From the NCBI RefSeq assembly GCF_000378145.1, contig NZ_KB899289.1, forward strand, positions 1 through 64,000: a stretch of DNA of 64,000 bases. Direction: 5' to 3'. A program made the translations under genes and the position numbers. The notes beneath the pieces were generated by a model. The model saw nothing but the letters and a program-made list of their open reading frames with translations. It had not been told where the DNA came from and searched no databases. The DNA is from Saccharibacillus kuerlensis DSM 22868 (GTDB lineage Bacteria; Bacillota; Bacilli; Paenibacillales; Paenibacillaceae). Each line of letters begins with the position of its first letter. Positions within the stretch are counted from its first letter, which is position 1. Below, piece by piece: positions 1 to 64,000 of the stretch.

Positions 1-182
1 TGGTCGGCAAAGCCTTCCCCCGTCTTACTTTTCTCAACCCACCGTTGAATCTGGGATTTATTTGCGATGTTCAGCTTCTCCATGATTTGGGGATAGCTCC
101 AGCCTTCTTCGGTTCTCAACCTCACGGCTTCCCGTTTGGTTTCTTCCTCGTATCGCTTGAACGTTTGTCCTTTTTTAGCCAT
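1..182 (-). CDS. IS3-family transposase OrfA, N-terminal part, cut by window edge
   Basis: The minus strand encodes about 60 residues starting MAKKGQTFKRYEEETKREA and continuing with a helix-turn-helix segment (WSYPQIMEKLNIANKSQI) that leads into a QRWVEK turn. This is the pattern of the small OrfA helix-turn-helix protein of IS3-family insertion sequences, which binds the element ends and is joined to OrfB by frameshifting. A strong GGAGGGG sits 7-8 bases before the ATG at 182. The stop and OrfB lie outside the window. The likely element end is near 265. Family assignment rests on sequence resemblance only. Confidence 0.7.
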   Translation of the reverse strand, partial: MAKKGQTFKRYEEETKREAVRLRTEEGWSYPQIMEKLNIANKSQIQRWVEKSKTGEGFAD

Positions 183-265
183 AAAAAATCCCCTCCGGTC
201 TTCAGTGTTGATCTCATTTTACCATGAGGTCTTTTTTCACTGTCTACCTTGAGGGGATAATACCA
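183..265 (-). mobile_element. Probable left end of the IS3-type element
   Basis: Read on the minus strand from 265, the sequence begins TGGTATTATCCCCTCAAGG and runs 83 bases to the OrfA start. A 5'-TG end followed by a short leader is usual for IS3-family ends. The opposite end is outside the window, so the inverted repeat cannot be confirmed. Confidence 0.35.
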
Positions 266-364
266 TTGCGCACGGCTTTTTTTGGGAGATCTTTCAGGTA
301 CAGTTTTTTGAGAAGGCTGATAAGCAGAGGGATCATTTCAGTGCAGGAGTGATAACGTTCGCCT

Positions 365-414
365 TTGCAATCGGGAAGCTTCCGTCTTAATCTCATCCTG
401 CTTCCCGATTGCAA
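365..414. repeat. 15-bp perfect inverted repeat downstream of uxaC
   Basis: TTGCAATCGGGAAGC (365-379) is repeated inverted at 400-414 with a 20-base loop. It lies about 95 bases past the uxaC stop and could form the operon's 3' hairpin. No T-run follows on the minus strand, so it is not a canonical intrinsic terminator. Confidence 0.5.
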
Positions 415-509
415 CACGCGACCGAAACGAAATGATCCCGGAGCCCCTCGGCCTTCTACACGAACAGGACTTGCTTTCTCCCAGATTCAGCCAAATCAAG
501 CTCAGCCGC

Positions 510-2036
510 TCAAGCCCGGCCAAATCCAAAATAAGAAGCCGCATTTCCATAAGCGATATCTTCCACGATTCCTCCGAGCATTTCCACATCGTCCGGCGCT
601 TCGCCTCGCTGGGCAAGCTCGCCGAACCATTCGCACAGCACGCGGCGGAAATACTCGTGACGCGTATAGGAGAGGAAGCTGCGTGAATCCGTCAGCATAC
701 CGACAAACCGCGGCAGCAGGCCGTTGTCAGCAAGCAGCGTAATCTGGCGGCGCATGCCGTCACGCGTGTCATTGTACCACCATCCGGAACCGAGCTGCAT
801 TTTGCCGGGAATATCCCGCTGGTAGCAGCCCATCAGCGCCAGCAGCGCCGGGTAGTCGCCGGGATTAAGCGAGTAGAGAATCGTCTTTGGCAGCCCCGAT
901 TCACTCTCGGCGCGGTCCAGCAGCTGCGAGAGCGGCTGAGTCAGCGGTAGATCGTTCAGGGCATCATAGCCGGTGTCCGGGCCGAGTTTGCGGAACATTG
1001 GCGTATTGTTATTTCGGTATGCGTGAAGATGAAGCTGCATCGTCCAACCCTGCTCTGTATACATGGCGATCAGGCGGGTCAGCAGTTCGGTCCGGTAGCG
1101 GGTGACCTCTACTCCGGACAAGGCTTGGCCGGTACGGCGTTTGGCATAAATCCGCTCGATTTCCTCCATATCGGATTTTTCATATTTGAGTGTATCAAGT
1201 GCATGGTCGGATAACCGGCAGCCCCGCTCGTTGAAGAAAAGTACCCGCTCCTTCAGCATGCCGATCAGTTCGTCGAACGATGAGGCGGAACGCCCGCAGG
1301 TCTGCTCAAGTCTCCCAATCCAGTCGGCGAAGCCCGGGGCGTCGATATTGAGCGCTTTATCCGGACGGAAAGTCGGCAGTACCGCAAAGCGCTGTTCTTC
1401 TTCTGCCAGCAGACGGTGATACTCCAAATCGTCGGCCGGATCGTCGGTCGTGCAGAGGATCTTGACGTTCGAATTTGCAATCAGAGAGCGGCGGGTGAAT
1501 TCCGGTTCTTTCAGCCGCTCGTTGGCGCGTTCCCAGATTCCCGGCGCCGTCTGAACGTTTAAAGGCGTATCGATATCGAAAAAGCGCCGCAGTTCCAGAT
1601 GAGTCCAGCTGTAGAGCGGGTTGCCGACTGTCTTCGGAACGGTCTCCGCCCAAGCCAGGAACCGGTCGTAATCGGATGCCGAGCCGGTAATCCGTTCTTC
1701 GTCGATTCCGTTGGCCCGAATCAACCGCCATTTGTAATGATCGCCATACAGCCAAGCTTCTGTCAGATTGGCAAAGGGACGATCTTCATAAATTTCTTTC
1801 GGGTCCAGATGGCAGTGATAATCGATAATCGGCATATCTTTGGCATGTTCGTGGAACAGACGTCTTGCCGTATCCGTGGACAGCAGGAAATGGTCGTTTA
1901 AGAATCCGCTGCTGTTTGCAGACGCCGAGCCGGTTTGCGCAGCCGATGATCCCGAACCCGTATCCTGCATACCTGTGCCCATACCTGTACTGACTGCCGA
2001 TTGCGTTTCATTCGTTTCATTCATTTTCGAATTCAT
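510..2036 (-). CDS. uxaC: Glucuronate/galacturonate isomerase
   Basis: Isomerises D-glucuronate to D-fructuronate and D-galacturonate to D-tagaturonate, the first cytosolic step of hexuronate catabolism. The body from about residue 44 (FLNDHFLLSTDTARRLFHE, then IDYHCHLDPKEI with the metal-binding HxH) matches the UxaC family through the C-terminal GNAASYFGF end. The ATG at 2036 follows GGGGG and overlaps the uxaA stop as ATGA, which implies translational coupling. The product is 508 residues against a usual 465-475. The excess is a Ser/Gly/Ala/Thr-rich leader of about 40 residues that the family lacks; later starts (M19, M23) would shorten it but have no good ribosome-binding site. Last gene of the uxaBAC operon. 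Confidence 0.93.
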   Translation of the reverse strand: MNSKMNETNETQSAVSTGMGTGMQDTGSGSSAAQTGSASANSSGFLNDHFLLSTDTARRLFHEHAKDMPIIDYHCHLDPKEIYEDRPFANLTEAWLYGDHYKWRLIRANGIDEERITGSASDYDRFLAWAETVPKTVGNPLYSWTHLELRRFFDIDTPLNVQTAPGIWERANERLKEPEFTRRSLIANSNVKILCTTDDPADDLEYHRLLAEEEQRFAVLPTFRPDKALNIDAPGFADWIGRLEQTCGRSASSFDELIGMLKERVLFFNERGCRLSDHALDTLKYEKSDMEEIERIYAKRRTGQALSGVEVTRYRTELLTRLIAMYTEQGWTMQLHLHAYRNNNTPMFRKLGPDTGYDALNDLPLTQPLSQLLDRAESESGLPKTILYSLNPGDYPALLALMGCYQRDIPGKMQLGSGWWYNDTRDGMRRQITLLADNGLLPRFVGMLTDSRSFLSYTRHEYFRRVLCEWFGELAQRGEAPDDVEMLGGIVEDIAYGNAASYFGFGRA

Positions 2037-3520
2037 AGCGTTACCCCCGTTTTAAAAATAGCCAGTTCCCGCACCTGATTCTGCTCGTTGCGTGTCGGAC
2101 GGCCGCTGGCGACTTCGATTAGATAATGGATAAACGATTCCAGCAATTCCTCCATCGGCCGCTCCAGCAGGGGACCGGCATTGAAATCCATCCAGTGTCC
2201 TTTTTTGGCAAACAATTCGTTGTTGGTCGCGATCTTCACGGTAGGCACGAAGCTGCCGAACGGGGTGCCGCGTCCTGTTGTGAACAGGACAAGCTGACAG
2301 TCGGCGGCAGCCAGTGCGGACGAAGCGACCAGATCATTGCCCGGCGCCTGCAGCAGGCTGAGACCTTTGCGGCGAAGTTTCTCCCCGTATTTCAGCACGT
2401 CGACAACGGCCGATGTACCGGCTTTCTGCGTGCAGCCCAGCGACTTGTCCTCCAGCGTGCTGATACCGCCCGCTTTGTTGCCCGGCGACGGATTTTCGTA
2501 GACGGCTTCACCGTGCGAAAGAAAGTACTGTTTGAAGTCATTGATCAGCCAGACGATCTTTTGGAACACTTCTTCGTTTTCGGCGCGGGCCATGAGCATC
2601 TTCTCGGCACCGAACATTTCCGGCACTTCGGTCAGGATTGTGCTGCCTCCCTGGCTGATCAGAAAGTCGGAGAATGCGCCGAGCAGCGGATTGGCAGTAA
2701 TACCGGAGAAGCCGTCGGAGCCGCCGCATTTTAGTCCGACATTCAGTTCGCTCAGCGGCACCGGCTCACGTTGGTCGTCAAGTGCGGCTTCATACAGTTC
2801 TTCAAGAAGTGCAAGGCCTGCTTCGATCTCATCGCCGACTTCCTGCGCAATTAGAAATTTGACGCGCGACTCATCGAAATCACCCAGCTTCTCCTTGAAG
2901 TCGGCGACAATGTTATTCTCGCAGCCCAGCCCGAATACCAATACCCCGCCCGCGTTCGGATGATGCACCGCATCCATCAGAATATCGCGGGTCATGCGGT
3001 GATCGTCGCCGAGCTGCGAGCAGCCGTAAGGATGCTTGAGCACCGTTACATTGTCGAAGGTGCCCAGGTCGGGATAGAGAGCTTTGAATTCGGTGACCAT
3101 CTGCTCGGCAATGCCGTTGACGCAGCCGACTGTCGGTACGAGAAACAGATCATTGCGAATCCCGACTTTACCGCTGCGCCGTCTGTAACCGTCAAAGGTC
3201 AATCCTCGGTTAGGATGGACGACCGGATGCAGTTCAGGCGTATAGCGATACTGTTCTTCGCCGGCCAGCGTCGTCTTGATATTATGCGTATGGACCCATT
3301 CGCCGGCATCGATATCTTCGGCCGCATAGCCGATCGGCGCACCGTATTTCATCACGACATCGCCTTTTGGAATAGAAGAGGTCGCCATCTTGTGACCCTG
3401 CGGAATATCCCGCAGGCTGAGTACTCCGGTACCTTCGCTGTCCAGATACTCTCCGGCTGTAAGTGGGCGCAGCGCAACCGCCACATTGTCTCTCGGATTC
3501 ATTTTCATTAATGTTCTCAT
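2033..3520 (-). CDS. uxaA: Altronate dehydratase
   Basis: Dehydrates D-altronate to 2-keto-3-deoxy-D-gluconate. It has 495 residues, the usual length. The N-terminal SAF-like domain (about 10-105) carries MKYGAPIGYA and VHTHN. The large catalytic domain contains GKVGIRNDLFLVPTVGCVN and the conserved Cys/Gly-rich segments KHPYGCSQLGDDH and GLGCENN. The ATG at 3520 is preceded by GAGGAGG, which overlaps the uxaB stop (14-base gap). Its own stop overlaps the uxaC start. The order uxaB-uxaA-uxaC gives a complete galacturonate-to-KDG branch apart from transport. Confidence 0.93.
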   Translation of the reverse strand: MRTLMKMNPRDNVAVALRPLTAGEYLDSEGTGVLSLRDIPQGHKMATSSIPKGDVVMKYGAPIGYAAEDIDAGEWVHTHNIKTTLAGEEQYRYTPELHPVVHPNRGLTFDGYRRRSGKVGIRNDLFLVPTVGCVNGIAEQMVTEFKALYPDLGTFDNVTVLKHPYGCSQLGDDHRMTRDILMDAVHHPNAGGVLVFGLGCENNIVADFKEKLGDFDESRVKFLIAQEVGDEIEAGLALLEELYEAALDDQREPVPLSELNVGLKCGGSDGFSGITANPLLGAFSDFLISQGGSTILTEVPEMFGAEKMLMARAENEEVFQKIVWLINDFKQYFLSHGEAVYENPSPGNKAGGISTLEDKSLGCTQKAGTSAVVDVLKYGEKLRRKGLSLLQAPGNDLVASSALAAADCQLVLFTTGRGTPFGSFVPTVKIATNNELFAKKGHWMDFNAGPLLERPMEELLESFIHYLIEVASGRPTRNEQNQVRELAIFKTGVTL

Positions 3521-3534
3521 GCCGTATTCCTCCT

Positions 3535-4959
3535 CTATACGAGCTGGTGCAGCAGAGCACGCGAACCGGAAGCTTGAAGTTCATGGATATGTCCGTTCAG
3601 CCGTGCGGCAAGTCCCGGTACTTCGTTCAGATCGCTTCCCCACAGTGCCGATTCCTGTAAAATATTTTCCGTAAACGACTCCGGTTCTTGGCGAGCGCGG
3701 TCGAAAAGTTCCAGCACGGAAGCTTCATCCTGCCGCGGAATTCGCTCGTCCGAATAGCTGTAGAGCAGGGCGGCGAACGCCAGCGTGATCCGGGGCGGCA
3801 GCTGTCCGTGTTCACGGGTATAACGCAGCAGAATCGGCAGCAGGCGCGCTTGGAATTTCGATATGCTGTTAAGCGCGATCGAGCGAAGCTCATGCCGGAT
3901 CGACGGATTGCGGAACCGGTCAAGTACGGCTTCGGCATAGCTGTGCAGCTCGTCCGCTGGGAGATCGAGCATTGGAATCAGCTCCTGTTCGATCAGGGAG
4001 CGAACAAAGGCGGAAAAGACCTCGTCGTTCATCACGTCTTCGACCGTTTCCAAGCCTGCCAGCATACCGAGCGGCACCATCGCCGTATGCGGACCGTTTA
4101 GCAAATGTACTTTGCGCTGGCGATACGGTGTCATATCGGAGGTGACGATCACGTTCAGTCCGGCTTTGGTCAGCGGCAGTTCTTCGGTCAAGCGCTGAGG
4201 ACCTTCGATTGCCCAGAACAGGTAAGGCTCGGCCGTAACCATCAATTTGTCGCGGTAACCCAGCTTTGCTTCCAGTTCCTGTTCGCGTCCCTGCGGAAAA
4301 CCCGGTACAATCCGGTCTACGAGACTGCTGCAGAACGTATTTTCCCTGTCCAACCATTGTTTGAATTCTTCGCCGAGTTCCCAGTCGTCTGCATGCTTTT
4401 GTACAATTTCCAGCAGCTTTTCACCGCTTCGCTCGATCAATTCGCATGGAATGACGGTAAAACCCGGTTTGCCGAGCGTATAACGGCGATGCAGCAGGGC
4501 GGTCAGCTTGGCGGGGAAGCCTGTCGGTGACACATCGTTTGGCCGATCTTCGGAGCGATAGACGATACCGGCTTCAGTCGTATTGGACACGATGAAGGTC
4601 AGTTCTTCGTTGTCGGCGAGTGACAAATAATCCGTATAATCCGTATAAGGGTTAACCAGGCGGCTGATACTGGATACCACCTGCACGGAATCGACGGTCT
4701 GTCCGTCTTGAATGCCGTTCAGCAGCACAGTGAACAAATAATCCTGCTCCGCATATGTCGGATTGGTTTCCTTGGAGAACGTCTGGACCAGTACGGCGCT
4801 GCCACCAAACAATCCCCGGTCGTTCATCTGCTGCAGCTGCCAATTGAAGAACGCCCGAAGAAAATTCCCACTGCCAAATTGGATGACCTTTTCGGGATAG
4901 ACGGAAGGAACAAGTTGAGAAAGGCTGGACAGTGCGCTGCGCGACAATGTAGGAGTCAT
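3535..4959 (-). CDS. uxaB: Tagaturonate reductase (altronate oxidoreductase)
   Basis: NADH-dependent reduction of D-tagaturonate to D-altronate. The N-terminal segment VIQFGSGNFLRAFFNWQLQ is the dinucleotide-binding start of the mannitol dehydrogenase/UxaB family. Later family segments are TSDMTPYRQRKVHLLNGPHTAM and the helical C-terminal domain with the NPSIRHELRSIALNSISKF signature. I chose the ATG at 4959 (474 residues) because GGAG lies 11 bases upstream; an upstream in-frame start at 5004 would add an uncharacteristic Lys-rich leader. First gene of uxaBAC, 229 bases downstream of a LacI-type regulator on the same strand. Confidence 0.92.
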   Translation of the reverse strand: MTPTLSRSALSSLSQLVPSVYPEKVIQFGSGNFLRAFFNWQLQQMNDRGLFGGSAVLVQTFSKETNPTYAEQDYLFTVLLNGIQDGQTVDSVQVVSSISRLVNPYTDYTDYLSLADNEELTFIVSNTTEAGIVYRSEDRPNDVSPTGFPAKLTALLHRRYTLGKPGFTVIPCELIERSGEKLLEIVQKHADDWELGEEFKQWLDRENTFCSSLVDRIVPGFPQGREQELEAKLGYRDKLMVTAEPYLFWAIEGPQRLTEELPLTKAGLNVIVTSDMTPYRQRKVHLLNGPHTAMVPLGMLAGLETVEDVMNDEVFSAFVRSLIEQELIPMLDLPADELHSYAEAVLDRFRNPSIRHELRSIALNSISKFQARLLPILLRYTREHGQLPPRITLAFAALLYSYSDERIPRQDEASVLELFDRARQEPESFTENILQESALWGSDLNEVPGLAARLNGHIHELQASGSRALLHQLV

Positions 4960-5171
4960 CTTATTTTTCGCTCCTTTACAGGTTTTTAAGAACTTTTTGC
5001 ACACGTGAACATTTCAGGGTGAAAAATTCTGTTGGTGAGAAAATGGCAGGTAAGGACAGCCTACAGTTGAGAAATTCATCTCTAAAAAAGTTGCATAAAA
5101 GTACGGCTGTTCAGAAAAATGATGCCATCCAGGATAGTCTTGCTGCGGAGTGCGTTCCATCAGAAAATGTC

Positions 5172-5187
5172 AGGTGCTGACGCACCT
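5172..5187 (-). terminator. Possible weak terminator after the LacI gene
   Basis: AGGTGC-TGAC-GCACCT forms a 6-bp hairpin directly after the LacI stop (5189). On the minus strand it is followed only by GACATTTTC, a poor U-tract, so readthrough into uxaBAC is possible. Confidence 0.3.
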
Positions 5188-5188
5188 T

Positions 5189-6199
5189 TCAGTTTTTGCG
5201 GTTAGAGAGATTGGAAACGGAACTTCGGCGAACCAGTTCGCAGCCGATCAATCGCTGTACCGGCGGAGTATCGGGCTGTTCCATAAGCTTCAGCAGCAGC
5301 TCCGTTCCTTCCCGGCCGATCTCTGATACGGATTTGCGAATCGTTGTCAGAGGCGGATTGGTGTAGGCGGCGAACATCATGTCATCGAATCCAATCAGCG
5401 ATAAATCTTCGGGAATAAGGATTCCCTTGTCGAAGCAGGCGTTCATGGCGCCGATCGCCATATCGTCGTTGCAGCAGAATACCGCGGAAGGCTTATCTTC
5501 GAGTGAGAGCAGCTTTTCCATGGCAGCGCGGCCGCTTTCGATACTATAGTCTCCCTGTACAAAAAAGCGCATGTCCGGTGCCAATCTGTTCGCCAGCAGG
5601 CCGTCGATAAATCCTTGCCTGCGTTCGTCCGCGGACTTGAAGCCCGAACGTCCCTCGATAATACCGATCCGGCGGTGTCCCATCTCACAGGCATGTTGGG
5701 CAGCAGCCCGCGCTCCTCTACGATCTTCCGAAGCAACGTTTGGAATCGAAGGGTCATCCAACTGCCGGTTAAGCACGACGAGAGGAATGCCGGCCGCCTT
5801 GGCGTGATAAATAAATCGGTTGTCCCGCTCGCTCTGGCTCATGACGAGAATGCCGTCGAAGCGGCGCGGATGGATGCTGTCGAGACCGCTCATATCGTCG
5901 ATTCCACTGACTGTCAGCATGTAATTTTCATTTAACATCTGACGAATTCCTTTTAAAGCATCAACCAGAAAGCTCGAAGACGTGCCCTGCTCCAGACTGG
6001 AGAAGAATAAGCCAATCGTGTTGGATTTCTTGGTGACCAAATTTTTCGCATTATAATTGGGTACATAATTCATGTCGGCGGCAATCTTCGCAATCTTCGC
6101 CCGCGTTCCCGGCTTGATCAGCGAACTTCCGTTCAATGCACGGGAAACGGTGGTGTGGGAGACGCCTGCCGCTCTCGCAATGTCTTTGATCGTAATCAT
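5189..6199 (-). CDS. LacI/GalR-family regulator of the uxa operon (inferred)
   Basis: LacI-type repressor. The N-terminal DNA-binding headpiece is TIKDIARAAGVSHTTVSRAL followed by the hinge (NYVPNYNAKNLVTKKSNTIG). The periplasmic-binding-protein-like effector domain carries FDGILVMSQ, MGHRRIGIIEG, AVFCCNDDMAIGAM and DLSLIGFDD. The ATG at 6199 (336 residues) has GGGAG seven bases upstream; a start at 6262 would place 21 untypical residues before the helix-turn-helix. A cre-like or autoregulatory palindrome sits 22 bases upstream. Position ahead of uxaBAC suggests it senses a hexuronate; the ligand is not shown by sequence. Confidence 0.85.
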   Translation of the reverse strand: MITIKDIARAAGVSHTTVSRALNGSSLIKPGTRAKIAKIAADMNYVPNYNAKNLVTKKSNTIGLFFSSLEQGTSSSFLVDALKGIRQMLNENYMLTVSGIDDMSGLDSIHPRRFDGILVMSQSERDNRFIYHAKAAGIPLVVLNRQLDDPSIPNVASEDRRGARAAAQHACEMGHRRIGIIEGRSGFKSADERRQGFIDGLLANRLAPDMRFFVQGDYSIESGRAAMEKLLSLEDKPSAVFCCNDDMAIGAMNACFDKGILIPEDLSLIGFDDMMFAAYTNPPLTTIRKSVSEIGREGTELLLKLMEQPDTPPVQRLIGCELVRRSSVSNLSNRKN

Positions 6200-6220
6200 G
6201 GCTTCGCTCCCAGTTATAAA

Positions 6221-6234
6221 TGTTAACGTTTTCA
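6221..6234. promoter_or_regulatory. cre-type operator upstream of LacI gene
   Basis: On the minus strand the site reads TGAAAACGTTAACA, which matches the CcpA catabolite-repression consensus TGWAANCGNTNWCA at every defined position. LacI-family regulators recognise related CG-centred palindromes, so autoregulation is the alternative. It lies 22 bases before the LacI start. Confidence 0.6.
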
Positions 6235-6339
6235 TCATAATAGGGTTGGAAGTCTTTGTCAATCGGACAGGAAGGCGTTAAGAGAGAAAAAGGCCAAACA
6301 AATACCTTGGTGATGCTTCATGTGGCGCTGTCTGATCCC

Positions 6340-6368
6340 TTGTTTTTGATATAAAAAGGGACTATACA
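6340..6368 (+). promoter_or_regulatory. Sigma-A type promoter of second LacI gene
   Basis: The -35 TTGTTT (6340-6345), a 17-base spacer and the -10 TATACA (6363-6368) precede the regulator start by about 40 bases. The predicted transcription start falls inside the palindromic operator at 6374-6389. Confidence 0.55.
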
Positions 6369-6373
6369 GCTGC

Positions 6374-6389
6374 TATAACACGTGTTATA
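6374..6389. promoter_or_regulatory. Operator palindrome, copy 1
   Basis: TATAACACGTGTTATA is a perfect 16-bp palindrome immediately downstream of the -10 hexamer. Its 14-bp core recurs at 7637-7650 in front of the mannosidase gene. CG-centred palindromes are typical LacI-family targets, so this is the likely binding site of the adjacent regulator. Confidence 0.7.
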
Positions 6390-6409
6390 TTCGACGCGAG
6401 GTGCTGATT

Positions 6410-7489
6410 ATGACCAATAAACCGACTATGGGCAGTAAAAGAGTAACAAGTCAAGATGTCGCAAAGCATGCCGGTGTCTCAAGAAGTGTCGTTTCGGCAG
6501 TTCTAAATGGAACCCGAGGGATTGGAGTAAGCGCACAGACAAGGGAAATCGTGCTGGCTTCAATTGCGGAGCTGAATTATCAGGTGGATGCACAGGCACG
6601 CAGTATGAAAACAGGACGCAGCATGACGATCGCCGCTTTCGGTGACACAGCGCATCCGCTATTCATACGGCTGCTCGAAGGAATGCAGCGGGCGGGCGAG
6701 CGTGAAGGCTACCATCTGCTGCTCTGTTCGCCGAAAAGCGGAGAGAATCGGGAAGAAGACCGTGAAGGGCGGCATAAACTGCTGGATCTCTACCGACAGC
6801 GAAAGATCGACGGCATTGTCACACTGGACGATACCAGTTATGCGGATTCCGATTGGGCAGACGAGGTCCGGAGAATCGGAGTTCCCTACGTTTCCGTAGA
6901 AGGGTATGCGGAAGAGAACAGCATTTCGTCGGTGCATGCCGATTACCGGGGAAGCATGGAGACGGCGCTGGATTACTTGACAGAGCGGTACCCGGAGCTT
7001 ACGCAGGCGCAGAAGATTGCCCCGGAGTATGCGGAAATAGAAAGCGCGGCTTTAGGGGGAAAGGTCAATTGGGCGGAACAGCAGCGGAAAACAGGCTATC
7101 TCGATTGGTGCAGCAGGCGGAATCTGAAGCCGCATGCAACCAATCTGCTGCAGCAGAACGGACATGTGAATTGGGATAATTGGCTGCAAGTCAGAGCTGA
7201 ACAGCATGCACGGCCGGTACTTGTGAATTGGTCGAGCGCTGTTCTCGATCTCTACCGTATAGCCCGCCGTTTCGCTCTCGAAATCGGCGAAGATCTGCCC
7301 GTTATGGCTGCGGACAATACGATTCACGGAGACCGACTGAGCGTACCGACGCTAAGCTGTATGGAAATTCCGTATGCGGATATGGGCAGAGCGGCGGTAG
7401 AGATTTTGCTGCGCCGGATTGAAGGGGAGACAGATCGTCCGGCGAAGATGTGGCTTCCGGCTATTTTGAAACCCGGAGAGAGTGCCTAA
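6410..7489 (+). CDS. LacI/GalR-family regulator of the mannosidase gene (inferred)
   Basis: Headpiece SQDVAKHAGVSRSVVSAVLNG (near residues 14-33) and hinge YQVDAQARSMKTGRSMTIA are LacI-type. The effector domain (IDGIVTLDD, VPYVSVEG, VHADYRGSMETALDYL) ends with YADMGRAAVEILLRRIEGE. The ATG at 6410 has GAGG at 6398-6401; an in-frame GTG at 6401 would overlap that site. It has 359 residues. The effector domain is divergent between about 180 and 290, so ligand class cannot be read. It sits between two identical operator cores and directly before a GH38 gene, which supports local control and autoregulation. Confidence 0.82.
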   Translation: MTNKPTMGSKRVTSQDVAKHAGVSRSVVSAVLNGTRGIGVSAQTREIVLASIAELNYQVDAQARSMKTGRSMTIAAFGDTAHPLFIRLLEGMQRAGEREGYHLLLCSPKSGENREEDREGRHKLLDLYRQRKIDGIVTLDDTSYADSDWADEVRRIGVPYVSVEGYAEENSISSVHADYRGSMETALDYLTERYPELTQAQKIAPEYAEIESAALGGKVNWAEQQRKTGYLDWCSRRNLKPHATNLLQQNGHVNWDNWLQVRAEQHARPVLVNWSSAVLDLYRIARRFALEIGEDLPVMAADNTIHGDRLSVPTLSCMEIPYADMGRAAVEILLRRIEGETDRPAKMWLPAILKPGESA

Positions 7490-7584
7490 ATATTAAGAAA
7501 TCAAATCTTAAAATTAGAACCTTAAACTTCGAACAGCGAAAGTTAAATATTGAACTTTAAAGGGAAGTTGATTGAGGCTTAAAT

Positions 7585-7631
7585 GAGAAAAGCGGTTTTA
7601 TGGCAAAAACCATATGACCGCTTCTCTTTTT
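7585..7631 (+). terminator. Intrinsic terminator after second LacI gene
   Basis: GAGAAAAGCGGT pairs with ACCGCTTCTC (one bulged A) and is followed by TTTTT. Placed before the operator at 7637, it separates the regulator transcript from the mannosidase transcript. Confidence 0.65.
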
Positions 7632-7636
7632 AAAAT

Positions 7637-7650
7637 ATAACACGTGTTAT
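7637..7650. promoter_or_regulatory. Operator palindrome, copy 2
   Basis: ATAACACGTGTTAT is identical to the core of the site at 6374-6389 and lies 15 bases before the mannosidase start, where bound repressor would block transcription or initiation. Confidence 0.68.
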
Positions 7651-7664
7651 GAGAGGAGATCGAC

Positions 7665-10600
7665 ATGTTCCAAACCGAAGAAAAGCTTGCCGCGCGTATT
7701 ACCGAGCTGGACAAGTATCGCTATCGTGATGCCATACAACTGGAAGAGTGGTTGGGGCTGGAGGATGAGAAAGGAGAAAACGGGACTTTTCCGCCGGTCT
7801 TTGGAAAAGATCAATCGGCCAATGAAGACGGGCTGCAGACGCAGGTTTACCGAATCGGAGATCATTGGACCGGCCGGGACCGTTACCTCTGGCTGTACCG
7901 TCAGGTGGAAGTGCCTGCGGAATGGGCGGAGCGCCGGGTTGTCGGGCGTTTCGACTTTGGTCGAACCGGAGACTTTTACAACAGTGGGTTTGAATCGCTT
8001 CTCTTCTTGAATGGCCATCCTTATCAAGGTGTCGACTCCAATCATCAGGAAGTGTTCCTGGAATACTCGGCGGGCCATACGCTGGAACTGGCATTTCGGT
8101 TGTGGTCCGGGCTGGAAGGCGGAGGTCTTCCGCTGCCGCAGGAGCACAGGCTGCGTATGGCCGAGCTGGCCTGGCTGGACGAAGATACGGATGACTTATA
8201 CTACACGTCGCGTGCCGTACTCGGCGTATACAAGCAGCTGCCGGACAATGAAGCGTTGAAGTCGGAGCTGCTGGCGCTGCTGAAGGGCATTTATAGGCTG
8301 CTGGACTGGTCGAAGCCTGGCAGCGAGTCTTTTTATACAAGCGTTATCGAAGCCAATACACAGCTGCGTGAGCAGTTGAAAGCAATGAAGCGGGAGCATC
8401 CTGTAACGGTAACCGCAATAGGACACACGCACATCGACGTAGCTTGGTTGTGGAGGCTGACGCATACGAGGGAGAAAGCGGCCCGTTCTTTTTCCACCGT
8501 GCTGCGTCTGATGGAGCAGTTTCCCGAATATGTCTTTTTGCAGACTCAGCCTCAGCTGTACGAGTATATCCGTCACGATTATCCTCAGCTGTACGAACGG
8601 ATCGCCGAGCGGGTGAAGGAAGGACGATGGGAAGCCGGCGGAGCCATGTGGCTGGAAGCGGACTGCAATCTGCCAAGCGGAGAATCGCTGGTGCGGCAAA
8701 TCTTGCAGGGAACGCTCTTTTTCCGCGAAGAATTCGGAACGGAATGCACGCATCTATGGCTGCCGGACGTGTTTGGATACAGCTGGGCACTGCCGCAGAT
8801 CCTGCGCAAATGCGGTATCGAGACATTCATGACGACCAAGATCGGATGGAACACCTATAACCGGATGCCGCACGATACTTTTTATTGGAGAGGAATCGAC
8901 GGCAGCGAAGTACTGACCCATTTTATTACGACGCCCGCGCGTGCAAATTCGGAAGGCTATACGTACAACGGCGTAATCGAAGCTTTTTCCGTACAAGGAA
9001 TTTGGGACGGTTACCGGGAAAAAAGGCTGAACCGCGAACTGCTGCTGGCATACGGATACGGTGACGGCGGAGGCGGCGTGACGCGCGATATGCTGGAAAT
9101 GCGCCGCCGCCTCGACGATCTGCCGGGTATCCCCAACGTCAAGCCGGGGCGGGCCGACGATTATTTCAAGCGCCTGAACGAGACCGTTCGCAATACAGAC
9201 GAATACGTGCATAAGTGGGACGGCGAGCTGTATTTGGAGACGCACCGGGGCACCTACACCAGCCAAGCCTACGTTAAACGGATGAATCGCAAGCTGGAGC
9301 TGCTGTACCGCGAAGCGGAATGGATGCAGGTGCTGCTGGCCGCGGAAAAAGGGAGCTTTGATCATTATCCGGCGAACGAACTGCAGGAAGGATGGAAAAT
9401 TCTGCTGCGCAATCAGTTCCATGACATTATTCCGGGCTCGGCAATCCGCGAAGTATACGAAGATGCGAGGCTTGAATATGAAGAAGCGGAAAGAATCGGC
9501 AGAAAGAGTATGCAGCAGGCGGCATCCGAACTGGTTGGGTTGAGCCGCCATGATCTTTCCAATTCAAATCTTTCCGACTCGAATGCATCGTCTGAAAAAG
9601 CTGAGGAGTATACGGTATTCAACAGTGCCTTTTTCTCCAGAACCGGACTTGCTGCAGTGGAATGTCCGGATAGTGGGGGAAGAAATTGGAAAGCATCAGA
9701 CGGAAGCCTGTTAACCGCCCAGCGACTCGATGAACAATATTGGTTGGTGGAGGTACCTTCTCTGCCGATATTGGGGACAACGGTTATTCAAGCTGAGCGC
9801 TCCAATCCGCATCCTCAGAACGTTTCATCGAAGCTGCCTTTCTCATGGAATGGAACCCATTTGATTACGCCTTTCTACGAATTGGAGTGGACCGCAGGTG
9901 GGCAGCTCAGCCGAATTTACGATCGGGAAGTGGAGCGAGACGTGCTGGCGGAAGGCGAATGTGGGAACAGACTGCAGGTATTCGAGGACAAGCCGCTGGA
10001 GTACGATGCGTGGAATATCGACCTGTATTATACGGAAAAAATGCGAGAAATCACGGAACTTGTGTCTATGGAGCTAGTCGCAAATGGTCCACTATTCGCA
10101 GTGCTGCGTCTGACGCTGCGTTACATGGATTCTTCCGTCGTACAGGATGTTCGGGTATATGCGGGAAGCCGCCGAATTGACTTCGAGACCCGCGTCGATT
10201 GGCATGAACATCATCAACTGCTGAAAGTCGCGTTCCCGGTCGGAATTCGTTCTACCGAAGCGACGTATGACATTCAGTTCGGCAATGTAAAGCGTCCCAC
10301 TCATTGGAATACGAGCTGGGATTACGCCCGGTTCGAGACGGTCGGTCATCAATGGGCGGATCTGTCCGAGCGGGGATACGGTGTCAGTCTGCTCAACGAC
10401 TGCAAGTACGGCTATGATATTAAGGAAAATGTCATGCGTCTGACGCTGATCAAATCCGCGACCGAACCCGATTGGGATGCCGATCAAGGCGAGCATCTGT
10501 TTACGTACTCGCTGCTTCCGCATTCGGACGATTGGGTGGAGGGACGGACGGTAGAGGAGGCATGGGATCTCAATCAACCTCTCCATACGATCTCCGGAGC

Positions 10601-10883
10601 TTATTCGGCAGGAAAAGATCGATCGTTTATTCATATTGACGCGACCGGTTTGGCTGTCGATGCCGTCAAGCGGGCGGAGGATGGAGACGGGATTATCGTA
10701 AGGATGCACGAATATACAGGACGACGTGTAAAGGCGGAGATTTCCAGCGATTACAGTGTCCGGTCGTGGCAGCCGAGCGATCTGCTGGAACGTCCGATTG
10801 AAGACGCCAAACTTGGAAAACGAATGGTATGCACGTTCAAGCCGTACGAAATCATCACTCTGCGGGTACGACTGACGGATTGA
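7665..10883 (+). CDS. Alpha-mannosidase, glycoside hydrolase family 38
   Basis: Zinc-dependent retaining alpha-mannosidase, probably cytosolic since no signal peptide is visible. It has 1072 residues, normal for bacterial GH38. The metal-binding motif GHTHIDVAWLW is at about 253-263. WLEADCNLPSGESLVRQ follows, then WLPDVFGYSWALPQI with the likely nucleophile Asp at about 368, and later RNQFHDIIPGSAIREVYEDA. The C-terminal beta-sandwich domains follow (RIYDREVERDVL; GVSLLNDCKYGYD). The ATG at 7665 has GAGGAG seven bases upstream. Its 3' end overlaps the convergent AraC gene by 29 bases. Substrate is presumably an alpha-mannoside taken up by the cell; no transporter is present nearby. Confidence 0.93.
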   Translation: MFQTEEKLAARITELDKYRYRDAIQLEEWLGLEDEKGENGTFPPVFGKDQSANEDGLQTQVYRIGDHWTGRDRYLWLYRQVEVPAEWAERRVVGRFDFGRTGDFYNSGFESLLFLNGHPYQGVDSNHQEVFLEYSAGHTLELAFRLWSGLEGGGLPLPQEHRLRMAELAWLDEDTDDLYYTSRAVLGVYKQLPDNEALKSELLALLKGIYRLLDWSKPGSESFYTSVIEANTQLREQLKAMKREHPVTVTAIGHTHIDVAWLWRLTHTREKAARSFSTVLRLMEQFPEYVFLQTQPQLYEYIRHDYPQLYERIAERVKEGRWEAGGAMWLEADCNLPSGESLVRQILQGTLFFREEFGTECTHLWLPDVFGYSWALPQILRKCGIETFMTTKIGWNTYNRMPHDTFYWRGIDGSEVLTHFITTPARANSEGYTYNGVIEAFSVQGIWDGYREKRLNRELLLAYGYGDGGGGVTRDMLEMRRRLDDLPGIPNVKPGRADDYFKRLNETVRNTDEYVHKWDGELYLETHRGTYTSQAYVKRMNRKLELLYREAEWMQVLLAAEKGSFDHYPANELQEGWKILLRNQFHDIIPGSAIREVYEDARLEYEEAERIGRKSMQQAASELVGLSRHDLSNSNLSDSNASSEKAEEYTVFNSAFFSRTGLAAVECPDSGGRNWKASDGSLLTAQRLDEQYWLVEVPSLPILGTTVIQAERSNPHPQNVSSKLPFSWNGTHLITPFYELEWTAGGQLSRIYDREVERDVLAEGECGNRLQVFEDKPLEYDAWNIDLYYTEKMREITELVSMELVANGPLFAVLRLTLRYMDSSVVQDVRVYAGSRRIDFETRVDWHEHHQLLKVAFPVGIRSTEATYDIQFGNVKRPTHWNTSWDYARFETVGHQWADLSERGYGVSLLNDCKYGYDIKENVMRLTLIKSATEPDWDADQGEHLFTYSLLPHSDDWVEGRTVEEAWDLNQPLHTISGAYSAGKDRSFIHIDATGLAVDAVKRAEDGDGIIVRMHEYTGRRVKAEISSDYSVRSWQPSDLLERPIEDAKLGKRMVCTFKPYEIITLRVRLTD

Positions 10884-11829
10884 GTGAACGTAACGTAGTC
10901 GTTGACGTATTCAATGACGTGCTCGCTAGCGTATTTGTTGATGTACTCGATGACATATTCAGTGACGTATTTGCAGAGTGATTTAGCTTCCGGTAAGTTC
11001 TTGGAGACATCCCGGACAGCCGCTTGAACATTTTGCCGAAGTGGGAAAAGTTATCGAAACCGGCAAGTTCCGAAACGTTCGTTACGCTGTGACTCGTTTC
11101 TCGCAGCAGGCGCTGAGCTTCCTTCACTCGCGTAATATTGACGTATTCGGCAAATCTAAAACCTGTCACGTCCTTAAATACTCGACTAAGGTGGCTGCGG
11201 CTGATATAGAAACGTTTTGCCAATTCGTCGAGTTCTAGCGGTTCGTCGTAATTCGCATTGATATGCCGAACGACTTCGGATATTTTGCGTTGAACAGGAG
11301 TCGGCTCGGGCAGTGCAGAGGAGCTGCGGCGCTGGAAGCAGCGGGCCGCAAGCAGCAGCAGTTCGCCCGCCATATGACGAACGTGCAGCCGGTAGCCGGG
11401 CGGACGTTCGTGCAGCTCGGCAAGCAGAGAGCAGAGCAGCTCTTCCGCTCGCATTCGCTCCTGCAGATTGGGCCGAATCAGCGGACTGCTCTGGGTGAAT
11501 GGAGTCAGCAGCAGCTCGCGCTCCTCCAGGGAGTACTCGCGAAAGTATTCCGGCGCGAAATACAGCACCACCCGCTCGTGATCAGGTACACCAGAATCGC
11601 CGCTCTTGTGCAGCTCATTCGAATCGATCAGCACTAGATCTCCGGCATGAATCCGATAAACGCTGTCTTTGATAAAATAACGACGTTCGCCGCTGAACAG
11701 ATAATACAGCTCGTAATCGCGGTGATAATGGTTTTCCTTCATCGAGTAATGTCCGCTTCTACGGTCAAATTCCATTCGAAGATGTTCATTTTCGTAATTC
11801 AGCACGTTGGGAATCTGTTGGAGCGTCAT
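10855..11829 (-). CDS. AraC-family transcriptional regulator
   Basis: The N-terminal cupin-like sensing domain (HYHRDYELYYLFSGERRYF, then AGDLVLIDSNELH) is followed by two helix-turn-helix motifs of the AraC type at about 195-290 (LDELAKRFYISRSHLSRVFK and FDNFSHFGKMFKRLSGMSP). The ATG at 11829 has GAGGAGG seven bases upstream, better than the TTG two codons earlier. After the normal AraC end (RTYRKL) it carries about 40 extra Ser/Thr/Asn-rich residues encoded by a short degenerate repeat that runs into the convergent mannosidase gene. It is divergent from the acetylesterase gene, which it may control. Confidence 0.88.
   Translation of the reverse strand: MTLQQIPNVLNYENEHLRMEFDRRSGHYSMKENHYHRDYELYYLFSGERRYFIKDSVYRIHAGDLVLIDSNELHKSGDSGVPDHERVVLYFAPEYFREYSLEERELLLTPFTQSSPLIRPNLQERMRAEELLCSLLAELHERPPGYRLHVRHMAGELLLLAARCFQRRSSSALPEPTPVQRKISEVVRHINANYDEPLELDELAKRFYISRSHLSRVFKDVTGFRFAEYVNITRVKEAQRLLRETSHSVTNVSELAGFDNFSHFGKMFKRLSGMSPRTYRKLNHSANTSLNMSSSTSTNTLASTSLNTSTTTLRSLNPSVVPAE
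10890..10975 (-). repeat. Degenerate short repeat in the AraC 3' end
   Basis: The coding strand repeats variants of AATACGTCA about seven times, giving N-T-S/T-rich protein. Such short units expand by slippage. The repeat lies just beyond the mannosidase stop. Confidence 0.5.
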
Positions 11830-11895
11830 TGCCAACCTCCTCGTCTTTGTTCTACAATTTCTTCCAGTGTAACAAAAAAGGCGGGGTATTCGTCA

Positions 11896-11909
11896 AGAAA
11901 GCGCTTATA
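11896..11909. promoter_or_regulatory. Possible cre site between AraC and acetylesterase genes
   Basis: AGAAAGCGCTTATA matches the CcpA consensus except at two defined positions. It lies in the divergent intergenic region, where catabolite control of pectin genes would be expected. Confidence 0.25.
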
Positions 11910-11980
11910 TGCGGTGAAAATCCGTCCGTATCAAGGTAATCTGGTCGAAAAGAAAAGATAGAGCGAGAGGAGAAGAAAGC

Positions 11981-12700
11981 ATGAAGATAACGAGTTTTTA
12001 TCTGGCAGGCGATTCTACAATGGCCGATTATCCGGAAGAGCGTGCGCCGATGCAGGGATGGGGAAACAAGCTGCCTCTTTTTTTGCCAGGGGGAAGCAAG
12101 GTTGTCAACGAAGCGGTCTGCGGTCGGAGCAGTCAAAGCTTTATCGAAGAAGGCAGGCTGGATCGTATATTGCAAGCAATTAGAGAAGGCGATTATCTAC
12201 TGATTCAGTTTGGTCACAACGACGCCAAAGACGACCCGGAGCGCCATACGAGTCCTTGGAGCAGCTACAGAGAATGTCTGCTGCGTTATATCGACGGAGC
12301 GAGGGGGAAAGGCGCTCAGCCGATTCTAATTACTCCGCTGAGTCGTCGTCATTTCGACGCGGATAATCTGCTGCTGGCTACCCACGGCGATTATCCCCGG
12401 GCGATGGAAGCATTAGCCGTACGGGAAAATGTTCCGATTATTGATCTGACAAGCCGCAGCGCCGCCGTTTACAAAGAAATGGGCGAACGGCAATCTAGAC
12501 AATGGTTTACACAATTTGCTCCGGGTGAGCACCCCAACTACCCGGAAGGGATTGAGGACAATACTCATCTGAATGAGCAGGGGGCAGAAGCGGTGGCGGA
12601 ACTGGTAGCGGACGGACTGCGGCGGATCGGAGTGCGAACATTAGGTGGAAGCTTTACCGAAGTGTCAGCGGAATTCCGAGAGGCGGTGGAAAAAGTTTGA
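11981..12700 (+). CDS. Rhamnogalacturonan acetylesterase (SGNH hydrolase, CE12 type)
   Basis: Removes acetyl groups from rhamnogalacturonan. SGNH blocks are present: GDSTMADYP with the nucleophile Ser near residue 12, the Gly block in NEAVCGRSSQSF, the Asn block FGHNDAKDDP near 77, and the catalytic Asp/His region DNTHLNEQGA near 190. At 239 residues and without a signal peptide it resembles the cytosolic RhgT/YxiM group. GAGAGGAG precedes the ATG. Its stop overlaps the TTG where a decayed GH115-like gene begins, so the two were once coupled. Confidence 0.87.
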   Translation: MKITSFYLAGDSTMADYPEERAPMQGWGNKLPLFLPGGSKVVNEAVCGRSSQSFIEEGRLDRILQAIREGDYLLIQFGHNDAKDDPERHTSPWSSYRECLLRYIDGARGKGAQPILITPLSRRHFDADNLLLATHGDYPRAMEALAVRENVPIIDLTSRSAAVYKEMGERQSRQWFTQFAPGEHPNYPEGIEDNTHLNEQGAEAVAELVADGLRRIGVRTLGGSFTEVSAEFREAVEKV

Positions 12701-14365
12701 ATACAAATTTTTCTGCTGCAGAAGCTTTTTGTTTAAAGGGAAGTGTGCGCATTTGCTTATCGGAAGAAGTCGCGCAGTCCTCTGAGGTCACTCATGCGCT
12801 GCGGCGGCAGCATGGTCGTTCCGGGGACAGATCTGCCGCGTCATGGCATTCATAACCGATTAGCGTCGGAAATGGGATTGAAAGTGACGCATCATCACGC
12901 CGAGCCGTTGGGAGCGGAGATGTTTCTAAGAGCTTTTCCCGATCATCCTGGCAGCTATCATTGGGAACCCGAGCGATATGAGCGGCTGTGGCGTCAAGCG
13001 ATCGAGGATCAGAAAGATCTGGATATAATCTGGGTACTGTCCTGCCGGGGAATGGGGATAAACCTTTTTGGGAGGATGATCCGGAATTTGATACTCCGGA
13101 GAAGCGTGGAGCACAGATTGGCAAAGTCATGCAAAGGCAGTACGATCTCGTCAAGAAATATGTGGAGAACCCGGTTTGCTACGCAGCGCTTTACGGTGAG
13201 ATTGCCGAGCTGTACAAGGAAGGACATGTGCGTCTGCCTGAAGAAACAATTCGCGTATGGGCGGATAACGGCTATGGTTGCATGGTATCGAGACGCAGAG
13301 ATCAAGAAAATTTGCGGATTCCGTCTCTTCCCGCTGCAGCAGAAAACGGTCTTCACGGTCTGTATTACCATATTACATTCCATGATCTGCAGGCATCCAA
13401 TCATCTGACAATGTACACCGGTTCGGCCGAATTTTTGAAGAAAGAGCTGGAAACGGCTTTTTCCGCCGGCGCAGACGATTATCTGCTGCTTAACTGCGGG
13501 AATATTCGTCTGCATGTGTATCCACTGGATATTGTGCGCGTGCTTTGGAGCGAAGGACAAATCGATCCGCCAACTCATTTGCGTCAGTTCGTTATGAATT
13601 ATTATTCAGCCGATTATCGTTCCACAGGGTATGATGGGCTTGTTGAATTGTACCAAAGTTATGCCGAAGCTGCTTTGAAATCTGGCCCGGATGCCGATGA
13701 TATAGCGGGCGAGCAGTATTATCATCATCCGGCAAGACAGATCATCGGGCACTGGCTTCAGGGAAAAGAACATGAACCGGACAGACGGCTGGATTGGGCG
13801 GTAGGGACCGGAACGTTTGCAGAACGGATTCAGCGGTTTGAACGAAAATTGGAACCTGCTGCCGCTCGCTGGGATGCTTGGCTGAAGCGATGTGACGAGG
13901 TGATGGATGAGCTCGATGAACCGGACAGACGGCGGGCGGCAGACCAGCTTCGTATACACGGTGAGCTGCATAGGTCTGGTTCCATCGGATTCTATCTGCT
14001 GTGCCGGGCATATGCGGAGTACCGGAGACAACTTACCCGCAGGCTTTCGTACTGGCACCGGAGTCGTTGTGGAGTTATAAAAAAGGACTGGAAGCGTTAA
14101 GGGACGCAGAACATGAGAAATAGAAGGGTTTTTACAAAGCAGACTGGTTGACGAACATTGCAAGTACTGTACAGAATGTTGATACGCTTCGAAAGTGCTG
14201 CGCATGCATGGGGACAGTCCCGACTTCTTCCTATGGTACAAAGAATACCTGATGCCGGAGACGGAGAAATATATTTATCTGGAAAACACACATCGGCAGC
14301 CGCTGGAGGATGGTGAGCTGGCGCGAAGACTGAAGGAAACGCTTTTTTCAACTTCAATGAAGTAG
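12697..14365 (+). pseudogene. Decayed GH115-type glycosidase (alpha-glucuronidase family)
   Basis: Remnants of one long gene lie in several frames. A TTG at 12697 overlaps the acetylesterase stop and starts a short N-terminal relic. The main body begins near 12800 with MGLKVTHHHAEPLGAEM and changes frame at the G-run 13054-13057, where restoring one G gives RGMGDKPFWEDD. It continues with LYGEIAELYKEGH, IRVWADNGYGC and GLYYHITFHD, all positioned like GH115 motifs. Near 14030-14050 the frame changes again (LAPESLWSYKKGLEALRDAE). TAG replaces a probable Trp codon at about 14132, and one more shift leads to the last piece, ending FLWYKEYLMPETEKYIY, with a stop at 14363. About 130 N-terminal residues appear deleted. 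Family assignment is by motif resemblance. Clearly non-functional as one protein. Confidence 0.75.
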
Positions 14366-14380
14366 TCGAATGTTATAGGG

Positions 14381-14416
14381 ACCGCTTTTCCTTTTCCAGG
14401 ATAGGCGGTTTTTTTT
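14381..14416 (+). terminator. Terminator after the GH115 relic
   Basis: ACCGC...GCGGT with an inner CCT/AGG pair is followed by eight T residues. It probably ended the acetylesterase-GH115 transcript. Confidence 0.55.
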
Positions 14417-14465
14417 CTGGAGTAATCAGTTCGAGAAGATTCCTTTTCAATTCTTTTTCCAGCAG

Positions 14466-14813
14466 ATGAACGACGATAAGAGCCGGGATTTCATGCATCA
14501 GTATATGGTGCCGAACAGCCGGGACGAGGGAATTACAGGAATTCAAACGGTCGGCATTCATGGAGAATGGACAGACGGCGATCTGAAAGTTGTAGAGGCT
14601 ATTTTTGAACGCTGTGTGCAGAACGGACCTGATGGCCTATTGGAGATCGAGCTTTCGGGAGAAAGTAAGCAGCGGATCCGTTTATTTCCTGCCGATAGTT
14701 ATAGGATGGAAATTACGCTTGCAGCGGACAACTCGGAACATGATAGAAAACGGATCGAAATGCCAAATGTAATACTGAATGTGAAGATGGAGAAAAAGGG
14801 GCTCGATCTGTGA
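14466..14813 (+). CDS. Hypothetical protein, possibly a remnant
   Basis: An open frame of 115 residues, acidic and without signal peptide or membrane segment; I do not recognise its family. Residues 30-70 (DLKVVEAIFERCVQNGPDG) look like a genuine helical protein. No ribosome-binding site precedes the ATG, and it follows a terminator and a decayed gene, so it may be the 3' part of a lost gene. A perfect bidirectional terminator follows at 14881. Confidence 0.4.
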   Translation: MNDDKSRDFMHQYMVPNSRDEGITGIQTVGIHGEWTDGDLKVVEAIFERCVQNGPDGLLEIELSGESKQRIRLFPADSYRMEITLAADNSEHDRKRIEMPNVILNVKMEKKGLDL

Positions 14814-14880
14814 TAGATAAGGCTGAACTGAAGCCATCCGGCAGCTGAGAGCTCAACTTTCCACTTTGGACAGCTCAAAA

Positions 14881-14912
14881 AAAGAGAACCGGCAGCCGCC
14901 GGTTCTCTTTTT
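14881..14912. terminator. Bidirectional intrinsic terminator
   Basis: A perfect 13-bp stem (14881-14893 with 14898-14910, loop AGCC) has A-rich 5' and T-rich 3' flanks. It serves the plus-strand gene ending at 14813 and the minus-strand gene ending at 14954. Confidence 0.85.
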
Positions 14913-14953
14913 AAAGCAATCTCTAACTTACTGAAAAGTTACTGACTTAAGGA

Positions 14954-15232
14954 TTACTGCGCAATATGCGCAATAATCTCATCTGTAAGATCCAACGTAA
15001 TCTGATCCGCGAACACGCGCATCCGGTATTCTTGATCGAGATAACGGATAATCGCTTCGATCAGCGCGTTCTGGTTGATGTACCAGCTTCGTCCCTGTAC
15101 CGTGACATGGGCGCTGTAGCCGAGATCTTCGTCCCACAGCATCTCGACCGTCACCTCGGTAGGCCGGATCATCCGGCGTTCCGCGATGTTGATACAGACA
15201 GCGTTGATGATTTCGTCCATCGTCAGCTGCAT
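14954..15232 (-). CDS. DUF2653 family protein (YxcD-like)
   Basis: A small protein of 92 residues with the family pattern: helix MDEIINAVCINIAERR, then VTVEMLWDEDLGYSAHVTVQGR and ALIEAIIRYLDQEYRM. Function of the family is unknown. It starts three bases after the stop of the upstream exported protein, so the two form one transcript, the arrangement often seen for yxcD-type genes in Bacillota. No signal peptide is visible. The ribosome-binding site is weak (GAAGGA about 12 bases before the ATG) and lies inside the upstream gene. Confidence 0.7.
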   Translation of the reverse strand: MQLTMDEIINAVCINIAERRMIRPTEVTVEMLWDEDLGYSAHVTVQGRSWYINQNALIEAIIRYLDQEYRMRVFADQITLDLTDEIIAHIAQ

Positions 15233-15235
15233 GGC

Positions 15236-15694
15236 TTAGTAACGTCCTTCCCGTTCGCGCGAACGGCGGCGATTTTCTTGAACGGCGCGGAAGACTGCAC
15301 GAATGACTACAAACAGTGCATAAATGACGAGAACGTTAACAAGCAGGCCGAGCAGTCCGCCGAATGCGCCCATGTTGGCGAACATGCTGCCAAACAGGAG
15401 ACCTGCCAGTCCGCCGAAGAACATGCCGCGGAAGAATGAGCCGCCGAAGCCGCCGCGGTTGTTCGTATTTGAACGGTTGTAGCCGTTATTATTGGACTGC
15501 GTATTGGAATTCGAGCGGGTGCCCGAATTAATGCTGTTGTCCGGTGCTTTGTTCGGCGTGCTCTGGTACGATCTTGGTCCCGAGCTGAAGCCGCCGCCGC
15601 GGCGTGCATCCGCTTGTTCCGGCACAACTGCCGAAGCTGCGAAAAGAATCAGAAAAGATAAAATGATGGAAAAGAATTTCTTGCTTCTGTTCAT
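15236..15694 (-). CDS. Exported or membrane protein, Gly/Ser/Asn-rich, unknown function
   Basis: 152 residues from the ATG at 15694. A signal-type hydrophobic segment lies at about 7-25 (FFSIILSFLILFAASAVV). A low-complexity RGGGFSSGP...SNSNTQSNNN region follows. Two hydrophobic stretches (GGLAGLLFGSMFANMGA; LLGLLVNVLVIYALFVVI) and a very basic tail (RRRSREREGRY) end the protein. AGGAGG is 13 bases before the ATG, which is long; a rare ATT start closer to it is possible. Co-transcribed with the DUF2653 gene. Topology is an inference from hydrophobicity. Confidence 0.65.
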   Translation of the reverse strand: MNRSKKFFSIILSFLILFAASAVVPEQADARRGGGFSSGPRSYQSTPNKAPDNSINSGTRSNSNTQSNNNGYNRSNTNNRGGFGGSFFRGMFFGGLAGLLFGSMFANMGAFGGLLGLLVNVLVIYALFVVIRAVFRAVQENRRRSREREGRY

Positions 15695-15848
15695 GATAAG
15701 TAAAATTCCTCCTATAGGGTCGGTAGTAAAGAGATAAGAATCTTGGATTCTCACCTCTTTCCGAACTAATACGGAGGAATGTCGCAGGCGTTTCGATTTT
15801 TAAGAAATATTTTGAACTTTTTTTGCAGAGTTGTTTTTTGATTGAAAT

Positions 15849-16388
15849 TTAGGTCTCGGAAGTCCACTGTCCGTATTCCTGTTCGACCCAATCAATCCAA
15901 TCCACACTTGCCTTAGTTCGCATATATGCTTTTTGCAGCAGGATATAATCTTCGAAACCGATATGGCCAGGATGACGGTGTTCCATCGGAATAGCATCCT
16001 GAATATCCTTGTAATATTTCATGCGTTCGATATGAAACTCCCGACGTTCTGCGAACAAACGGCGTACTTCGGAAGGTTCGGCCAAGTGAATGCAGAAGCA
16101 TTTGAGATTAAATTCATCGCGCATGACTGGAGCTGCAGTCGGTTCCGACAGCCACCCATGCAGAGCCTGGGTGCCTTCAGGCGTAATGGAATACAATTTT
16201 TTATCCGGTTTGTCCGCCTGTTGAATCCATTTGGCACTAAGCAGTCCTTTTTCTTCCATGCTGCCAAGCAGCGGATAAATCTGGCTGTGCTTGGCCTGCC
16301 AGAAAGGCTGGATCTTGAGCATCAAATCGTAGCCCGAAGCTTCTTGGCGCGAGACCAGAGCAAGCAGACCGTAGGAAAGTATATTCAT
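15849..16388 (-). CDS. PadR-family transcriptional regulator
   Basis: The N-terminal winged helix MNILSYGLLALVSRQEASGYDLMLKI, then HSQIYPLLGSMEEKGLL and KLYSITPEGTQALHGWL, is the PadR signature. The C-terminal half is the helical dimerisation domain (VRRLFAERREFHIERMKYYKDI). Its 179 residues are the usual length for the phenolic-acid PadR subgroup. The ATG is at 16388 with a modest GGGTGA upstream. No obvious phenolic acid decarboxylase is adjacent. It is divergent from the pectate lyase gene, whose promoter region carries a palindrome (16574-16593), so control of the lyase is possible but unproven. Confidence 0.85.
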   Translation of the reverse strand: MNILSYGLLALVSRQEASGYDLMLKIQPFWQAKHSQIYPLLGSMEEKGLLSAKWIQQADKPDKKLYSITPEGTQALHGWLSEPTAAPVMRDEFNLKCFCIHLAEPSEVRRLFAERREFHIERMKYYKDIQDAIPMEHRHPGHIGFEDYILLQKAYMRTKASVDWIDWVEQEYGQWTSET

Positions 16389-16573
16389 AAAATCACCCGT
16401 TCCCTGTATTCAAGGCACCTGCCGCAGGGCAGAAGCTCTTCTCTGACCAAGTGTACAACATACAAAGAGCCTGCGGCAACCGATGAAGAACAGGAAATGT
16501 GCGAAAAGTATAACTTTAATGGATATTTAGAATGAAAGTGTTCGACGATGAAGAAGCGAGAAATTAAAAAAAA

Positions 16574-16593
16574 TGTAAAGCGACCTATTTACA
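16574..16593. promoter_or_regulatory. Operator-like inverted repeat before pectate lyase
   Basis: TGTAAA-N8-TTTACA overlaps the -35 element of the pectate lyase promoter, the position expected for a repressor site. Which regulator binds is unknown. Confidence 0.45.
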
Positions 16594-16616
16594 AAAATTG
16601 AAATAATGGAGATAAT
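16588..16616 (+). promoter_or_regulatory. Sigma-A type promoter of pectate lyase gene
   Basis: TTTACA (16588-16593), a 17-base spacer and GATAAT (16611-16616) make a near-consensus promoter 57 bases before the start codon. Confidence 0.6.
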
Positions 16617-16672
16617 TTTCTAGGAGGCTCTTTGGGGCAATCGAAATTGAATATTTTGGAGGTTATAGGTTA

Positions 16673-18727
16673 ATGAAAAGTAAAATTTTTAAAATTGTGA
16701 TGGCTGGTACTTTGGCTGTTGCCGGCAGCAGCCTGTCTTGGAACTCGAAGTCTCTGGCGGCGGCAGCCTTTAATGAGACATTCGAGCAGGGCAATGCCAG
16801 TGCTTGGTCAACCCAATACGGGACCTGGTCGGTTGTTTCTGCCGGAGAAGGACATGCTTACAAGCAGTCCGCCCTGGATAAGGAAGCCCGCGCTTATGCG
16901 GGAGAGGACCGCTGGTCCGATTACCGGGTGGACGGGGATGTAACAGTTCTGGACTTCAACGGCTCCAATCGTGCGATGATCGCGGGACGTTATAAAGACG
17001 GGAATAATTACTATGCCGCTTCATTGACCGGAGGAGATAAGCTGGAACTGCGCAAGAAAGTAAACGGTTCTTCAACTACGCTGGTGTCCAAGGACTTTAT
17101 CTCACAGGAGAATCATACATACCAAATCGGTCTGGTCTTCAGCGGTTCGAAGATCGAGGTCTATGTCGATGGTGTTCTTCAGCTGTCCGCAGTCGACGGA
17201 GACTTGACCAACGGATCTATTGGCTTGATCGGTTACAAGACAGTTGTACAGTTCGACAATATTGTCGTAACGGAGGATGGGGGCAGCGATCCAGATCCTA
17301 TCGTAGCCGAACCGACTCCAACGCCGATTCCTGAGCCAACCCCGCAGCCAAGCGAACCAGGCGCAGCACAAAATAACGTATTCGAACCTCAGTCGGTTGA
17401 CGGAGCATCCTCTTATGCGCTGGGAGGCTTCGCTGCCGGGGTGACTGGCGGTGGCGTTATTGCGGAGAACACATCGACTTACCGCAAAGTGTACACGGCT
17501 TCAGACCTCGCGGCTGCTCTGAAGAAAGGCTCCGGCGTTAAGGTAATTGAAATCATGAATGATCTGAATCTGGGCTGGAACGAAATTCCTGCAGCGGCCA
17601 AGACTGCTCCGTTCGCTCAGCATAGTAATGCCCCGTTGACCCATCCAGTGCTTCTGAAGTCCGGTGTAAGTAATATAACCGTGGAAGGGTTTGACGGACT
17701 GACGATTTTCTCGACGAATGGTTCCAAGATTAAGCATGCGACGATTACGGTTAAACGCAGTTCTAACTTGGTGATCCGCAACTTAGAGTTCGACGAGCTG
17801 TGGGAATGGGATGAGGCGACCAAAGGTGATTATGATCGCAATGACTGGGATTATCTGACGATTGAGAATTCCCACAAAGTCTGGATTGACCACAGTACCT
17901 TCCACAAAGCTTATGACGGTCTCGTCGATGTGAAGAAAGGTTCTACAGGCGTGACGATTTCCTGGTCCAAGTTTATGGGAGACAATCAGAGCAGCACGGG
18001 CTGGGTAGCCCAGCAAATCAATGCCATGGAGAAAAGCCGGGCCCAATATCCAATGTATGACTATTTGCGCAGCTTAGGGCTTAGTGCAGCGGATATCATT
18101 GCGATCGCGTCCGGCCAGAAGAAGGGTCATCTGATTGGAGCTACCGATTTTGCCTCTGATAACGCAAATTTGCAGGTTACCCTGCACCATAACTATTATC
18201 AGAACATTCAGGACCGGATGCCTCGCCTGCGCGGCGGTAATGTTCATGCCTATAACATTGTCATGGATGCCAGCGGAACACTGGCCGCCAAACAGCGACT
18301 GACCTCGAAAATAGAATCGGCCATCAAATCCAAAGGATATCATTTTGGCGTCACAAGCAACGGCGCAATTTCGACGGAGGGAGGTTCAGTTCTGCTGGAA
18401 GGCTCCCAGATTATCGATGTGCTGTCACCCGTGCGGAACAATCAAGTGAGTGCCAGCAAGTCGGAGTACACCGGTAAGATTAAAGTCGTGGATACCATCT
18501 ATACGCTGAAAGGGCAGACTTTCCGCGGGGGAAGTGAAACATCAGGAAGTCCCCTTGCTCCGAAGCCTGCAGCCGTGAAACCCTTTGCCTGGAACGGGTT
18601 CAGCAAGCTTCCCTATTCTTACACGGTAGAGAATCCGTCTGGTCTGAAGGAAAAGCTGTCCTCTGCCAGTGGAGCAGGTGTACTGAGCTTAAGTAAGGCC
18701 GAGTGGATGAAGACAGTTGAAAAATAA
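16673..18727 (+). CDS. Secreted pectate lyase, polysaccharide lyase family 1, with N-terminal LamG-like domain
   Basis: Cleaves polygalacturonate outside the cell. A signal peptide covers residues 1-30 (hydrophobic core, then SLAAAA). A beta-sandwich domain of the concanavalin/LamG or DUF1080 type covers about 33-205 (SGSKIEVYVDGVLQL; GSIGLIGYKTVVQFDNI). A Pro/Thr linker (EPTPTPIPEPTPQP) follows. The PL1 parallel beta-helix from about 240 to 600 carries the VWIDHSTF motif and the RMPRLRGG region with the catalytic Arg. GGAGG lies ten bases before the ATG. The 684 residues exceed a plain PL1 because of the accessory domain, which probably binds glycan. Its product feeds the uxaBAC pathway. Confidence 0.92.
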   Translation: MKSKIFKIVMAGTLAVAGSSLSWNSKSLAAAAFNETFEQGNASAWSTQYGTWSVVSAGEGHAYKQSALDKEARAYAGEDRWSDYRVDGDVTVLDFNGSNRAMIAGRYKDGNNYYAASLTGGDKLELRKKVNGSSTTLVSKDFISQENHTYQIGLVFSGSKIEVYVDGVLQLSAVDGDLTNGSIGLIGYKTVVQFDNIVVTEDGGSDPDPIVAEPTPTPIPEPTPQPSEPGAAQNNVFEPQSVDGASSYALGGFAAGVTGGGVIAENTSTYRKVYTASDLAAALKKGSGVKVIEIMNDLNLGWNEIPAAAKTAPFAQHSNAPLTHPVLLKSGVSNITVEGFDGLTIFSTNGSKIKHATITVKRSSNLVIRNLEFDELWEWDEATKGDYDRNDWDYLTIENSHKVWIDHSTFHKAYDGLVDVKKGSTGVTISWSKFMGDNQSSTGWVAQQINAMEKSRAQYPMYDYLRSLGLSAADIIAIASGQKKGHLIGATDFASDNANLQVTLHHNYYQNIQDRMPRLRGGNVHAYNIVMDASGTLAAKQRLTSKIESAIKSKGYHFGVTSNGAISTEGGSVLLEGSQIIDVLSPVRNNQVSASKSEYTGKIKVVDTIYTLKGQTFRGGSETSGSPLAPKPAAVKPFAWNGFSKLPYSYTVENPSGLKEKLSSASGAGVLSLSKAEWMKTVEK

Positions 18728-18754
18728 AGCGACTCTAAGCTGCAGAAAAAACGG

Positions 18755-18808
18755 TCTCTCTTAAAGAGAGAGCGCCAGGCTGTCGAGAAATTCTCGACAG
18801 CCTCTTTA
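18755..18808 (+). terminator. Double hairpin terminator after pectate lyase
   Basis: TCTCTCTTAAAGAGAGA is followed by a 10-bp stem GGCTGTCGAG/CTCGACAGCC (18778-18802) and TCTTTAT. Confidence 0.6.
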
Positions 18809-18809
18809 T

Positions 18810-19366
18810 GTTCAATTTGTTTGTGACGACAGAGGGTTAATCTTGGGCAGTAGAAGCAGCTTGTAACGAACGGAAGCTGTTCTCATGCTGCGTCCGAATC
18901 GAGAGAAGTAACAACCTTATGAACTCTCTTCGATTGAAGATCTTGTTCCCGAAAACCATATGCTGCGCAACATTGATCAAGAGTGGCGTGGGTTTCGTTA
19001 TTTTAGGCTGCGAGACTTGCGAATGTAGCGGAGCAAGCACTCTTAACCGAGTTGTTTCTATCTCTTTCAATGTAAATTTTGTTGCAAGTGAAGCAAGCTT
19101 AGGTAGAATAATGCTTTCCTATGTGTTTAAAAGCATAGGATGCCGGATCAGTGCCAGGCATCCTCCAAGCGCTGAATTCACCTCCGTAGCCGGAAACCAT
19201 TTGTGATGCCAATTGCATCTTTTTTCTTTTTTATCATGTTTATACTCTCCTTATTTCACGAAAATTGTTCGTCAGGGCTACTCCAGAACTATGTGCTTGT
19301 TTTTCATTTCCGGCGTATCTGCGTCTGTTTTAATTTTCATGATTCATGGATAAACCTTTCTTCTAA
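18810..19366. other. Gene-poor stretch with IS relic and small hairpins
   Basis: No intact gene is supported here. It contains a transposase-like relic (18918-19028), a TCCTATG/CATAGGA hairpin near 19120-19143 and a GGATGCC/GGCATCC hairpin directly after it. The remainder shows nothing I can interpret. Confidence 0.5.
18918..19028 (+). pseudogene. Relic of an IS1182-type transposase N-terminus
   Basis: One frame reads YELSSIEDLVPENHMLRNID, close to the conserved start of IS1182-family transposases (LVPEDHLxRKID). The resemblance fades after about 22 residues and a TAG stop follows at 19026. No start, catalytic region or terminal repeats are recognisable. Confidence 0.4.
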
Positions 19367-19581
19367 CTAACTGCCGTTCAATACGTACCAGCGATCGCCT
19401 CTGTTATAAAGGTTCCCCTTTTTTCTCAGAGTCCTTAACTGCTTGAAAATAGTAGCTTGTACATTCGTTTCTTCGGTTACCGTCAAACCGTTTGTTTTGG
19501 AATGCAAACACGAAACTACCTTTTTGCTCTCATTCCCGGATGTTCTTTTATACAAGCGAGGATAACGTCCTCCACTTCCAT
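19367..19581 (-). pseudogene. Small winged-helix-like protein with a frameshift
   Basis: GGAG precedes an ATG at 19581 that opens MEVEDVILACIKEHPGMRAK and then meets a stop. Adding one A to the A-run near 19518-19522 restores a 71-residue frame continuing VVSCLHSKTNGLTVTEETN and ending KKGNLYNRGDRWYVLNGS. The recovered pattern (helix, helix, basic wing) resembles a small winged-helix domain. Either a real inactivating deletion or a sequencing error; family unknown. Confidence 0.5.
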
Positions 19582-19638
19582 GGGTCACATCGCTCCTTCG
19601 TTTAATCAAAGTATCATTGAGTCTCTTTCGTTTCTTGG

Positions 19639-20760
19639 TCAGATCGAATATCGATTGTGAGGATAAGGTAAACCCAAATTTCCGCGCAGCGTATCGGATT
19701 CGTATTCTTTGCGGAAAATTTCCTTGTCCTGTAAAATCGGAACCACCAAATCAATGAAATCATCGAATCCGGAAGGATGCTCCTGTCGGATCAGCAGCAA
19801 ATCCAGCGCTCCCGCCTCGTACCATCGCTCAATTTCATCGGCCACTTTTTCGGCCGAACCGAAAAGTTTCGGTTTCGGAATGCGATAGATCGGCATCAGC
19901 GACTGCAATTCCCGAAACTTCTCTTCCGCTTCTTTTTCCGTTCTTCCTACAATCGGATTATGCGCAATCGTGATAAGGAAATCATCAAACGATCGGCCTT
20001 GCGACTCTACTCTTCTTTTGAGCTCCCGGCTCCGTAATTTTGCGTCTTCCAAATTGTCGGCCCGGAGAAATGCGGCGTCGGCATGCTGCGAGGCAAGGTT
20101 CATAAATTCCGGAGAGTTGCCGGCTTGGAAAATGACCGGTCTTCCCTGTCGGGAACGGCTGATATTCAAAGGTCCGTCGACGGAAAAATATTGGCCTCTG
20201 TAGTTTAACGGATGCATTTTTTCGGGATCTAAGAAGATGCCTCTTGCTTTGTCGCGTATAAAAGCGTCATCCTCGTAGGAGTCCCAAAGCCCCTCGACGA
20301 TCTCCAAAAATTCTTTTTTCATTGGGTATAAGTCCGCTTGCGAAAGATGGGCACGGCTGTAATTCGCCAAGCCTCCCGGATTCGAAGTGATGGCATTCCA
20401 TGCCGCCCGGCCATTGCTGATTTTATCCAAAGATGCCATCTGGCGGGCAACCGTGAACGGGTCCGCGTAGGAAGTGGCGATCGTCGCAGCCAGTCCGATG
20501 GAATGGGTGACCATACTTAAGGCGGACAGAATAGTCACCCCTTCGAACATGCTGAGGTAATGCGGGATCATGCCCGGCCCGATATGGCTGACGTCGACCA
20601 AAAAGATGACATCGAATTTTCCTTCTTCCAGTCTTTTGGCTTTTTGTACATAGTATTCAATGCTCTCACTCGCGTTGGCCGGCATGTCGGGATGGCGCCA
20701 TCCCATGTAATTCCAGCCCACGCCGTCTATATTTCCACCGATTTTAAGCTGTTTTTTCAT
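19639..20760 (-). CDS. FMN-dependent monooxygenase of the NtaA/SnaA/SoxA family
   Basis: LLM-class flavin monooxygenase that uses FMNH2 from a partner reductase. Family segments are GWNYMGWRHPDMPANAS, the EGVTILSALSMVTHSIGLAAT region, RQMASLDKISNGRAAWNAITS, and RPVIFQAGNSPEFMNLA. The ATG at 20760 (373 residues) has AAGGAG ten bases upstream. It is shorter than the usual 430-450 residues, with compact loops in the middle and near DLLLIRQEHPSGFDDF. The upstream neighbour is a deleted luciferase-like gene and the next gene a MarR regulator, so this was probably a two-monooxygenase operon under MarR control. The substrate cannot be read. Confidence 0.85.
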   Translation of the reverse strand: MKKQLKIGGNIDGVGWNYMGWRHPDMPANASESIEYYVQKAKRLEEGKFDVIFLVDVSHIGPGMIPHYLSMFEGVTILSALSMVTHSIGLAATIATSYADPFTVARQMASLDKISNGRAAWNAITSNPGGLANYSRAHLSQADLYPMKKEFLEIVEGLWDSYEDDAFIRDKARGIFLDPEKMHPLNYRGQYFSVDGPLNISRSRQGRPVIFQAGNSPEFMNLASQHADAAFLRADNLEDAKLRSRELKRRVESQGRSFDDFLITIAHNPIVGRTEKEAEEKFRELQSLMPIYRIPKPKLFGSAEKVADEIERWYEAGALDLLLIRQEHPSGFDDFIDLVVPILQDKEIFRKEYESDTLRGNLGLPYPHNRYSI

Positions 20761-20782
20761 TGCAATCATTCTCCTTTTTACA

Positions 20783-21038
20783 TTACTTTTCATTTAAATC
20801 GAATGCTTCTGCCAATAAGGAATAAGCTTTTATACGCGTCTCCTGATTCGGATAAAAATCCGCAAGCATGATCTCGTCCACCTGGGTTTTTCAGCCAATT
20901 CTTTTAACTGAGCGGCTACTTCGTCAACGCTTCCGATCACGAACCGATTTCGGTTGTGTTGCGTACGCTCTCGGCAGGTGTGCCGTTCTGAAAGATGTGA
21001 ACGTAGTCCAATATGGATAATTTTAATTTACTGTTCAA
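20783..21038 (-). pseudogene. Luciferase-like monooxygenase with large internal deletion
   Basis: GAGAGG and a TTG at 21038 open LNSKLKLSILDYVHIFQNG, the N-terminus of YvbT-like LLM oxidoreductases. After about 30 residues the sequence jumps to a C-terminal piece (FVIGSVDEVAAQLKELAEK), then shifts frame to VDEIMLADFYPNQETR and ends at a stop at 20783. Some 240 central residues of the family are missing. It ends 23 bases before the NtaA-type gene and shares its promoter region with two MarR-type palindromes. Confidence 0.75.
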
Positions 21039-21088
21039 AAGAACCTCTCCTTAAATGGGGTATCGCATTTATTTTCAACCGAATGAAG

Positions 21089-21100
21089 TTAGTCTACTAA
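21089..21100. promoter_or_regulatory. MarR-type operator, copy 1
   Basis: TTAGTCTACTAA is palindromic apart from its centre (TTAGT/ACTAA) and lies 51 bases upstream of the luciferase-like pseudogene start. Copies 2 and 3 share the half-sites. Confidence 0.6.
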
Positions 21101-21190
21101 GTAATAAAACGACGGTACGTATATCTTCTTTTCCATCTCCCTTTTCGCAGCTTCTATTCAGAGGCGAAAGGACAGAAAAAGAGTGTTTGC

Positions 21191-21202
21191 TTAGTAGACT
21201 AA
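21191..21202. promoter_or_regulatory. MarR-type operator, copy 2
   Basis: TTAGTAGACTAA is the exact inverted counterpart of copy 1, 102 bases away, between the marR stop and the monooxygenase genes. Confidence 0.6.
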
Positions 21203-21221
21203 ATAAATTATCGAGGAAAAC

Positions 21222-21647
21222 TTAAAATAAGTTTTTCTCTAAACGCAGCATCAAATCTCTCAAGATCAAGCGTTCTTCCGTTGAGATCGAATGCAGTAAT
21301 TTGTTTTGCTGCTGCTTCCATTTGAAACTAACCGGCTCCTCTAAATCCTTGCCCTTATCGGTTAAATAAATGCGCATTACCCTGGCATCCTGCGTATCCT
21401 TTTTACGGTAAATGAAACCATTTTGCTCCAACGACCTCACCATATTGGTGACCGTCGGCGGTTCACATTTTAAATGATCGCACAGCTGCATCTGGGTGAT
21501 TCCATCGCCTGACCACAATCGGGAGAGCAAATTATCCTGGCCTACGTACAGATTGAGTTCCCTCAGGCTTTCACTGTAATCCCGACGCATCTTGGATGAA
21601 ATTTTATCTAACGACTGGCGAATGTCACAATCAACTTTATTGTCCAT
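21222..21647 (-). CDS. MarR-family transcriptional regulator
   Basis: 141 residues with the winged-helix core GDGITQMQLCDHLKCEPPTVTNMVRSLEQNGFIYRKKD, the wing DARVMRIYLTDKGKDLEE and terminal dimerisation helices. GGAGG stands seven bases before the ATG at 21647. A palindrome TTTAG-CACA-CTAAA (21675-21688) lies 28 bases upstream and two relatives lie downstream, before the monooxygenase genes. This supports autoregulation plus repression of the neighbouring LLM genes. The inducer is unknown. Confidence 0.88.
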   Translation of the reverse strand: MDNKVDCDIRQSLDKISSKMRRDYSESLRELNLYVGQDNLLSRLWSGDGITQMQLCDHLKCEPPTVTNMVRSLEQNGFIYRKKDTQDARVMRIYLTDKGKDLEEPVSFKWKQQQNKLLHSISTEERLILRDLMLRLEKNLF

Positions 21648-21674
21648 AGATAGACCTCCGCTGATCGAATTATA

Positions 21675-21688
21675 TTTAGCACACTAAA
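21675..21688. promoter_or_regulatory. MarR-type operator, copy 3 (marR promoter)
   Basis: TTTAG-CACA-CTAAA, half-sites as in copies 1 and 2, directly upstream of marR. Confidence 0.6.
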
Positions 21689-21800
21689 CATATCGCACAG
21701 GTATCCAACTGTCAACAATTTATCTATCACCTAAATAATTTCGAACGTAAAAACACACGTTTACGGACGCTTTAAAATTTCCTGTTCTAAAAGCATAGGA

Positions 21801-21832
21801 AAAAGCACAGTTTCGAAAGAAACTGTGCTTTT
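21801..21832. terminator. Bidirectional terminator
   Basis: A perfect 14-bp stem AAAAGCACAGTTTC/GAAACTGTGCTTTT with loop GAAA lies between marR and the carbonic anhydrase gene and ends the latter on the minus strand. Confidence 0.75.
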
Positions 21833-21891
21833 GAATTGCCGATTCGGTCTGTTTATAGTTGAATCGACAGAGATATAAAAAAGGCATACAT

Positions 21892-22464
21892 TTAGTTATT
21901 CAAGCGCTCATAACCGTCGGAAATAAGTTCCAGGGCTCCGGTTTTGGGATCAATCAGCATACCGTGCACGGGTACGCCTGGCGGCATCAGAGGATGGTTG
22001 GCAATCATATTCACACTGTGCATAACGCCTTCGGTCTCGTTCTCCACACCTTTGAACCACTGACCAAGCTGTACGCCAGCATGATCAAGTGTCGAGAGAA
22101 CTTCTTCCGAAATGCCGCGGTCGCGCATTTTACCCATAATCCGATCGGCGTTAAGCGAAGCCATGCCGCATTCATGATGGCCGACGACAATCACTTCTTC
22201 CGCCTGCAGCTCATACAGCGCAACCAGAACGCTGCGCATAATACTGCCGAAAGGCGAAGAGATAACAGCTCCCGCCGTTTTCAAAATTTTGGCGTCGCCA
22301 TTGCGTAGGTTCATTGCACGAGGCAGCAGCTCTGTAAGGCGAGTATCCATGCATGTGAGTACAACGACCTTTTTGTCTGGAAACTTGCCGCTGATAAACG
22401 ACTGGTATTCCTCATTTTCGACGAATGCTTTATTGTGGTTTAAAATATCCGTAATCTGACTCAA
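21892..22464 (-). CDS. Beta-class carbonic anhydrase
   Basis: Interconverts CO2 and bicarbonate. The zinc-ligand motifs are VVVLTCMDTRL (Cys at about 38, catalytic Asp) and VGHHECGMA (His and Cys at about 97-100), with the intervening NLRNGDAKILKTAGAVI. It has 190 residues, typical of the YtiB-like short group. The start is TTG at 22464, with GGAGG eight bases upstream; no ATG nearby would keep the N-terminal helix. Stand-alone gene with its own terminator. Confidence 0.92.
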   Translation of the reverse strand: MSQITDILNHNKAFVENEEYQSFISGKFPDKKVVVLTCMDTRLTELLPRAMNLRNGDAKILKTAGAVISSPFGSIMRSVLVALYELQAEEVIVVGHHECGMASLNADRIMGKMRDRGISEEVLSTLDHAGVQLGQWFKGVENETEGVMHSVNMIANHPLMPPGVPVHGMLIDPKTGALELISDGYERLNN

Positions 22465-22567
22465 AGTCCGCTCCTCCTTTTTCGCCCTCTGGGCGTTATC
22501 AGGAATTTTACCTAAAGCCCAGGGGAAAATTCAAGAGCAAATTTTTCGGAAGTTCAAAGAAAACGAT

Positions 22568-22924
22568 TCAGATTCCTATTTTTGCTTCTGATCGGCGGTC
22601 TTCAATACGGATGCTGGAACCGTAAGACTGACCGTCGCTGGCAAGGCGGACCGACGATTTGTCAAAGCCGCTGATCGTAAGGGACAGATTTTGATCGAAG
22701 TAAATGGCATCGTTCCGATCTACAATCAAGGGAAGTCCGCTTTCGGAAGAAATGTTCAAGTCTGCTGCTCCCGGTTGATCGACAAGCCAGAGCGCAATGG
22801 CGCCGCTCAGTGAACAGCCGCAGCCTTCATTGTCGTAAGCAAGGCGAATATAACCCGGACGACCGTCGAATTTCTGTTCAAGCAGGTTTTTTGCATCGGC
22901 AGATACTCTCAAGGTCAATGACAT
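22568..22924 (-). CDS. HesB/IscA-like Fe-S biosynthesis family protein (YqkB-like)
   Basis: 118 residues: LRVSADAKNLLEQKF, then IRLAYDNEGCGCSLSGAIALWLV with the CGC pair, ISSESGLPLIVDRNDAIYFDQ and a C-terminal beta segment. This is the YqkB-type branch of the HesB fold, which lacks the C-terminal CxC of true A-type carriers, so its role in cluster delivery is unproven. AAGGAG is nine bases before the ATG at 22924. It lies 159 bases from the divergent M32 peptidase gene. Confidence 0.8.
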   Translation of the reverse strand: MSLTLRVSADAKNLLEQKFDGRPGYIRLAYDNEGCGCSLSGAIALWLVDQPGAADLNISSESGLPLIVDRNDAIYFDQNLSLTISGFDKSSVRLASDGQSYGSSIRIEDRRSEAKIGI

Positions 22925-23082
22925 GGGACAAGACTCCTTTTAAAAAATTATATTTCGCAAAACCTTTTTCTAATATTGATTATAGGCTCTCCAAAAAGTA
23001 TGATCAAGAGGTGAATGATGAATTAGGCTATTCTTTTTCCCAAATTTAAGAAATTATTAAACAAACGGGGTGAAGTTTTCGG

Positions 23083-24606
23083 ATGGAACAGCAGCTGCAG
23101 GAAAAATGGAATGAATTTCGTGAATTGGTGGCAAAGATCGGAAGTTACAATGAAGCCGTCGGCTTAATGTATTGGGATCTTCGCACCGGCGCCCCTCGTA
23201 AGGGAGCAGAAACGCGGGCGGAAACAATCGGACTGCTGTCGACGGAAGCGTTCAAGCTGCAAACGTCGAATGAAATGGGTACATATCTCGATCTGCTGAC
23301 GCAGGAAGAGAGTCTGTCACAGCTTGATGACGTTGATCGTCGGCTTGTGGAAACGGTTAAAAAAGAATACGATCAGAGCCGCAAAATTCCAGAAAGCGAA
23401 TTCAAAGCGTATACGATTCTGACTTCCAAGTCGGAAACAAAATGGGAAGACGCCAAGGAAAGTGGGGATTTCGATTCGTTTGAGCCTTATTTGACCGAAA
23501 TCGTCGGTACGCTGCGCAAGTTTATCGGATACTGGGGAACAAAACATACGCCGTATGATACGCTGCTCGACATGTATGAACCGGATATGACGGTAGAGCG
23601 TCTGGACGAAGTATTCGACCGACTCAAAAAGCGTCTTGTCCCACTGGCGGAAGCGATCGCGGCATCGGATATTAAGCCGGAGCTGCCGTTCCTAAACAAA
23701 ACGTATCCGAAGGAAGGGCAGGAGGCGTTCAGCCATTTTATTTTGAAAGAGATGGGCTATGACTTCGACGCCGGCCGTCTGGACGAAGCGGTACATCCAT
23801 TCGCGACAGGGCTTAATCCGGGCGATGTGCGCATCACGACCCATTACCATGAGAACGATCTGCTGAGCGCGGCATTCAGTTCGCTGCATGAAGGCGGTCA
23901 TGCGCTGTATGAGCAGAATATTGACCCCAAGCTGACCGGCACGCCGCTCGCACAGGGAACGTCAATGGGCATCCATGAATCGCAGTCGCGCTTCTGGGAA
24001 AACATGATCGGGCGCAGCCTGCCTTTCTGGCAGAAGTACTTCGGTGAACTGCAGCGGCAGTTCCCGGATCAACTGATCGGCGTGACGCCGGAACAGTTCC
24101 ATTTTGCGGCAAATCGGGTAGAAAACTCTCTGATTCGTATTGAGGCCGATGAGCTGACCTACAACTTGCATATCATCATTCGCTACGAGATTGAGAAAAT
24201 GCTGTTTAATGAAGATCTCGACGTGAAGAAACTGCCGGAAGTCTGGAATGAAAAATATCAAGATTATCTGGGAATCACGCCTCCGAACAATGCTCAAGGT
24301 GTGCTGCAGGACGTGCACTGGTCGGGCGGTTCGTTCGGCTATTTCGCTTCGTACTCGCTGGGCAATATGTACGCGGCGCAGATGATGCATACGCTGCGCA
24401 AAGAAATGACGAATTTCGACGAGCTGATCGAACAGGGTAATCTGCTGCCGATCAAAGAATGGCTGACTGAGAAAGTTTACCGTTTCGGTAAGTCGAAAAA
24501 TCCTTCCGAAATCATCTTGGATGTAACTGGAGAACCGTTGAATCCAGACTATCTGGCAGATTATCTGGAACAGAAGTACTCAAGCCTGTATAATCTCAAA
24601 TTGTGA
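23083..24606 (+). CDS. ypwA: M32-family metallocarboxypeptidase (Taq type)
   Basis: Zinc-dependent carboxypeptidase that trims C-terminal residues from cytosolic peptides. The 507 residues match the family. The zinc motif HEGGHALYEQN is at about 267, followed by MGIHESQSRFWENMIGRS, ADELTYNLHIIIRYEIE and the helical C-terminus (GGSFGYFASYSLGNMYAAQ). A purine-rich site lies upstream of the ATG at 23083 (GGGGTGAAG). A strong terminator follows at 24634. The gene symbol is by analogy to the Bacillus subtilis homologue. Confidence 0.92.
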   Translation: MEQQLQEKWNEFRELVAKIGSYNEAVGLMYWDLRTGAPRKGAETRAETIGLLSTEAFKLQTSNEMGTYLDLLTQEESLSQLDDVDRRLVETVKKEYDQSRKIPESEFKAYTILTSKSETKWEDAKESGDFDSFEPYLTEIVGTLRKFIGYWGTKHTPYDTLLDMYEPDMTVERLDEVFDRLKKRLVPLAEAIAASDIKPELPFLNKTYPKEGQEAFSHFILKEMGYDFDAGRLDEAVHPFATGLNPGDVRITTHYHENDLLSAAFSSLHEGGHALYEQNIDPKLTGTPLAQGTSMGIHESQSRFWENMIGRSLPFWQKYFGELQRQFPDQLIGVTPEQFHFAANRVENSLIRIEADELTYNLHIIIRYEIEKMLFNEDLDVKKLPEVWNEKYQDYLGITPPNNAQGVLQDVHWSGGSFGYFASYSLGNMYAAQMMHTLRKEMTNFDELIEQGNLLPIKEWLTEKVYRFGKSKNPSEIILDVTGEPLNPDYLADYLEQKYSSLYNLKL

Positions 24607-24633
24607 AGACCTGCTTTATTTGGAGTAGGTACA

Positions 24634-24669
24634 GATCCTGTCGGTTCCCAGTGAACCGGCAGGATTTTT
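24634..24669 (+). terminator. Terminator after the M32 peptidase gene
   Basis: ATCCTGTCGGTTC pairs with GAACCGGCAGGAT (one G-T pair) and is followed by TTTTT. Confidence 0.8.
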
Positions 24670-24746
24670 GTCTCCGAGCAGGTTTGTAAAAGTTATGGGG
24701 AATTGAAAGTGCATTGAACGTTTCTGAAAAAGAGGGAAAGGATTCG

Positions 24747-25709
24747 GTGGCACGCATGTTTGGTTTTCGCGTCATCAAAACGGCGGCTGCGGCTTTTGCC
24801 GCAATTATGATCGCGCACCTTGTCGGCATACCGTCTGCAACATCGGCAGGGCTGCTGGCCATTCTGGGGCTGGATACGACCATTAAGAGGAGTGTCAAAA
24901 CGGTCGTGGACCGCTTTTTTGCTTCGATTGTCGGCTTGGTCGTCGCCTGCGTATTGTTCGGGACGCTCGGCTTCCATTATTGGGTCATTCCACTGTACAT
25001 TTTGATTGCTTTCCCCTTGATTGTCAGAGCAACATTTAAAGGCGGAATCGTAACCAATGCGGTTGTCGTTTTTCACGTCTTCAATGCAGGAGAAATTACC
25101 TGGCCGGTACTGTGGACGGAGCTGCAGCTGCTTGTAATCGGACTCGGCTCGGCAATGCTGGTCAACTTGATCTATATGCCGAATCCGGAGGAGAAGCTGT
25201 CGAATATCCGCAGTGAAGCGGATCGGTATTTTTCGCGCATTTTTGCCCAATTTGCTAAGACGCTGCGCAATCCGGATTATATGTGGGATGGCGGCGAGCT
25301 GATCGAAGCGGATCGGAAAGTGGAAGAAGGTTTGGAATTGGCAAGACGCTCCAGAGAAAATCAAGTGTTGAAATCCGACGAATTTTGGAGTGCTTACTTC
25401 TACATGCGCAAGCAGCAGCTGGAGTCAATCCAGTCGATGGCACTGCTCGTCTCACAGGTGTATCGGCAAATTCCTCAAGCCGAGCTTACCGCAGAACTGT
25501 TCGATCAGTTGGAGCAGGATGTGAAGCGGGAGCACTATATGGGCAAGGCGGAAGAAATGCTGCGCGAGTTGGAAGAACGGTTTAAGGAAATGAGTCTGCC
25601 TGAAACCCGGGAAGAATTCGAAGTCCGTTCGGCAATTCTGCAGCTGTGCCGAGAGTTGAGCCGCTATCTGGTGCTGTCGAAGAAGGACAAAGCGCCGCAT
25701 GTAACATGA
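24747..25709 (+). CDS. Aromatic acid exporter family (FUSC-like) membrane protein, YqjA type
   Basis: About four N-terminal membrane segments (VIKTAAAAFAAIMIAHLVG; SAGLLAILGL; FFASIVGLVVACVLFGTLG; WVIPLYILIAFPLIV) are followed by a long cytoplasmic helical half (about 150-320) rich in Glu and Lys. The layout is that of the YqjA/aromatic acid exporter proteins with a C-terminal coiled domain. Start choice is uncertain: GTG at 24747 has GAGGG ten bases upstream, ATG at 24756 is possible, and TTG at 24714 is the longest. No regulator or partner is adjacent, so the transported compound is unknown. Confidence 0.78.
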   Translation: MARMFGFRVIKTAAAAFAAIMIAHLVGIPSATSAGLLAILGLDTTIKRSVKTVVDRFFASIVGLVVACVLFGTLGFHYWVIPLYILIAFPLIVRATFKGGIVTNAVVVFHVFNAGEITWPVLWTELQLLVIGLGSAMLVNLIYMPNPEEKLSNIRSEADRYFSRIFAQFAKTLRNPDYMWDGGELIEADRKVEEGLELARRSRENQVLKSDEFWSAYFYMRKQQLESIQSMALLVSQVYRQIPQAELTAELFDQLEQDVKREHYMGKAEEMLRELEERFKEMSLPETREEFEVRSAILQLCRELSRYLVLSKKDKAPHVT

Positions 25710-25842
25710 AACGAAAAAGCTTTGACAGGTGTATTTAATTTTATTTCAGCAGATGGAGAATCGAAAAAAGATCGGATTTTGATGAGAAAGCTGCCGCTTT
25801 TTGAAACGAGTGTCAACATAGGATGCTTTCCTGTAGGCTTTC

Positions 25843-25900
25843 AAAGAACTGTTACGAAAAACTGTTACAAAGAACTGTTACGAAGAACGGTTACGAAAAA
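25843..25900. repeat. Four short direct repeats
   Basis: AAAGAACTGTTACG and near copies occur four times in tandem with 12-14 base periodicity. No coding or hairpin role is visible. Confidence 0.55.
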
Positions 25901-25954
25901 TTTTAGATCCTGCTGTAACTTTCTGTGTCACAGATTTGTCTGATGCGATGCCGG

Positions 25955-25988
25955 AAAAGAGGACGGTGAAGATACCGGCCTCTTTTTT
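25955..25988 (+). terminator. Intrinsic terminator upstream of mutS
   Basis: AAAAGAGG-ac-GGT pairs with ACC-gg-CCTCTTTTTT, ending with a T-run. Confidence 0.6.
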
Positions 25989-26130
25989 GATGAGAACAGA
26001 CGAAAGAAGTTACACATTTGCATATCTGCAATGAACGGCTTAAATTTAACTTTTGTATCATGGAAGCCGGCGAAGCCGATTTTTGCATATTTGTTCAGAG
26101 GGCTGACAAAAATAGTTCTGGAAATAAACC

Positions 26131-26144
26131 TGAACAAATGTTCG
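26131..26144. promoter_or_regulatory. LexA box upstream of mutS
   Basis: TGAACAAATGTTCG carries perfect GAAC-N4-GTTC half-sites of the Bacillus LexA (DinR) box and lies 74 bases before the mutS start, just upstream of the -10-like TATAAT at 26174. Confidence 0.6.
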
Positions 26145-26217
26145 TATATAAACGCTTTTTACCGGAATTCTGTTATAATCGTAGGGAGAAAAGAAGGCAG
26201 GTAGATGGAGGGGAATC

Positions 26218-29200
26218 ATGGCCAAGTTAACGCCGATGATGGAACAGTATCTCAAGATCAAGGAAGAAGCGAAGGATGCGATCCTCTTTTTCCGTCTGGG
26301 AGACTTTTATGAAATTTTTTTCGACGATGCCCTGACGGCTTCGCGAGAACTTGAAATTACATTGACCGGGCGCAATGCCGGCATGGAAGAACGGGCGCCC
26401 ATGTGCGGCGTGCCGTATCATGCGGCGGAAGGTTATGTGCAGCGTCTGATCGAAAAAGGATATAAAGTTGCGATCTGCGAGCAGGTTGAGGATCCGGCAA
26501 CAGCCAAAGGAGTCGTACGCCGCGAAATCATTCGTGTTGTAACGCCAGGTACGCTGATGGAAAGTCGGGCGCTCGGCGAAAAGTCGAACAACTATCTTGT
26601 CTGCGTGACAAGCTCGAACGGCATGACGGCGATTGCGGCCTGTGACTTGTCCACGGGCGATCTGCATGTCACTTCGGCACCGGACAACGCGGAGTGGATA
26701 AAAGGCGAAGTTGCCGTGTACCAGCCGTCGGAAGCGATCGGCGACAGCCGGCTGCTCGGTCTGTTGGAGTCGCAGGTGGCGCCAATGGAACGCCGGCTCG
26801 TCTGCACGCCATGGGAAAAATCCAAGGAAGACGGTGCACGTGAGCAGTTCGGTGAAGCGGTCTGGGCTCGTCTGGACGATGAACGCCGTCTGTGTGTAGC
26901 CCGTCTGTTCGCCTATTTGGCGGAGACGCAGAAGAGAGCGCTCGGCCAATTGACAAAAATTTCGGTGTACGAGCCGAATCATTATATGATTCTCGATTCG
27001 TTTACCCGGCGGAATCTGGAACTGACGGAGACCGTACGGGAGCGATCGAAAAAGGGCTCGCTGCTCTGGCTGCTCGATCGCACGAAGACGTCGATGGGCG
27101 CGCGTACGCTTCGCCGCTGGATCGACAAACCACTGCTTCAACGCGGTGCGATCGAGGAACGCTTGGAAGCGGTGGAACATCTGCACCGCAACTTGATTCT
27201 GCGCGGCGACGTGCAGGAAGCACTGAAAGAAATCTACGATCTTGAACGTCTTGTCGGACGCGTAGCGTTCGGCAGTGCCAATGGACGCGACATGGTAGCG
27301 CTGCGAGATTCACTCGTGCAAATTCCGGGACTGAAAGAGATCTGTCTGAATTCCGGTTCCCAGACGCTGGCTGCAACGGCAAACCGGATGGACGAATGCG
27401 CCGATCTTGCCGAAGCGATCGCTGCGGCAGTTACCGACGAACCGCCGGTATCGGTCCGCGACGGCGGTCTGATTCGCAAAGGATACCATGAACATCTCGA
27501 CCAGCTGCGCGAAGCAAGCGTCAATGGTAAACGCTGGATTGCCGAGCTGGAGGCCGAGGAACGCCGGGTAACCGGTATCCGTTCATTGAAAGTCGGCTAT
27601 AACAAGGTGTTCGGTTACTATATTGAAGTGACGAGAGCTAATCTGAATCAGCTGCCGGAAGGACGTTACGAACGCAAACAGACGCTTGCCAACGCCGAAC
27701 GTTATATTACGCCGGAGCTGAAGGAAAAAGAATCGCTTATTCTTGAAGCCGAAGAGAAAATGGCTGATCTGGAGTACGGGCTATTTCTGGAACTGCGAGA
27801 AAAAGTCGCGGAGCGGATTCCGCGCCTTAAATCGCTGGCCGAGCGTGTAGCGGAGATCGATGTGTATCAAGCGTTTGCCGAAGCGAGTGCGGAAAAAGCG
27901 TTTGTGCGTCCACAGCTGCACGACGGCTATGATCTGACCGTCGACAATGGCCGTCATCCGGTCGTCGAAGCGGTCATGGAAGGCGGATCTTTCGTCGCCA
28001 ATGCAACGGATTTGGCTCGCGAAGGCGCAAACATTATGCTGATTACCGGCCCGAACATGGCGGGGAAAAGTACTTATATGCGCCAAGTGGCCTTGATTTC
28101 GATCATGGCGCAGATCGGCTGCTTTGTGCCGGCGGATCGGGCGAGCGTTCCGATGCTGGACCGGATCTTTACCCGGATCGGAGCAGCGGATGACCTGGTC
28201 GGCGGCCAAAGTACGTTCATGGTCGAAATGGCCGATATTCAGGTCATGACCCAGCAGGCGACGAAAGACAGTCTAATTATTATCGACGAGCTGGGCCGGG
28301 GAACTTCGACGAGCGAAGGCATGGCGATTGCCCAGGCGGTGATCGAGCACGTCCACGAATCGATTGGCTGCAAAGCTCTCGTATCGACTCACTTCCACGA
28401 GCTTGCTCATCTTGAGGAAAGCCTGCCGCGTCTGCGAAACTACTGTATGGCGGTGCGCGAGAGCGGCGATAAAGTTACATTCCTGCGCAAATTGGTTGCC
28501 GGAGCGGCCAGCACCAGCTACGGAATTTACTGTGCCCGTTTGGCTGGTCTTCCTGGCAGCATTATCGACCGGGCTTACGGTCTGCTGCAGGGATTTGAAC
28601 AGGCAGCAGCGGGAGTGGCCGTCGGCAGTGCAGGCGGAGCGGAAGCGGCGAAAAATTCTGCTGCGAACGCAGTCGAGCAGATCGATACCCGACTGCCTGG
28701 AAGGGAAGGCGCAGCAGAAGCGAAAGACAGAGCAGAAACGCAAGTCAATGTGAAGCGTCGGGAAAATGAAAGTCAAGATACAAGCAAAGATACAAGCGAG
28801 GTCGGACATGTTTATTCCGATCGATCGCTGGGAGCAGAGCGTCAACCGAGCGAAGTACGTGAGCGTGCGATATTCGAGACGGGGACGTCTTCAGGATCGA
28901 TGTCGACGGATGGGGAAGCTGGCGTTCAGAAAGAAGATGGCGCCCAGACAAAAGGAGGCTTTCAGACAGAAGGCAGCGGTCCATTGACTTCTGCGGTACT
29001 GGAGGAAAGAGAAACTGGAGTATCAGCCGGAGGACAGTCTTCTTCCAGAGAAGTCGTACAGCTGTCGATCTTTGGAGACGAGGAGCAGTCGGGCCGAACT
29101 TCACAGCCTGCCCATACGCCATCCAAAGAAGATGTGAAAGTTAAAAAGATGCTGCAGCGCGTGCGAGAAGTCGATGTGATGAATATGACGCCGCTGCAGG

Positions 29201-29247
29201 CGATGCAGATTCTGAATGAGCTTAAGTTGGAAGCTCAGCGGCTGTAG
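26218..29247 (+). CDS. mutS: DNA mismatch recognition ATPase MutS with expanded C-terminal linker
   Basis: Recognises mismatches and recruits MutL. The N-terminal domain has KDAILFFRLGDFYEIFFDDA with the mismatch-wedging Phe in the FYE motif. The ATPase domain has Walker A GPNMAGKSTYMRQ (about 611), QSTFMVEM, Walker B LIIIDELGRGTS and STHFHELAHLEE. The 1009 residues exceed the usual 850-900. About 180 residues (roughly 795-975) rich in Glu, Ser, Thr, Gly and Gln separate the ATPase from the terminal helix-turn-helix (VKKMLQRVREVDVMNMTP). That linker contains QLSIF at about 948, a likely beta-clamp-binding motif. GGAGGGG is eight bases before the ATG. First gene of mutSL. Confidence 0.96.
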   Translation: MAKLTPMMEQYLKIKEEAKDAILFFRLGDFYEIFFDDALTASRELEITLTGRNAGMEERAPMCGVPYHAAEGYVQRLIEKGYKVAICEQVEDPATAKGVVRREIIRVVTPGTLMESRALGEKSNNYLVCVTSSNGMTAIAACDLSTGDLHVTSAPDNAEWIKGEVAVYQPSEAIGDSRLLGLLESQVAPMERRLVCTPWEKSKEDGAREQFGEAVWARLDDERRLCVARLFAYLAETQKRALGQLTKISVYEPNHYMILDSFTRRNLELTETVRERSKKGSLLWLLDRTKTSMGARTLRRWIDKPLLQRGAIEERLEAVEHLHRNLILRGDVQEALKEIYDLERLVGRVAFGSANGRDMVALRDSLVQIPGLKEICLNSGSQTLAATANRMDECADLAEAIAAAVTDEPPVSVRDGGLIRKGYHEHLDQLREASVNGKRWIAELEAEERRVTGIRSLKVGYNKVFGYYIEVTRANLNQLPEGRYERKQTLANAERYITPELKEKESLILEAEEKMADLEYGLFLELREKVAERIPRLKSLAERVAEIDVYQAFAEASAEKAFVRPQLHDGYDLTVDNGRHPVVEAVMEGGSFVANATDLAREGANIMLITGPNMAGKSTYMRQVALISIMAQIGCFVPADRASVPMLDRIFTRIGAADDLVGGQSTFMVEMADIQVMTQQATKDSLIIIDELGRGTSTSEGMAIAQAVIEHVHESIGCKALVSTHFHELAHLEESLPRLRNYCMAVRESGDKVTFLRKLVAGAASTSYGIYCARLAGLPGSIIDRAYGLLQGFEQAAAGVAVGSAGGAEAAKNSAANAVEQIDTRLPGREGAAEAKDRAETQVNVKRRENESQDTSKDTSEVGHVYSDRSLGAERQPSEVRERAIFETGTSSGSMSTDGEAGVQKEDGAQTKGGFQTEGSGPLTSAVLEERETGVSAGGQSSSREVVQLSIFGDEEQSGRTSQPAHTPSKEDVKVKKMLQRVREVDVMNMTPLQAMQILNELKLEAQRL

Positions 29248-29397
29248 ACGGTGAGCAGAGCGATTTTTGGGTGAAGTATTGGATGAATGAAGTAAACAAG
29301 CTAATCAATGAGTTATGAAGAAATGAAGCAGGCGCTGGGCCTATATAATAAGTTTTCGTTCGTTTCTTACACTATGTTTTAAGAAAGGGGAACCGGT

Positions 29398-31746
29398 ATG
29401 GCCAAAATTAAGGTACTGGACGAACACGTTGCCAACCAGATTGCGGCCGGCGAAGTTGTGGAGCGGCCCGCTTCGGTCGTCAAGGAGTTGGTTGAAAATG
29501 CTATCGACGCCGGGGCGGCAAAGGTCGACGTATGGATCGAAGAAGGCGGTTTGTCTTCGATTCGTGTAACGGACAACGGATCGGGCATCGATCCGGAAGA
29601 CTGCGAGACGGCTTTTTACCGACATGCAACGAGCAAAATATCGGGAGGCCGGGATTTGTTCCAGATTACGAGCCTCGGCTTCCGCGGTGAGGCGCTGCCG
29701 AGTATCGCTTCGGTCTCCAAAGTCGAAGTGCTGACAGCCTGCGACGACGATGGAGCGGGCCGTAGGCTCGTCATTGAAGGCGGTACACTCAAGACAAACG
29801 AGGATGCTCCGGCTTCCCGGGGAACAGATTTCCGTGTTCGTGAGCTCTTTTACAATACACCGGCCCGGCTGAAATATATGAAAACGGTACAGACTGAGTT
29901 GGGCCATATTTCCGACTATATGTACCGAATGGCGCTATCTCATCCGGAGATCGCTTTTACACTGCGGCATAACGGCAATTCTCTGCTGCAAACGCTTGGC
30001 GGAGGGGATCTGCTTCAGGTTATTGCCGCCGTGTACGGGACAACGAGTGCCAAAGCGATGATTCCGCTGCAAAGTGAAGGCTTGGACTTTGCAGTCGGAG
30101 GATTCGTCAGTCTTCCGGACTTTACCCGCTCCAATCGAAGTGCGATTACGACGGTAGTTAATGGCCGCTTTATACGCAGTCATGTGCTGAATCAAGCCAT
30201 TATGCGTGCTTATCACACACTGCTGCCTGTCGGCCGTTATCCGTTGGTTGTGCTGAGTCTGGCTATGCATCCGTCGCTTGTCGACGTAAACGTGCACCCG
30301 GCAAAACTGGAAGTTCGCTTCAGCAAAGAAGCTGAACTGACGGCATTTGTGGAAGAAATGATTCGGGCTGCATTGTCCCGCGAAGTGCTAATTCCCAAAG
30401 CCGTCAATCAGCGTGTTGGTAAGAGCAATACCATGGTTCAGGAACAATTCCACTTTCCGAAACGGGAAGCGCTGATTGAAGAGCTTGCGGCAGCTCAGCC
30501 GCAGGATAAAGAGGCGCCGTCCGGCGGAAATGAGACGCTGGGCGGTGTAAGCTCCGGCAATGCAGGTGCAGAAGGACCAAACGCTGGAAGTGCAGGTACC
30601 GGTGAGGCCGGTTCGCAAGTGCCGAGCAGTGGAACTGCAGGCACCGGTAATCGTGGTGCCGAATTACTGCCCGGCGCCGGGCAGCCGGGCTCTGAAGCTG
30701 CCGCGCCTTGGGCAGGGCGCGCCGGAGAGTACGGCCGCCCTGCCGAGGCGGCCGGCCAAGAGCAGAGCCGCGCCTTGCCTGGCGCGGCAGGGGCTTCGGG
30801 CGCGCAGAACGCAGCACGCCCTGAGGCTGCCGCCGCCGATGGAGCGGCGGCGAATCCGCCAGCGGCCGCTTCGCAGGCCGCCGAACGGCGCGGCTCCGCC
30901 GCAGGCGGTGCGGAAGTGCCGGACGCCTTGAAGGCGTCCGCGTCCTACCCGGCCGCCGGCGGCGTGCGCGATCCGCTCCCGCAGCAAGTGCGGGAGCCGG
31001 GCCACGGCATGGGCTACACCGGAGGACGCAAAGCGTCCGGCGGTGCCGGCCGGGCGTCCTCGTCCGGTAATCCCGGCGCTCGGCAGCCGGCTCAGTCGGG
31101 ACAGAACGCTGCATTGGCACGCGCGGCTGAGCTTTACAGCCGGGGTGAAGTGCCCAAACGCCCTGCTTTTCCAGAAATGACGCTGATCGGCCAGCATCAC
31201 GGGACCTATCTGATCGCTCAGAACGATCAAGGATTGTATCTGATTGATCAGCATGCTGCGCATGAGCGAATCAATTACGAATATTATTACGAGAAATTCG
31301 GTCAGCCGGAATCGGCTTCACAAGAGCTGCTGCTGCCGATCACACTTGAGTTTACGTCGGCGGAGAGCGCCAAAATCCGCGATCGAATCGGCTGGTTCGA
31401 GCAGGCGGGCGTATATATGGAGCCTTTTGGAGGCCAAACGTTCCGCGTCACTGCCTACCCGCATTGGTTCCCGCCCGGCGAAGAGCAGTCCATTATCGAA
31501 GAGATGGCCGAGTGGGTGCTGAGCGAGCGTGCGATCGATCTGGCCAAACTGCGTGAGAAAGCGTCCACGCTCTGCTCCTGCAAAGCTTCGATCAAGGCCA
31601 ATCAACGTCTTAGCGACGTCCAGGCCCAGACGTTGATCGAACGGTTGGGGGAGTGCAAACAGCCTTATACTTGCCCTCATGGCAGACCAATTGTCGTATC
31701 TTTTTCTTCTTATGATTTGGAGAAATTGTTTAAAAGAGTGATGTAA
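29398..31746 (+). CDS. mutL: Mismatch repair endonuclease MutL with long low-complexity linker
   Basis: GHKL ATPase motifs lie in the first 110 residues (VKELVENAIDAGA, RVTDNGSGI, RHATSKI, GFRGEALPSIASV). The C-terminal endonuclease domain has LIDQHAAHERINYE (about 617), the metal-binding motif of nicking MutL proteins, plus CSCKASIKANQ and CPHGRPIVV. Between about 360 and 580 lies a Gly/Ala/Pro/Arg-rich linker encoded by unusually G+C-rich DNA (about 30500-31130), so the protein has 782 residues against a usual 620-680. AGGGG is eight bases before the ATG. A 150-base gap separates it from mutS. Confidence 0.95.
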   Translation: MAKIKVLDEHVANQIAAGEVVERPASVVKELVENAIDAGAAKVDVWIEEGGLSSIRVTDNGSGIDPEDCETAFYRHATSKISGGRDLFQITSLGFRGEALPSIASVSKVEVLTACDDDGAGRRLVIEGGTLKTNEDAPASRGTDFRVRELFYNTPARLKYMKTVQTELGHISDYMYRMALSHPEIAFTLRHNGNSLLQTLGGGDLLQVIAAVYGTTSAKAMIPLQSEGLDFAVGGFVSLPDFTRSNRSAITTVVNGRFIRSHVLNQAIMRAYHTLLPVGRYPLVVLSLAMHPSLVDVNVHPAKLEVRFSKEAELTAFVEEMIRAALSREVLIPKAVNQRVGKSNTMVQEQFHFPKREALIEELAAAQPQDKEAPSGGNETLGGVSSGNAGAEGPNAGSAGTGEAGSQVPSSGTAGTGNRGAELLPGAGQPGSEAAAPWAGRAGEYGRPAEAAGQEQSRALPGAAGASGAQNAARPEAAAADGAAANPPAAASQAAERRGSAAGGAEVPDALKASASYPAAGGVRDPLPQQVREPGHGMGYTGGRKASGGAGRASSSGNPGARQPAQSGQNAALARAAELYSRGEVPKRPAFPEMTLIGQHHGTYLIAQNDQGLYLIDQHAAHERINYEYYYEKFGQPESASQELLLPITLEFTSAESAKIRDRIGWFEQAGVYMEPFGGQTFRVTAYPHWFPPGEEQSIIEEMAEWVLSERAIDLAKLREKASTLCSCKASIKANQRLSDVQAQTLIERLGECKQPYTCPHGRPIVVSFSSYDLEKLFKRVM

Positions 31747-32478
31747 AAACCTTCCCCCAATCCTTAAGCGACTTTAATTAAATTTTCGAAACAAGACGCT
31801 TTAACTTGTTTCGAAAATGACCTGAGAGCGATCTAATCAACTGGGGGAAGGTTCTGCTTCATCGAATAAGCGCCCCAATCCTTAAGCGACTTTAATCTTC
31901 CTTGAACGGCCGCTTGCGGAAAGCCGTTCGCGCACCTGAGAGCGATCTAATCAATTGGGGGAAGGTTCTGCTTCATTGAACAAGCGCCCCAATCCTTAAG
32001 CGACTTTAATCTTCCTTGAACGGCCGCTTGCGGAAAGCCGTTCGCGCACCTGAGAGCGATCTAATCAATTGGGGGAAGGTTCTGCTTCATTGAACAAGCG
32101 TCCCAATCCTTAAGCGACTTTAATCTTCCTTGAACGGCCGCTTGCGGAAAGCCGTTCGCGCACCTAAGAGCGATCTAATCAATTGGGGGAAGGTTCTGCT
32201 TCATCGAATAAGTGCCCCAATCCTTAAGCGACTTCAACCGGGACAGTTTCGCATCATCGCTACGACAGCTTAACCTGCTTAATACTAACTCTAGCTGCGG
32301 CATCCGCCGCAGCTACGTTGCTGAAATGACAAAGCAGACGCCGCAGATGGATTTCCGGCGACGCTTGCTTTGTCATTTGGGCAGCGTAGATCTGTCTGAA
32401 TAATTTTCAAATGCAAATAACACCGCGCCGCAGACTGTATACGAATGCGGCATAAGCATGACCAAAGGAGAACGACCT
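31747..32478. other. Non-coding region of 0.7 kb rich in structured repeats
   Basis: No credible gene. The first 490 bases are the tandem structured units described separately. The remainder (32240-32400) contains two strong hairpins: 9-bp arms 32293-32301/32306-32314, and 12-bp arms 32324-32335/32367-32378 with an inner CGCCG/CGGCG stem. Confidence 0.7.
31748..32237. repeat. Tandem 114-bp structured repeat, four units plus a partial fifth
   Basis: The phrase CCCAATCCTTAAGCGACTT recurs at 31756, 31874, 31988, 32102 and 32216, spaced 118, 114, 114 and 114 bases. Each unit holds two similar direct motifs, CCTTAAGCGACTTTAAT and CCTGAGAGCGATCTAAT, on either side of a hairpin, with outer arms CCCCAAT/ATTGGGG. 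In unit 1 the hairpin is a 14-bp stem (31782-31795 with 31805-31818) and the outer arms a 12-bp perfect inverted repeat (31748-31759 with 31842-31853). In units 2-4 the hairpin is a different GAACGGC/GCCGTTC stem. Conserved internal loop with exchanged stems points to structured RNA or DNA. Confidence 0.85.
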
Positions 32479-33258
32479 ATGATGATTGTAACTACCGGCG
32501 ATTCGCCGGCCGAAGCTGAACTGCAGCGGGCGCGAAAGATCGCTGAGCAGGCAGGAATTCGGATTGTAACGCGCGGACGGACATCGATTCCCAAATTATT
32601 TTCGAAATACGGCGCTGATGCTGTTTTGATTGTCACACAAGGCAAGGTCAGGCTGTTCCGGGAAGATCAGCCTGTGCTGGAATACCATCCGAGCATGGGT
32701 TATGTTCGGGCCAAGCGCCTGCTTAAGGGCGAGCCCGATCCAATGATCGACGCTTCTCGGGCAGAACAAGGGGATTCCGTACTTGACTGTACGGCAGGAC
32801 TGGGTACCGACTCGCTCGTTTTTGCAGTCCGTGTCGGTCCTTCCGGTCTTGTGCGTGCATTGGAGGCTTCGCCTCAGCTTTCGGTTCTGCTGCGGGAAGG
32901 GCTGTCCAGTTACGAAGTTGAGAAATCTTCTGTTACCGAGGCTATGCGGCGTATCGAGGTTGTGAATACGGATCATTTGGAGTACTTGAAGTCGCTGCCG
33001 GACAATAGCTTCGATATCGTCTATTTCGACCCAATGTTCCGTAAGCCGGCTTACGATTCGTCGGCGATCTCGCCGCTGCGTACTTTTGCCGACGCTCGGG
33101 CTCTAAGCGAGGAATCGATTCGAGAAGCGGTACGTGTCGCTCGCAAGACAGTTGTATTGAAAGAGAAAAAAAGCAGCGGGGAAATGGAACGCCTAGGCTT
33201 TGTGCCGGACGGCCGAAACCACGCCAAAATTACGTACGGAGTGATTCGAATTGACTGA
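32479..33258 (+). CDS. Class I SAM-dependent methyltransferase (RsmJ/DUF548-like)
   Basis: 259 residues. After an N-terminal domain (about 1-85; IVTRGRTSIPKLFSKY) comes a Rossmann methyltransferase core: SVLDCTAGLGTDSLVFA is the SAM-binding motif I, FDIVYFDPMFRKPAY the motif IV with a DPMF active-site-like signature, as in rRNA guanine-N2 methyltransferases such as RsmJ. The substrate is therefore probably rRNA but this is inference. The ATG at 32479 follows AAAGGAG by eight bases. Its stop overlaps the TTG start of miaA. Confidence 0.82.
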   Translation: MMIVTTGDSPAEAELQRARKIAEQAGIRIVTRGRTSIPKLFSKYGADAVLIVTQGKVRLFREDQPVLEYHPSMGYVRAKRLLKGEPDPMIDASRAEQGDSVLDCTAGLGTDSLVFAVRVGPSGLVRALEASPQLSVLLREGLSSYEVEKSSVTEAMRRIEVVNTDHLEYLKSLPDNSFDIVYFDPMFRKPAYDSSAISPLRTFADARALSEESIREAVRVARKTVVLKEKKSSGEMERLGFVPDGRNHAKITYGVIRID

Positions 33259-34354
33259 CAATCCCAAAAAAATAATCGGACCAGAAGGTGAGTGCGCCGA
33301 GTTGGCAGCAGTCTCCGGAGTCGATGCAGCAGTTGACGGGCATAAAGAGTCTGAGGAAACCGCATCCAGTGGTGTTTCTTCCTCTTCTTTGTCTTCCAAG
33401 CCCAAACTTCTCGTTCTGATCGGTCCAACTGCGGTAGGCAAGACCAGGCTCAGCATTGAAATAGCCAAAGCTTTCTCCTGCGAGATCATCTCGGGCGACT
33501 CCATGCAGGTATATCGGGGCATGGATGTCGGCACGGCCAAAATTTCGGAAGCGGAGATGGAAGGTGTGCCGCATCATCTGATCGATATTCATGATCCTGA
33601 CGACCCTTTTTCCGTTTCGGAGTTCCAGGAACGTTGTGATGCCCTGATTCCGGAGATTACGGCTCGCGGCAATGTGCCGTTTATTGTGGGAGGAACAGGA
33701 CTGTATATCGAATCGTTCTGCTATCGCTATGAGTTTGCGGAAAGCGGAGCGGACGAGGAGTTTCGACGTGAACAAGCTCAATTTGCGGAAACTTATGGCA
33801 CGGAAGCGCTGCACGACAGGCTGCGGGAGATTGATCCGGAGTCGGCTGCACGTCTCCATCCTAACGATACCCGCCGCGTCATAAGAGCTTTGGAAATTTA
33901 TAAGCTGACGGGAGAAACGCTGTCGGAGCGACTTGCGGGACAAAAAAAGACCACACCTTACGACCTATGTCTGATCGGTTTGACAATGGACCGTCAAATG
34001 CTATATAACCGTATTGAAGAGCGAATCGACCAAATGATGGAACAAGGATTGATTGAAGAAGTAAGGGCTTTGCAGGACCGCGGATACACGCCGGATATGG
34101 TTTCCATGCAGGGTCTCGGCTACAAAGAAATCTGGCCGTATCTGAACGGATCGACGACGCTCGAAGAAGCGGTGTACCGATTGAAGCGGGACACTCGGCA
34201 TTTCGCCAAGCGGCAGCTTTCCTGGTTCCGTCACATGCACGACATCCAATGGGTGGACGTTTCCGAACCGGAAAACTTTTCTGCAATTTACGAGAAGGTT
34301 CATGGTATAATTACGGGAAGGTTTAGCTCCGATTTTGAACAAAAACGACAGTAA
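33251..34354 (+). CDS. miaA: tRNA dimethylallyltransferase
   Basis: Adds a dimethylallyl group to adenosine 37 of UNN-reading tRNAs. The P-loop LVLIGPTAVGKTRLS is at about 54-68. ISGDSMQVYRGMDVGTAK, PHHLIDI, VGGTGLYIESF and the C-terminal QGLGYKEIW complete the family pattern. A TTG at 33251, nine bases after GGAG, is the only start with a ribosome-binding site and overlaps the upstream stop. It adds a Glu/Ser-rich leader of about 50 residues that MiaA normally lacks (367 versus about 310-320 residues). hfq follows 23 bases later. Confidence 0.94.
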   Translation: MTDNPKKIIGPEGECAELAAVSGVDAAVDGHKESEETASSGVSSSSLSSKPKLLVLIGPTAVGKTRLSIEIAKAFSCEIISGDSMQVYRGMDVGTAKISEAEMEGVPHHLIDIHDPDDPFSVSEFQERCDALIPEITARGNVPFIVGGTGLYIESFCYRYEFAESGADEEFRREQAQFAETYGTEALHDRLREIDPESAARLHPNDTRRVIRALEIYKLTGETLSERLAGQKKTTPYDLCLIGLTMDRQMLYNRIEERIDQMMEQGLIEEVRALQDRGYTPDMVSMQGLGYKEIWPYLNGSTTLEEAVYRLKRDTRHFAKRQLSWFRHMHDIQWVDVSEPENFSAIYEKVHGIITGRFSSDFEQKRQ

Positions 34355-34377
34355 AATGACAATTGGGGGTACCGGTT

Positions 34378-34623
34378 ATGAACAAATCCATTAATATTCA
34401 AGACACGTTCCTGAACCAACTGCGCAAAGAGAATATCCCTGCAACGGTTTATCTGACCAACGGTTTTCAAATTCGGGGCACGATTAAGGCGTTTGACAAC
34501 TTCACAATTGTGATCGACAGCGATGGACGTCAGCAAATGGTGTACAAACACGCCATTTCTACCTTTATGCCGCAGCGTAACGTATCCCTGACTCAGCAGG
34601 AAAGCACATTAGGAGAGCAGTAA
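34378..34623 (+). CDS. hfq: RNA chaperone Hfq
   Basis: 81 residues with the Sm1 motif [38 protein letters not shown], and Sm2 [10 protein letters not shown]. The conserved Gln in the first helix and the YKH pocket residues for RNA are present. The ATG at 34378 follows GGGGG; an in-frame TTG 15 bases earlier lies before that site. It follows miaA as in most bacteria. The C-terminal tail is short, as usual in Bacillota. Confidence 0.95.
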
Positions 34624-34721
34624 TAGGTAGGCGCTGCATACGGTGTCGCATGCTTTACTCTTTTTGATTTTTTATGTCTCCAACGTTAACAAAGGGATGA
34701 CAAACCTGTAATAGCCTTTTT

Positions 34722-34747
34722 TGAAACTTTTCGTGTAAAGTAACGTC
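34722..34747 (+). promoter_or_regulatory. ECF sigma-factor type promoter before the PBP gene
   Basis: TGAAAC, a 16-base spacer and CGTC match the -35/-10 consensus of Bacillus ECF sigma factors of the SigM/SigX/SigW group. It lies 117 bases before the chosen PBP start and suggests envelope-stress control. Confidence 0.55.
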
Positions 34748-34863
34748 TAAATCAATAGTTTACGATGAGAGCAACCTTTACGGGTTGTTCTTTTCGTTAG
34801 TTGAAACAGCCAGATATAGAGCTTACGGCTGCAAAGAAAGCAAAAGGGGTGTCATCAAATACT

Positions 34864-37656
34864 ATGCCTAATCCACAACTGAGCCGCTCCAATCGGACAA
34901 GCGGAGCAAGCGGCGGAGGTAACGGCGGCGGTAAAAAGCCTCCGGCAAAGAAGAAAGCTTCTTCCAAAAAGAAGAAAATCACAGGTAAACGCGTTTTTTG
35001 GACGTTATTTTTTACAGCTGCATTTGCAGTATTGTGTGCACTTGGCGGCTACTTGATCGTCACGGTAAACGGTGAAAGAATTCTTGCAGAAAATAAAGAT
35101 AAGATCGATATCAAAGCGCCGACAGTCATCTATGACCGTACAGGTGTACAGATTGGCGAAATCAAGATCCAGCGTGGTGAATCTGTAGAAGCACAGGATA
35201 TTCCGGAACTTGTTAAAGATGCTTTTGTAGCAACTGAAGATAAACGCTTCTTTGAACATTCCGGCGTCGATTTAAGATCGATTGGTCGGGCAGCAGTACG
35301 GGATATTATTGCACGTTCCGCCGTCGAAGGCGGAAGTACGATTACCCAGCAGCTCGCAAAAAACATTTTCCTGTCTGCAGACAAAACGTTTTTCCGCAAA
35401 GCGACGGAAGTGTCAATTGCACTCGCATTGGAACGGCAGTATTCCAAAGATGAAATTCTCGCCATGTATCTTAATCGGATTTCGTTCGGCGGTCAGTATT
35501 ACGGGATCAAGGCTGCTTCCGAGCGTTACTTTGGTAAAAGTGATCTGAATAAGCTGGAGCTGTGGGAAATCGCGACGCTTGCGGCGATGCCGAAGGCGCC
35601 AACACGATATAATCCGATCGCAAATCCGGATAAGTCGAAGGAACGCCGTGCTGTTGTACTCCAGCTGATGTATGAGCAGGGATATATTACGGAGGCAGAG
35701 CGTGACAAAGCGAAGGAAGTGGATTACAGCTATACACCGCCGGAAACGAAGGAAACTCATTATCGGGCGTTCATCGATTACGTGCTGCAGGAAGCCGAAG
35801 ATGCGACTGCGTTAACTGAAGATGACCTTAACCGCGGTGGTTACAAAATTTATACGTCGATGGACGCCAAAGCCCAGCAGACGCTGGAAGAAGCGTTCAA
35901 GGACGATTCGCTGTTCGAACAAAGTCCCGATGACCAGCCAGTACAGGCTTCGATGACCATTACAAATAACCAGAATGGTAGTATTGTAGCTATGCTGGGA
36001 GCTCGGAATTATCATAAAGGCGACTTTAACCGGGCGGTTAACAGCCGCAGGCAGCCGGGTTCGGCTTTCAAGCCGATCGCCTCTTATGCGCCGGCGCTTG
36101 AAACGGGTCAATTTACTACAAACTCTCAACTCAGCAACGAGCAGCAGAGCTTTGGGAACTACAGCCCGAAGAACTTGCACGGCTACAGCCAAAGCGTTTC
36201 GATGAAAGACGCTTTGTCGGAGTCGATGAATATCCCGGCCGTATGGCTGCTTAATCAGATTGGGATTGAAACCGGATATCAGTTTGCCAAATCTCTCGGC
36301 ATTCCATTAACCGAAGAAGATCGCAATCTGGCTCTTGCGCTTGGAGGTCTTCAGAAGGGAACCAATACACTGGAGATGGCTCAAGCTTACAATTCCTTCG
36401 CTAATGGAGGGGAATTTATCAGCGCATATGCAATCAAGTCGATCAAGGATTCCAATGAAGTTGAGATTTACAGTCGAATCGACAATAGGAAGCAGGTTAT
36501 GAGCCCTCAGACAGCTTACGATATGACAACCATGATGAAGAGTGTTGTCAGCGATGGTACAGGTCGCAAAGCCGATATCGGACGTCCGCTGGCCGGCAAG
36601 ACCGGTACAACGCAGAGCGGAATTGAAGGCAATAGCTCAAACCGGGACGTCTGGTTTGTAGGCTATACTCCCGAATGGACGGGAGCTGTATGGATGGGCT
36701 ATGACAAGCCTGATAGCACACACATGCTTAAGAACAGCAGCGGCTTGGCTGCCACCATGTTTGCACGCGTAATGAAAGAAGCGCTCGAAGGCGTTCCAGT
36801 TACCGACTTTAAAGCACCGGATGCTCCGGCTTCAGAGCCGGTAGAGGCTCCGGAACCTGTAGAACCGGTACAAACGGAACCGGTGGGAGCACCGACAGGG
36901 CTGGTCGCTTCCTACGATGTGGCCGGCGAGAGAGTCGCATTGTCCTGGCAGCCGGTAGATGGGCCGAATGTTCGTTACCGCCTTTACCGTCAGGAATCGT
37001 CCGAAGCTCAACCTTCTCTATTGACGGAAGGTTTGTCATCAGCATCGGTTACGGATCCAAGCGCCCTGTCGGGACTGACGTACAGTTATGCGGTAACGGC
37101 TTATCGGGCTGGTGAAGAGCCGATCGTCGAGTCTGCTGCTTCAAACACGGTCAGCCTGACTGTACCTGCAGATGATAATCTGGAAGAGGATTTGCCGGAA
37201 GAAACCGTTCCTTCGGAAGAAGAACCTGAAGAACCTGCTGAAGTCCCGGATGAAGAACCGGTAACACCGCCGGTAGATAACAGCGGGCAAAACGGAGACG
37301 CAAACGGGAGTCAAGGCAATGGCAATAACGGAAATGGTAATAACGGAAATGGTAACAACGGCAATGGCAATAATGGCAACGGCAACGGCAACGGCAACGG
37401 CAATGGTAATAACGGTAATGGCAATGGCAATAGCGGCGGCGATTCGACCGGCGGAGAGAATCCGGATTCGGGTACTGAAGCTCCCGCAGAAGGAGAAACT
37501 TCTGTACCCGGCACTGTTGTTCCAGACGCACCGGCGGATCAGACGCAGCCAGAGCCTGTGCCGGATTCGTCATCGGATCCAAGCGTTCAGACGACCGATC
37601 CAACTGCCGAGGACGGTGCCGCGGTAAATCCGGACGGAACGTCTACCCAGCCGTAA
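34864..37656 (+). CDS. Class A penicillin-binding protein (PBP1A type)
   Basis: Bifunctional peptidoglycan synthase. The order is a Lys/Gly-rich cytoplasmic tail, a membrane anchor (VFWTLFFTAAFAVLCALGGYLIV), a GT51 glycosyltransferase (EDKRFFEHSGVD; GGSTITQQLAKN), and a transpeptidase with Ser-x-x-Lys (GSAFKPI), SMN and KTGTT motifs. A fibronectin type III domain (about 680-765) follows, then a Glu/Pro-rich stretch, an Asn-Gly repeat and a Pro/Asp-rich end. The ATG at 34864 has AGGGG about 14 bases upstream; a TTG at 34801 without a site is the alternative. The 930 residues include about 270 beyond the catalytic core. Confidence 0.9.
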   Translation: MPNPQLSRSNRTSGASGGGNGGGKKPPAKKKASSKKKKITGKRVFWTLFFTAAFAVLCALGGYLIVTVNGERILAENKDKIDIKAPTVIYDRTGVQIGEIKIQRGESVEAQDIPELVKDAFVATEDKRFFEHSGVDLRSIGRAAVRDIIARSAVEGGSTITQQLAKNIFLSADKTFFRKATEVSIALALERQYSKDEILAMYLNRISFGGQYYGIKAASERYFGKSDLNKLELWEIATLAAMPKAPTRYNPIANPDKSKERRAVVLQLMYEQGYITEAERDKAKEVDYSYTPPETKETHYRAFIDYVLQEAEDATALTEDDLNRGGYKIYTSMDAKAQQTLEEAFKDDSLFEQSPDDQPVQASMTITNNQNGSIVAMLGARNYHKGDFNRAVNSRRQPGSAFKPIASYAPALETGQFTTNSQLSNEQQSFGNYSPKNLHGYSQSVSMKDALSESMNIPAVWLLNQIGIETGYQFAKSLGIPLTEEDRNLALALGGLQKGTNTLEMAQAYNSFANGGEFISAYAIKSIKDSNEVEIYSRIDNRKQVMSPQTAYDMTTMMKSVVSDGTGRKADIGRPLAGKTGTTQSGIEGNSSNRDVWFVGYTPEWTGAVWMGYDKPDSTHMLKNSSGLAATMFARVMKEALEGVPVTDFKAPDAPASEPVEAPEPVEPVQTEPVGAPTGLVASYDVAGERVALSWQPVDGPNVRYRLYRQESSEAQPSLLTEGLSSASVTDPSALSGLTYSYAVTAYRAGEEPIVESAASNTVSLTVPADDNLEEDLPEETVPSEEEPEEPAEVPDEEPVTPPVDNSGQNGDANGSQGNGNNGNGNNGNGNNGNGNNGNGNGNGNGNGNNGNGNGNSGGDSTGGENPDSGTEAPAEGETSVPGTVVPDAPADQTQPEPVPDSSSDPSVQTTDPTAEDGAAVNPDGTSTQP
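37315..37432 (+). repeat. Asn-Gly codon repeat in the PBP gene
   Basis: About 40 codons of alternating AAY and GGY, some with doubled AAY, encode NGN/NNG repeats. The DNA is a degenerate 6/15-base tandem repeat prone to length change. Confidence 0.8.
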
Positions 37657-37739
37657 TTTTCAACGAAATTACAGTATAAAGCAGTATACAGTGTTGGTCT
37701 GCATATGCAGTTAAAGAACTACTGTCGATAAAATCAATC

Positions 37740-37778
37740 AAGCTTCGGAAGCCGGAAACGGCTTTCCGAAGCTTTTTT
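37740..37778 (+). terminator. Terminator after the PBP gene
   Basis: AAGCTTCGGAAGCCG pairs with CGGCTTTCCGAAGCTT (one bulge, GAAA-like loop) and is followed by TTTT. Confidence 0.85.
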
Positions 37779-37895
37779 GCCATATTTTCGCTCAAAACGG
37801 GTAATGTAAGGCATGAGCAAGCCAGTTCTTTTGTGAAGTGGCCCGAGAATGTGATAAGCTTGATTCAAATGGAGAATGGAAAGGGTCGGTTCCCT

Positions 37896-38447
37896 ATGAA
37901 ACGTAAATTTGCTGACAGAGCCAACTGGCGGCGCGTAACCGACCGGAGATTTTTGTGCCGGTATATCGACAGCCGCCGTTTTACAGGCTACGTAACCTTG
38001 TACAACATGCTCAAGCTGAAGGAACCGCTGATGAAAACGTATGGAGGACTCACGTTTTGTGTGGCCGACAAAGGTTATTCTTGGCTGCAGTATTTTCCCA
38101 AGGATGCCCATTTCATCGTCACGACTATGTTTAATGAAAAAAGGGAAGTCGTGGAGTGGTATATCGATATCTGCAAATCGCAGGGCGTAACGGATCAAGG
38201 GGTACCCTGGTTTGACGATCTGTATCTGGATATCGTCGTATTGGGCGATGGAACGGTCTTCTTGCTTGATGAAGACGAGTTGGATGACGCATTGCGGCGC
38301 GGAGTCATTACGGAAGCGGACTATGCGTTGGCTACGAGAACGGCGCACGGTTTGCTGCGAATGATCGATGCCCATGCTTTTCCGTATTTCCGGCTTTCAA
38401 TCGAGCATCGCAGAAGACTGTTCCCGGCCTCGGCGCTCAAGGTCTGA
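37896..38447 (+). CDS. DUF402 family protein
   Basis: 183 residues from the ATG at 37896, which has GGAAAGGG 10-15 bases upstream. The DUF402 signature is visible: YSWLQYFP, VVEWYIDIC and VPWFDDLYLDIVVLGDGTVFLLDEDEL, an acidic metal-binding loop shared with NtdP-type nucleoside phosphatases and FAU-1-like RNA-binding proteins. The N-terminus is basic (MKRKFADRANWRR). Members act on nucleoside phosphates or RNA; which applies here cannot be read. The YdcF-like gene follows 51 bases later. Confidence 0.82.
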   Translation: MKRKFADRANWRRVTDRRFLCRYIDSRRFTGYVTLYNMLKLKEPLMKTYGGLTFCVADKGYSWLQYFPKDAHFIVTTMFNEKREVVEWYIDICKSQGVTDQGVPWFDDLYLDIVVLGDGTVFLLDEDELDDALRRGVITEADYALATRTAHGLLRMIDAHAFPYFRLSIEHRRRLFPASALKV

Positions 38448-38498
38448 GTACGCAGGCGGATGTAAAGGAACGATGGAAGTGAAAGGGGAAGTTGGAAA

Positions 38499-39179
38499 GT
38501 GCTCCATAAAAAGCGGGCGGACGCGTTTCTTGGCGCCGGACCGGTACGTATGCCGATCCGGCGCAGTAAAAGCGATCGTTGGAAAAAGCGTCTTTTTGTC
38601 ACATTGTTGCTTGGGCTGATTCTCTTTGCAGCATGGGTGCTCTATATCCAAATTCGTATCGGACAAGGAACGTCGCTGGCGCAGGAGCACAAGACGGATG
38701 TGGCAATCGTACTGGGCGCCCGGCTCTGGAACAATAAGCCAAGCCCTGCTCTAAAAGAGCGTTTGGATGCCGTTTATGCGGGCTATAGGAGTGGTGAATA
38801 TCCGATGCTTGTTGTCAGCGGCGGACTCGATAGTCCAGAAATGAAACTCACCGAAGCGGAAGGCATGGCTGAATATTTGCAAAAACTCGGCATTCCGAAA
38901 GAACACATTTTGCTGGAAAACGAAGCAACAAGCACATATGAAAACCTGCTGTTTAGCCGGAGGATCATGGAAGAATACGGGATGCAGACGGCGACAATCG
39001 TTACCCATCAATTTCATGGTGCAAGAGCACGGGACATTGCGGAATTTTTGCATTATGAAGATCCACAGTTTATCGTTACCCCTACGAGAGAGCTCAACCT
39101 TTGGCAGACACGCGGGCGAGAAACGCTTGCTTTTACCAAATGGCTGTTCACCAAGATGACATTGCCAGACGGCAAATAA
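38499..39179 (+). CDS. YdcF/SanA-like DUF218 membrane protein
   Basis: 226 residues. A single membrane anchor at about 31-51 (LFVTLLLGLILFAAWVLYI) is followed by the DUF218 domain: DVAIVLGARLWNNKPSPALKERLDAVYAGYRSG, LVVSGGLDSPEMKLTEAEGM, EHILLENEATSTYENL and THQFHGARARDIAEF. The domain is extracytoplasmic and linked to envelope integrity (SanA) but has no firm biochemical role. The GTG at 38499 has GGGGA nine bases upstream. Confidence 0.85.
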   Translation: MLHKKRADAFLGAGPVRMPIRRSKSDRWKKRLFVTLLLGLILFAAWVLYIQIRIGQGTSLAQEHKTDVAIVLGARLWNNKPSPALKERLDAVYAGYRSGEYPMLVVSGGLDSPEMKLTEAEGMAEYLQKLGIPKEHILLENEATSTYENLLFSRRIMEEYGMQTATIVTHQFHGARARDIAEFLHYEDPQFIVTPTRELNLWQTRGRETLAFTKWLFTKMTLPDGK

Positions 39180-39274
39180 TCGGGGATAATGGGAAGCCGG
39201 GTTTTTCAAAATGCTGCCGAAGCTTCGGTTTATAAGCATGAAAAATCCCATACGAACAGAAGGAGAACAACAGT

Positions 39275-40561
39275 ATGCGAAATACAACTCACGATACATC
39301 GGCGGAAGAGCGCCCAAGAGCGGTTCTGGTCAGCCTGGTAACCGACGACGTCAAGCGCTCGGGAATCGATCCCGTCTACTCGCTTGAAGAACTGGTAGCT
39401 CTTGCCGAAACGGCCGGAGTCGAAGTTCTGACGAACATGGTACAAAATCGGGAAAAGAAAGATACCAAGTGGTTTATCGGTAAGGGGAAAGTGCAGGAAC
39501 TGAAATTGATCGCGGACGAATTAGGTGCAAACACGGCGATTTTCGATCAGGAACTTTCAGGAGCGCAGGTGCGCAATCTTGAAGAAGAGCTGGATTTGAA
39601 AATCATCGATCGTACGCAGTTAATTCTGGACATATTCGCCCAGCGTGCCAAAACGCGCGAAGGGATCATTCAGGTTGAACTTGCACAGCTCAGCTATCTG
39701 CTTCCGCGCTTGTCGGGTCAGGGACGCAATCTCTCGAGACTTGGCGGCGGGATCGGCTCACGCGGACCGGGTGAAAGTAAGCTGGAGACGGACCGCAGAC
39801 ATATTCGTGGACGGATTGACGAGCTCAAACGCCAGATCGGCGAAGTCGAGAAGCATCGTACTATGCAGCGTCAGCGCCGCAAAAAAAGCGGAGCCGTGCA
39901 GGTTGCTTTAGTAGGCTATACCAACGCGGGCAAATCTACAATCCTGCGTCAGCTGACCAATGCCGACGTCTATGTGCAGAATCAGCTGTTTGCAACACTG
40001 GACCCGACCTCGAGAACGTTGGAACTGCCGGGCGGTCGTGAAATCGTACTGACCGATACGGTAGGGTTTATCCAAAATCTGCCGCACAACCTGATAGCTG
40101 CATTCCGTGCGACGCTTGAGGAAGTAAATGAGGCGGATTTGGTTCTGCATGTTGTAGACGCTTCCTCCGATATGCTGGAAGACCAGATGAAGGTCGTAGA
40201 GAGCATTATGGAGGAGCTGGGCGCAGGCGGAAAGCCGCAGATTCGGATTTATAACAAAAAGGATCTCTGCACACCGGAACAGCTGGAACTGCTGCCTGAG
40301 GATGAGCATAATTTGCGTCTGAATGCTTATGACGAGAAAGATCAGGAGAAGCTCTTGAATCGTCTGCAGGAAGAGCTGACGGGCGGTACGGTTACGTATC
40401 GAATTCCGGCAGCCCGTGGTGATCTGACTTCTCAGCTCTACAAGATTGGCGAAGTTGTTACGCAGGAATTTGATGAAGAAGATGTATTATACGAAGTACG
40501 ACTGCACAAGGGCGAAGCTGAAAAGTACGGCCATCTGCTGGAAGAATACAAAGTTCGATAA
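39275..40561 (+). CDS. hflX: Ribosome-associated GTPase HflX
   Basis: Splits or rescues stalled ribosomes. The N-terminal HflX domain (GKGKVQELKLIADELGANTAIFD; LEEELDLKIIDRTQLILDIFAQRA) is followed by the basic linker GGGIGSRGPGESKLETDRR and the GTPase domain: G1 VGYTNAGKST, G3 DTVGF, G4 NKKD. Length 428 residues is normal. AGAAGGAG precedes the ATG. Together with ynbB-glnR-glnA this keeps the Bacillus subtilis ynbA-ynbB-glnR-glnA order. Confidence 0.95.
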   Translation: MRNTTHDTSAEERPRAVLVSLVTDDVKRSGIDPVYSLEELVALAETAGVEVLTNMVQNREKKDTKWFIGKGKVQELKLIADELGANTAIFDQELSGAQVRNLEEELDLKIIDRTQLILDIFAQRAKTREGIIQVELAQLSYLLPRLSGQGRNLSRLGGGIGSRGPGESKLETDRRHIRGRIDELKRQIGEVEKHRTMQRQRRKKSGAVQVALVGYTNAGKSTILRQLTNADVYVQNQLFATLDPTSRTLELPGGREIVLTDTVGFIQNLPHNLIAAFRATLEEVNEADLVLHVVDASSDMLEDQMKVVESIMEELGAGGKPQIRIYNKKDLCTPEQLELLPEDEHNLRLNAYDEKDQEKLLNRLQEELTGGTVTYRIPAARGDLTSQLYKIGEVVTQEFDEEDVLYEVRLHKGEAEKYGHLLEEYKVR

Positions 40562-40786
40562 TAGATAAAAACTGCCGCTCCCTGTCTTGGCGAAAAAGGG
40601 AGTGGTTTAAACTGTAATAAGAATCTTCTGAACACCGAAGCGGCAACCTTACGCAAGTGTGACGCGTTAATCATGCAAAGTGTCAGCTCTTTGTCTGACA
40701 TCAGAAGTGATGAGCGTGTCTGGATGGAGAGGTTTGCAAAGCGTTGGCAGATTGAATCGTAAATGAGAAGGACGGAATGGTAAGCG

Positions 40787-42040
40787 ATGAAAACTTTTGA
40801 TACTCAAATCGAGCAGTGGAAAAAAGAAGCGGAAGAGCTGGTCAAATCCCGCTTTGATGTAGTAGATACAATTGTCGAGCATAACCAATGGAAAGTAATC
40901 GAGGCTTTCCGCGCGTGTAAAGTCAGCGATTATCATTTTAATCCTTCTACGGGTTATGCTTACAATGATCGCGGTAGAGAAGTGCTGGACGAACTGTATG
41001 CCAAAGTTTTTGGCGCGGAAGCGGCGCTGGTACGTCCACATTTTGCTTCGGGTACGCATACGATTTCGACCGCGCTGTTTGGTGTGCTGCGTCCTGGCGA
41101 CGAGCTGCTCTATATTACCGGGACACCTTACGATACGCTGCATAAAGTCATTGGCAAAAAAGGCGACGGCACAGGATCTCTCGCCGATTTCGGTATCGGA
41201 TATCGGGAAGCCGATTTACTTGAAGATGGCGGAATCGACTGGAATGAAGTAGCTCGTCAGATCACACCCAACACCCGGGTTATCGGCATTCAGCGATCTC
41301 GCGGATACGCTTGGCGTCTGCCATTTACGGTAGACGAAATTGGAACAATGACGCGAAAGGTCAAGGAAATGTGTCCGCAGGCTGTCGTATTTGTAGACAA
41401 CTGCTATGGCGAATTTACGGAAAAGATCGAACCGACGGAAGTCGGGGTGGATCTGATGGCCGGCTCGCTGATCAAGAACCCGGGTGGTGGTCTGGCAGAA
41501 ACCGGGGGTTACATTTGCGGGCGCAAAGATCTGGTCGATCTGGCCGCGTATCGCCTGACAGCACCCGGGATTGGAGCGGAAGTCGGCGCAATGCTCGGCA
41601 CAACAAGAGGGATCTATCAAGGACTTTATATGGCACCAACCATTGTCGGACAGGCTGTGAAAGGAAGTATTTTTGCCGCTGCAATGTTTGAAATCGCCGG
41701 CTTCAGCAGCAGTCCCGCTTGGGATGCGACAAGAACGGATTTGATTCAGGCTGTCGTATTTGAGCGCGAAGAACAGCTGATTGCTTTTGTGCAGGGCGTT
41801 CAGCTGGCAGCGGCAGTAGATAGCCATGTCGTTCCGGAACCTTGGGATATGCCAGGTTACGAACATCCTGTCATCATGGCGGCAGGAACGTTTATCCAGG
41901 GCGGAAGTTTGGAATTGTCAGCGGATGCTCCGATTCGGAAACCTTATATCGGCTATATGCAGGGTGGATTAACCTACTCTCATGTGAAATATGGGGTACT
42001 GAATGCCCTTCAGACACTTTTTGACCGCAATTTACTGTAA
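40787..42040 (+). CDS. ynbB: PLP-dependent methionine gamma-lyase family protein (YnbB, 'aluminium resistance')
   Basis: 417 residues of the YnbB family within the Cys/Met-metabolism PLP enzymes. Substrate phosphate binding segment ASGTHTISTALFG, VVFVDNCYGEFTE with the PLP-pairing Asp, and AGSLIKNPGGGLAETGGYI with the Schiff-base Lys. The family function is uncertain despite the name. GGAATGG precedes the ATG. Its stop codon lies inside the GlnR box of the next gene. Confidence 0.9.
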   Translation: MKTFDTQIEQWKKEAEELVKSRFDVVDTIVEHNQWKVIEAFRACKVSDYHFNPSTGYAYNDRGREVLDELYAKVFGAEAALVRPHFASGTHTISTALFGVLRPGDELLYITGTPYDTLHKVIGKKGDGTGSLADFGIGYREADLLEDGGIDWNEVARQITPNTRVIGIQRSRGYAWRLPFTVDEIGTMTRKVKEMCPQAVVFVDNCYGEFTEKIEPTEVGVDLMAGSLIKNPGGGLAETGGYICGRKDLVDLAAYRLTAPGIGAEVGAMLGTTRGIYQGLYMAPTIVGQAVKGSIFAAAMFEIAGFSSSPAWDATRTDLIQAVVFEREEQLIAFVQGVQLAAAVDSHVVPEPWDMPGYEHPVIMAAGTFIQGGSLELSADAPIRKPYIGYMQGGLTYSHVKYGVLNALQTLFDRNLL

Positions 42041-42052
42041 GTTAACCTAACA
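42036..42052. promoter_or_regulatory. GlnR box
   Basis: TGTAAGTTAACCTAACA fits TGTNA-N7-TNACA exactly and sits immediately upstream of the -35 of the glnR promoter, overlapping the ynbB stop. Confidence 0.75.
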
Positions 42053-42057
42053 CATCA

Positions 42058-42086
42058 TTGACGCTTCCTATCAGGATATGTACAAT
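42058..42086 (+). promoter_or_regulatory. Sigma-A promoter of glnR-glnA
   Basis: TTGACG, a 17-base spacer and TACAAT form a near-consensus promoter five bases after the GlnR box. Confidence 0.75.
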
Positions 42087-42216
42087 AAGAGAGAGAATAA
42101 GGTTGGCTTCGAAACGACAACGCTGGATGACAGGGTGCTCTGCGCCCGGAGTATTCGTGATTGCAGTTTGTTTCGACAGTGAACCGAGAAAAGTACATTG
42201 GAAGGTTGATGAATAC

Positions 42217-42630
42217 ATGGGCGACGATATTCGCAGAAATATGGCCTTGTTCCCAATAGGCATTGTAATGAAATTAACTGATTTGTCCGCGCGGCAGATC
42301 CGCTATTATGAGCAGCACAGCTTGATCGTTCCGGCGCGTACGTCGGGCAATCAACGATTGTTCTCGTTCAACGACGTAGAGCGTCTTCTTGAGATCAAGG
42401 CACTGATTGAGAAAGGCGTTAACATCGCGGGCATCAAGCAGGTCATGAATCCTGTAACCAAGGAGTCCGAAGAAGCTACAGTTCTGAACGCTGCGACCGA
42501 AGAGAAACGCAAGGAACTTTCCGATTCGCAGCTTCACCGTATGCTTAAGCAGCAGCTGGTTTCCGGTAAGAAGCCGGGTCAAGTCTCGCTAATTCAAGGA
42601 GAGCTGTCCCGATTCTTTAATAGAAAATAA
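42217..42630 (+). CDS. glnR: MerR-family nitrogen regulator GlnR
   Basis: Represses glutamine synthetase when glutamine is abundant. 137 residues: ALFPIGIVMKLTDLSARQIRYYEQHSL is the MerR winged helix, followed by QRLFSFNDVERLLEIKALIEKGVN and a C-terminal tail (HRMLKQQLVSGKK...LSRFF) that in GlnR communicates with feedback-inhibited glutamine synthetase. The ATG at 42217 follows GGAAGG by 11 bases. A GlnR box and promoter lie 165 bases upstream, so the operon is autoregulated. Confidence 0.93.
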   Translation: MGDDIRRNMALFPIGIVMKLTDLSARQIRYYEQHSLIVPARTSGNQRLFSFNDVERLLEIKALIEKGVNIAGIKQVMNPVTKESEEATVLNAATEEKRKELSDSQLHRMLKQQLVSGKKPGQVSLIQGELSRFFNRK

Positions 42631-42747
42631 GCTTTCGCTTCATGTTTCGTATTGCAGTATACTCTTGGGCATACTGCGATACGGGTACTTAATTTGGTTA
42701 AAGAGAATAGAGCTGCAAAAGAAAAGAGACGAAGAGGAGAGGGTATC

Positions 42748-44076
42748 TTGAGTTACAGCAAAGAGGACATTCTACGTATTGCCAAGGAAGAAAACGTTCG
42801 TTTCATTCGTCTTCAGTTCACGGATTTGCTCGGAGCAATCAAAAACGTTGAGATTCCGGTCAGCCAGCTGACGAAGGCACTCGATAACAAAATGATGTTC
42901 GACGGCTCTTCCATCGAAGGTTATGTACGGATCGAAGAATCCGACATGTACCTGTACCCGGATCTCGATACCTGGGTGATCTTCCCCTGGGTAACAGAGA
43001 ACCGTGTCGCACGTCTGATCTGCGATATCTATATGCCGGATGGCACTCCGTTCCCTGGTGATCCACGTGCCGTTCTGCGCCGTGCACTGGAAGAAGCCGA
43101 AGAAATGGGCTTCAGTGCAATGAACGTAGGACCGGAACCGGAGTTCTTCCTTTTCCGTACAGACGAAAAGGGGAACCCTACAGACGAGCTGAACGACCAA
43201 GGTGGATACTTTGACCTGGCACCGACAGATCTGGGTGAGAACTGCCGCCGCGAGATTGTAATCACGCTTGAAGAAATGGGCTTTGAGGTTGAAGCTTCCC
43301 ACCACGAAGTGGCACCGGGTCAACATGAGATCGACTTCAAGTATGAGGACGCAATGAAAGCTGCCGACCAGATCCAGACGTTCAAACTGGTTGTAAAAAC
43401 GATTGCCCGTCAGCATGGTCTGCATGCGACATTCATGCCAAAACCGCTGTTCGGTATGAACGGTTCGGGCATGCACTGTCACCAGTCGCTGTTCCGCGGT
43501 GGAGAGAATGCCTTCTACGATGAGAGCGATACGCTTGGTCTGAGTGACACAGCTCGTTACTACATGGCTGGTATTCTTAAGCACGCACGTGCATTCGCAG
43601 CGATTACTAACCCAACTGTTAACTCGTACAAGCGTCTTGTTCCAGGTTATGAAGCACCTTGTTACGTCGCTTGGTCTGCCAGCAACCGCAGCCCAATGAT
43701 CCGTATCCCGGCATCGCGCGGTCTGAGCACTCGGATCGAAGTTCGTAATCCGGACCCGGCAGCCAATCCTTACCTGGCGCTGGCCGTCATGCTCAAATCC
43801 GGTCTGGACGGTATTCGCAGACAGCTGCAGCTGCCGGCTCCGATCGACCGTAACATCTATGTGATGTCCGAAGAAGAGCGGATTGAAGAAGGCATCCCAA
43901 GCCTTCCAGCCGATCTGAAGGAAGCCTTGAACGAATTGCTCCGCGACGAAGTCGTGGTACAAGCGATGGGCGAGCATGCTTTGACTCACTTCTATGAACT
44001 GAAAGAAATTGAATGGGATATGTACCGCACTCAAGTTCACCCTTGGGAACGCGATCAGTATATGACGCTTTACTAG
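42748..44076 (+). CDS. glnA: Type I glutamine synthetase
   Basis: ATP-dependent synthesis of glutamine from glutamate and ammonium. 442 residues from a TTG at 42748, five bases after GAGGAGAGGG; no ATG fits the conserved start ([22 protein letters not shown]). Active-site blocks: [55 protein letters not shown], the ATP-binding [10 protein letters not shown] and [13 protein letters not shown]. The family's adenylylation Tyr region is absent, as in the Bacillus type regulated by GlnR. A terminator follows. Confidence 0.96.
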
Positions 44077-44085
44077 GACTTCAAG

Positions 44086-44122
44086 CCCTTGGCGCTCTAA
44101 GCGCTGAGGGTTTTTGTTTTTG
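44086..44122 (+). terminator. Terminator after glnA
   Basis: CCCTTGGCGC pairs with GCGCTGAGGG (loop TCTAA) and is followed by TTTTTGTTTTT. Confidence 0.8.
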
Positions 44123-44249
44123 TGGGTATCACTCTATAAACATCCTCGACATAGGGATGAGAGGTCGCATGACCATCCTTACTGGTATCAATTGAGATCA
44201 GGTGGTCATCGTGAATCTCGTATTTCATTGAGCGGACATCAAGCGTCAT
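44097..44249 (-). CDS. Doubtful small ORF, 50 residues
   Basis: Reads MTLDVRSMKYEIHDDHLI, continues with an acidic middle and ends VIPTKTKTLSA. AAGGTG precedes the ATG by five bases. Its end lies inside the glnA terminator hairpin, which argues against a functional gene; it may be the stump of a lost gene. No family recognised. Confidence 0.25.
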   Translation of the reverse strand: MTLDVRSMKYEIHDDHLISIDTSKDGHATSHPYVEDVYRVIPTKTKTLSA

Positions 44250-44400
44250 GAAGCACCTTCACTATTATGAATGTCCTGCATTCTGAGTATATCAAACAAT
44301 CGGATCCAATAGTCCGATGACATATACCAAGCGAGGAATTATCTTCCTTTTGTCAAATAAATCAAGGCAGTAGAAAGTGAACAAACAAAATTAGACAAAC

Positions 44401-44437
44401 AAAAGCCCGCTCAGGTCTTAAACCTGCTGCGGGCTTT
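44401..44437 (-). terminator. Terminator of the 72-residue gene
   Basis: On the minus strand AGCCCGC-AG-CAGGT pairs with ACCTG-A-GCGGGCT and is followed by TTTG. The stop codon of the gene lies within the hairpin loop. Confidence 0.6.
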
Positions 44438-44636
44438 GTCTTTTGGATTTTAAGCATGAATGAATTCGTTTAACAGACCAGACCGGAAGAGTAAAAATCT
44501 GATCTTCACTTTTTACACCAAAAAGTAATTTATTATGAGTATGTGGTAAGCACGTACCTTCATAGTACTCTCCACTTACTGTATGAACGGTAACAGGCCG
44601 ATTACATCGAAGAGCTTCTTCTAAGGTGATAATCAT
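44418..44636 (-). CDS. Small hypothetical protein, beta-rich
   Basis: 72 residues: MIITLEEALRCNRPVTVHTV, then SGEYYEGTCLPHTHNKLLFG and ILPVWSVKRI-like strands with a basic end (KSKRQ). Alternating hydrophobic residues suggest a small barrel such as an SH3 or Sm-like fold, but I recognise no family. GAGAGG lies nine bases before the ATG and a terminator covers the stop, both of which support a real gene. Confidence 0.55.
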   Translation of the reverse strand: MIITLEEALRCNRPVTVHTVSGEYYEGTCLPHTHNKLLFGVKSEDQIFTLPVWSVKRIHSCLKSKRQSPQQV

Positions 44637-44887
44637 GGATATCAGCCTCTCAATATTATTTTATTTAAAAATACTTACCACGACATGATAACGAATAAAC
44701 GTTTTTTCCTTAATTTGTAATAAAATATTTTGAGACTCCAGCCTATATATTTTTTTGGTATGGTACTGGAATAGGCTATGAATTGGTTTACACCTAATCC
44801 AACAACAGTTAGAATAACAACAGTTGAAAGTTTCCGACTTCTGGCACGCTGCTGTGAAGTCGATTTTGTATGTGAGGGGAATCGCGG

Positions 44888-45094
44888 ATGAACACCTATA
44901 AGGAATTGATCAGCAATGAGGAGTTTTTCGCCGCGGCGCTGTTTCAGATTTACGTTTTCGTTATTGACGTATTGGAAGATTCACCAGTTGGGAACGGAGG
45001 CGCTGTAGAGAAGTATACGGATTTTAGTGTATGGATCGATGGAGAATGTTATCCACGGCATACGCATACGTTTAAAGTTGCAGCAGTGTTGTAA
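44888..45094 (+). CDS. Small hypothetical protein
   Basis: 68 residues, acidic, beginning MNTYKELISNEEFFAAALF and containing IDVLEDSPVGNGG and WIDGECYPRHTHTF. No signal peptide or family recognised. GAGGGG is 8 bases before the ATG, and a terminator at 45199 follows. The 250 bases upstream are A+T-rich and contain an AGCCTAT/ATAGGCT hairpin around 44740-44778. Confidence 0.55.
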   Translation: MNTYKELISNEEFFAAALFQIYVFVIDVLEDSPVGNGGAVEKYTDFSVWIDGECYPRHTHTFKVAAVL

Positions 45095-45198
45095 ATCTGC
45101 GATAAATGTATAGAAATCAAAACGTGAGTTGAGGAAACTGCGGAACTTAGACTGGGGACGTCCTGCCCTGGGCTCTTATTTCGGTAGGGTCAAAAGGC

Positions 45199-45237
45199 AA
45201 ACAGCTTTCGATCGAGTAGGTCGAAGGCTGTTTTTTT
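45199..45237 (+). terminator. Terminator upstream of coaA
   Basis: ACAGCTTTCGAT pairs imperfectly with GTCGAAGGCTGT, followed by seven T residues. Confidence 0.75.
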
Positions 45238-45330
45238 GCTATTAGGGCTTCGTTTACAACACGCCGTGTTCAAATCTAACGTAATTTGCTAGACTGAAGG
45301 TACTATGTCGGAGTGAGGGATCGGTTGAAG

Positions 45331-46254
45331 ATGAATGCTTACGGAAATTACAAAGAATTCGACCGAGCGAGATGGGCAGGGCTGCGAAGCCGGACTCCAT
45401 TAATGCTGTCGGAAGAAGAGCTGGAACAAATCAAAGGATTAAACGATAAAATTTCGCTTCGGGAAGTCGAAGAAATCTATATTCCGCTAACGCGGCTGAT
45501 TAATCTCAAAGTAAGGGCCGCACAATATTTACGAGAGGTTACAAGCGCTTTTCTAGGCTGTGAACCGCCAAACAAACCGTTTATTATCGGAATTGCCGGC
45601 AGTGTAGCCGTAGGAAAAAGCACGGTTGCCCGACTTCTTCGAACGCTGCTGTCACGCTGGGAACATCATCCGAAAGTCGATTTGGTGACGACGGACGGAT
45701 TCCTATACCCTACCCGTGTATTGGAAGAGAAAGGGCTTATGAGCCGAAAAGGCTTTCCTGAGAGTTACGATACGAAGAAATTGATCGATTTTCTGGGAAA
45801 AGTGAGAGAAGGCGAACGAAATGTCGAGGCGCCACTGTACTCGCATGTGACATATGATGTCCTGCCGGATCGTTTTGAAGTGATTGACAGTCCTGACATT
45901 CTGATTGTGGAAGGCATTAACGTACTCCAGGTGAGCAAAAGGCAGCCGGTATTCGTCAGCGATTATTTCGATTTTTCGCTGTATATCGATGCGGACACCG
46001 AAGATATCCGCCGTTGGTACCTTGACCGATTTCTGGTGCTGCAGCGTACGGCATTCCGCGAGCCGCTGTCTTATTTTCATCGGTATGCGGAACTCAGTGA
46101 GACGGAGGCAATTGGGCACGCTTCGAACATTTGGGAGAGCATTAATCTGCTGAATTTGAACGAAAACATTTTGCCGACCCGTCAGCGGGCCGACCTGATT
46201 TTGAGAAAAGGACGCGATCATCAGATTCATCAGGTCTATTTGCGGGAAATTTGA
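45331..46254 (+). CDS. coaA: Type I pantothenate kinase
   Basis: Phosphorylates pantothenate, the committed step of coenzyme A synthesis. 307 residues: [23 protein letters not shown]-loop [19 protein letters not shown] (about 90), [38 protein letters not shown], and the C-terminal [19 protein letters not shown]. The ATG at 45331 has GAGGGA ten bases upstream; TTG at 45325 and GTG at 45313 are alternatives. Stand-alone gene after a terminator, 31 bases before a DD-carboxypeptidase gene. Confidence 0.93.
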
Positions 46255-46285
46255 ATATTTGATAGGCGAAGGGAGAGCTGAAGGG

Positions 46286-47242
46286 ATGCAAAAACTAAAC
46301 TTATTTAAGTTCGCTAAAGGAAGCACAGATTCAAAAAAGCTGCCTAAAATCGCAGTCGTTCCTCTGGTACTGTCGCTCGTTATAGGCGGAAGCGCAACGC
46401 TGACTTATTCGGAACCGGCTGCAGCTTCTTCGCATACCTCTACAGTCCTTGCGGCTTCTTCAGCGAAACTTGCGGCAGGCATGCATAGTGCAAACGGTAT
46501 ACTGATACGCGTGAGCGACGGAAAAGTATTAATGATGAAAAATATCAATCAAAAAGTGTATCCGGCGTCGATGACCAAAATGATGACTGTCTTGGTAGCC
46601 TTGGAAAACCTGCCAAATCTTCAGAAAAAAACGACCCTGCCGACCGGAATGTTCGCAGCTCTGGAGAAGCAGGGGGCATCGATGGCAGGGTTCAAGCCGG
46701 GTGAGAAACTCAAAGCGATCGATCTGCTGCATGGTTCAATGCTTCCTTCTGGAGCGGAGGCTTCAATGGGATTGGCTTATGCGGTGTCGGGATCGGAAGC
46801 AGCTTTTGTGAAAAAAATGAATCAAAAGGCCAAACAGCTTGGTATGAAGCATACAAATTTCACTAACGTCACCGGTCTGCACCATGCCAATCACTACACG
46901 ACGGTCAAAGACATGTCGATCTTGATGAAAGCTGCCCTTAAAAATCCGAATTTTCGTAAGCTTGCGACAGCACAAAAATATACGGTAGCACCGACCAACA
47001 AGCATCCTAAAGGTATGACGGTAAAGAGCACCCTCACCAAGAGCGCACCGACGTTGAATTTCAAAGGCGGCAAAATTGTCGGAGGCAAAACCGGTTATAC
47101 GCGCGCGGCAGGCCTGTGTCTGGCTTCGCTGGCCATTAAAGATGGAAAACAATATATTTTAGTAACGGCCAATGCGGACGGAAGTCCTTGGACTAAGCCG
47201 TATCATATTCTTGACGCCTTAAGCGTCTATTCAAAGATTTGA
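46286..47242 (+). CDS. D-alanyl-D-alanine carboxypeptidase (S11 family)
   Basis: Trims the terminal D-Ala of peptidoglycan stems. 318 residues: basic N-terminus and hydrophobic export segment (IAVVPLVLSLVIGGSATL), then Ser-x-x-Lys in PASMTKMMT (about 94), the second active-site motif as SGAEASMG where SGN is usual, NVTGLHHANHYTT and KTGYTRAAG. The usual C-terminal domain 2 and amphipathic membrane helix are missing, so the protein may be released or held by its N-terminus. GAAGGGAG lies before the ATG at 46286. Confidence 0.87.
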   Translation: MQKLNLFKFAKGSTDSKKLPKIAVVPLVLSLVIGGSATLTYSEPAAASSHTSTVLAASSAKLAAGMHSANGILIRVSDGKVLMMKNINQKVYPASMTKMMTVLVALENLPNLQKKTTLPTGMFAALEKQGASMAGFKPGEKLKAIDLLHGSMLPSGAEASMGLAYAVSGSEAAFVKKMNQKAKQLGMKHTNFTNVTGLHHANHYTTVKDMSILMKAALKNPNFRKLATAQKYTVAPTNKHPKGMTVKSTLTKSAPTLNFKGGKIVGGKTGYTRAAGLCLASLAIKDGKQYILVTANADGSPWTKPYHILDALSVYSKI

Positions 47243-47273
47243 TAAAAGAATGGCTTAAAAAGCGAAGTTGTTC

Positions 47274-47293
47274 TATAATACAAACATACGTTC
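47274..47293 (+). promoter_or_regulatory. -10 element with LexA-like box
   Basis: TATAAT (47274-47279) is followed by AAAC-ATAC-GTTC (47282-47293), one mismatch from GAAC-N4-GTTC, at the expected transcription start of the small winged-helix gene. Confidence 0.35.
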
Positions 47294-47312
47294 TTGTTAG
47301 AGGGGTGTGTTT

Positions 47313-47546
47313 GTGAAGATGAGTCGATTAGAGCGGAAAATTCTCGGAATGCTGCATCGTCATCGTTGGAACTCATTTCGATGGTTATCGATGGGATCTC
47401 TGCTTCAACGCAGTGGGGGAGCTTTCCGTGAAGTTACGATTGCCTTGATTAATCTGGAACATGATGGATATATTCGCTGGCCCGACAAGTCTTCTCTCCG
47501 GCACATTGTTCTGCTGCGCAAAGACGCCGACCGCGGTGCGCAATAA
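47313..47546 (+). CDS. Small winged-helix-like protein
   Basis: 77 residues, very basic: MSRLERKILGMLHRHRWNSF, then MGSLLQRSGGAFREVTIALINLEHDGYIRW followed by RHIVLL. Helix-turn-helix plus wing spacing suggests a nucleic-acid-binding winged helix. Start: GTG at 47313 seven bases after AGAGGGG; ATG at 47319 is possible. A LexA-like site overlaps the predicted transcription start. Family not recognised. Confidence 0.6.
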   Translation: MKMSRLERKILGMLHRHRWNSFRWLSMGSLLQRSGGAFREVTIALINLEHDGYIRWPDKSSLRHIVLLRKDADRGAQ

Positions 47547-47671
47547 TCTTAATCTCGTGAGACAAGCAGGACAAGTATCAAAAGAAAGCAGGAAAAGCAT
47601 CCAAAGAAGAACGGGCTTTGGTCATGCCTGAATTTTTGGAACTTTTATACGGCGGGGAAAGACCTTTTGGC

Positions 47672-47848
47672 TTAAGAGCCGTTCGAGCGCGCCAGAATAA
47701 TCATCGAGATCACGACAAGCAGAAGACTGAGCAGAGCAAGGCTGAAATAGAGGCGGATAAGCTTTTTTTCACGCCGGAAGACAGCAACGGAACCAAGCAC
47801 ACCGGTAACTGCACATATAATGAACGAAACGATCATCAGATCGGACAT
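47672..47848 (-). CDS. Small membrane protein, two transmembrane segments
   Basis: 58 residues: MSDLMIVSFIICAVTGVLGSVAVF, a basic loop RREKKLIR, and LYFSLALLSLLLVVISMIILARSNGS. AAGGAGG lies ten bases before the ATG at 47848, which fixes the start well downstream of the open frame's beginning. Transcribed toward the wHTH gene. Family not recognised. Confidence 0.6.
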   Translation of the reverse strand: MSDLMIVSFIICAVTGVLGSVAVFRREKKLIRLYFSLALLSLLLVVISMIILARSNGS

Positions 47849-48006
47849 CAATAACGATCCTCCTTGAACGATAGCAGATTGACAGCGAAAGGTCGAACAA
47901 GATTTTGCCTGCTGGGTAAGTTTTAGTATAACAAAAAAGTGCATATTACAGCATGATGTATAATTGTTGATCCTCTTCCCTGCATGAAACATATATCGTA
48001 CACCGC

Positions 48007-48039
48007 AAAAAAACTCCTCCGTTGACCGGGGGAGTTTTT
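48007..48039. terminator. Terminator after lexA (bidirectional)
   Basis: AAAAACTCCTCC pairs with GGGGGAGTTTTT around GTTGACC, with A- and T-runs on both sides. Confidence 0.75.
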
Positions 48040-48077
48040 CTAATTGGGACAATAATGTCCGGATACGCGTCCAAGCC

Positions 48078-48704
48078 TCAATGGAAATTGCGGAACAGGC
48101 CGACGACTTTACCGAGAATCGTAACATGAGTCAAACGAAGCGGCTCATACGTTGGATTTTCGGGTTGAAGGCGAATATGATCTTTTTCCTTGTAGAAAGT
48201 CTTAACTGTTGCTTCGTCTTCTTCGGTCATCGCTACAACGATGTCACCATTGTTGGCGGTTTGCTGTTGACGAACGACAACATAATCGCCGTTATTGATT
48301 CCTGCTTCGATCATACTGTCCCCAATAACGGAAAGCATGAACACCTGATCTTCACCGACCATCGTTTGCGGCAGCGGGAAGTAATCTTCAATATTTTCGG
48401 TAGCTGTAATTGGCACACCTGCCGTAACTTTGCCTACAACGGGCACGCGCCGGATGGTGGAATCGAACAAATTGCTGCTGTCGGATTCTTCCATGCCCAA
48501 AAGTTCGATTGCACGCGGTTTAGTCGGGTCACGGCGGATCAACCCTTTTTTCTCAAGACGATCCAGATGACCGTGAACGGTAGAACTGGAAGCCAGACCA
48601 ACAGCCTCGCCAATCTCGCGAACGGACGGCGGATAACCTTTGGACTTGACCTCGGTGCGGATAAATTCCAATATAGCCTGTTGGCGTATGGAAATCTTCG
48701 ACAT
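48078..48704 (-). CDS. lexA: SOS repressor LexA
   Basis: Represses DNA-damage genes and cleaves itself when RecA is activated. 208 residues: winged helix [25 protein letters not shown], cleavage site Ala95-Gly96 in KVTAGVPI, catalytic Ser130 in GDSMIEAG and Lys168 in [12 protein letters not shown] is 11 bases before the ATG. It is divergent from yneA across a 327-base region containing at least four LexA boxes, the same head-to-head layout as in Bacillus subtilis. Confidence 0.97.
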
Positions 48705-48805
48705 ATCGTATCAACCCCAATCCATAAGTCGTTTAGTTTTAGTGTAAAAGCATTCAAAGAGACAATAAATTAATATTGGATGCTATATGGGTCGATTATA
48801 TCATA

Positions 48806-48817
48806 GAACTTCCGTTC
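48806..48817. promoter_or_regulatory. LexA box near lexA
   Basis: GAAC-TTCC-GTTC lies 102 bases upstream of lexA, the likely autoregulatory site. Confidence 0.55.
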
Positions 48818-48924
48818 GTACAAACGTAAGTTCTGAAGAGATGATAGTAAGCTGACAAAAAAATTATATATAGATTACTGACCAAACGTAAGAATTCGCC
48901 GCTGTTTAAAGAAGCAGAAAAATA

Positions 48925-48952
48925 CGAACAAATTTTCCCGAACAAGCGTTCC
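48925..48952. promoter_or_regulatory. Two abutting LexA boxes
   Basis: CGAACAAATTTTCC (48925-48938, one half-site degenerate) is directly followed by CGAACAAGCGTTCC (48939-48952), an exact match to CGAACRNRYGTTYC. Confidence 0.7.
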
Positions 48953-48960
48953 AAAAACTC

Positions 48961-48989
48961 TTGCCATGAACGTATGTTCGTGCTATATT
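48961..48989 (+). promoter_or_regulatory. yneA promoter with LexA box in the spacer
   Basis: TTGCCA and TATATT are 17 bases apart, and the spacer holds GAACGTATGTTC (48968-48979), so LexA bound there would block RNA polymerase. Confidence 0.75.
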
Positions 48990-49014
48990 TATTCGCAGAA
49001 GGCAGAACAAACGT

Positions 49015-49026
49015 TTGGGAGAGTGT
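49015..49026. promoter_or_regulatory. LexA-like box in the yneA leader
   Basis: GAAC-AAAC-GTTT, one mismatch from the palindrome, five bases before the yneA ribosome-binding site. Confidence 0.45.
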
Positions 49027-49031
49027 TGAAC

Positions 49032-49451
49032 ATGCCAAAATATACGACTTATAAGAGCATTTACGAGACGGCAGGAAATTATAACGAATCACATGAGAAC
49101 AAGGGAACGCGCGGAGACAAGCTTTTTTCCAGCTCATCTTTTTTACATAGTATCGGAATGCCGAAGTATCGGTTTTCCAAAGCCGGCGCTGCAAGATTTC
49201 GTCTGCTGCTGTTCATTATGATTGGTTTGTTTGCGGGAACAGGAGTTGTTCATGCCCTGCAGAATAACGATCCTGTTACGGAAGTACGCAGTGTTATTGT
49301 TTCACCCGGTGATACGCTTTGGTCAATTGCAGAGAGCAACAAGCCAAAGGGAACGGATACACGAATTTTCATTTCAGGAATTAAGCAGAAAAATGGACTG
49401 AGCGGCAGCCATATTAATACCGGCGACGAGCTGCTTCTCCCGAATTTCTGA
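49032..49451 (+). CDS. yneA: SOS cell-division suppressor, LysM protein (YneA)
   Basis: Delays septation during the SOS response. 139 residues from the ATG at 49032 after GGGAGAG: a polar N-terminal segment of about 50 residues, one membrane segment (FRLLLFIMIGLFAGTGVVHAL), then an extracellular LysM domain (VSPGDTLWSIAESNKPKG...HINTGDELLLPNF). The N-terminal part is longer than in Bacillus subtilis YneA (about 105 residues). It lies in a LexA-controlled divergent pair with lexA, and ynzC follows after a terminator. The yneB resolvase gene found between them in Bacillus is absent. Confidence 0.85.
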   Translation: MPKYTTYKSIYETAGNYNESHENKGTRGDKLFSSSSFLHSIGMPKYRFSKAGAARFRLLLFIMIGLFAGTGVVHALQNNDPVTEVRSVIVSPGDTLWSIAESNKPKGTDTRIFISGIKQKNGLSGSHINTGDELLLPNF

Positions 49452-49512
49452 CAGATACAGGAGAAGATTTTGTAAGAAAATAATAGATATATGGGATGTA
49501 ATGAACGACTGG

Positions 49513-49550
49513 AGAGCTTGCAGGCAATCGCCTTGACAAGCTCTTTTTTT
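49513..49550 (+). terminator. Terminator between yneA and ynzC
   Basis: GAGCTTG and CAAGCTC enclose a 16-base loop that can form an inner AGGC/GCCT pair; seven T residues follow. Confidence 0.75.
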
Positions 49551-49591
49551 CATGTGAAAGTATAAGGAAGTATGTTTACAAGGAGGCAGCT

Positions 49592-49792
49592 ATGGATATC
49601 GATATTTTGGTAGGCCGGATCAATGAACTGGCCCGTAAAAATAAAGCCGAAGGGTTGACCGAGGAAGAGGCTCAAGAACGGGCCAAGCTTCGCGAAATGT
49701 ACCTTGGCAACGTGCGGCGCAATTTCCGCCAGGAGCTCGATATGATCAAATGGGTAGACGAAGAACCGGGTAGCGATTCGAAGCCGCATTAA
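49592..49792 (+). CDS. ynzC: DUF896 family protein (YnzC)
   Basis: 66 residues, helical hairpin: DILVGRINELARKNKAEGLTEEEAQERAKLREMYLGNVRRNF. This is the whole DUF896 signature. In Bacillus subtilis ynzC belongs to the SOS-induced yneA operon; here a terminator separates it from yneA, so expression may be partly independent. AAGGAGG precedes the ATG. Function of the family is unclear. Confidence 0.9.
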   Translation: MDIDILVGRINELARKNKAEGLTEEEAQERAKLREMYLGNVRRNFRQELDMIKWVDEEPGSDSKPH

Positions 49793-49917
49793 CGAATCCC
49801 GCATTTTCTGAGCAAGCGCTTTACCGAAACGGAAGGGCTCGCCGGTCCGCGGGAAGGGAGTGCCGCGTGCTGGCGAGTTTTTTTGATGGATTCATTTTAT
49901 TTCAAGGGGGAAAAGGG

Positions 49918-50442
49918 ATGTCCCGTTCATGGGAGAGACAGGTCCGTAAAAATCAACAAAAAGCAAACACGATCAGACAAAAAACAGGTCAGGATCGAAT
50001 CGGTACAGGGGGAAGTCAGGCGTTCGATACGTTCAAAGGCAGAAACTACATGTTCCCGTCGTTTCTGTTGATTATCGCGATTTTCCTGACAATCATTACG
50101 ATTGCGGCGCAGACTTCAGGCGTAGAAGAGGCGTCAAGCACTTCATATTGGTTCATCGTTGTGATGTACATCGTGTTGGCAGTCATCATGTTCCTGCGCC
50201 GTCCATTTTTGCGTGTAGGCAAAGACCGTCTTGCAACAATGCGCTTTAACCGTGAGCGAACATTGTTGGCTGGTGACATTGCCAAGTTCCGGATTGAAAA
50301 AGGTTATGTAACGGTAGAGACGAAAGGCAGAGGCGGCAATTGGATCTTTTCCCGTTTCTTGAAAATGTACAATACGGACGAGATCGCGGAACGAGTAACG
50401 GAATTTGCGGCTCAACACGAAATTCCTGTAGAAAAGAAATAA
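49918..50442 (+). CDS. Hypothetical membrane protein
   Basis: 174 residues: basic hydrophilic N-terminus (MSRSWERQVRKNQQKANTI), two membrane segments (FPSFLLIIAIFLTIITIAA; WFIVVMYIVLAVIMFL), then a cytoplasmic beta-rich domain (LLAGDIAKFRIEKGYVTVET) that resembles the PH-like domain of small membrane proteins. The ATG at 49918 follows GGGGGAAAAGGG; an earlier in-frame start has no site. Family not named with certainty. Confidence 0.7.
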   Translation: MSRSWERQVRKNQQKANTIRQKTGQDRIGTGGSQAFDTFKGRNYMFPSFLLIIAIFLTIITIAAQTSGVEEASSTSYWFIVVMYIVLAVIMFLRRPFLRVGKDRLATMRFNRERTLLAGDIAKFRIEKGYVTVETKGRGGNWIFSRFLKMYNTDEIAERVTEFAAQHEIPVEKK

Positions 50443-50533
50443 AAATATAGAAATAAAAGATTGAAATAAAGATTGAAATAAGAAATCGGAAAAAGCTTAG
50501 GCACGATTATAACGGTAAAGCGAGGGGACACGT

Positions 50534-51355
50534 ATGACAGGAGAAAGTGCGGTAAAACATGAGGTTAAAGCGGTAATTTTCGACCTGGATGATACACTGC
50601 TCTGGGATGAACGAAGCGTAAAAGAATCGTTTGAAGCAGCTTCCGTGGAAGCTGCCCGGCGCACAGGTGTCGATGCAGCCGCCCTGGAGAAAGCGGTACG
50701 TGAACGCGCTCGTGAACTTTATGCAACGTACGAACCTTTTCCGTTTACTCAGATGATCGGGATTAATCCGTTCGAAGGACTATGGGCGCGCTTTGACAAA
50801 GGCGATCAACCTCAGTTCCGGCAGCTGCAGGAGATTGCTCCTGTTTACCGCAAGGAAGCATGGCGCCTCGGTTTGGAAGACTTAGGTGTCATTAATGAAG
50901 AACTTTCTTGGGAGCTGTCGGATCTGTTCGCTGCGGAGCGCCGCAAGCGTTCATACGTATACGACGAAACCTATCAGGTATTGGATGAGCTAAAGGGCCG
51001 TGTAAAGCTGCTCCTGCTGACAAACGGCTGCCCGTCTCTCCAACAGGAGAAGTTGGACGGGGTACCGGAATTAGTGCCTTATTTCGACCATATTGTAATT
51101 TCGGGAACATTCGGAAAGGGAAAACCGGATACGGCTATTTTCCGACATGCACTGGAACTGCTTGGTACATCTCCTGAGGAAACGCTGATGGTCGGCGACA
51201 AGCTGACTACCGATATTCGAGGTGCGCTTGATACCGGTATTCCTTCCGTTTGGATTAATCGGGTCGCTCATCCTCCTCAATCTGACATCGTGCCCGTTTA
51301 TCAAATCGATTCCTTGCAAGACCTGCCTCAGTTGGCGGGAATTCGCAATTCCTGA
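50534..51355 (+). CDS. HAD-superfamily hydrolase
   Basis: 273 residues. Motif I VIFDLDDTLL with nucleophile Asp, a helical cap, motif II LLLLTNGC, motif III Lys in GTFGKGKPD, motif IV MVGDKLTTDIRGA. Cap and length resemble the YfnB/YjjG-type phosphatases active on nucleotides or phosphosugars. GAGGGG precedes the ATG by seven bases and a terminator follows. The substrate cannot be read. Confidence 0.85.
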   Translation: MTGESAVKHEVKAVIFDLDDTLLWDERSVKESFEAASVEAARRTGVDAAALEKAVRERARELYATYEPFPFTQMIGINPFEGLWARFDKGDQPQFRQLQEIAPVYRKEAWRLGLEDLGVINEELSWELSDLFAAERRKRSYVYDETYQVLDELKGRVKLLLLTNGCPSLQQEKLDGVPELVPYFDHIVISGTFGKGKPDTAIFRHALELLGTSPEETLMVGDKLTTDIRGALDTGIPSVWINRVAHPPQSDIVPVYQIDSLQDLPQLAGIRNS

Positions 51356-51377
51356 GAAATCGGCGATACGGTTTTCC

Positions 51378-51408
51378 GTCCGCCCGCTGAGGCGGGCGGG
51401 CTTTTTTT
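51378..51408 (+). terminator. Terminator after the HAD hydrolase gene
   Basis: CCGCCCGC-TGAG-GCGGGCGG with seven T residues. Confidence 0.85.
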
Positions 51409-51502
51409 CGCCTTCTTGACTGGTTAAGTATACGAAGAAGAACGATTATTCGTATCTCGATTCGGGTATTAAACTACCATTTAGAAAAAGGAGCGTGCAG
51501 CT

Positions 51503-52444
51503 GTGGAACTTTATTTTCTCGGCACCAATGCGGGACTGCCGACCACGCAGCGCAATGTAACGTCTGTCGCACTCCGAATGCTGGAAGAGCGGCGCTGCTC
51601 GTGGTTGTTTGACTGCGGCGAAGCGACACAGCATCAAATTTTGCATTCGCCGCTGAAGCTGAATAGACTGGAAAAAATTTTCATTACACATATGCATGGC
51701 GACCATGTTTTCGGACTGCCGGGATTGTTGTCCAGCCGCGCCTCGCAGGAAGGAACATCTCCGCTGACCGTATACGGACCTCAAGGATTGAAAGCTTTTC
51801 TGGAAGTAACGCTCAGTGCGACACAGAGCCGTATCGAATTTGGATTGGAAATTGTCGAACACTCCGGCGGCCTGATTTTTGAAGACAAGCAGATTAAAGT
51901 CGAAGCGGCTGCTCTGGAGCATCGGATTGAAAGTTACGGATACCGGATTACGGAGAAAGATCGTCCGGGAAGCTTGAATATGGAACTTCTGCAGGAATGG
52001 GGCGTGCGTCCGGGACCGGAATACGGTAAGCTTAAAGGTGGAGAGAGTATTACGGCGAATGGGCGTACCATCACGTCCGGTGAAGTGCTCGGACCGCCCA
52101 AGCGCGGTCGGATTGTTACGATTCTAGGCGATACTCGCCCTACCTCCGGTATTCATCCGCTTGCGGAAGGAGCAGATATGTTGGTGCACGAGTCGACATT
52201 CACTAGAGAATTCGCCGATCTGGCGCAAAAATATTATCACAGCACCGCCGAACAGGCAGCAAATGCAGCGAAGAAGGCAGGGGTGGGCGAGCTGATTCTT
52301 ACGCATTTCAGCTCTCGTTATAAGGATTATGAACAGCTTCAGCCTTTGCTGGAAGAGGCCAGAGCCATATTTCCAAACACACAGCTGGCAGTCGAGCACC
52401 AATCGTATCCTATACGTTCTGCACAAGACAGAGAAAAGGAATGA
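51503..52444 (+). CDS. rnz: Ribonuclease Z (tRNA 3' processing endonuclease)
   Basis: Removes 3' trailers from tRNA precursors lacking encoded CCA. 313 residues of metallo-beta-lactamase fold: GTNAGLPTTQRNVTS, zinc motif FITHMHGDHVFGLPGLL, LEHRIESYGYRI, GDTRPT, and C-terminal HESTF and LTHFSSRY. The GTG at 51503 has GGAG nine bases upstream. It heads a tight cluster with yutF-like, MutM-like and further genes. Confidence 0.94.
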   Translation: MELYFLGTNAGLPTTQRNVTSVALRMLEERRCSWLFDCGEATQHQILHSPLKLNRLEKIFITHMHGDHVFGLPGLLSSRASQEGTSPLTVYGPQGLKAFLEVTLSATQSRIEFGLEIVEHSGGLIFEDKQIKVEAAALEHRIESYGYRITEKDRPGSLNMELLQEWGVRPGPEYGKLKGGESITANGRTITSGEVLGPPKRGRIVTILGDTRPTSGIHPLAEGADMLVHESTFTREFADLAQKYYHSTAEQAANAAKKAGVGELILTHFSSRYKDYEQLQPLLEEARAIFPNTQLAVEHQSYPIRSAQDREKE

Positions 52445-52450
52445 AGTGAA

Positions 52451-53260
52451 ATGACGTCAATCCACAATGCTTTATTGATCGATCTGGATGGAACGCTGTA
52501 TCATGGAGATCGCATGGTTCCGGGCGCGGATCAACTGATCGCGGCGCTGAATGAACATGGAATTCCGTTTTTGTTTCTAACCAATAATTCGTCCGCTGCG
52601 CCGGAGGCGGTTGCTTTAAGATTAAATAAGATGGGCATTCCGGCAAAGAAGGAACAGGTCTGCACCTCTTCAATGGCTGCAGCCGCCTATATAGCGGCTC
52701 GCAAACCGGGCGCTTCGGTTGCAGTATTCGGCGAAGCTGGACTTAAGGGGGCAGTTGCCTCAGCGGGTCTTCACGAGTTTACCGATGAAAACGGTCAGCC
52801 AGATTATGTGCTTCAAGGCATCGACCGCGAGTTTTCCTATGAGAAATTGGCTCGTGCAGGACGCTGGATTTTAACAGGGGCAGAATTTGTGCTCACCAAT
52901 CCGGATCTGCTGCTGCCTTCCGAAGGCGGATTAATGCCGGGAGCCGGTACGCTGGGAGCGGCAGTCGAGTCGATGACGGGAGTCAAACCTACAATTATCG
53001 GCAAACCGTCGCCAATTTTAATGAACTTTGCTTTTAACTTGCTTGGCGTGAGCGCTTCGCAGGTAACGATTATTGGCGATAACATGATGACTGATATCAA
53101 AGCAGGTGCGGAATCCGGCTGTCGTTCGCTCCTTCTGCTGACGGAAGAAGGCGTTACGACACCGCATAATTTAGAACGTCATCAACGATTGGCGGACATC
53201 GAGCCGGATCTGATCAAACGGGATTTGGAAGAGATTATGGAATGGGTATTAAACAGATAA
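52451..53260 (+). CDS. HAD-IIA phosphatase (NagD/YutF-like)
   Basis: 269 residues: ALLIDLDGTLYHGDRMVPGA, FLTNNSSAAPEAVALRL, the class IIA cap, KPTIIGKPSPILM with the Lys, and VTIIGDNMMTDIKAG. This is the TIGR01457-type group that includes Bacillus YutF. It is cytosolic and probably acts on small phosphorylated metabolites. The gene starts six bases after rnz, with GAAGTGA as a weak ribosome-binding site inside the gap. Confidence 0.87.
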   Translation: MTSIHNALLIDLDGTLYHGDRMVPGADQLIAALNEHGIPFLFLTNNSSAAPEAVALRLNKMGIPAKKEQVCTSSMAAAAYIAARKPGASVAVFGEAGLKGAVASAGLHEFTDENGQPDYVLQGIDREFSYEKLARAGRWILTGAEFVLTNPDLLLPSEGGLMPGAGTLGAAVESMTGVKPTIIGKPSPILMNFAFNLLGVSASQVTIIGDNMMTDIKAGAESGCRSLLLLTEEGVTTPHNLERHQRLADIEPDLIKRDLEEIMEWVLNR

Positions 53261-53287
53261 AGAAAGATACGGAAAGGGACGATAAAT

Positions 53288-54115
53288 ATGCCTGAACTAC
53301 CGGAAATCGAACATTATCGCAGACAGCTGGGCCAATGGATTCTCGATCGCCCAATTGAACGGGTACATTTGGCGAACAAAAAAGGCACTGATGTGTCGCC
53401 GGAAGAATTCTCGGAAGCACTGACAGGAAGAAGTCTTCTGTTTTTAGAACGTAGGGGCACTTTCTTGATTTTTCACCTAGATAATGGACACCGTCTTCTG
53501 ATCGCATTGTCCAAAGATGGGGCTCTGTATTACGGAGAAGGTGAAGAGAAGCCGCCTTTTGCCGCACAGGCCGAAATTAATTTTGGAGAACGGACTTTAT
53601 ATGTTGCGGGTAAGGGAAGTGTACTTCGTTTGATGACAGTGCGCGGTCTTGACGAAGTGTTGAAAACAATCGGTCCCGATCCTTTGTCTCGTCAAGCGAC
53701 ACCGGAATATTTTATATCACAGCTCAAGAAGCGCCGCAGTGCGCTGCGAAACGCTCTAACCGGACAAAAGCTGCTGGCAGGCATTGGCCCGCGTTATGCG
53801 GACGAGATCGCTTTTACGGCCGGACTGCTGCCTTCCGCCAAAGCGCATGAACTGAATGGAGAAAGCGCCGCCAGACTTTATGAAGCGATGGAAAGTGTGC
53901 TGAATGCGGCAATCGACGCTGGAGGCTGCATTACGACTCCAATGAGTGCGGACGATACCGTAACAGGCGGTTATTTGGCCCAGTGCCGAGTTTATGAACG
54001 GGAAGGACAGCCCTGCACGGAAAATGGAGCCCTTGTCGAAAAGATGGATGTGTCCGGTAAGAAAGCTTATTACTGTCCGCAGTGCCAGCATGAACAGACA
54101 GCCGTATTCTCTTAA
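53288..54115 (+). CDS. MutM/Fpg-like protein with altered active-site and zinc-finger residues
   Basis: 275 residues in the formamidopyrimidine-DNA glycosylase fold. The N-terminus PELPEIEHYRRQL keeps the catalytic Pro and Glu. Other family residues differ: the RRGKYL-type segment with the beta-elimination Lys reads ERRGTFLIF, the GxGNIYADE loop reads GIGPRYADE, the DPRRFG intercalation loop is replaced, and the zinc finger has one Cys changed (QPCTENG instead of CxxC, though CPQC is intact and an extra Cys precedes). GGGAC is the weak upstream site. Either an altered-specificity glycosylase or a non-catalytic DNA-binding paralogue. Confidence 0.8.
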   Translation: MPELPEIEHYRRQLGQWILDRPIERVHLANKKGTDVSPEEFSEALTGRSLLFLERRGTFLIFHLDNGHRLLIALSKDGALYYGEGEEKPPFAAQAEINFGERTLYVAGKGSVLRLMTVRGLDEVLKTIGPDPLSRQATPEYFISQLKKRRSALRNALTGQKLLAGIGPRYADEIAFTAGLLPSAKAHELNGESAARLYEAMESVLNAAIDAGGCITTPMSADDTVTGGYLAQCRVYEREGQPCTENGALVEKMDVSGKKAYYCPQCQHEQTAVFS

Positions 54116-54147
54116 AAGAAGCGGCAGTTTGGGAAAGGAGTGAGAAC

Positions 54148-54513
54148 GTGACTAACTCGGAAAACAAGTCAAAAATCCATTTGTACATGGATGACTGGCG
54201 TCCTTGCCCAAAAGGATTTGCGCTTGCACGTACAGGCGAGGAATGTTTGATGATGCTGAAAGAATGCGAAGTGGACATTTTGTCGCTGGACCATGAAATG
54301 GGACCTGGCGAGCTGAGCGGCAGTGAAGTGGCGGCGCTTATCGTAGCAAATGGTACGTTCCCGCGCGAAATTTATTTGCATACGTCGAGTGAATACGGAC
54401 GGCGCAGCATGTATGAAACGCTGTATACAGCCAAGCCTGAGCATGTTGTTCTGCACCATGGCCCCATGCCGGAAGAGGTTTTGAGACGTGCAGCCGGAGA
54501 GTCGGCGCAATGA
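54148..54513 (+). CDS. Cyclic-phosphate-processing receiver-domain-like protein
   Basis: 121 residues: HLYMDDWRPCPKGFALARTGEECLMML, then VDILSLDHEMGPGELSG and IYLHTSSEYGRRSM. The DD-R-P and SLDHD/E pattern matches the small response-regulator-fold family associated with cyclic phosphate processing. The reaction is not established for this protein. The GTG at 54148 has GGAG seven bases upstream, and the stop overlaps the next gene as ATGA. Confidence 0.72.
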   Translation: MTNSENKSKIHLYMDDWRPCPKGFALARTGEECLMMLKECEVDILSLDHEMGPGELSGSEVAALIVANGTFPREIYLHTSSEYGRRSMYETLYTAKPEHVVLHHGPMPEEVLRRAAGESAQ

Positions 54514-54821
54514 GGGAGACGACGGAAAAGGAGCTGTACGGCTGGATTAAGGCCAGCGAGCGCCGCGTCATCGTATTCGGACATACGCCTTTTTGCGGGA
54601 CATGTAAGGCGGCTAGGCGGATGCTGGAAGTGATCGAAAGCATGCGACCGGAAATTGACGTGTACGCCCTGAATCTGAATTTCTCACCGCATTTTATTCA
54701 AAAATATCAAATTGGGAGCACGCCTTCGCTTAGTGTTTTCGAACCCGGTAGACAGGAACCGCGCACGGTATACGCCATGCAGTCGGTCCCTCATCTGCTG
54801 GATTTTATCGAAAATGATTAG
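54510..54821 (+). CDS. Thioredoxin-like protein
   Basis: 103 residues with a thioredoxin fold: VIVFGHTPFCGTCKAARRML holds the redox CxxC (CGTC), followed by YALNLNFSPHFIQKYQIGSTPSLSVF with the cis-Pro (TPS). No signal peptide, so cytosolic; about the size of YtpP-type thioredoxins. Translationally coupled (ATGA) to the receiver-like gene upstream. Confidence 0.85.
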   Translation: MRETTEKELYGWIKASERRVIVFGHTPFCGTCKAARRMLEVIESMRPEIDVYALNLNFSPHFIQKYQIGSTPSLSVFEPGRQEPRTVYAMQSVPHLLDFIEND

Positions 54822-54919
54822 GATAACGGAGCTATGTTCCGGCAAGAACGCAGCAAACAAGAAGGGGATGGATTGTGCCGAAAGGCAGCATATCGCAGCC
54901 CTGTGGAGGTTAACGTATT

Positions 54920-55993
54920 TTGAGTGAGCATGAAGAGGAAAAACAGGTAATCGTAAATGAAGTACAGGGGCAGGGAGAGAGTGTATTTGTCTGCACGGCA
55001 AACCGCGATTTCGCCGCCTACGCCCAAGAAGAGCTTCGCCGACTGTTTGGCTCTGTCAAAAGCAGTGTTCTGAGCGACCGTGAAGTTCTGCTGGTCAAGC
55101 TGAATACGACAGAGGAAGAAGCGGTACGTCAAATTGTGGACAGCCGTCCGATTTTTCTGCGCCATATTCAGCCTGTTCATTTTGAGCGCGAAGGCGAAAA
55201 TGCAGGAGAACTGCTGGCTGAAGCCGCTTCGTTTGTATTAGGCAGCGGAAAGCTTGGTGCAGGTGTCAAAGTGGCGCTGCAGGTTCGGAAAAGTGCTGAT
55301 GCCGACTCCGACAGTTCTTCGCAGCTGAAAGAATGGCTGGAGGAACTGCTCCGTTCGTCGGAAGCGGAATTTGTAGCGGCAGGGGCCGATTGGATCGTAT
55401 CCATTTATCTGACCGGATCTGCTTTATATGCGGGCATTTCGCGTCCGGAGAATAACTTGTCCGACTGGAGTGGTGGTGCAGTCCGTTTCCGCCGCGAAGA
55501 AGGACAGCTCTCGCGTGCCAAATTCAAGCTGTTGGAAGCGGAGCGCGAATTCGGACTCGACTTTTCGGCTTATCGCAGCGCAGTAGATATCGGAGCGGCG
55601 CCTGGCGGATGGACATCGCTGCTGCTTGAACGCGGACTCAGAGTGACAGCAGTCGACCCGGCCAAACTGCATCCTTCGCTGCTTAAGCTGCCGAATCTGA
55701 CTTATATACGCAAAAATGCGGGCGAGATCAAGTTCCGCGACAACGAGTTCGATCTGTTGGTCTGCGATATGAGCTGGAGCCCCAAGTTAATGGTACAGCT
55801 TGTAACAGGACTGCTGCATGCGCTGAGTCCGGGTGGTACGGCAATCATTACAATCAAGCTGATGCACAAAAAGCCGATGGCTTTGATCAAAGAAGTCATT
55901 GCTTCCTTCGAAGATTCTCGTTTGCAGGTGCAGCGTGCCAAGCAGTTGTTCCACAATCGCGAGGAAATTACGCTGTATATGATTAAATATTAA
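54920..55993 (+). CDS. FtsJ-like SAM-dependent RNA methyltransferase
   Basis: 357 residues. The N-terminal half (CTANRDFAAYAQEELRRLF ... VVSIYLTGSALYAGIS-like) resembles a THUMP-type RNA-binding module as in RlmM. The C-terminal FtsJ domain has SAM motif AVDIGAAPGGWTSLLL, the acidic VCDMSWSP and the Lys in ITIKLMHKK, forming most of the K-D-K-E tetrad of 2'-O-methyltransferases. The TTG at 54920 has GGAGG ten bases upstream. rRNA 2'-O-methylation is the likely role. Confidence 0.83.
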   Translation: MSEHEEEKQVIVNEVQGQGESVFVCTANRDFAAYAQEELRRLFGSVKSSVLSDREVLLVKLNTTEEEAVRQIVDSRPIFLRHIQPVHFEREGENAGELLAEAASFVLGSGKLGAGVKVALQVRKSADADSDSSSQLKEWLEELLRSSEAEFVAAGADWIVSIYLTGSALYAGISRPENNLSDWSGGAVRFRREEGQLSRAKFKLLEAEREFGLDFSAYRSAVDIGAAPGGWTSLLLERGLRVTAVDPAKLHPSLLKLPNLTYIRKNAGEIKFRDNEFDLLVCDMSWSPKLMVQLVTGLLHALSPGGTAIITIKLMHKKPMALIKEVIASFEDSRLQVQRAKQLFHNREEITLYMIKY

Positions 55994-56062
55994 GAATAGG
56001 TCTTTACACTTAGCAAGCAATAGGTTTATAATGACTTCAAAATCATATGAACGACAAAAACG

Positions 56063-56123
56063 GGAAAGCATCCCTCATGACCAAGCCTTTAGGCCTGGTT
56101 CGCGAGGGGTGCTTTCTTTTTTT
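56063..56123 (+). terminator. Nested-hairpin terminator before the Tad-like operon
   Basis: GAAAGCATCCCTC pairs with GAGGGGTGCTTTC around an inner CCAAGCC/GGCCTGG hairpin; TTTTTTT follows. It separates the methyltransferase gene from the next operon. Confidence 0.8.
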
Positions 56124-56144
56124 GTCCGGAAAGGGGTGAAATTC

Positions 56145-57596
56145 ATGCCGTACCCGCCGAAGTTGGAGCGAGGAGCCATTATAGGAGAACGATACCGGGT
56201 GGAACGCGTACTCGGGAGCGGCGGAATGGGCCGGGTCTACCTGGCCTCTGATGCCAAGCTGCCGGGCAAATGGTGGGCTGTCAAAGAAACAATGGCCGAT
56301 ACGGCGGATTACGAACGAATCGAGAACGAGGCGCGAATGCTGACCCGTTTGCGACATCACAGTCTGCCGCAGGTTGTCGACTTTTTCGCACCGGACGCCG
56401 AAGGCCGAGTTTTCTTAGTCATGGAGTATATCGAAGGTTCAAATCTTGATGAATACGCCATGATGGCAGGAGGGCGACTGGATATTCCGTTCGTGCTGGA
56501 ACTGACGCTGCGGATTTGCGAAGTATTGGAGTATTTGCATGCGCAGGATCCGCCGGTCGTTTTCCGCGATCTGAAGCCGGGCAACATCATGATTGGGGAA
56601 GGAGGGTCGATTCGCCTAATTGACTTTGGAATTGCACGCAGTGCAGGACCAGAGAAAAGTGCAGATACGGTTAAGCTTGGCACGATCGGCTTTGCCGCCC
56701 CTGAGCAGTACGAAGGACGAAGCGATCCGGCCAGCGACCAATATGCGCTTGGAGCGCTGCTGCTGTATCTTTGCACGGGTGGGAGATTCAGTGAATGGAC
56801 ATCGGAAGCGCAGCGGGCACTTCGTTCCGATATGCCGCCAGTATTGTTACCTGCAATTCGAAAGATGCTCAGTCACCGACGGGAAGATCGATATGGAAGT
56901 ATCGAGGAAGTAAAGCGGCTGATTCGACCAAATGATTTCGGGGATGGGGAGCAGACAGCGGGCGGAGTCGGATCGGGCACTTCGACGATTGCGGTTTTGG
57001 GCAGTTTTCCCGGGTGTGGAGCGACCCACACTGCGATTGCGGCAGCGCATGCGTTAGCGAAAAATAGCGGACGTACTGCAGTAGTCGAGCTTGGGCGGAC
57101 AGCAGGTGCATTTGGCCGGATCGCACTCGAATGGCAGGGAGAGCCGCTCAAGGGACAGCCCATGTTCAGTATTCGCGGAGTGGATTACTGGCCTTCGGCG
57201 GATCGAGAAAAGTTAGCGGATATTTTCGGGCGGGGTTACAGACATATCGTGCTGGATCTTGGGACCTGCAGCGACGCTAGGGACTTTGAAGAGTTTCTCC
57301 GTGCGGATATTCCGCTGATTGTCGGTTCAGCGAGCGAATGGAGAAGCGGAGAGTTGGTTGCTTTTGCTCATCGCGAAAGCCTGAGGGTGCGTCCTAAGTG
57401 GACATATGTTCTGCCTTTTGCCAACGACGAAGCGATTCGCGATATGCGCCGCAGACTCGGACATAAGCGTGTATATGCGATGCCTATGCTGTCAGATCCT
57501 TTTGGCAGTGATGCACGTGAATGTCTTGAGCCAATGATCGGCACACTTTATATGCGACAGGCACGGCGTCCGTTCTTGAAACTGGGCTTTCGCTAA
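56145..57596 (+). CDS. Ser/Thr protein kinase fused to a MinD/CpaE-like domain
   Basis: 483 residues from the ATG at 56145 (AAAGGGG upstream). The kinase (about 10-265) has the glycine loop VLGSGGMGRVYLA, catalytic Lys in WWAVKET, catalytic loop FRDLKPGNIM (the usual HRD His is Phe), IDFGIAR and GFAAPEQYEG. No transmembrane or PASTA region follows. From about 281 comes a P-loop-type domain (TIAVLGSFPGCGATHTAIA) like CpaE/MinD, but the Walker A Lys is replaced (GCGATHT). Head gene of the Tad-like operon; it may phosphorylate or position the secretion machinery. The role is inferred. Confidence 0.85.
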   Translation: MPYPPKLERGAIIGERYRVERVLGSGGMGRVYLASDAKLPGKWWAVKETMADTADYERIENEARMLTRLRHHSLPQVVDFFAPDAEGRVFLVMEYIEGSNLDEYAMMAGGRLDIPFVLELTLRICEVLEYLHAQDPPVVFRDLKPGNIMIGEGGSIRLIDFGIARSAGPEKSADTVKLGTIGFAAPEQYEGRSDPASDQYALGALLLYLCTGGRFSEWTSEAQRALRSDMPPVLLPAIRKMLSHRREDRYGSIEEVKRLIRPNDFGDGEQTAGGVGSGTSTIAVLGSFPGCGATHTAIAAAHALAKNSGRTAVVELGRTAGAFGRIALEWQGEPLKGQPMFSIRGVDYWPSADREKLADIFGRGYRHIVLDLGTCSDARDFEEFLRADIPLIVGSASEWRSGELVAFAHRESLRVRPKWTYVLPFANDEAIRDMRRRLGHKRVYAMPMLSDPFGSDARECLEPMIGTLYMRQARRPFLKLGFR

Positions 57597-57665
57597 AGGG
57601 TAGTCCTAGTCCGAACTGCCAAGCGGAAGTCCCACAAGCGAGTTAGAAACGAAGGGAGAACAATC

Positions 57666-58631
57666 ATGTCAAGAATCAGATTTCGTCAGCGGCAGCGTCT
57701 GTTGGCAGCAGCTGCCGGAGCCGCTGCTGCGCTGCTGCTCTGTGCGGCGGCGGGCACTTTCTATATCCGCCATATCGAAAAGAGTTACGAAAAAGAGCGC
57801 AGCGGCTACGAGCAGCGTATTGCCGAAATGGACGCCGAACGTGTGCCGGTCTATACACTGACACGGGACATTCAGGCAGGGGAAAAAATCGGCGAAGACG
57901 ATCTTGTCGAAGTGGAGGTCGTGAAGACAACCGTACCCGAACATATGCCGCCCAAAGAAGATTCAATCGGTCGTTATGCGAAGATCAATCTTGCCCGAAA
58001 TACGCCGATAAGCGAATCGATGCTGTATGAAGGTGCGCCGACTCCGCGAGATTTACGGAATCAGGAGTTCCGGCTGATCGAGCTGCCGAGTCGACTCCAA
58101 GCCGGTGAGTTTGTCGACGTACGCGTTAAGTTCCCGACTGGAGAAGATTTTATTGTGCTGTCAAAAAAGCGTGCGGAAGACTTAGCTTCCGGCACGGTCT
58201 GGGTACAGATGGACGAACGGGAGATTCTGACGATGTCCTCTGCTATTGTCGATGCTTACCTAAATGACGCGTCGATATACGCCGTAACTTATGTCGAGCC
58301 GGGTCTCCAACAAGCGGCTGCAGTCACTTATCCGGCCAATGCCAGTGTGCTTGACCTGATCGAGAGCGATCCGAATATTGTCGAACGGGCTGTGACAGAA
58401 TTGGAACGCCGCATGCGCGAGAAGCTTGAACGAGGACTGGAGCTTTTGACACCGGAAGACATTCAGAAGTATCTCAACAACAAGGCGAACATGACAACAA
58501 TCAATCCGGGTACACAGGACAATGCGCTCATCTCGAACGAAACGGCAAATAGCGCGGAATCGCAAAATTCGTCGGTGCCGGAAGAAGAGCAGAGCTTCAC
58601 GGACTCTTCAACTGTTGAAACAGGCGAATGA
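57666..58631 (+). CDS. CpaB-like SAF-domain protein of the Tad pilus locus
   Basis: 321 residues. One N-terminal membrane segment (LLAAAAGAAAALLLCAAAGTFYI), a coiled linker, then a SAF domain with VPVYTLTRDIQAGEKIGEDDLVEVEV and ARNTPISESMLYEG, followed by ELPSRLQAGEFVDVRVKFP. CpaB/RcpC proteins of Tad systems share this layout and sit at the secretion channel; in a Gram-positive cell it would be anchored facing the wall. The C-terminal tail is acidic and Ser/Asn-rich. GAAGGGAG precedes the ATG. Confidence 0.8.
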   Translation: MSRIRFRQRQRLLAAAAGAAAALLLCAAAGTFYIRHIEKSYEKERSGYEQRIAEMDAERVPVYTLTRDIQAGEKIGEDDLVEVEVVKTTVPEHMPPKEDSIGRYAKINLARNTPISESMLYEGAPTPRDLRNQEFRLIELPSRLQAGEFVDVRVKFPTGEDFIVLSKKRAEDLASGTVWVQMDEREILTMSSAIVDAYLNDASIYAVTYVEPGLQQAAAVTYPANASVLDLIESDPNIVERAVTELERRMREKLERGLELLTPEDIQKYLNNKANMTTINPGTQDNALISNETANSAESQNSSVPEEEQSFTDSSTVETGE

Positions 58632-58643
58632 GGAGGACTTAAG

Positions 58644-59315
58644 TTGAAAAAAGCTGTTTTTATTGGAGATCGCGACAAAACAGATTTATTGTTCTATTTG
58701 GCCAAAACAATATCACAAGCGGGGAAAAAGGTACTGATCGTCGATGCGACGGCGCAAAAAAGCTACGAATTTGCTTATCCGGCTCTCGATGTTCCTGGTG
58801 AACCGCAGGAATATGACGGATTTGAAGTGTGGATTCCAGCCGGCAGTCTTAAGGCAGAACTGCAGACGGAATATGATCTTGTTCTCTATGATACGGACGA
58901 TTCTTATCGACTTTCGGAGCTTCCTGAATCGGACTTTCGTTTCCTGATGTTAGGGTGCGAGCTGACATCGGTGCGGCGAGCGGCGCGGCTGCTGGATCAC
59001 TTTTTTGCAGAACGACCGATCGCCGAACTTTGCGCATTTCGCAGAGTGTTGATCGAAGGAGCTCGGGAGCCGGGAGAATCCTACATAATGGAGCAGTTTG
59101 AACCGTTTCCTATCGATTGGAAAGAAGCATTTGTCTATTATCCCGATGAACGCGATCTGGCAGTCAAAATTGGCAATCAGTACGCCGGGCGTCTGAAAAT
59201 GAAAGGTTTGTCTAAGGAAATAAAAAAAGCGGTGCATGGGATTGCCGCTGTCCTGTTGGAGACTGATGAACGGGAAGTGCGCAAGTTATGGAAAAAAGCC
59301 GAAAGGAGCAGATGA
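58644..59315 (+). CDS. CpaE/MinD-like protein without Walker A motif
   Basis: 223 residues: MKKAVFIGDRDKTDLLFYLAKTI is where a P-loop would lie but there is no GKT/S. KKVLIVDATAQKSYEF and YDLVLYDTDDSYRL match the beta-strand pattern and Walker B-like positions of MinD-type ATPases. It is probably a non-hydrolysing paralogue. The TTG at 58644 has AGGAGG seven bases upstream. The gene lies 12 bases after the CpaB-like gene and one base before the next. Confidence 0.7.
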   Translation: MKKAVFIGDRDKTDLLFYLAKTISQAGKKVLIVDATAQKSYEFAYPALDVPGEPQEYDGFEVWIPAGSLKAELQTEYDLVLYDTDDSYRLSELPESDFRFLMLGCELTSVRRAARLLDHFFAERPIAELCAFRRVLIEGAREPGESYIMEQFEPFPIDWKEAFVYYPDERDLAVKIGNQYAGRLKMKGLSKEIKKAVHGIAAVLLETDEREVRKLWKKAERSR

Positions 59316-59316
59316 A

Positions 59317-60162
59317 ATGGGACAAATCGCATTTTGGAGTGTAGGGCACGGAACGGGGGTTACTTCTTCCGCAGCAGCTATCGCTTCGCTGATCGGCTGT
59401 GAATACCGTATTCGAACGCTGGTATCGCAGCCCCAAGGAGAAGAAAACACGTTGGAACGCGGATTCGCTCGCTCAATCAATACATACAGCAGAGATCTGA
59501 CGACCGATGCGGGAACAGGGCTTGATGCGCTGGTTCGTCTGGCGCGCAGCGGCAAACTTGAACGGGAAACAGTTAAAAACAACGCACTTTTGATCGAACG
59601 CGATCGACTGGATCTCCTCAGTGGGTCGGAGCGAATGAACCGACTGCAGTTCGAGAATGCTGGCGAATTAATCGGAAACATTTATGCACATGCTCGCAGT
59701 TATTATGACTGTATTCTGCTCGACATACGATCCGGTATCGACAGTCCGGCGTCCAGACAGGCTTTGGCGGATGCTGATTTGGTCGTCGTTTGTCTAAATC
59801 AGAACGCCGGTATGCTGGAGCGTTACTTTGATCGAAGTGCATGGCCGGAAGAGCTGCATGGCAAAAAACAGCTGGTACTGTTCTCCGGCTACGATGCAAG
59901 GTCCAAGTACAAAGCCGTCAATATTATGCGCAAATACGGACGCCGGGAACCGGCACTGACTGTACCTTACAATTCCGATTTTCGCGACGCGGTCAATGAC
60001 GGTGATATCAAAGGATTTATTGCACGAAGCCGATCCCTCGATCGCAGGCACGACAACTATCCGTTTATTGCCGAAGTCAGACGGGCTGCTGAGAAACTGT
60101 TGGAGGAGATCGGCGTGAACACCAGATTGAAGCATGTAGATGCCGCGAAGGGAGCTTCGTAA
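59317..60162 (+). CDS. CpaE-like P-loop protein with divergent Walker A
   Basis: 281 residues: IAFWSVGHGTGVTSSAAAIASLI aligns with the MinD/CpaE P-loop (KGGxGKT) but lacks both Lys residues (GTGVTSS). YYDCILLDIRSGIDSPASRQALADADLVVVCLNQN is the Walker B and following strand. LVLFSGYDARSKYK comes later. The ATG at 59317 has AAAGGAG seven bases upstream. In Tad systems CpaE localises the machinery to the membrane; this gene sits directly before cpaF as usual. Confidence 0.78.
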   Translation: MGQIAFWSVGHGTGVTSSAAAIASLIGCEYRIRTLVSQPQGEENTLERGFARSINTYSRDLTTDAGTGLDALVRLARSGKLERETVKNNALLIERDRLDLLSGSERMNRLQFENAGELIGNIYAHARSYYDCILLDIRSGIDSPASRQALADADLVVVCLNQNAGMLERYFDRSAWPEELHGKKQLVLFSGYDARSKYKAVNIMRKYGRREPALTVPYNSDFRDAVNDGDIKGFIARSRSLDRRHDNYPFIAEVRRAAEKLLEEIGVNTRLKHVDAAKGAS

Positions 60163-60165
60163 AGC

Positions 60166-62061
60166 ATGGACTGGATCAATCTGCTGCTAATCATCGCTAT
60201 TTTAGCCGGCATCTTGCTGTGGCTCCTTCTTATGCTTCGCAAAAATCCATCCGTTCGGGATATCCGCGAAATGGAATCGGAGCTGCTTACGATCGAGGCT
60301 CTGCAATCTTATACAACATCGGCAATCAATGAATTTACCAACGCAAACCTGCTGGATCTCGGTCTTTCGGCCGAAGAGTTCGAGCGTAGAAGAAACGTGG
60401 TTGCCGAGTTGAAAAGTTCGCTCAAGATGTGCAGCTCCGGAAGTTTGGCGGATAAAACTTACGTGAAGTCATTTATCACCGATCTGCTGCTGCGTGGAAA
60501 CGTGATAACGGAAACGACGATTGACCGAGTACTGCCTTTCGGAGACGAACGTCGGCTAAGCGATCAAGACAAATTCGAAATTTTGCTGCACATTTACAAA
60601 ATAGAGCATGGTGCGCAGGCTTTGAGTGTTTTGATCGAAAAATATCAATTGGCGGAATTAAAGTCGATTATCGAAAACGGCGAAACCGAGTCGTATATTA
60701 TTACATCTGAAGAAATCTGCGAAATTTACAGCCGAGAAGCGCCCAGATTGTCGTTTGAGGATAAATTGCAAATTGTTGTCCAGCGTCTCTACCAGCAGTA
60801 CAAAGGCTTTGGTCCAATTGATGAGGTGCGGGACCAGACGATCGACGGAGTGTCGGGTGGTGTATCGGGACTGCCGAGTGACATGCAGGAGACTGAACAT
60901 GAGATCGAACTGATGCGTTCTATGCGGGAAAAGCGACCAAGAGGATGTGACAGCATCTGGATTTTTTATCGAGGCAAATCGATTAGGCTGGCTTTTCTTG
61001 GCTTTGGCAGCGACTTGGAACTTAAGCGGGTCTGCCAGAATATTTATAAATTTGGCAGCCCAGGGCAGTTATCCGAAGCGAAAGCTTATATGGTCAATGA
61101 AATGCAGGACGGATCGCGTGTCGTCGTTGTACGCCCCCCTTTTTCCGAAAGCTGGGCTTTCTTCGTTCGCAAGTTTGATCTGCCCAATCTCAGCTTGGAG
61201 CGTCTGTTGGCTTCCGATCGGGTTAGCGGCGCCGAGCTTCCGATGAAGATGCTGGATTATTTGATGAAGGGTGCTCAGGTCACGGCAGTAACGGGCGAGC
61301 AGGGTTCCGGTAAAACGACACTGCTGATGGCAATGGTCAAGTCGATTTACGGTACGTTCAATCTTCGGATTCAGGAACTGGCGTTTGAGCTGCATCTGCG
61401 CAGGTTGTATCCGGAACGCAATACTCTTGCTTTTCGCGAAACGGATAAGATCAGCGGCCAAGAAGGGTTGGATTTGCAGAAAAAGACGGATGGTACAGTC
61501 AATATTCTTGGCGAAGTGGCGACCGATCCGGTAGCAGCCTGGGCGGTACAAATGTCCCAAGTAGCAAGCAAATTCACCGTTTTCAGTCATCATGCCAAAA
61601 CGATGAAGGATTTGATCTGGTCGCTGCGCAACTCGCTGCTCAAGACAGGAACGTTCCAGAACGAGAGAATTGCGGAGGAGCAGGTGGCGAGTGTGATCGC
61701 ATTTGATGTCCACTTGGAAAAGGAGAGAGACGGAACCCGTTATATTGAGCGTTTGACCGAGTGTGTAGTGCTCGATCCGGACGAAGAATCTTTTGCTGAA
61801 CTTGGACGCCGCCTGGAAGGGGATCTGGACGAAGCTTCCGCGCTAAACATTTTGGCACAGGCAAATTTGAACTACTATCGCCGGCTGACCGGACGAACAT
61901 TCGAAGCGCGTAATATTATCGAATTCCGTGACGGTGTTTATGTTCCTGTTCACCGTCCTACTCCAAGGAAGGTAGAATTGATGGCCGGTAATATGTCGAG
62001 AGAAGACGCAGCGGATTTTCGGGCTTTTCTGGACCGGTACTGGGGGAGTGAAGCGACATGA
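60166..62061 (+). CDS. CpaF/TadA-type secretion ATPase with N-terminal membrane segment
   Basis: 631 residues. A hydrophobic N-terminal segment (LLLIIAILAGILLWLLLML, about 5-23) is followed by a helical region, then the CpaF domain: VRPPFSESWAFFVRKF, Walker A TGEQGSGKTTLL (about 376), Walker B NILGEVATDP and a His box FTVFSHHAKT. It powers pilin or substrate assembly. A membrane anchor is unusual, since CpaF proteins are normally soluble. The ATG at 60166 follows the upstream stop by three bases and its own stop overlaps the next gene as ATGA. Confidence 0.88.
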   Translation: MDWINLLLIIAILAGILLWLLLMLRKNPSVRDIREMESELLTIEALQSYTTSAINEFTNANLLDLGLSAEEFERRRNVVAELKSSLKMCSSGSLADKTYVKSFITDLLLRGNVITETTIDRVLPFGDERRLSDQDKFEILLHIYKIEHGAQALSVLIEKYQLAELKSIIENGETESYIITSEEICEIYSREAPRLSFEDKLQIVVQRLYQQYKGFGPIDEVRDQTIDGVSGGVSGLPSDMQETEHEIELMRSMREKRPRGCDSIWIFYRGKSIRLAFLGFGSDLELKRVCQNIYKFGSPGQLSEAKAYMVNEMQDGSRVVVVRPPFSESWAFFVRKFDLPNLSLERLLASDRVSGAELPMKMLDYLMKGAQVTAVTGEQGSGKTTLLMAMVKSIYGTFNLRIQELAFELHLRRLYPERNTLAFRETDKISGQEGLDLQKKTDGTVNILGEVATDPVAAWAVQMSQVASKFTVFSHHAKTMKDLIWSLRNSLLKTGTFQNERIAEEQVASVIAFDVHLEKERDGTRYIERLTECVVLDPDEESFAELGRRLEGDLDEASALNILAQANLNYYRRLTGRTFEARNIIEFRDGVYVPVHRPTPRKVELMAGNMSREDAADFRAFLDRYWGSEAT

Positions 62062-64000
62062 ACTTACAGCTGCTTATTGTCTTGGCGCTCATTTTGTACA
62101 TTGTGCCCTTGGTGCTGTGGGTCATTTTAAAGCGGCGAAGAAATCACAGCGCAGTCGAAGAAGAGTCGATGATGAACTGGATGAGTCGTCAGCCGGGTAT
62201 GAAAAAGGAAAATCCGGCTCTCAGCCGCTTCTATCAGCGTTCTTATGTCCGTTCCGCACAAATTCCGGTTTTTCGCAGCCAGGTACACCGGATCCGTCAG
62301 CGCTTGGCAGTTGTCAGTCCGTATGATGAGCTGACACTGCGCAAGGAAACGATGAAAATTACGTATGCGGTATTGTTGATCGTCATTGGGCTGATTTTAG
62401 CGCTTGCTCTGCTTGGGCGCAGCATACCGGTAGTACTGCTGGGGATGATCGGCTGTCTTGTACTCAATGGCATGCTGATCGATCTGTTCGTTCACCGTGT
62501 AGAAAACCGGCTGCTTAAGGACTTTCGGGATTTTCTTGAGGACAATCGGCACCAATTTCAGTCGGCAAGAATGGCGGATGAAGCCATTTACGAAGCTTCG
62601 CAGCTTGCCGGCCACGATATGAGGCTGCACGGAGAACGGATGCATGAGGTGCTAACTTCAAAAGATCCAGATCGCAGTCTTTCAGCCTACTATGAAGTAG
62701 CGCCGAACCGTTATCTCAAAGTATTTACCGGAATCGCACGGATGATTATGGAATACGGAGACAAGACGACGGCCAAAGGTTCCTTGTATCTGAATGCGAT
62801 CGGCAAATTTGTACAGGACATCAACTTCGATCTGCTGCGGAGAAATCGTTTAAGTTATCAGCTCAACAGTCTTACGATTATTGCATTGATGCCGATCCTG
62901 CTGTCATTTCCGCTGCAGCGTTGGGCGGAGAAGTACTTTCCCATTATGGGAGAGTTCTATGAAGGACGGATTGGTATGGCTTCCAAGCTGATGCTGTATG
63001 CAGTAGCCGTTGCAGCCTATGTGCTGATTCGCAAACTTGCGGAGACGGAAGAGTCGCGATACATGCCAAAGTCCGGCGGAATTCGCTGGGAAAAGAAAAT
63101 GTATGAATATCGTGCCGTACAATTCGTAGTCGACCGTTTTGTGCCCCGCAAAAATACCAAGGCCCATTACAGTCTGTCCAAGTTGATCAAGGAATCGAAT
63201 TCACCGCTTATGATCGAATGGTTGACTTTGAGGCGGCTGCTGCTGGGGCTGATAGCGGCGCTGTTCGTCACAGGTATGTTTGTCTCTGCTCATGTCAATC
63301 AAGTACACCGGATTTGGAATGCACCGACTTACGTCAAAGGCGGGCTGATGATTGGGCGGATCGATGGAATTGAGAGACAGGAAGCCGAATGCAGAAGCGA
63401 GTTTGACCGACGGATCATGAACGAGATTCATGCGGGGAGAATGGGCTGGGAGGATACAGTGAGAAGTCTGGTTCGGGAGTCAGGCGGAACGACATTAAAC
63501 GAAATTCAGCAAAACGAAGCCGCGATGCGTATCATCGAAAAGCTCGTTAAGGTGAACAGCGAATATTTGAGATGGTGGGAACTGCTGATTGCTGCCGCCG
63601 CCGGCACGGCCGCCTATTTTATTCCACTGGGCATCATGCGGTTCCAACGCCGGATTCGCGGTATGGAAATGCAAAACGAGGTCGATCAATTTAGGATGCT
63701 GATTTCAATTCTAAGCCAGTTCGATCGGATGAGCGTTCAAGTGATTTTGGAATGGATGGAACGGTTCGCAATTATTTTCAAACCGGCCCTTCAGCGCTGC
63801 CTGCTTGATTACGATGGAGGACCGGCCCGCGCTTTGGCTGCTCTTAAGAATGAAGCTCCGTTTCCTCCGTTTGTCAGACTGGTGGAACGACTAGAAAATG
63901 CGCTGGAACGCATCACGATCCTGGAAGCGTTCGACGATCTGGAAATGGAGCAGGAATATTACCGTGAACAAAAAAAGGAAACCATGGACCGGCTGATCGA
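62058..64000 (+). CDS. TadB-like integral membrane protein, runs off the window
   Basis: An open frame without stop from the ATG at 62058 to the window end, about 647 residues. Membrane segments include LLIVLALILYIVPLVLWVIL, ITYAVLLIVIGLILALALL, a second cluster near 275-310 and another around 395-415 and 515-535. Soluble helical parts lie between (FRDFLEDNRHQFQSARMADEA; LISILSQFDRMSVQVILEWM), the type II secretion F-domain style of TadB/TadC. At over 640 residues it could fuse TadB- and TadC-like halves. Coupled to cpaF by ATGA overlap. Confidence 0.78.
   Translation, partial: MNLQLLIVLALILYIVPLVLWVILKRRRNHSAVEEESMMNWMSRQPGMKKENPALSRFYQRSYVRSAQIPVFRSQVHRIRQRLAVVSPYDELTLRKETMKITYAVLLIVIGLILALALLGRSIPVVLLGMIGCLVLNGMLIDLFVHRVENRLLKDFRDFLEDNRHQFQSARMADEAIYEASQLAGHDMRLHGERMHEVLTSKDPDRSLSAYYEVAPNRYLKVFTGIARMIMEYGDKTTAKGSLYLNAIGKFVQDINFDLLRRNRLSYQLNSLTIIALMPILLSFPLQRWAEKYFPIMGEFYEGRIGMASKLMLYAVAVAAYVLIRKLAETEESRYMPKSGGIRWEKKMYEYRAVQFVVDRFVPRKNTKAHYSLSKLIKESNSPLMIEWLTLRRLLLGLIAALFVTGMFVSAHVNQVHRIWNAPTYVKGGLMIGRIDGIERQEAECRSEFDRRIMNEIHAGRMGWEDTVRSLVRESGGTTLNEIQQNEAAMRIIEKLVKVNSEYLRWWELLIAAAAGTAAYFIPLGIMRFQRRIRGMEMQNEVDQFRMLISILSQFDRMSVQVILEWMERFAIIFKPALQRCLLDYDGGPARALAALKNEAPFPPFVRLVERLENALERITILEAFDDLEMEQEYYREQKKETMDRLI

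Follow-up and report, generated by a model that had tools for sequence, protein, structure and literature searches.

Organization of the Array Behind mutL

The window analyzed here is a stretch of 64,000 nucleotides from Saccharibacillus kuerlensis DSM 22868, in which mutS, mutL, an RsmJ-like methyltransferase gene, miaA, and hfq follow one another on the same strand. Between mutL and the next gene lies an array of four units of ~114 bp and a truncated fifth (Table 1), both the array and its location being as described in the initial annotation. Tandem Repeats Finder run on the window reports 31820-32234 with a period of 114, 3.6 copies, 97% matches, and a score of 774. The region from 31748 to 32238 is free of protein-coding genes, as no open reading frame of at least 80 amino acids in the ORF list overlaps it. 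The product of the gene behind the array matches RsmJ weakly (E 4.8e-9, 35.9 bits), far under the model cut-off of 422.

Table 1. Positions of the array, its parts, and the neighboring genes in the window
Feature	Position	Strand	Remarks
mutL	29398..31746	+	NCBIfam MutL, ORF list; stop codon 31744-31746, array starts directly behind
Unit 1	31748..31853	+	outer stem 12 bp, arms 31748-31759 / 31842-31853; inner stem 14 bp, 31782-31795 / 31805-31818
Unit 1 motif 1	31762-31778	+	
Unit 1 motif 2	31821-31837	+	
Unit 1 apical loop	31796-31804	+	9 nt, ACGCTTTAA
Unit 2	31873..31967	+	outer stem 7 bp, CCCCAAT/ATTGGGG; inner stem 7 bp, GAACGGC/GCCGTTC; both motifs
Unit 3	31987..32081	+	almost identical to unit 2; same 7-bp inner stem
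Unit 4	32101..32195	+	like units 2 and 3, few changes; same 7-bp inner stem
Fifth copy, truncated	32215..32238	+	CCCCAAT and motif 1 only
SAM-dependent methyltransferase (RsmJ-like) gene	32458..33258	+	weak RsmJ match, ORF list
miaA	33251-34354	+	MiaA match above model cut-off
hfq	34363-34623	+	Hfq match above model cut-off

Two motifs, motif 1 (AGCGACTT) and motif 2 (GGGAGCGATT..AATC), flank an inner hairpin with the apical loop AYGGTTCAR. Motif 1 starts at 31762, 31880, 31994, and 32108, and again at 32222 with two mismatches. With up to three mismatches allowed, the window holds six matches to motif 1 (0.12 in shuffles), the sixth lying outside the array on the opposite strand at 60657, while motif 2 has four matches (0.15 in shuffles). 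These counts, far above those of shuffled sequences, bear out the earlier description of motifs on both sides of a hairpin, and so does the observation that unit 1 carries a different hairpin sequence from units 2-4 with the pairing kept (14 bp versus GAACGGC/GCCGTTC). The outer and inner arms do pair as had been proposed, and on each of the two strands unit 1 folds better than every one of 200 shuffles (z -6.9 and -6.4). Units 2-4, however, fold no better than shuffles on both strands (z +1.1 to +1.5), and the whole 521-nt array folds slightly better than its shuffles (z -1.3).

A scan of 31600-32600 gave neither a promoter- nor a terminator-like pattern, in a region where shuffles themselves yield just 0.6 and 1.5. 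An intrinsic terminator was set aside as no T run was seen, and readings of the array as CRISPR-like or as integron attC sites were set aside as well. Rfam 15 gave nothing at gathering score in the window, the best match at a relaxed threshold having an E of 1, in agreement with the initial annotation, which had matched the array to no known RNA. Just 3' of the array, at 32313-32389, there is a big imperfect hairpin with 32-nt arms (81% complementary) and a 13-nt spacer, possibly another repeat. Elsewhere in the window, a penicillin-binding-protein-like gene contains short tandem repeats at its 3' end (37318-37437), which would encode an N/G-rich tail.

A Dispersed Family of Hairpin Elements

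The initial annotation had looked to homologous units outside the window, and these exist. BLAST and covariance-model searches place the array units in a dispersed family of hairpin elements of ~110-118 bp found in both genera. With unit 1 as the BLAST query, relatives appear in 9 of 98 genomes, namely its own and eight other Saccharibacillus genomes, and no match was found in the 82 genomes outside Saccharibacillus. Its own genome holds one diverged paralogue on another contig. The matches in the relatives sit behind mutL except in G013, where the contig ends inside the array and the methyltransferase gene comes after it. Pattern matches outside Saccharibacillus were chance-like and were rejected; the gap limit of the pattern also made it miss the paralogue in the own genome.

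A first covariance model (R1), built from 13 units, recovers further loci, often tandem, in the same nine genomes. It matches unit 2 at 31865-31967 (E 9.3e-18, the unit being itself part of R1) and unit 1 at 31747-31853 (E 5.5e-32, and 1.1e-20 with the second model, R2, both of which contain unit 1). Strong R1 matches occur in at least 9 of 16 Saccharibacillus genomes, and four others give weak ones with E values from 0.02 to 4.3; the one inspected, in G005, is not family-like. Among the candidates scored with R1, G014 and six further Saccharibacillus genomes have no convincing copy. R2, built from the 45 selected units of alignment A3, was run on 295 genomes of the bacterial family with 12 candidates scored per genome. 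At E<=0.01 it reaches at least 47 of them, spread over at least 6 of 19 genera; at least 31 of these 47 genomes belong to one genus, Paenibacillus. Ten chosen genomes carry 1 to 20 R2 matches each among the candidates scored. The covariance models thus reached further genera, where BLAST with unit 1 had found nothing outside Saccharibacillus.

The family model also matches two plasmid records of Paenibacillus polymyxa, and a phage search with it found none. The only viral contig stretch, L310, reads as coding sequence matched by chance. A wider contig search returned nine stretches, of which all except L177 were inspected; one from an archaeal MAG (L179) is chance-like. Another, from an uncultured Brevibacillus MAG (L178), holds one family copy, for which a binning error is possible.

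The Paenibacillus Copies Form a MITE

In Paenibacillus the family is a MITE with the ends GAG..CTG. The left ends of the copies read GAGCATTTTGCAT or GAGGATTTTGCA and the right ends ATGCAAAATGCTG or similar. A terminal inverted repeat, SAGSATTTTGCA, is present, with 50 forward and 50 reverse matches in genome G282 and 0 in the control. Exact 4-bp target duplications flank the element at 17 of 59 sites, where 1.7 are expected and the largest of 5000 shuffles gives 7; at 42 of the 59 sites, against 11.1 in shuffles, at least three of the four letters match. Only this length and the exact boundary give the signal: duplications of 5 bp give 1 site, and frames shifted by 1-3 give 3, 0, and 1. These counts cover Paenibacillus and two related genera only and rest on 59 distinct sites out of 73, taken from 67 copies minus L142, L166, and L209-L211, plus 11 solo or short copies, with shared sites removed.

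One locus preserves an empty site: G334 reads TATGAATAAAGATG where G282 has ATAA, a 118-bp element, and ATAA. Three other relatives carry near this locus a palindrome of ~20 bp like GAGGATTTTGCAAAATCCTT, with the apparent duplication GAAT. In G282, exact 20-bp palindromes GAGGATTTTGCAAAATCCTG occur at eight places (positions 301-320 of L291-L298, in this form or as the complement). In two cases an exact 4-bp duplication flanks the palindrome, which may be the element in its most reduced form. In a limited search, which covered solo left ends read over ~200-260 nt and one 5.1-kb pair of ends, no autonomous transposon partner was found. It turned up truncated copies and 20-bp palindromes, and the ORFs listed for one candidate include no transposase.

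The duplications and the empty site define a mobile repeat, to which an array of the riboswitch or ribozyme kind, brought up as a comparison in the initial annotation, is unsuited. The orientation of the 67 copies in Paenibacillus and the two related genera is mixed: both neighbors are sense in 30 cases and antisense in 15, with 15 divergent and 7 convergent pairs, as judged from crude gene calls and with some sites common between species.

Covarying Stems and an Unpaired Core

Of the 52 model-matched Saccharibacillus rows, 45 entered the stem analysis, leaving out two rows of L131, L133, L135, the truncated second unit of L122, and partial opposite-strand rows in L111 and L127. Addition of the second L102 unit, two window units, and ten units from the mutL locus brought the set to 58, with 56 distinct inner stems. 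The outer and inner stems vary by locus and yet pair in 85.6% of 911 cells, compared to 55.7% in shuffles and 31-59% in slid versions, and 0 of 500 shuffles reach the observed share. The view of the initial annotation that changes in the arms preserve pairing is therefore upheld. The covariation score of 0.676 likewise exceeds that of shuffles (0.206) and slid versions (0.10-0.29), an excess that is flattered, as the structure was partly chosen from the same alignment. Two other measures are poor discriminators: all 21 stem pairs have changed on both sides, with 19.6 in shuffles and 89 of 500 as high, and the number of further pair types is equaled in 19 of 500. The sequence conserved in both genera is the unpaired part: AATCCnnnAGCGACTT precedes the inner stem, AYGGTTCAR forms its 9-nt apical loop, and GGGAGCGATTnnAATCGAAT follows it, with exceptions in single copies. 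Two 148-nt copies, L158 and L164, show an apparent extra hairpin in the inner hairpin region.

The 56 distinct units contain 1,446 Watson-Crick, 24 G-U, and 11 A-C stem pairs, with G-U against A-C at 13 versus 5 in the inner and 11 versus 6 in the outer stem, an excess favored by the stem finder, which accepted G-T but not A-C pairs. This lean to G-U weakly favors the + strand as RNA. At ~1.6% of stem pairs, G-U is nevertheless rarer than we would expect for stems evolving stepwise under RNA selection. Among changed stem pairs in 14 chosen orthologue pairs, 7 are double Watson-Crick changes, where a rough estimate expects fewer than one, alongside 11 one-sided changes to G-U, 7 one-sided changes to A-C, 10 other one-sided changes, and 5 double unpaired ones. 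One-sided steps thus do occur, as counted in these orthologue pairs. Taken together with the arms that contain host sequence, the pair types suggest that template switching contributes to stem pairing. Since G-U is rare and arms contain host sequence, we do not take the covariation as proof of RNA. The structured RNA proposed initially is supported in part, by the homologous units elsewhere and by arm changes that keep the pairing; the covarying stems are not decisive, given the rare G-U pairs and the host coding sequence in some arms.

Gene Ends and Probable Rewriting of the Arms in Saccharibacillus

The ends of the Saccharibacillus copies pair but are locus-specific. Apart from mutL, 35 arrays were grouped by eye into eight locus families, and five further arrays added two to family H and made up a tenth family, the mutL locus included in this count. 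Six of the ten families sit at a same-strand gene end. The five besides mutL were picked because they follow genes. All of their 25 arrays share the strand of that gene, whose stop codon, sought from 30 nt ahead of the 5' arm up to 6 nt past the end of the arm, starts -8 to +10 nt from the arm in every case and falls inside it in 9. In the other four families (F, H, I, and the tenth), which comprise 15 arrays, there is no clear gene end upstream, or at most a tiny reading frame that may be one. The tenth locus (L327, L330, and L331 from G006, G011, and G015) lies behind a common stretch, TTTTATAAAAAATATAACACCTTTGTACG, and not at a gene end.

Two loci illustrate how arms and coding ends overlap. 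The gene ending in EYLV closes with GTC TAG in G002, G003, and G009, where these letters are part of the arm GTCTAGTCAA; in four other species it closes with GTA, GTG, or GTT and then TAA, and the arm starts behind the stop. At the second locus, next to what we take from its sequence to be a PAQR gene, G000 has the 5' arm CCTGCTTCCTTAA and the 3' arm TTAAGGAAGCAGG, and G008 uses the part TTCCTTAA. Six clade members lacking the element end in CTGCTGCCTTAA, CTGCTGCCGTAA, or CTGCTGCCTTGA, and G011 and G013, in which a different arm follows the stop, in CTGCTTCCTTAA. A single synonymous difference, CTT in place of CTG, is common to all four carriers. As element-free relatives have this coding end, it existed without the element apart from the CTT, and the 3' arm resembles that host coding end copied in reverse; alternatively, the arm of the element rewrote a host codon. 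A locus with such a near-reverse-copy arm suggests template switching, and arms holding host coding sequence together with its reverse complement suggest copying at the DNA level. Pairing would then be regained in one step, because one arm or host sequence is copied into the other arm. We regard this rewriting of arms as supported, not proven, by the sequence comparisons.

Tandem units have been gained, lost, or truncated among the Saccharibacillus loci. Downstream of position 3112 in L114 there are mini-units with an outer stem (AGGTTTGTCCGA-like) and no inner hairpin, whose arms resemble the unit of another species at the same locus, L098. Behind several arrays (L101, L110, L115, L127, and L132) recur the stretches AAATGTTGACCTT..GCTCACATTT or AAAATGTTGAC, which look like another repeat family.

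In lying behind stop codons the element is reminiscent of integron attC sites, which raises the question of a site acting at the DNA level, be it a protein-binding site, a cruciform, or an attC-like recombination site. The near-perfect Watson-Crick arms and the AGCGA found in direct orientation on both sides would fit such a site, whereas the 4-bp target duplications suit cut-and-paste insertion, and we judge this explanation highly unlikely.

Origin and Conservation of the mutL Copy

In a midpoint-rooted tree of part of mutL, presence of the array requires one change, placed after G014 had branched off (support 97/98). The array was kept in 8 of 8 descendants with mutL in view, plus G013. At this locus the 5' outer arm is the most conserved part, with a mean pairwise identity of 0.98 over eight species; motif 2 and the inner hairpin each reach 0.83, motif 1 reaches 0.72, and the 3' outer arm 0.67, a value that includes G008, which has lost that arm at mutL. 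The yardsticks are lower, at 0.62 for codon position 3 of mutL and 0.55 for the sequence 130-260 nt behind the stop. Conservation of this kind is not what template switching should produce, and it makes a function of the mutL copy probable. Its location between two co-directional genes makes this function point to the mRNA, and the copy seems to have been kept by selection, acting perhaps in messenger RNA.

The same data bear on the idea of an inert fossil, in which the arms are complementary only through palindrome-templated DNA synthesis and the host gains nothing. Rare G-U and rare A-C pairs, arms that contain host coding ends, the gain, loss, and truncation of tandem units, and the seven Saccharibacillus genomes without a convincing copy among the candidates scored would all agree with it. 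However, the mutL copy persists in every descendant examined and is more conserved than codon position 3, and template switching should not protect the unpaired motifs common to two genera. We consider an inert fossil unlikely.

At the other extreme, the element could be a structured regulatory RNA, either a cis element or an sRNA, with copies that form a regulon and conserved loops that serve to bind a protein or ligand. Conserved unpaired motifs with covarying stems, the gene-end location in sense orientation of six Saccharibacillus families, the slow change at mutL, and the excess of G-U over A-C, favored as it is by the stem finder, speak for this. Against it stand mobility with target duplications, mixed orientation in Paenibacillus, the low share of G-U, and the lack of an Rfam match. 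The neighboring genes also have no evident common theme; mutL was identified by NCBIfam, and those at other loci appear from their sequences to include CsoR, CopZ, and PAQR. A regulon of this kind is, in our estimate, improbable.

The behavior of the family can be best explained by a joint reading that we hold to be fairly probable: copies of a MITE were duplicated in tandem, the copy at mutL was recruited, and its stem-loop affects the mRNA. The array would consist of old, tandemly duplicated MITE copies, each likely forming a rod made of an outer stem, an asymmetric internal loop with the two motifs, an inner stem, and the 9-nt apical loop. Its arms may have been partly rewritten by template switching, with one arm or neighboring host sequence copied into the other. 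The mutL copy and the other gene-end copies would be transcribed with the upstream gene, and we infer, by analogy, that the co-transcribed stem-loop may influence processing or stability of the mRNA, at mutL between cistrons, as NEMIS and ERIC do. Arguments against this reading are the mixed orientation in Paenibacillus, the four families without a clear gene end, the poor folding of units 2-4, the loss of the outer 3' arm in G008, and the lower conservation of motif 1 and the 3' outer arm at mutL. Conserved inner motifs with varying ends are also not expected of a plain MITE. In a more tentative variant, which we think rather unlikely, template switching after insertion at a gene end rebuilds the outer stem from the last codons and the stop of the host, giving each copy arms of its own, and the unpaired core is selected as a portable RNA domain that works at gene ends.

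Under the joint reading, recruitment of a MITE into a gene cluster, here mutS-mutL-methyltransferase-miaA-hfq, can be put to the test with the mutL copy. The stems can run across the stop codon of a gene, and the ends diverge while pairing and the unpaired core persist. Should host sequence indeed serve to rebuild the arms, then covariation, on which RNA structures are usually argued, can also have its source in the DNA and calls for careful reading.

Comparison with Known Systems

No description of the element was found in a search of mainly open-access literature, and one may exist elsewhere. Mitochondrial double-hairpin elements are small mobile hairpins of organelles, to which the element is likened by description.

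Among bacterial repeats, bcr1-bcr18 of the Bacillus cereus group are similar in being interspersed 100-400-bp repeats in Firmicutes. In PMC3446304 and PMC6542083, bcr1-3 are described as MITE-like, bcr10 and bcr18 have a conserved secondary structure, and 84 of 165 and 62 of 155 copies lie in mRNAs in two strains. The bcr repeats are co-transcribed, and bcr3 correlates with longer half-life, a correlation on which the authors are cautious (PMC3446304). Mobility of bcr is tied to a TTTAT motif (PMC6542083), whereas the 4-bp duplications found here vary; the two are set apart by description.

NEMIS/Correia, ERIC, and RUP resemble the element in their size of ~100-200 bp and mostly in their inverted repeats and target duplications. 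According to PMC2229807, transcripts of NEMIS/ERIC-type elements form long stem-loops able to affect adjacent mRNAs, in the case of NEMIS via RNase III. Most of these MITEs carry TA ends, whereas the element has locus-varying arms and conserved internal and apical loops. REP sequences are likewise extragenic palindromes, but are described in PMC3733652 as 20-40 bp long and tagged GTAG or CGTC, compared to ~110 bp here. A hairpin-forming mobile repeat is thus of a known kind; locus-private arms, stop-spanning stems, and a conserved unpaired core set this element apart.
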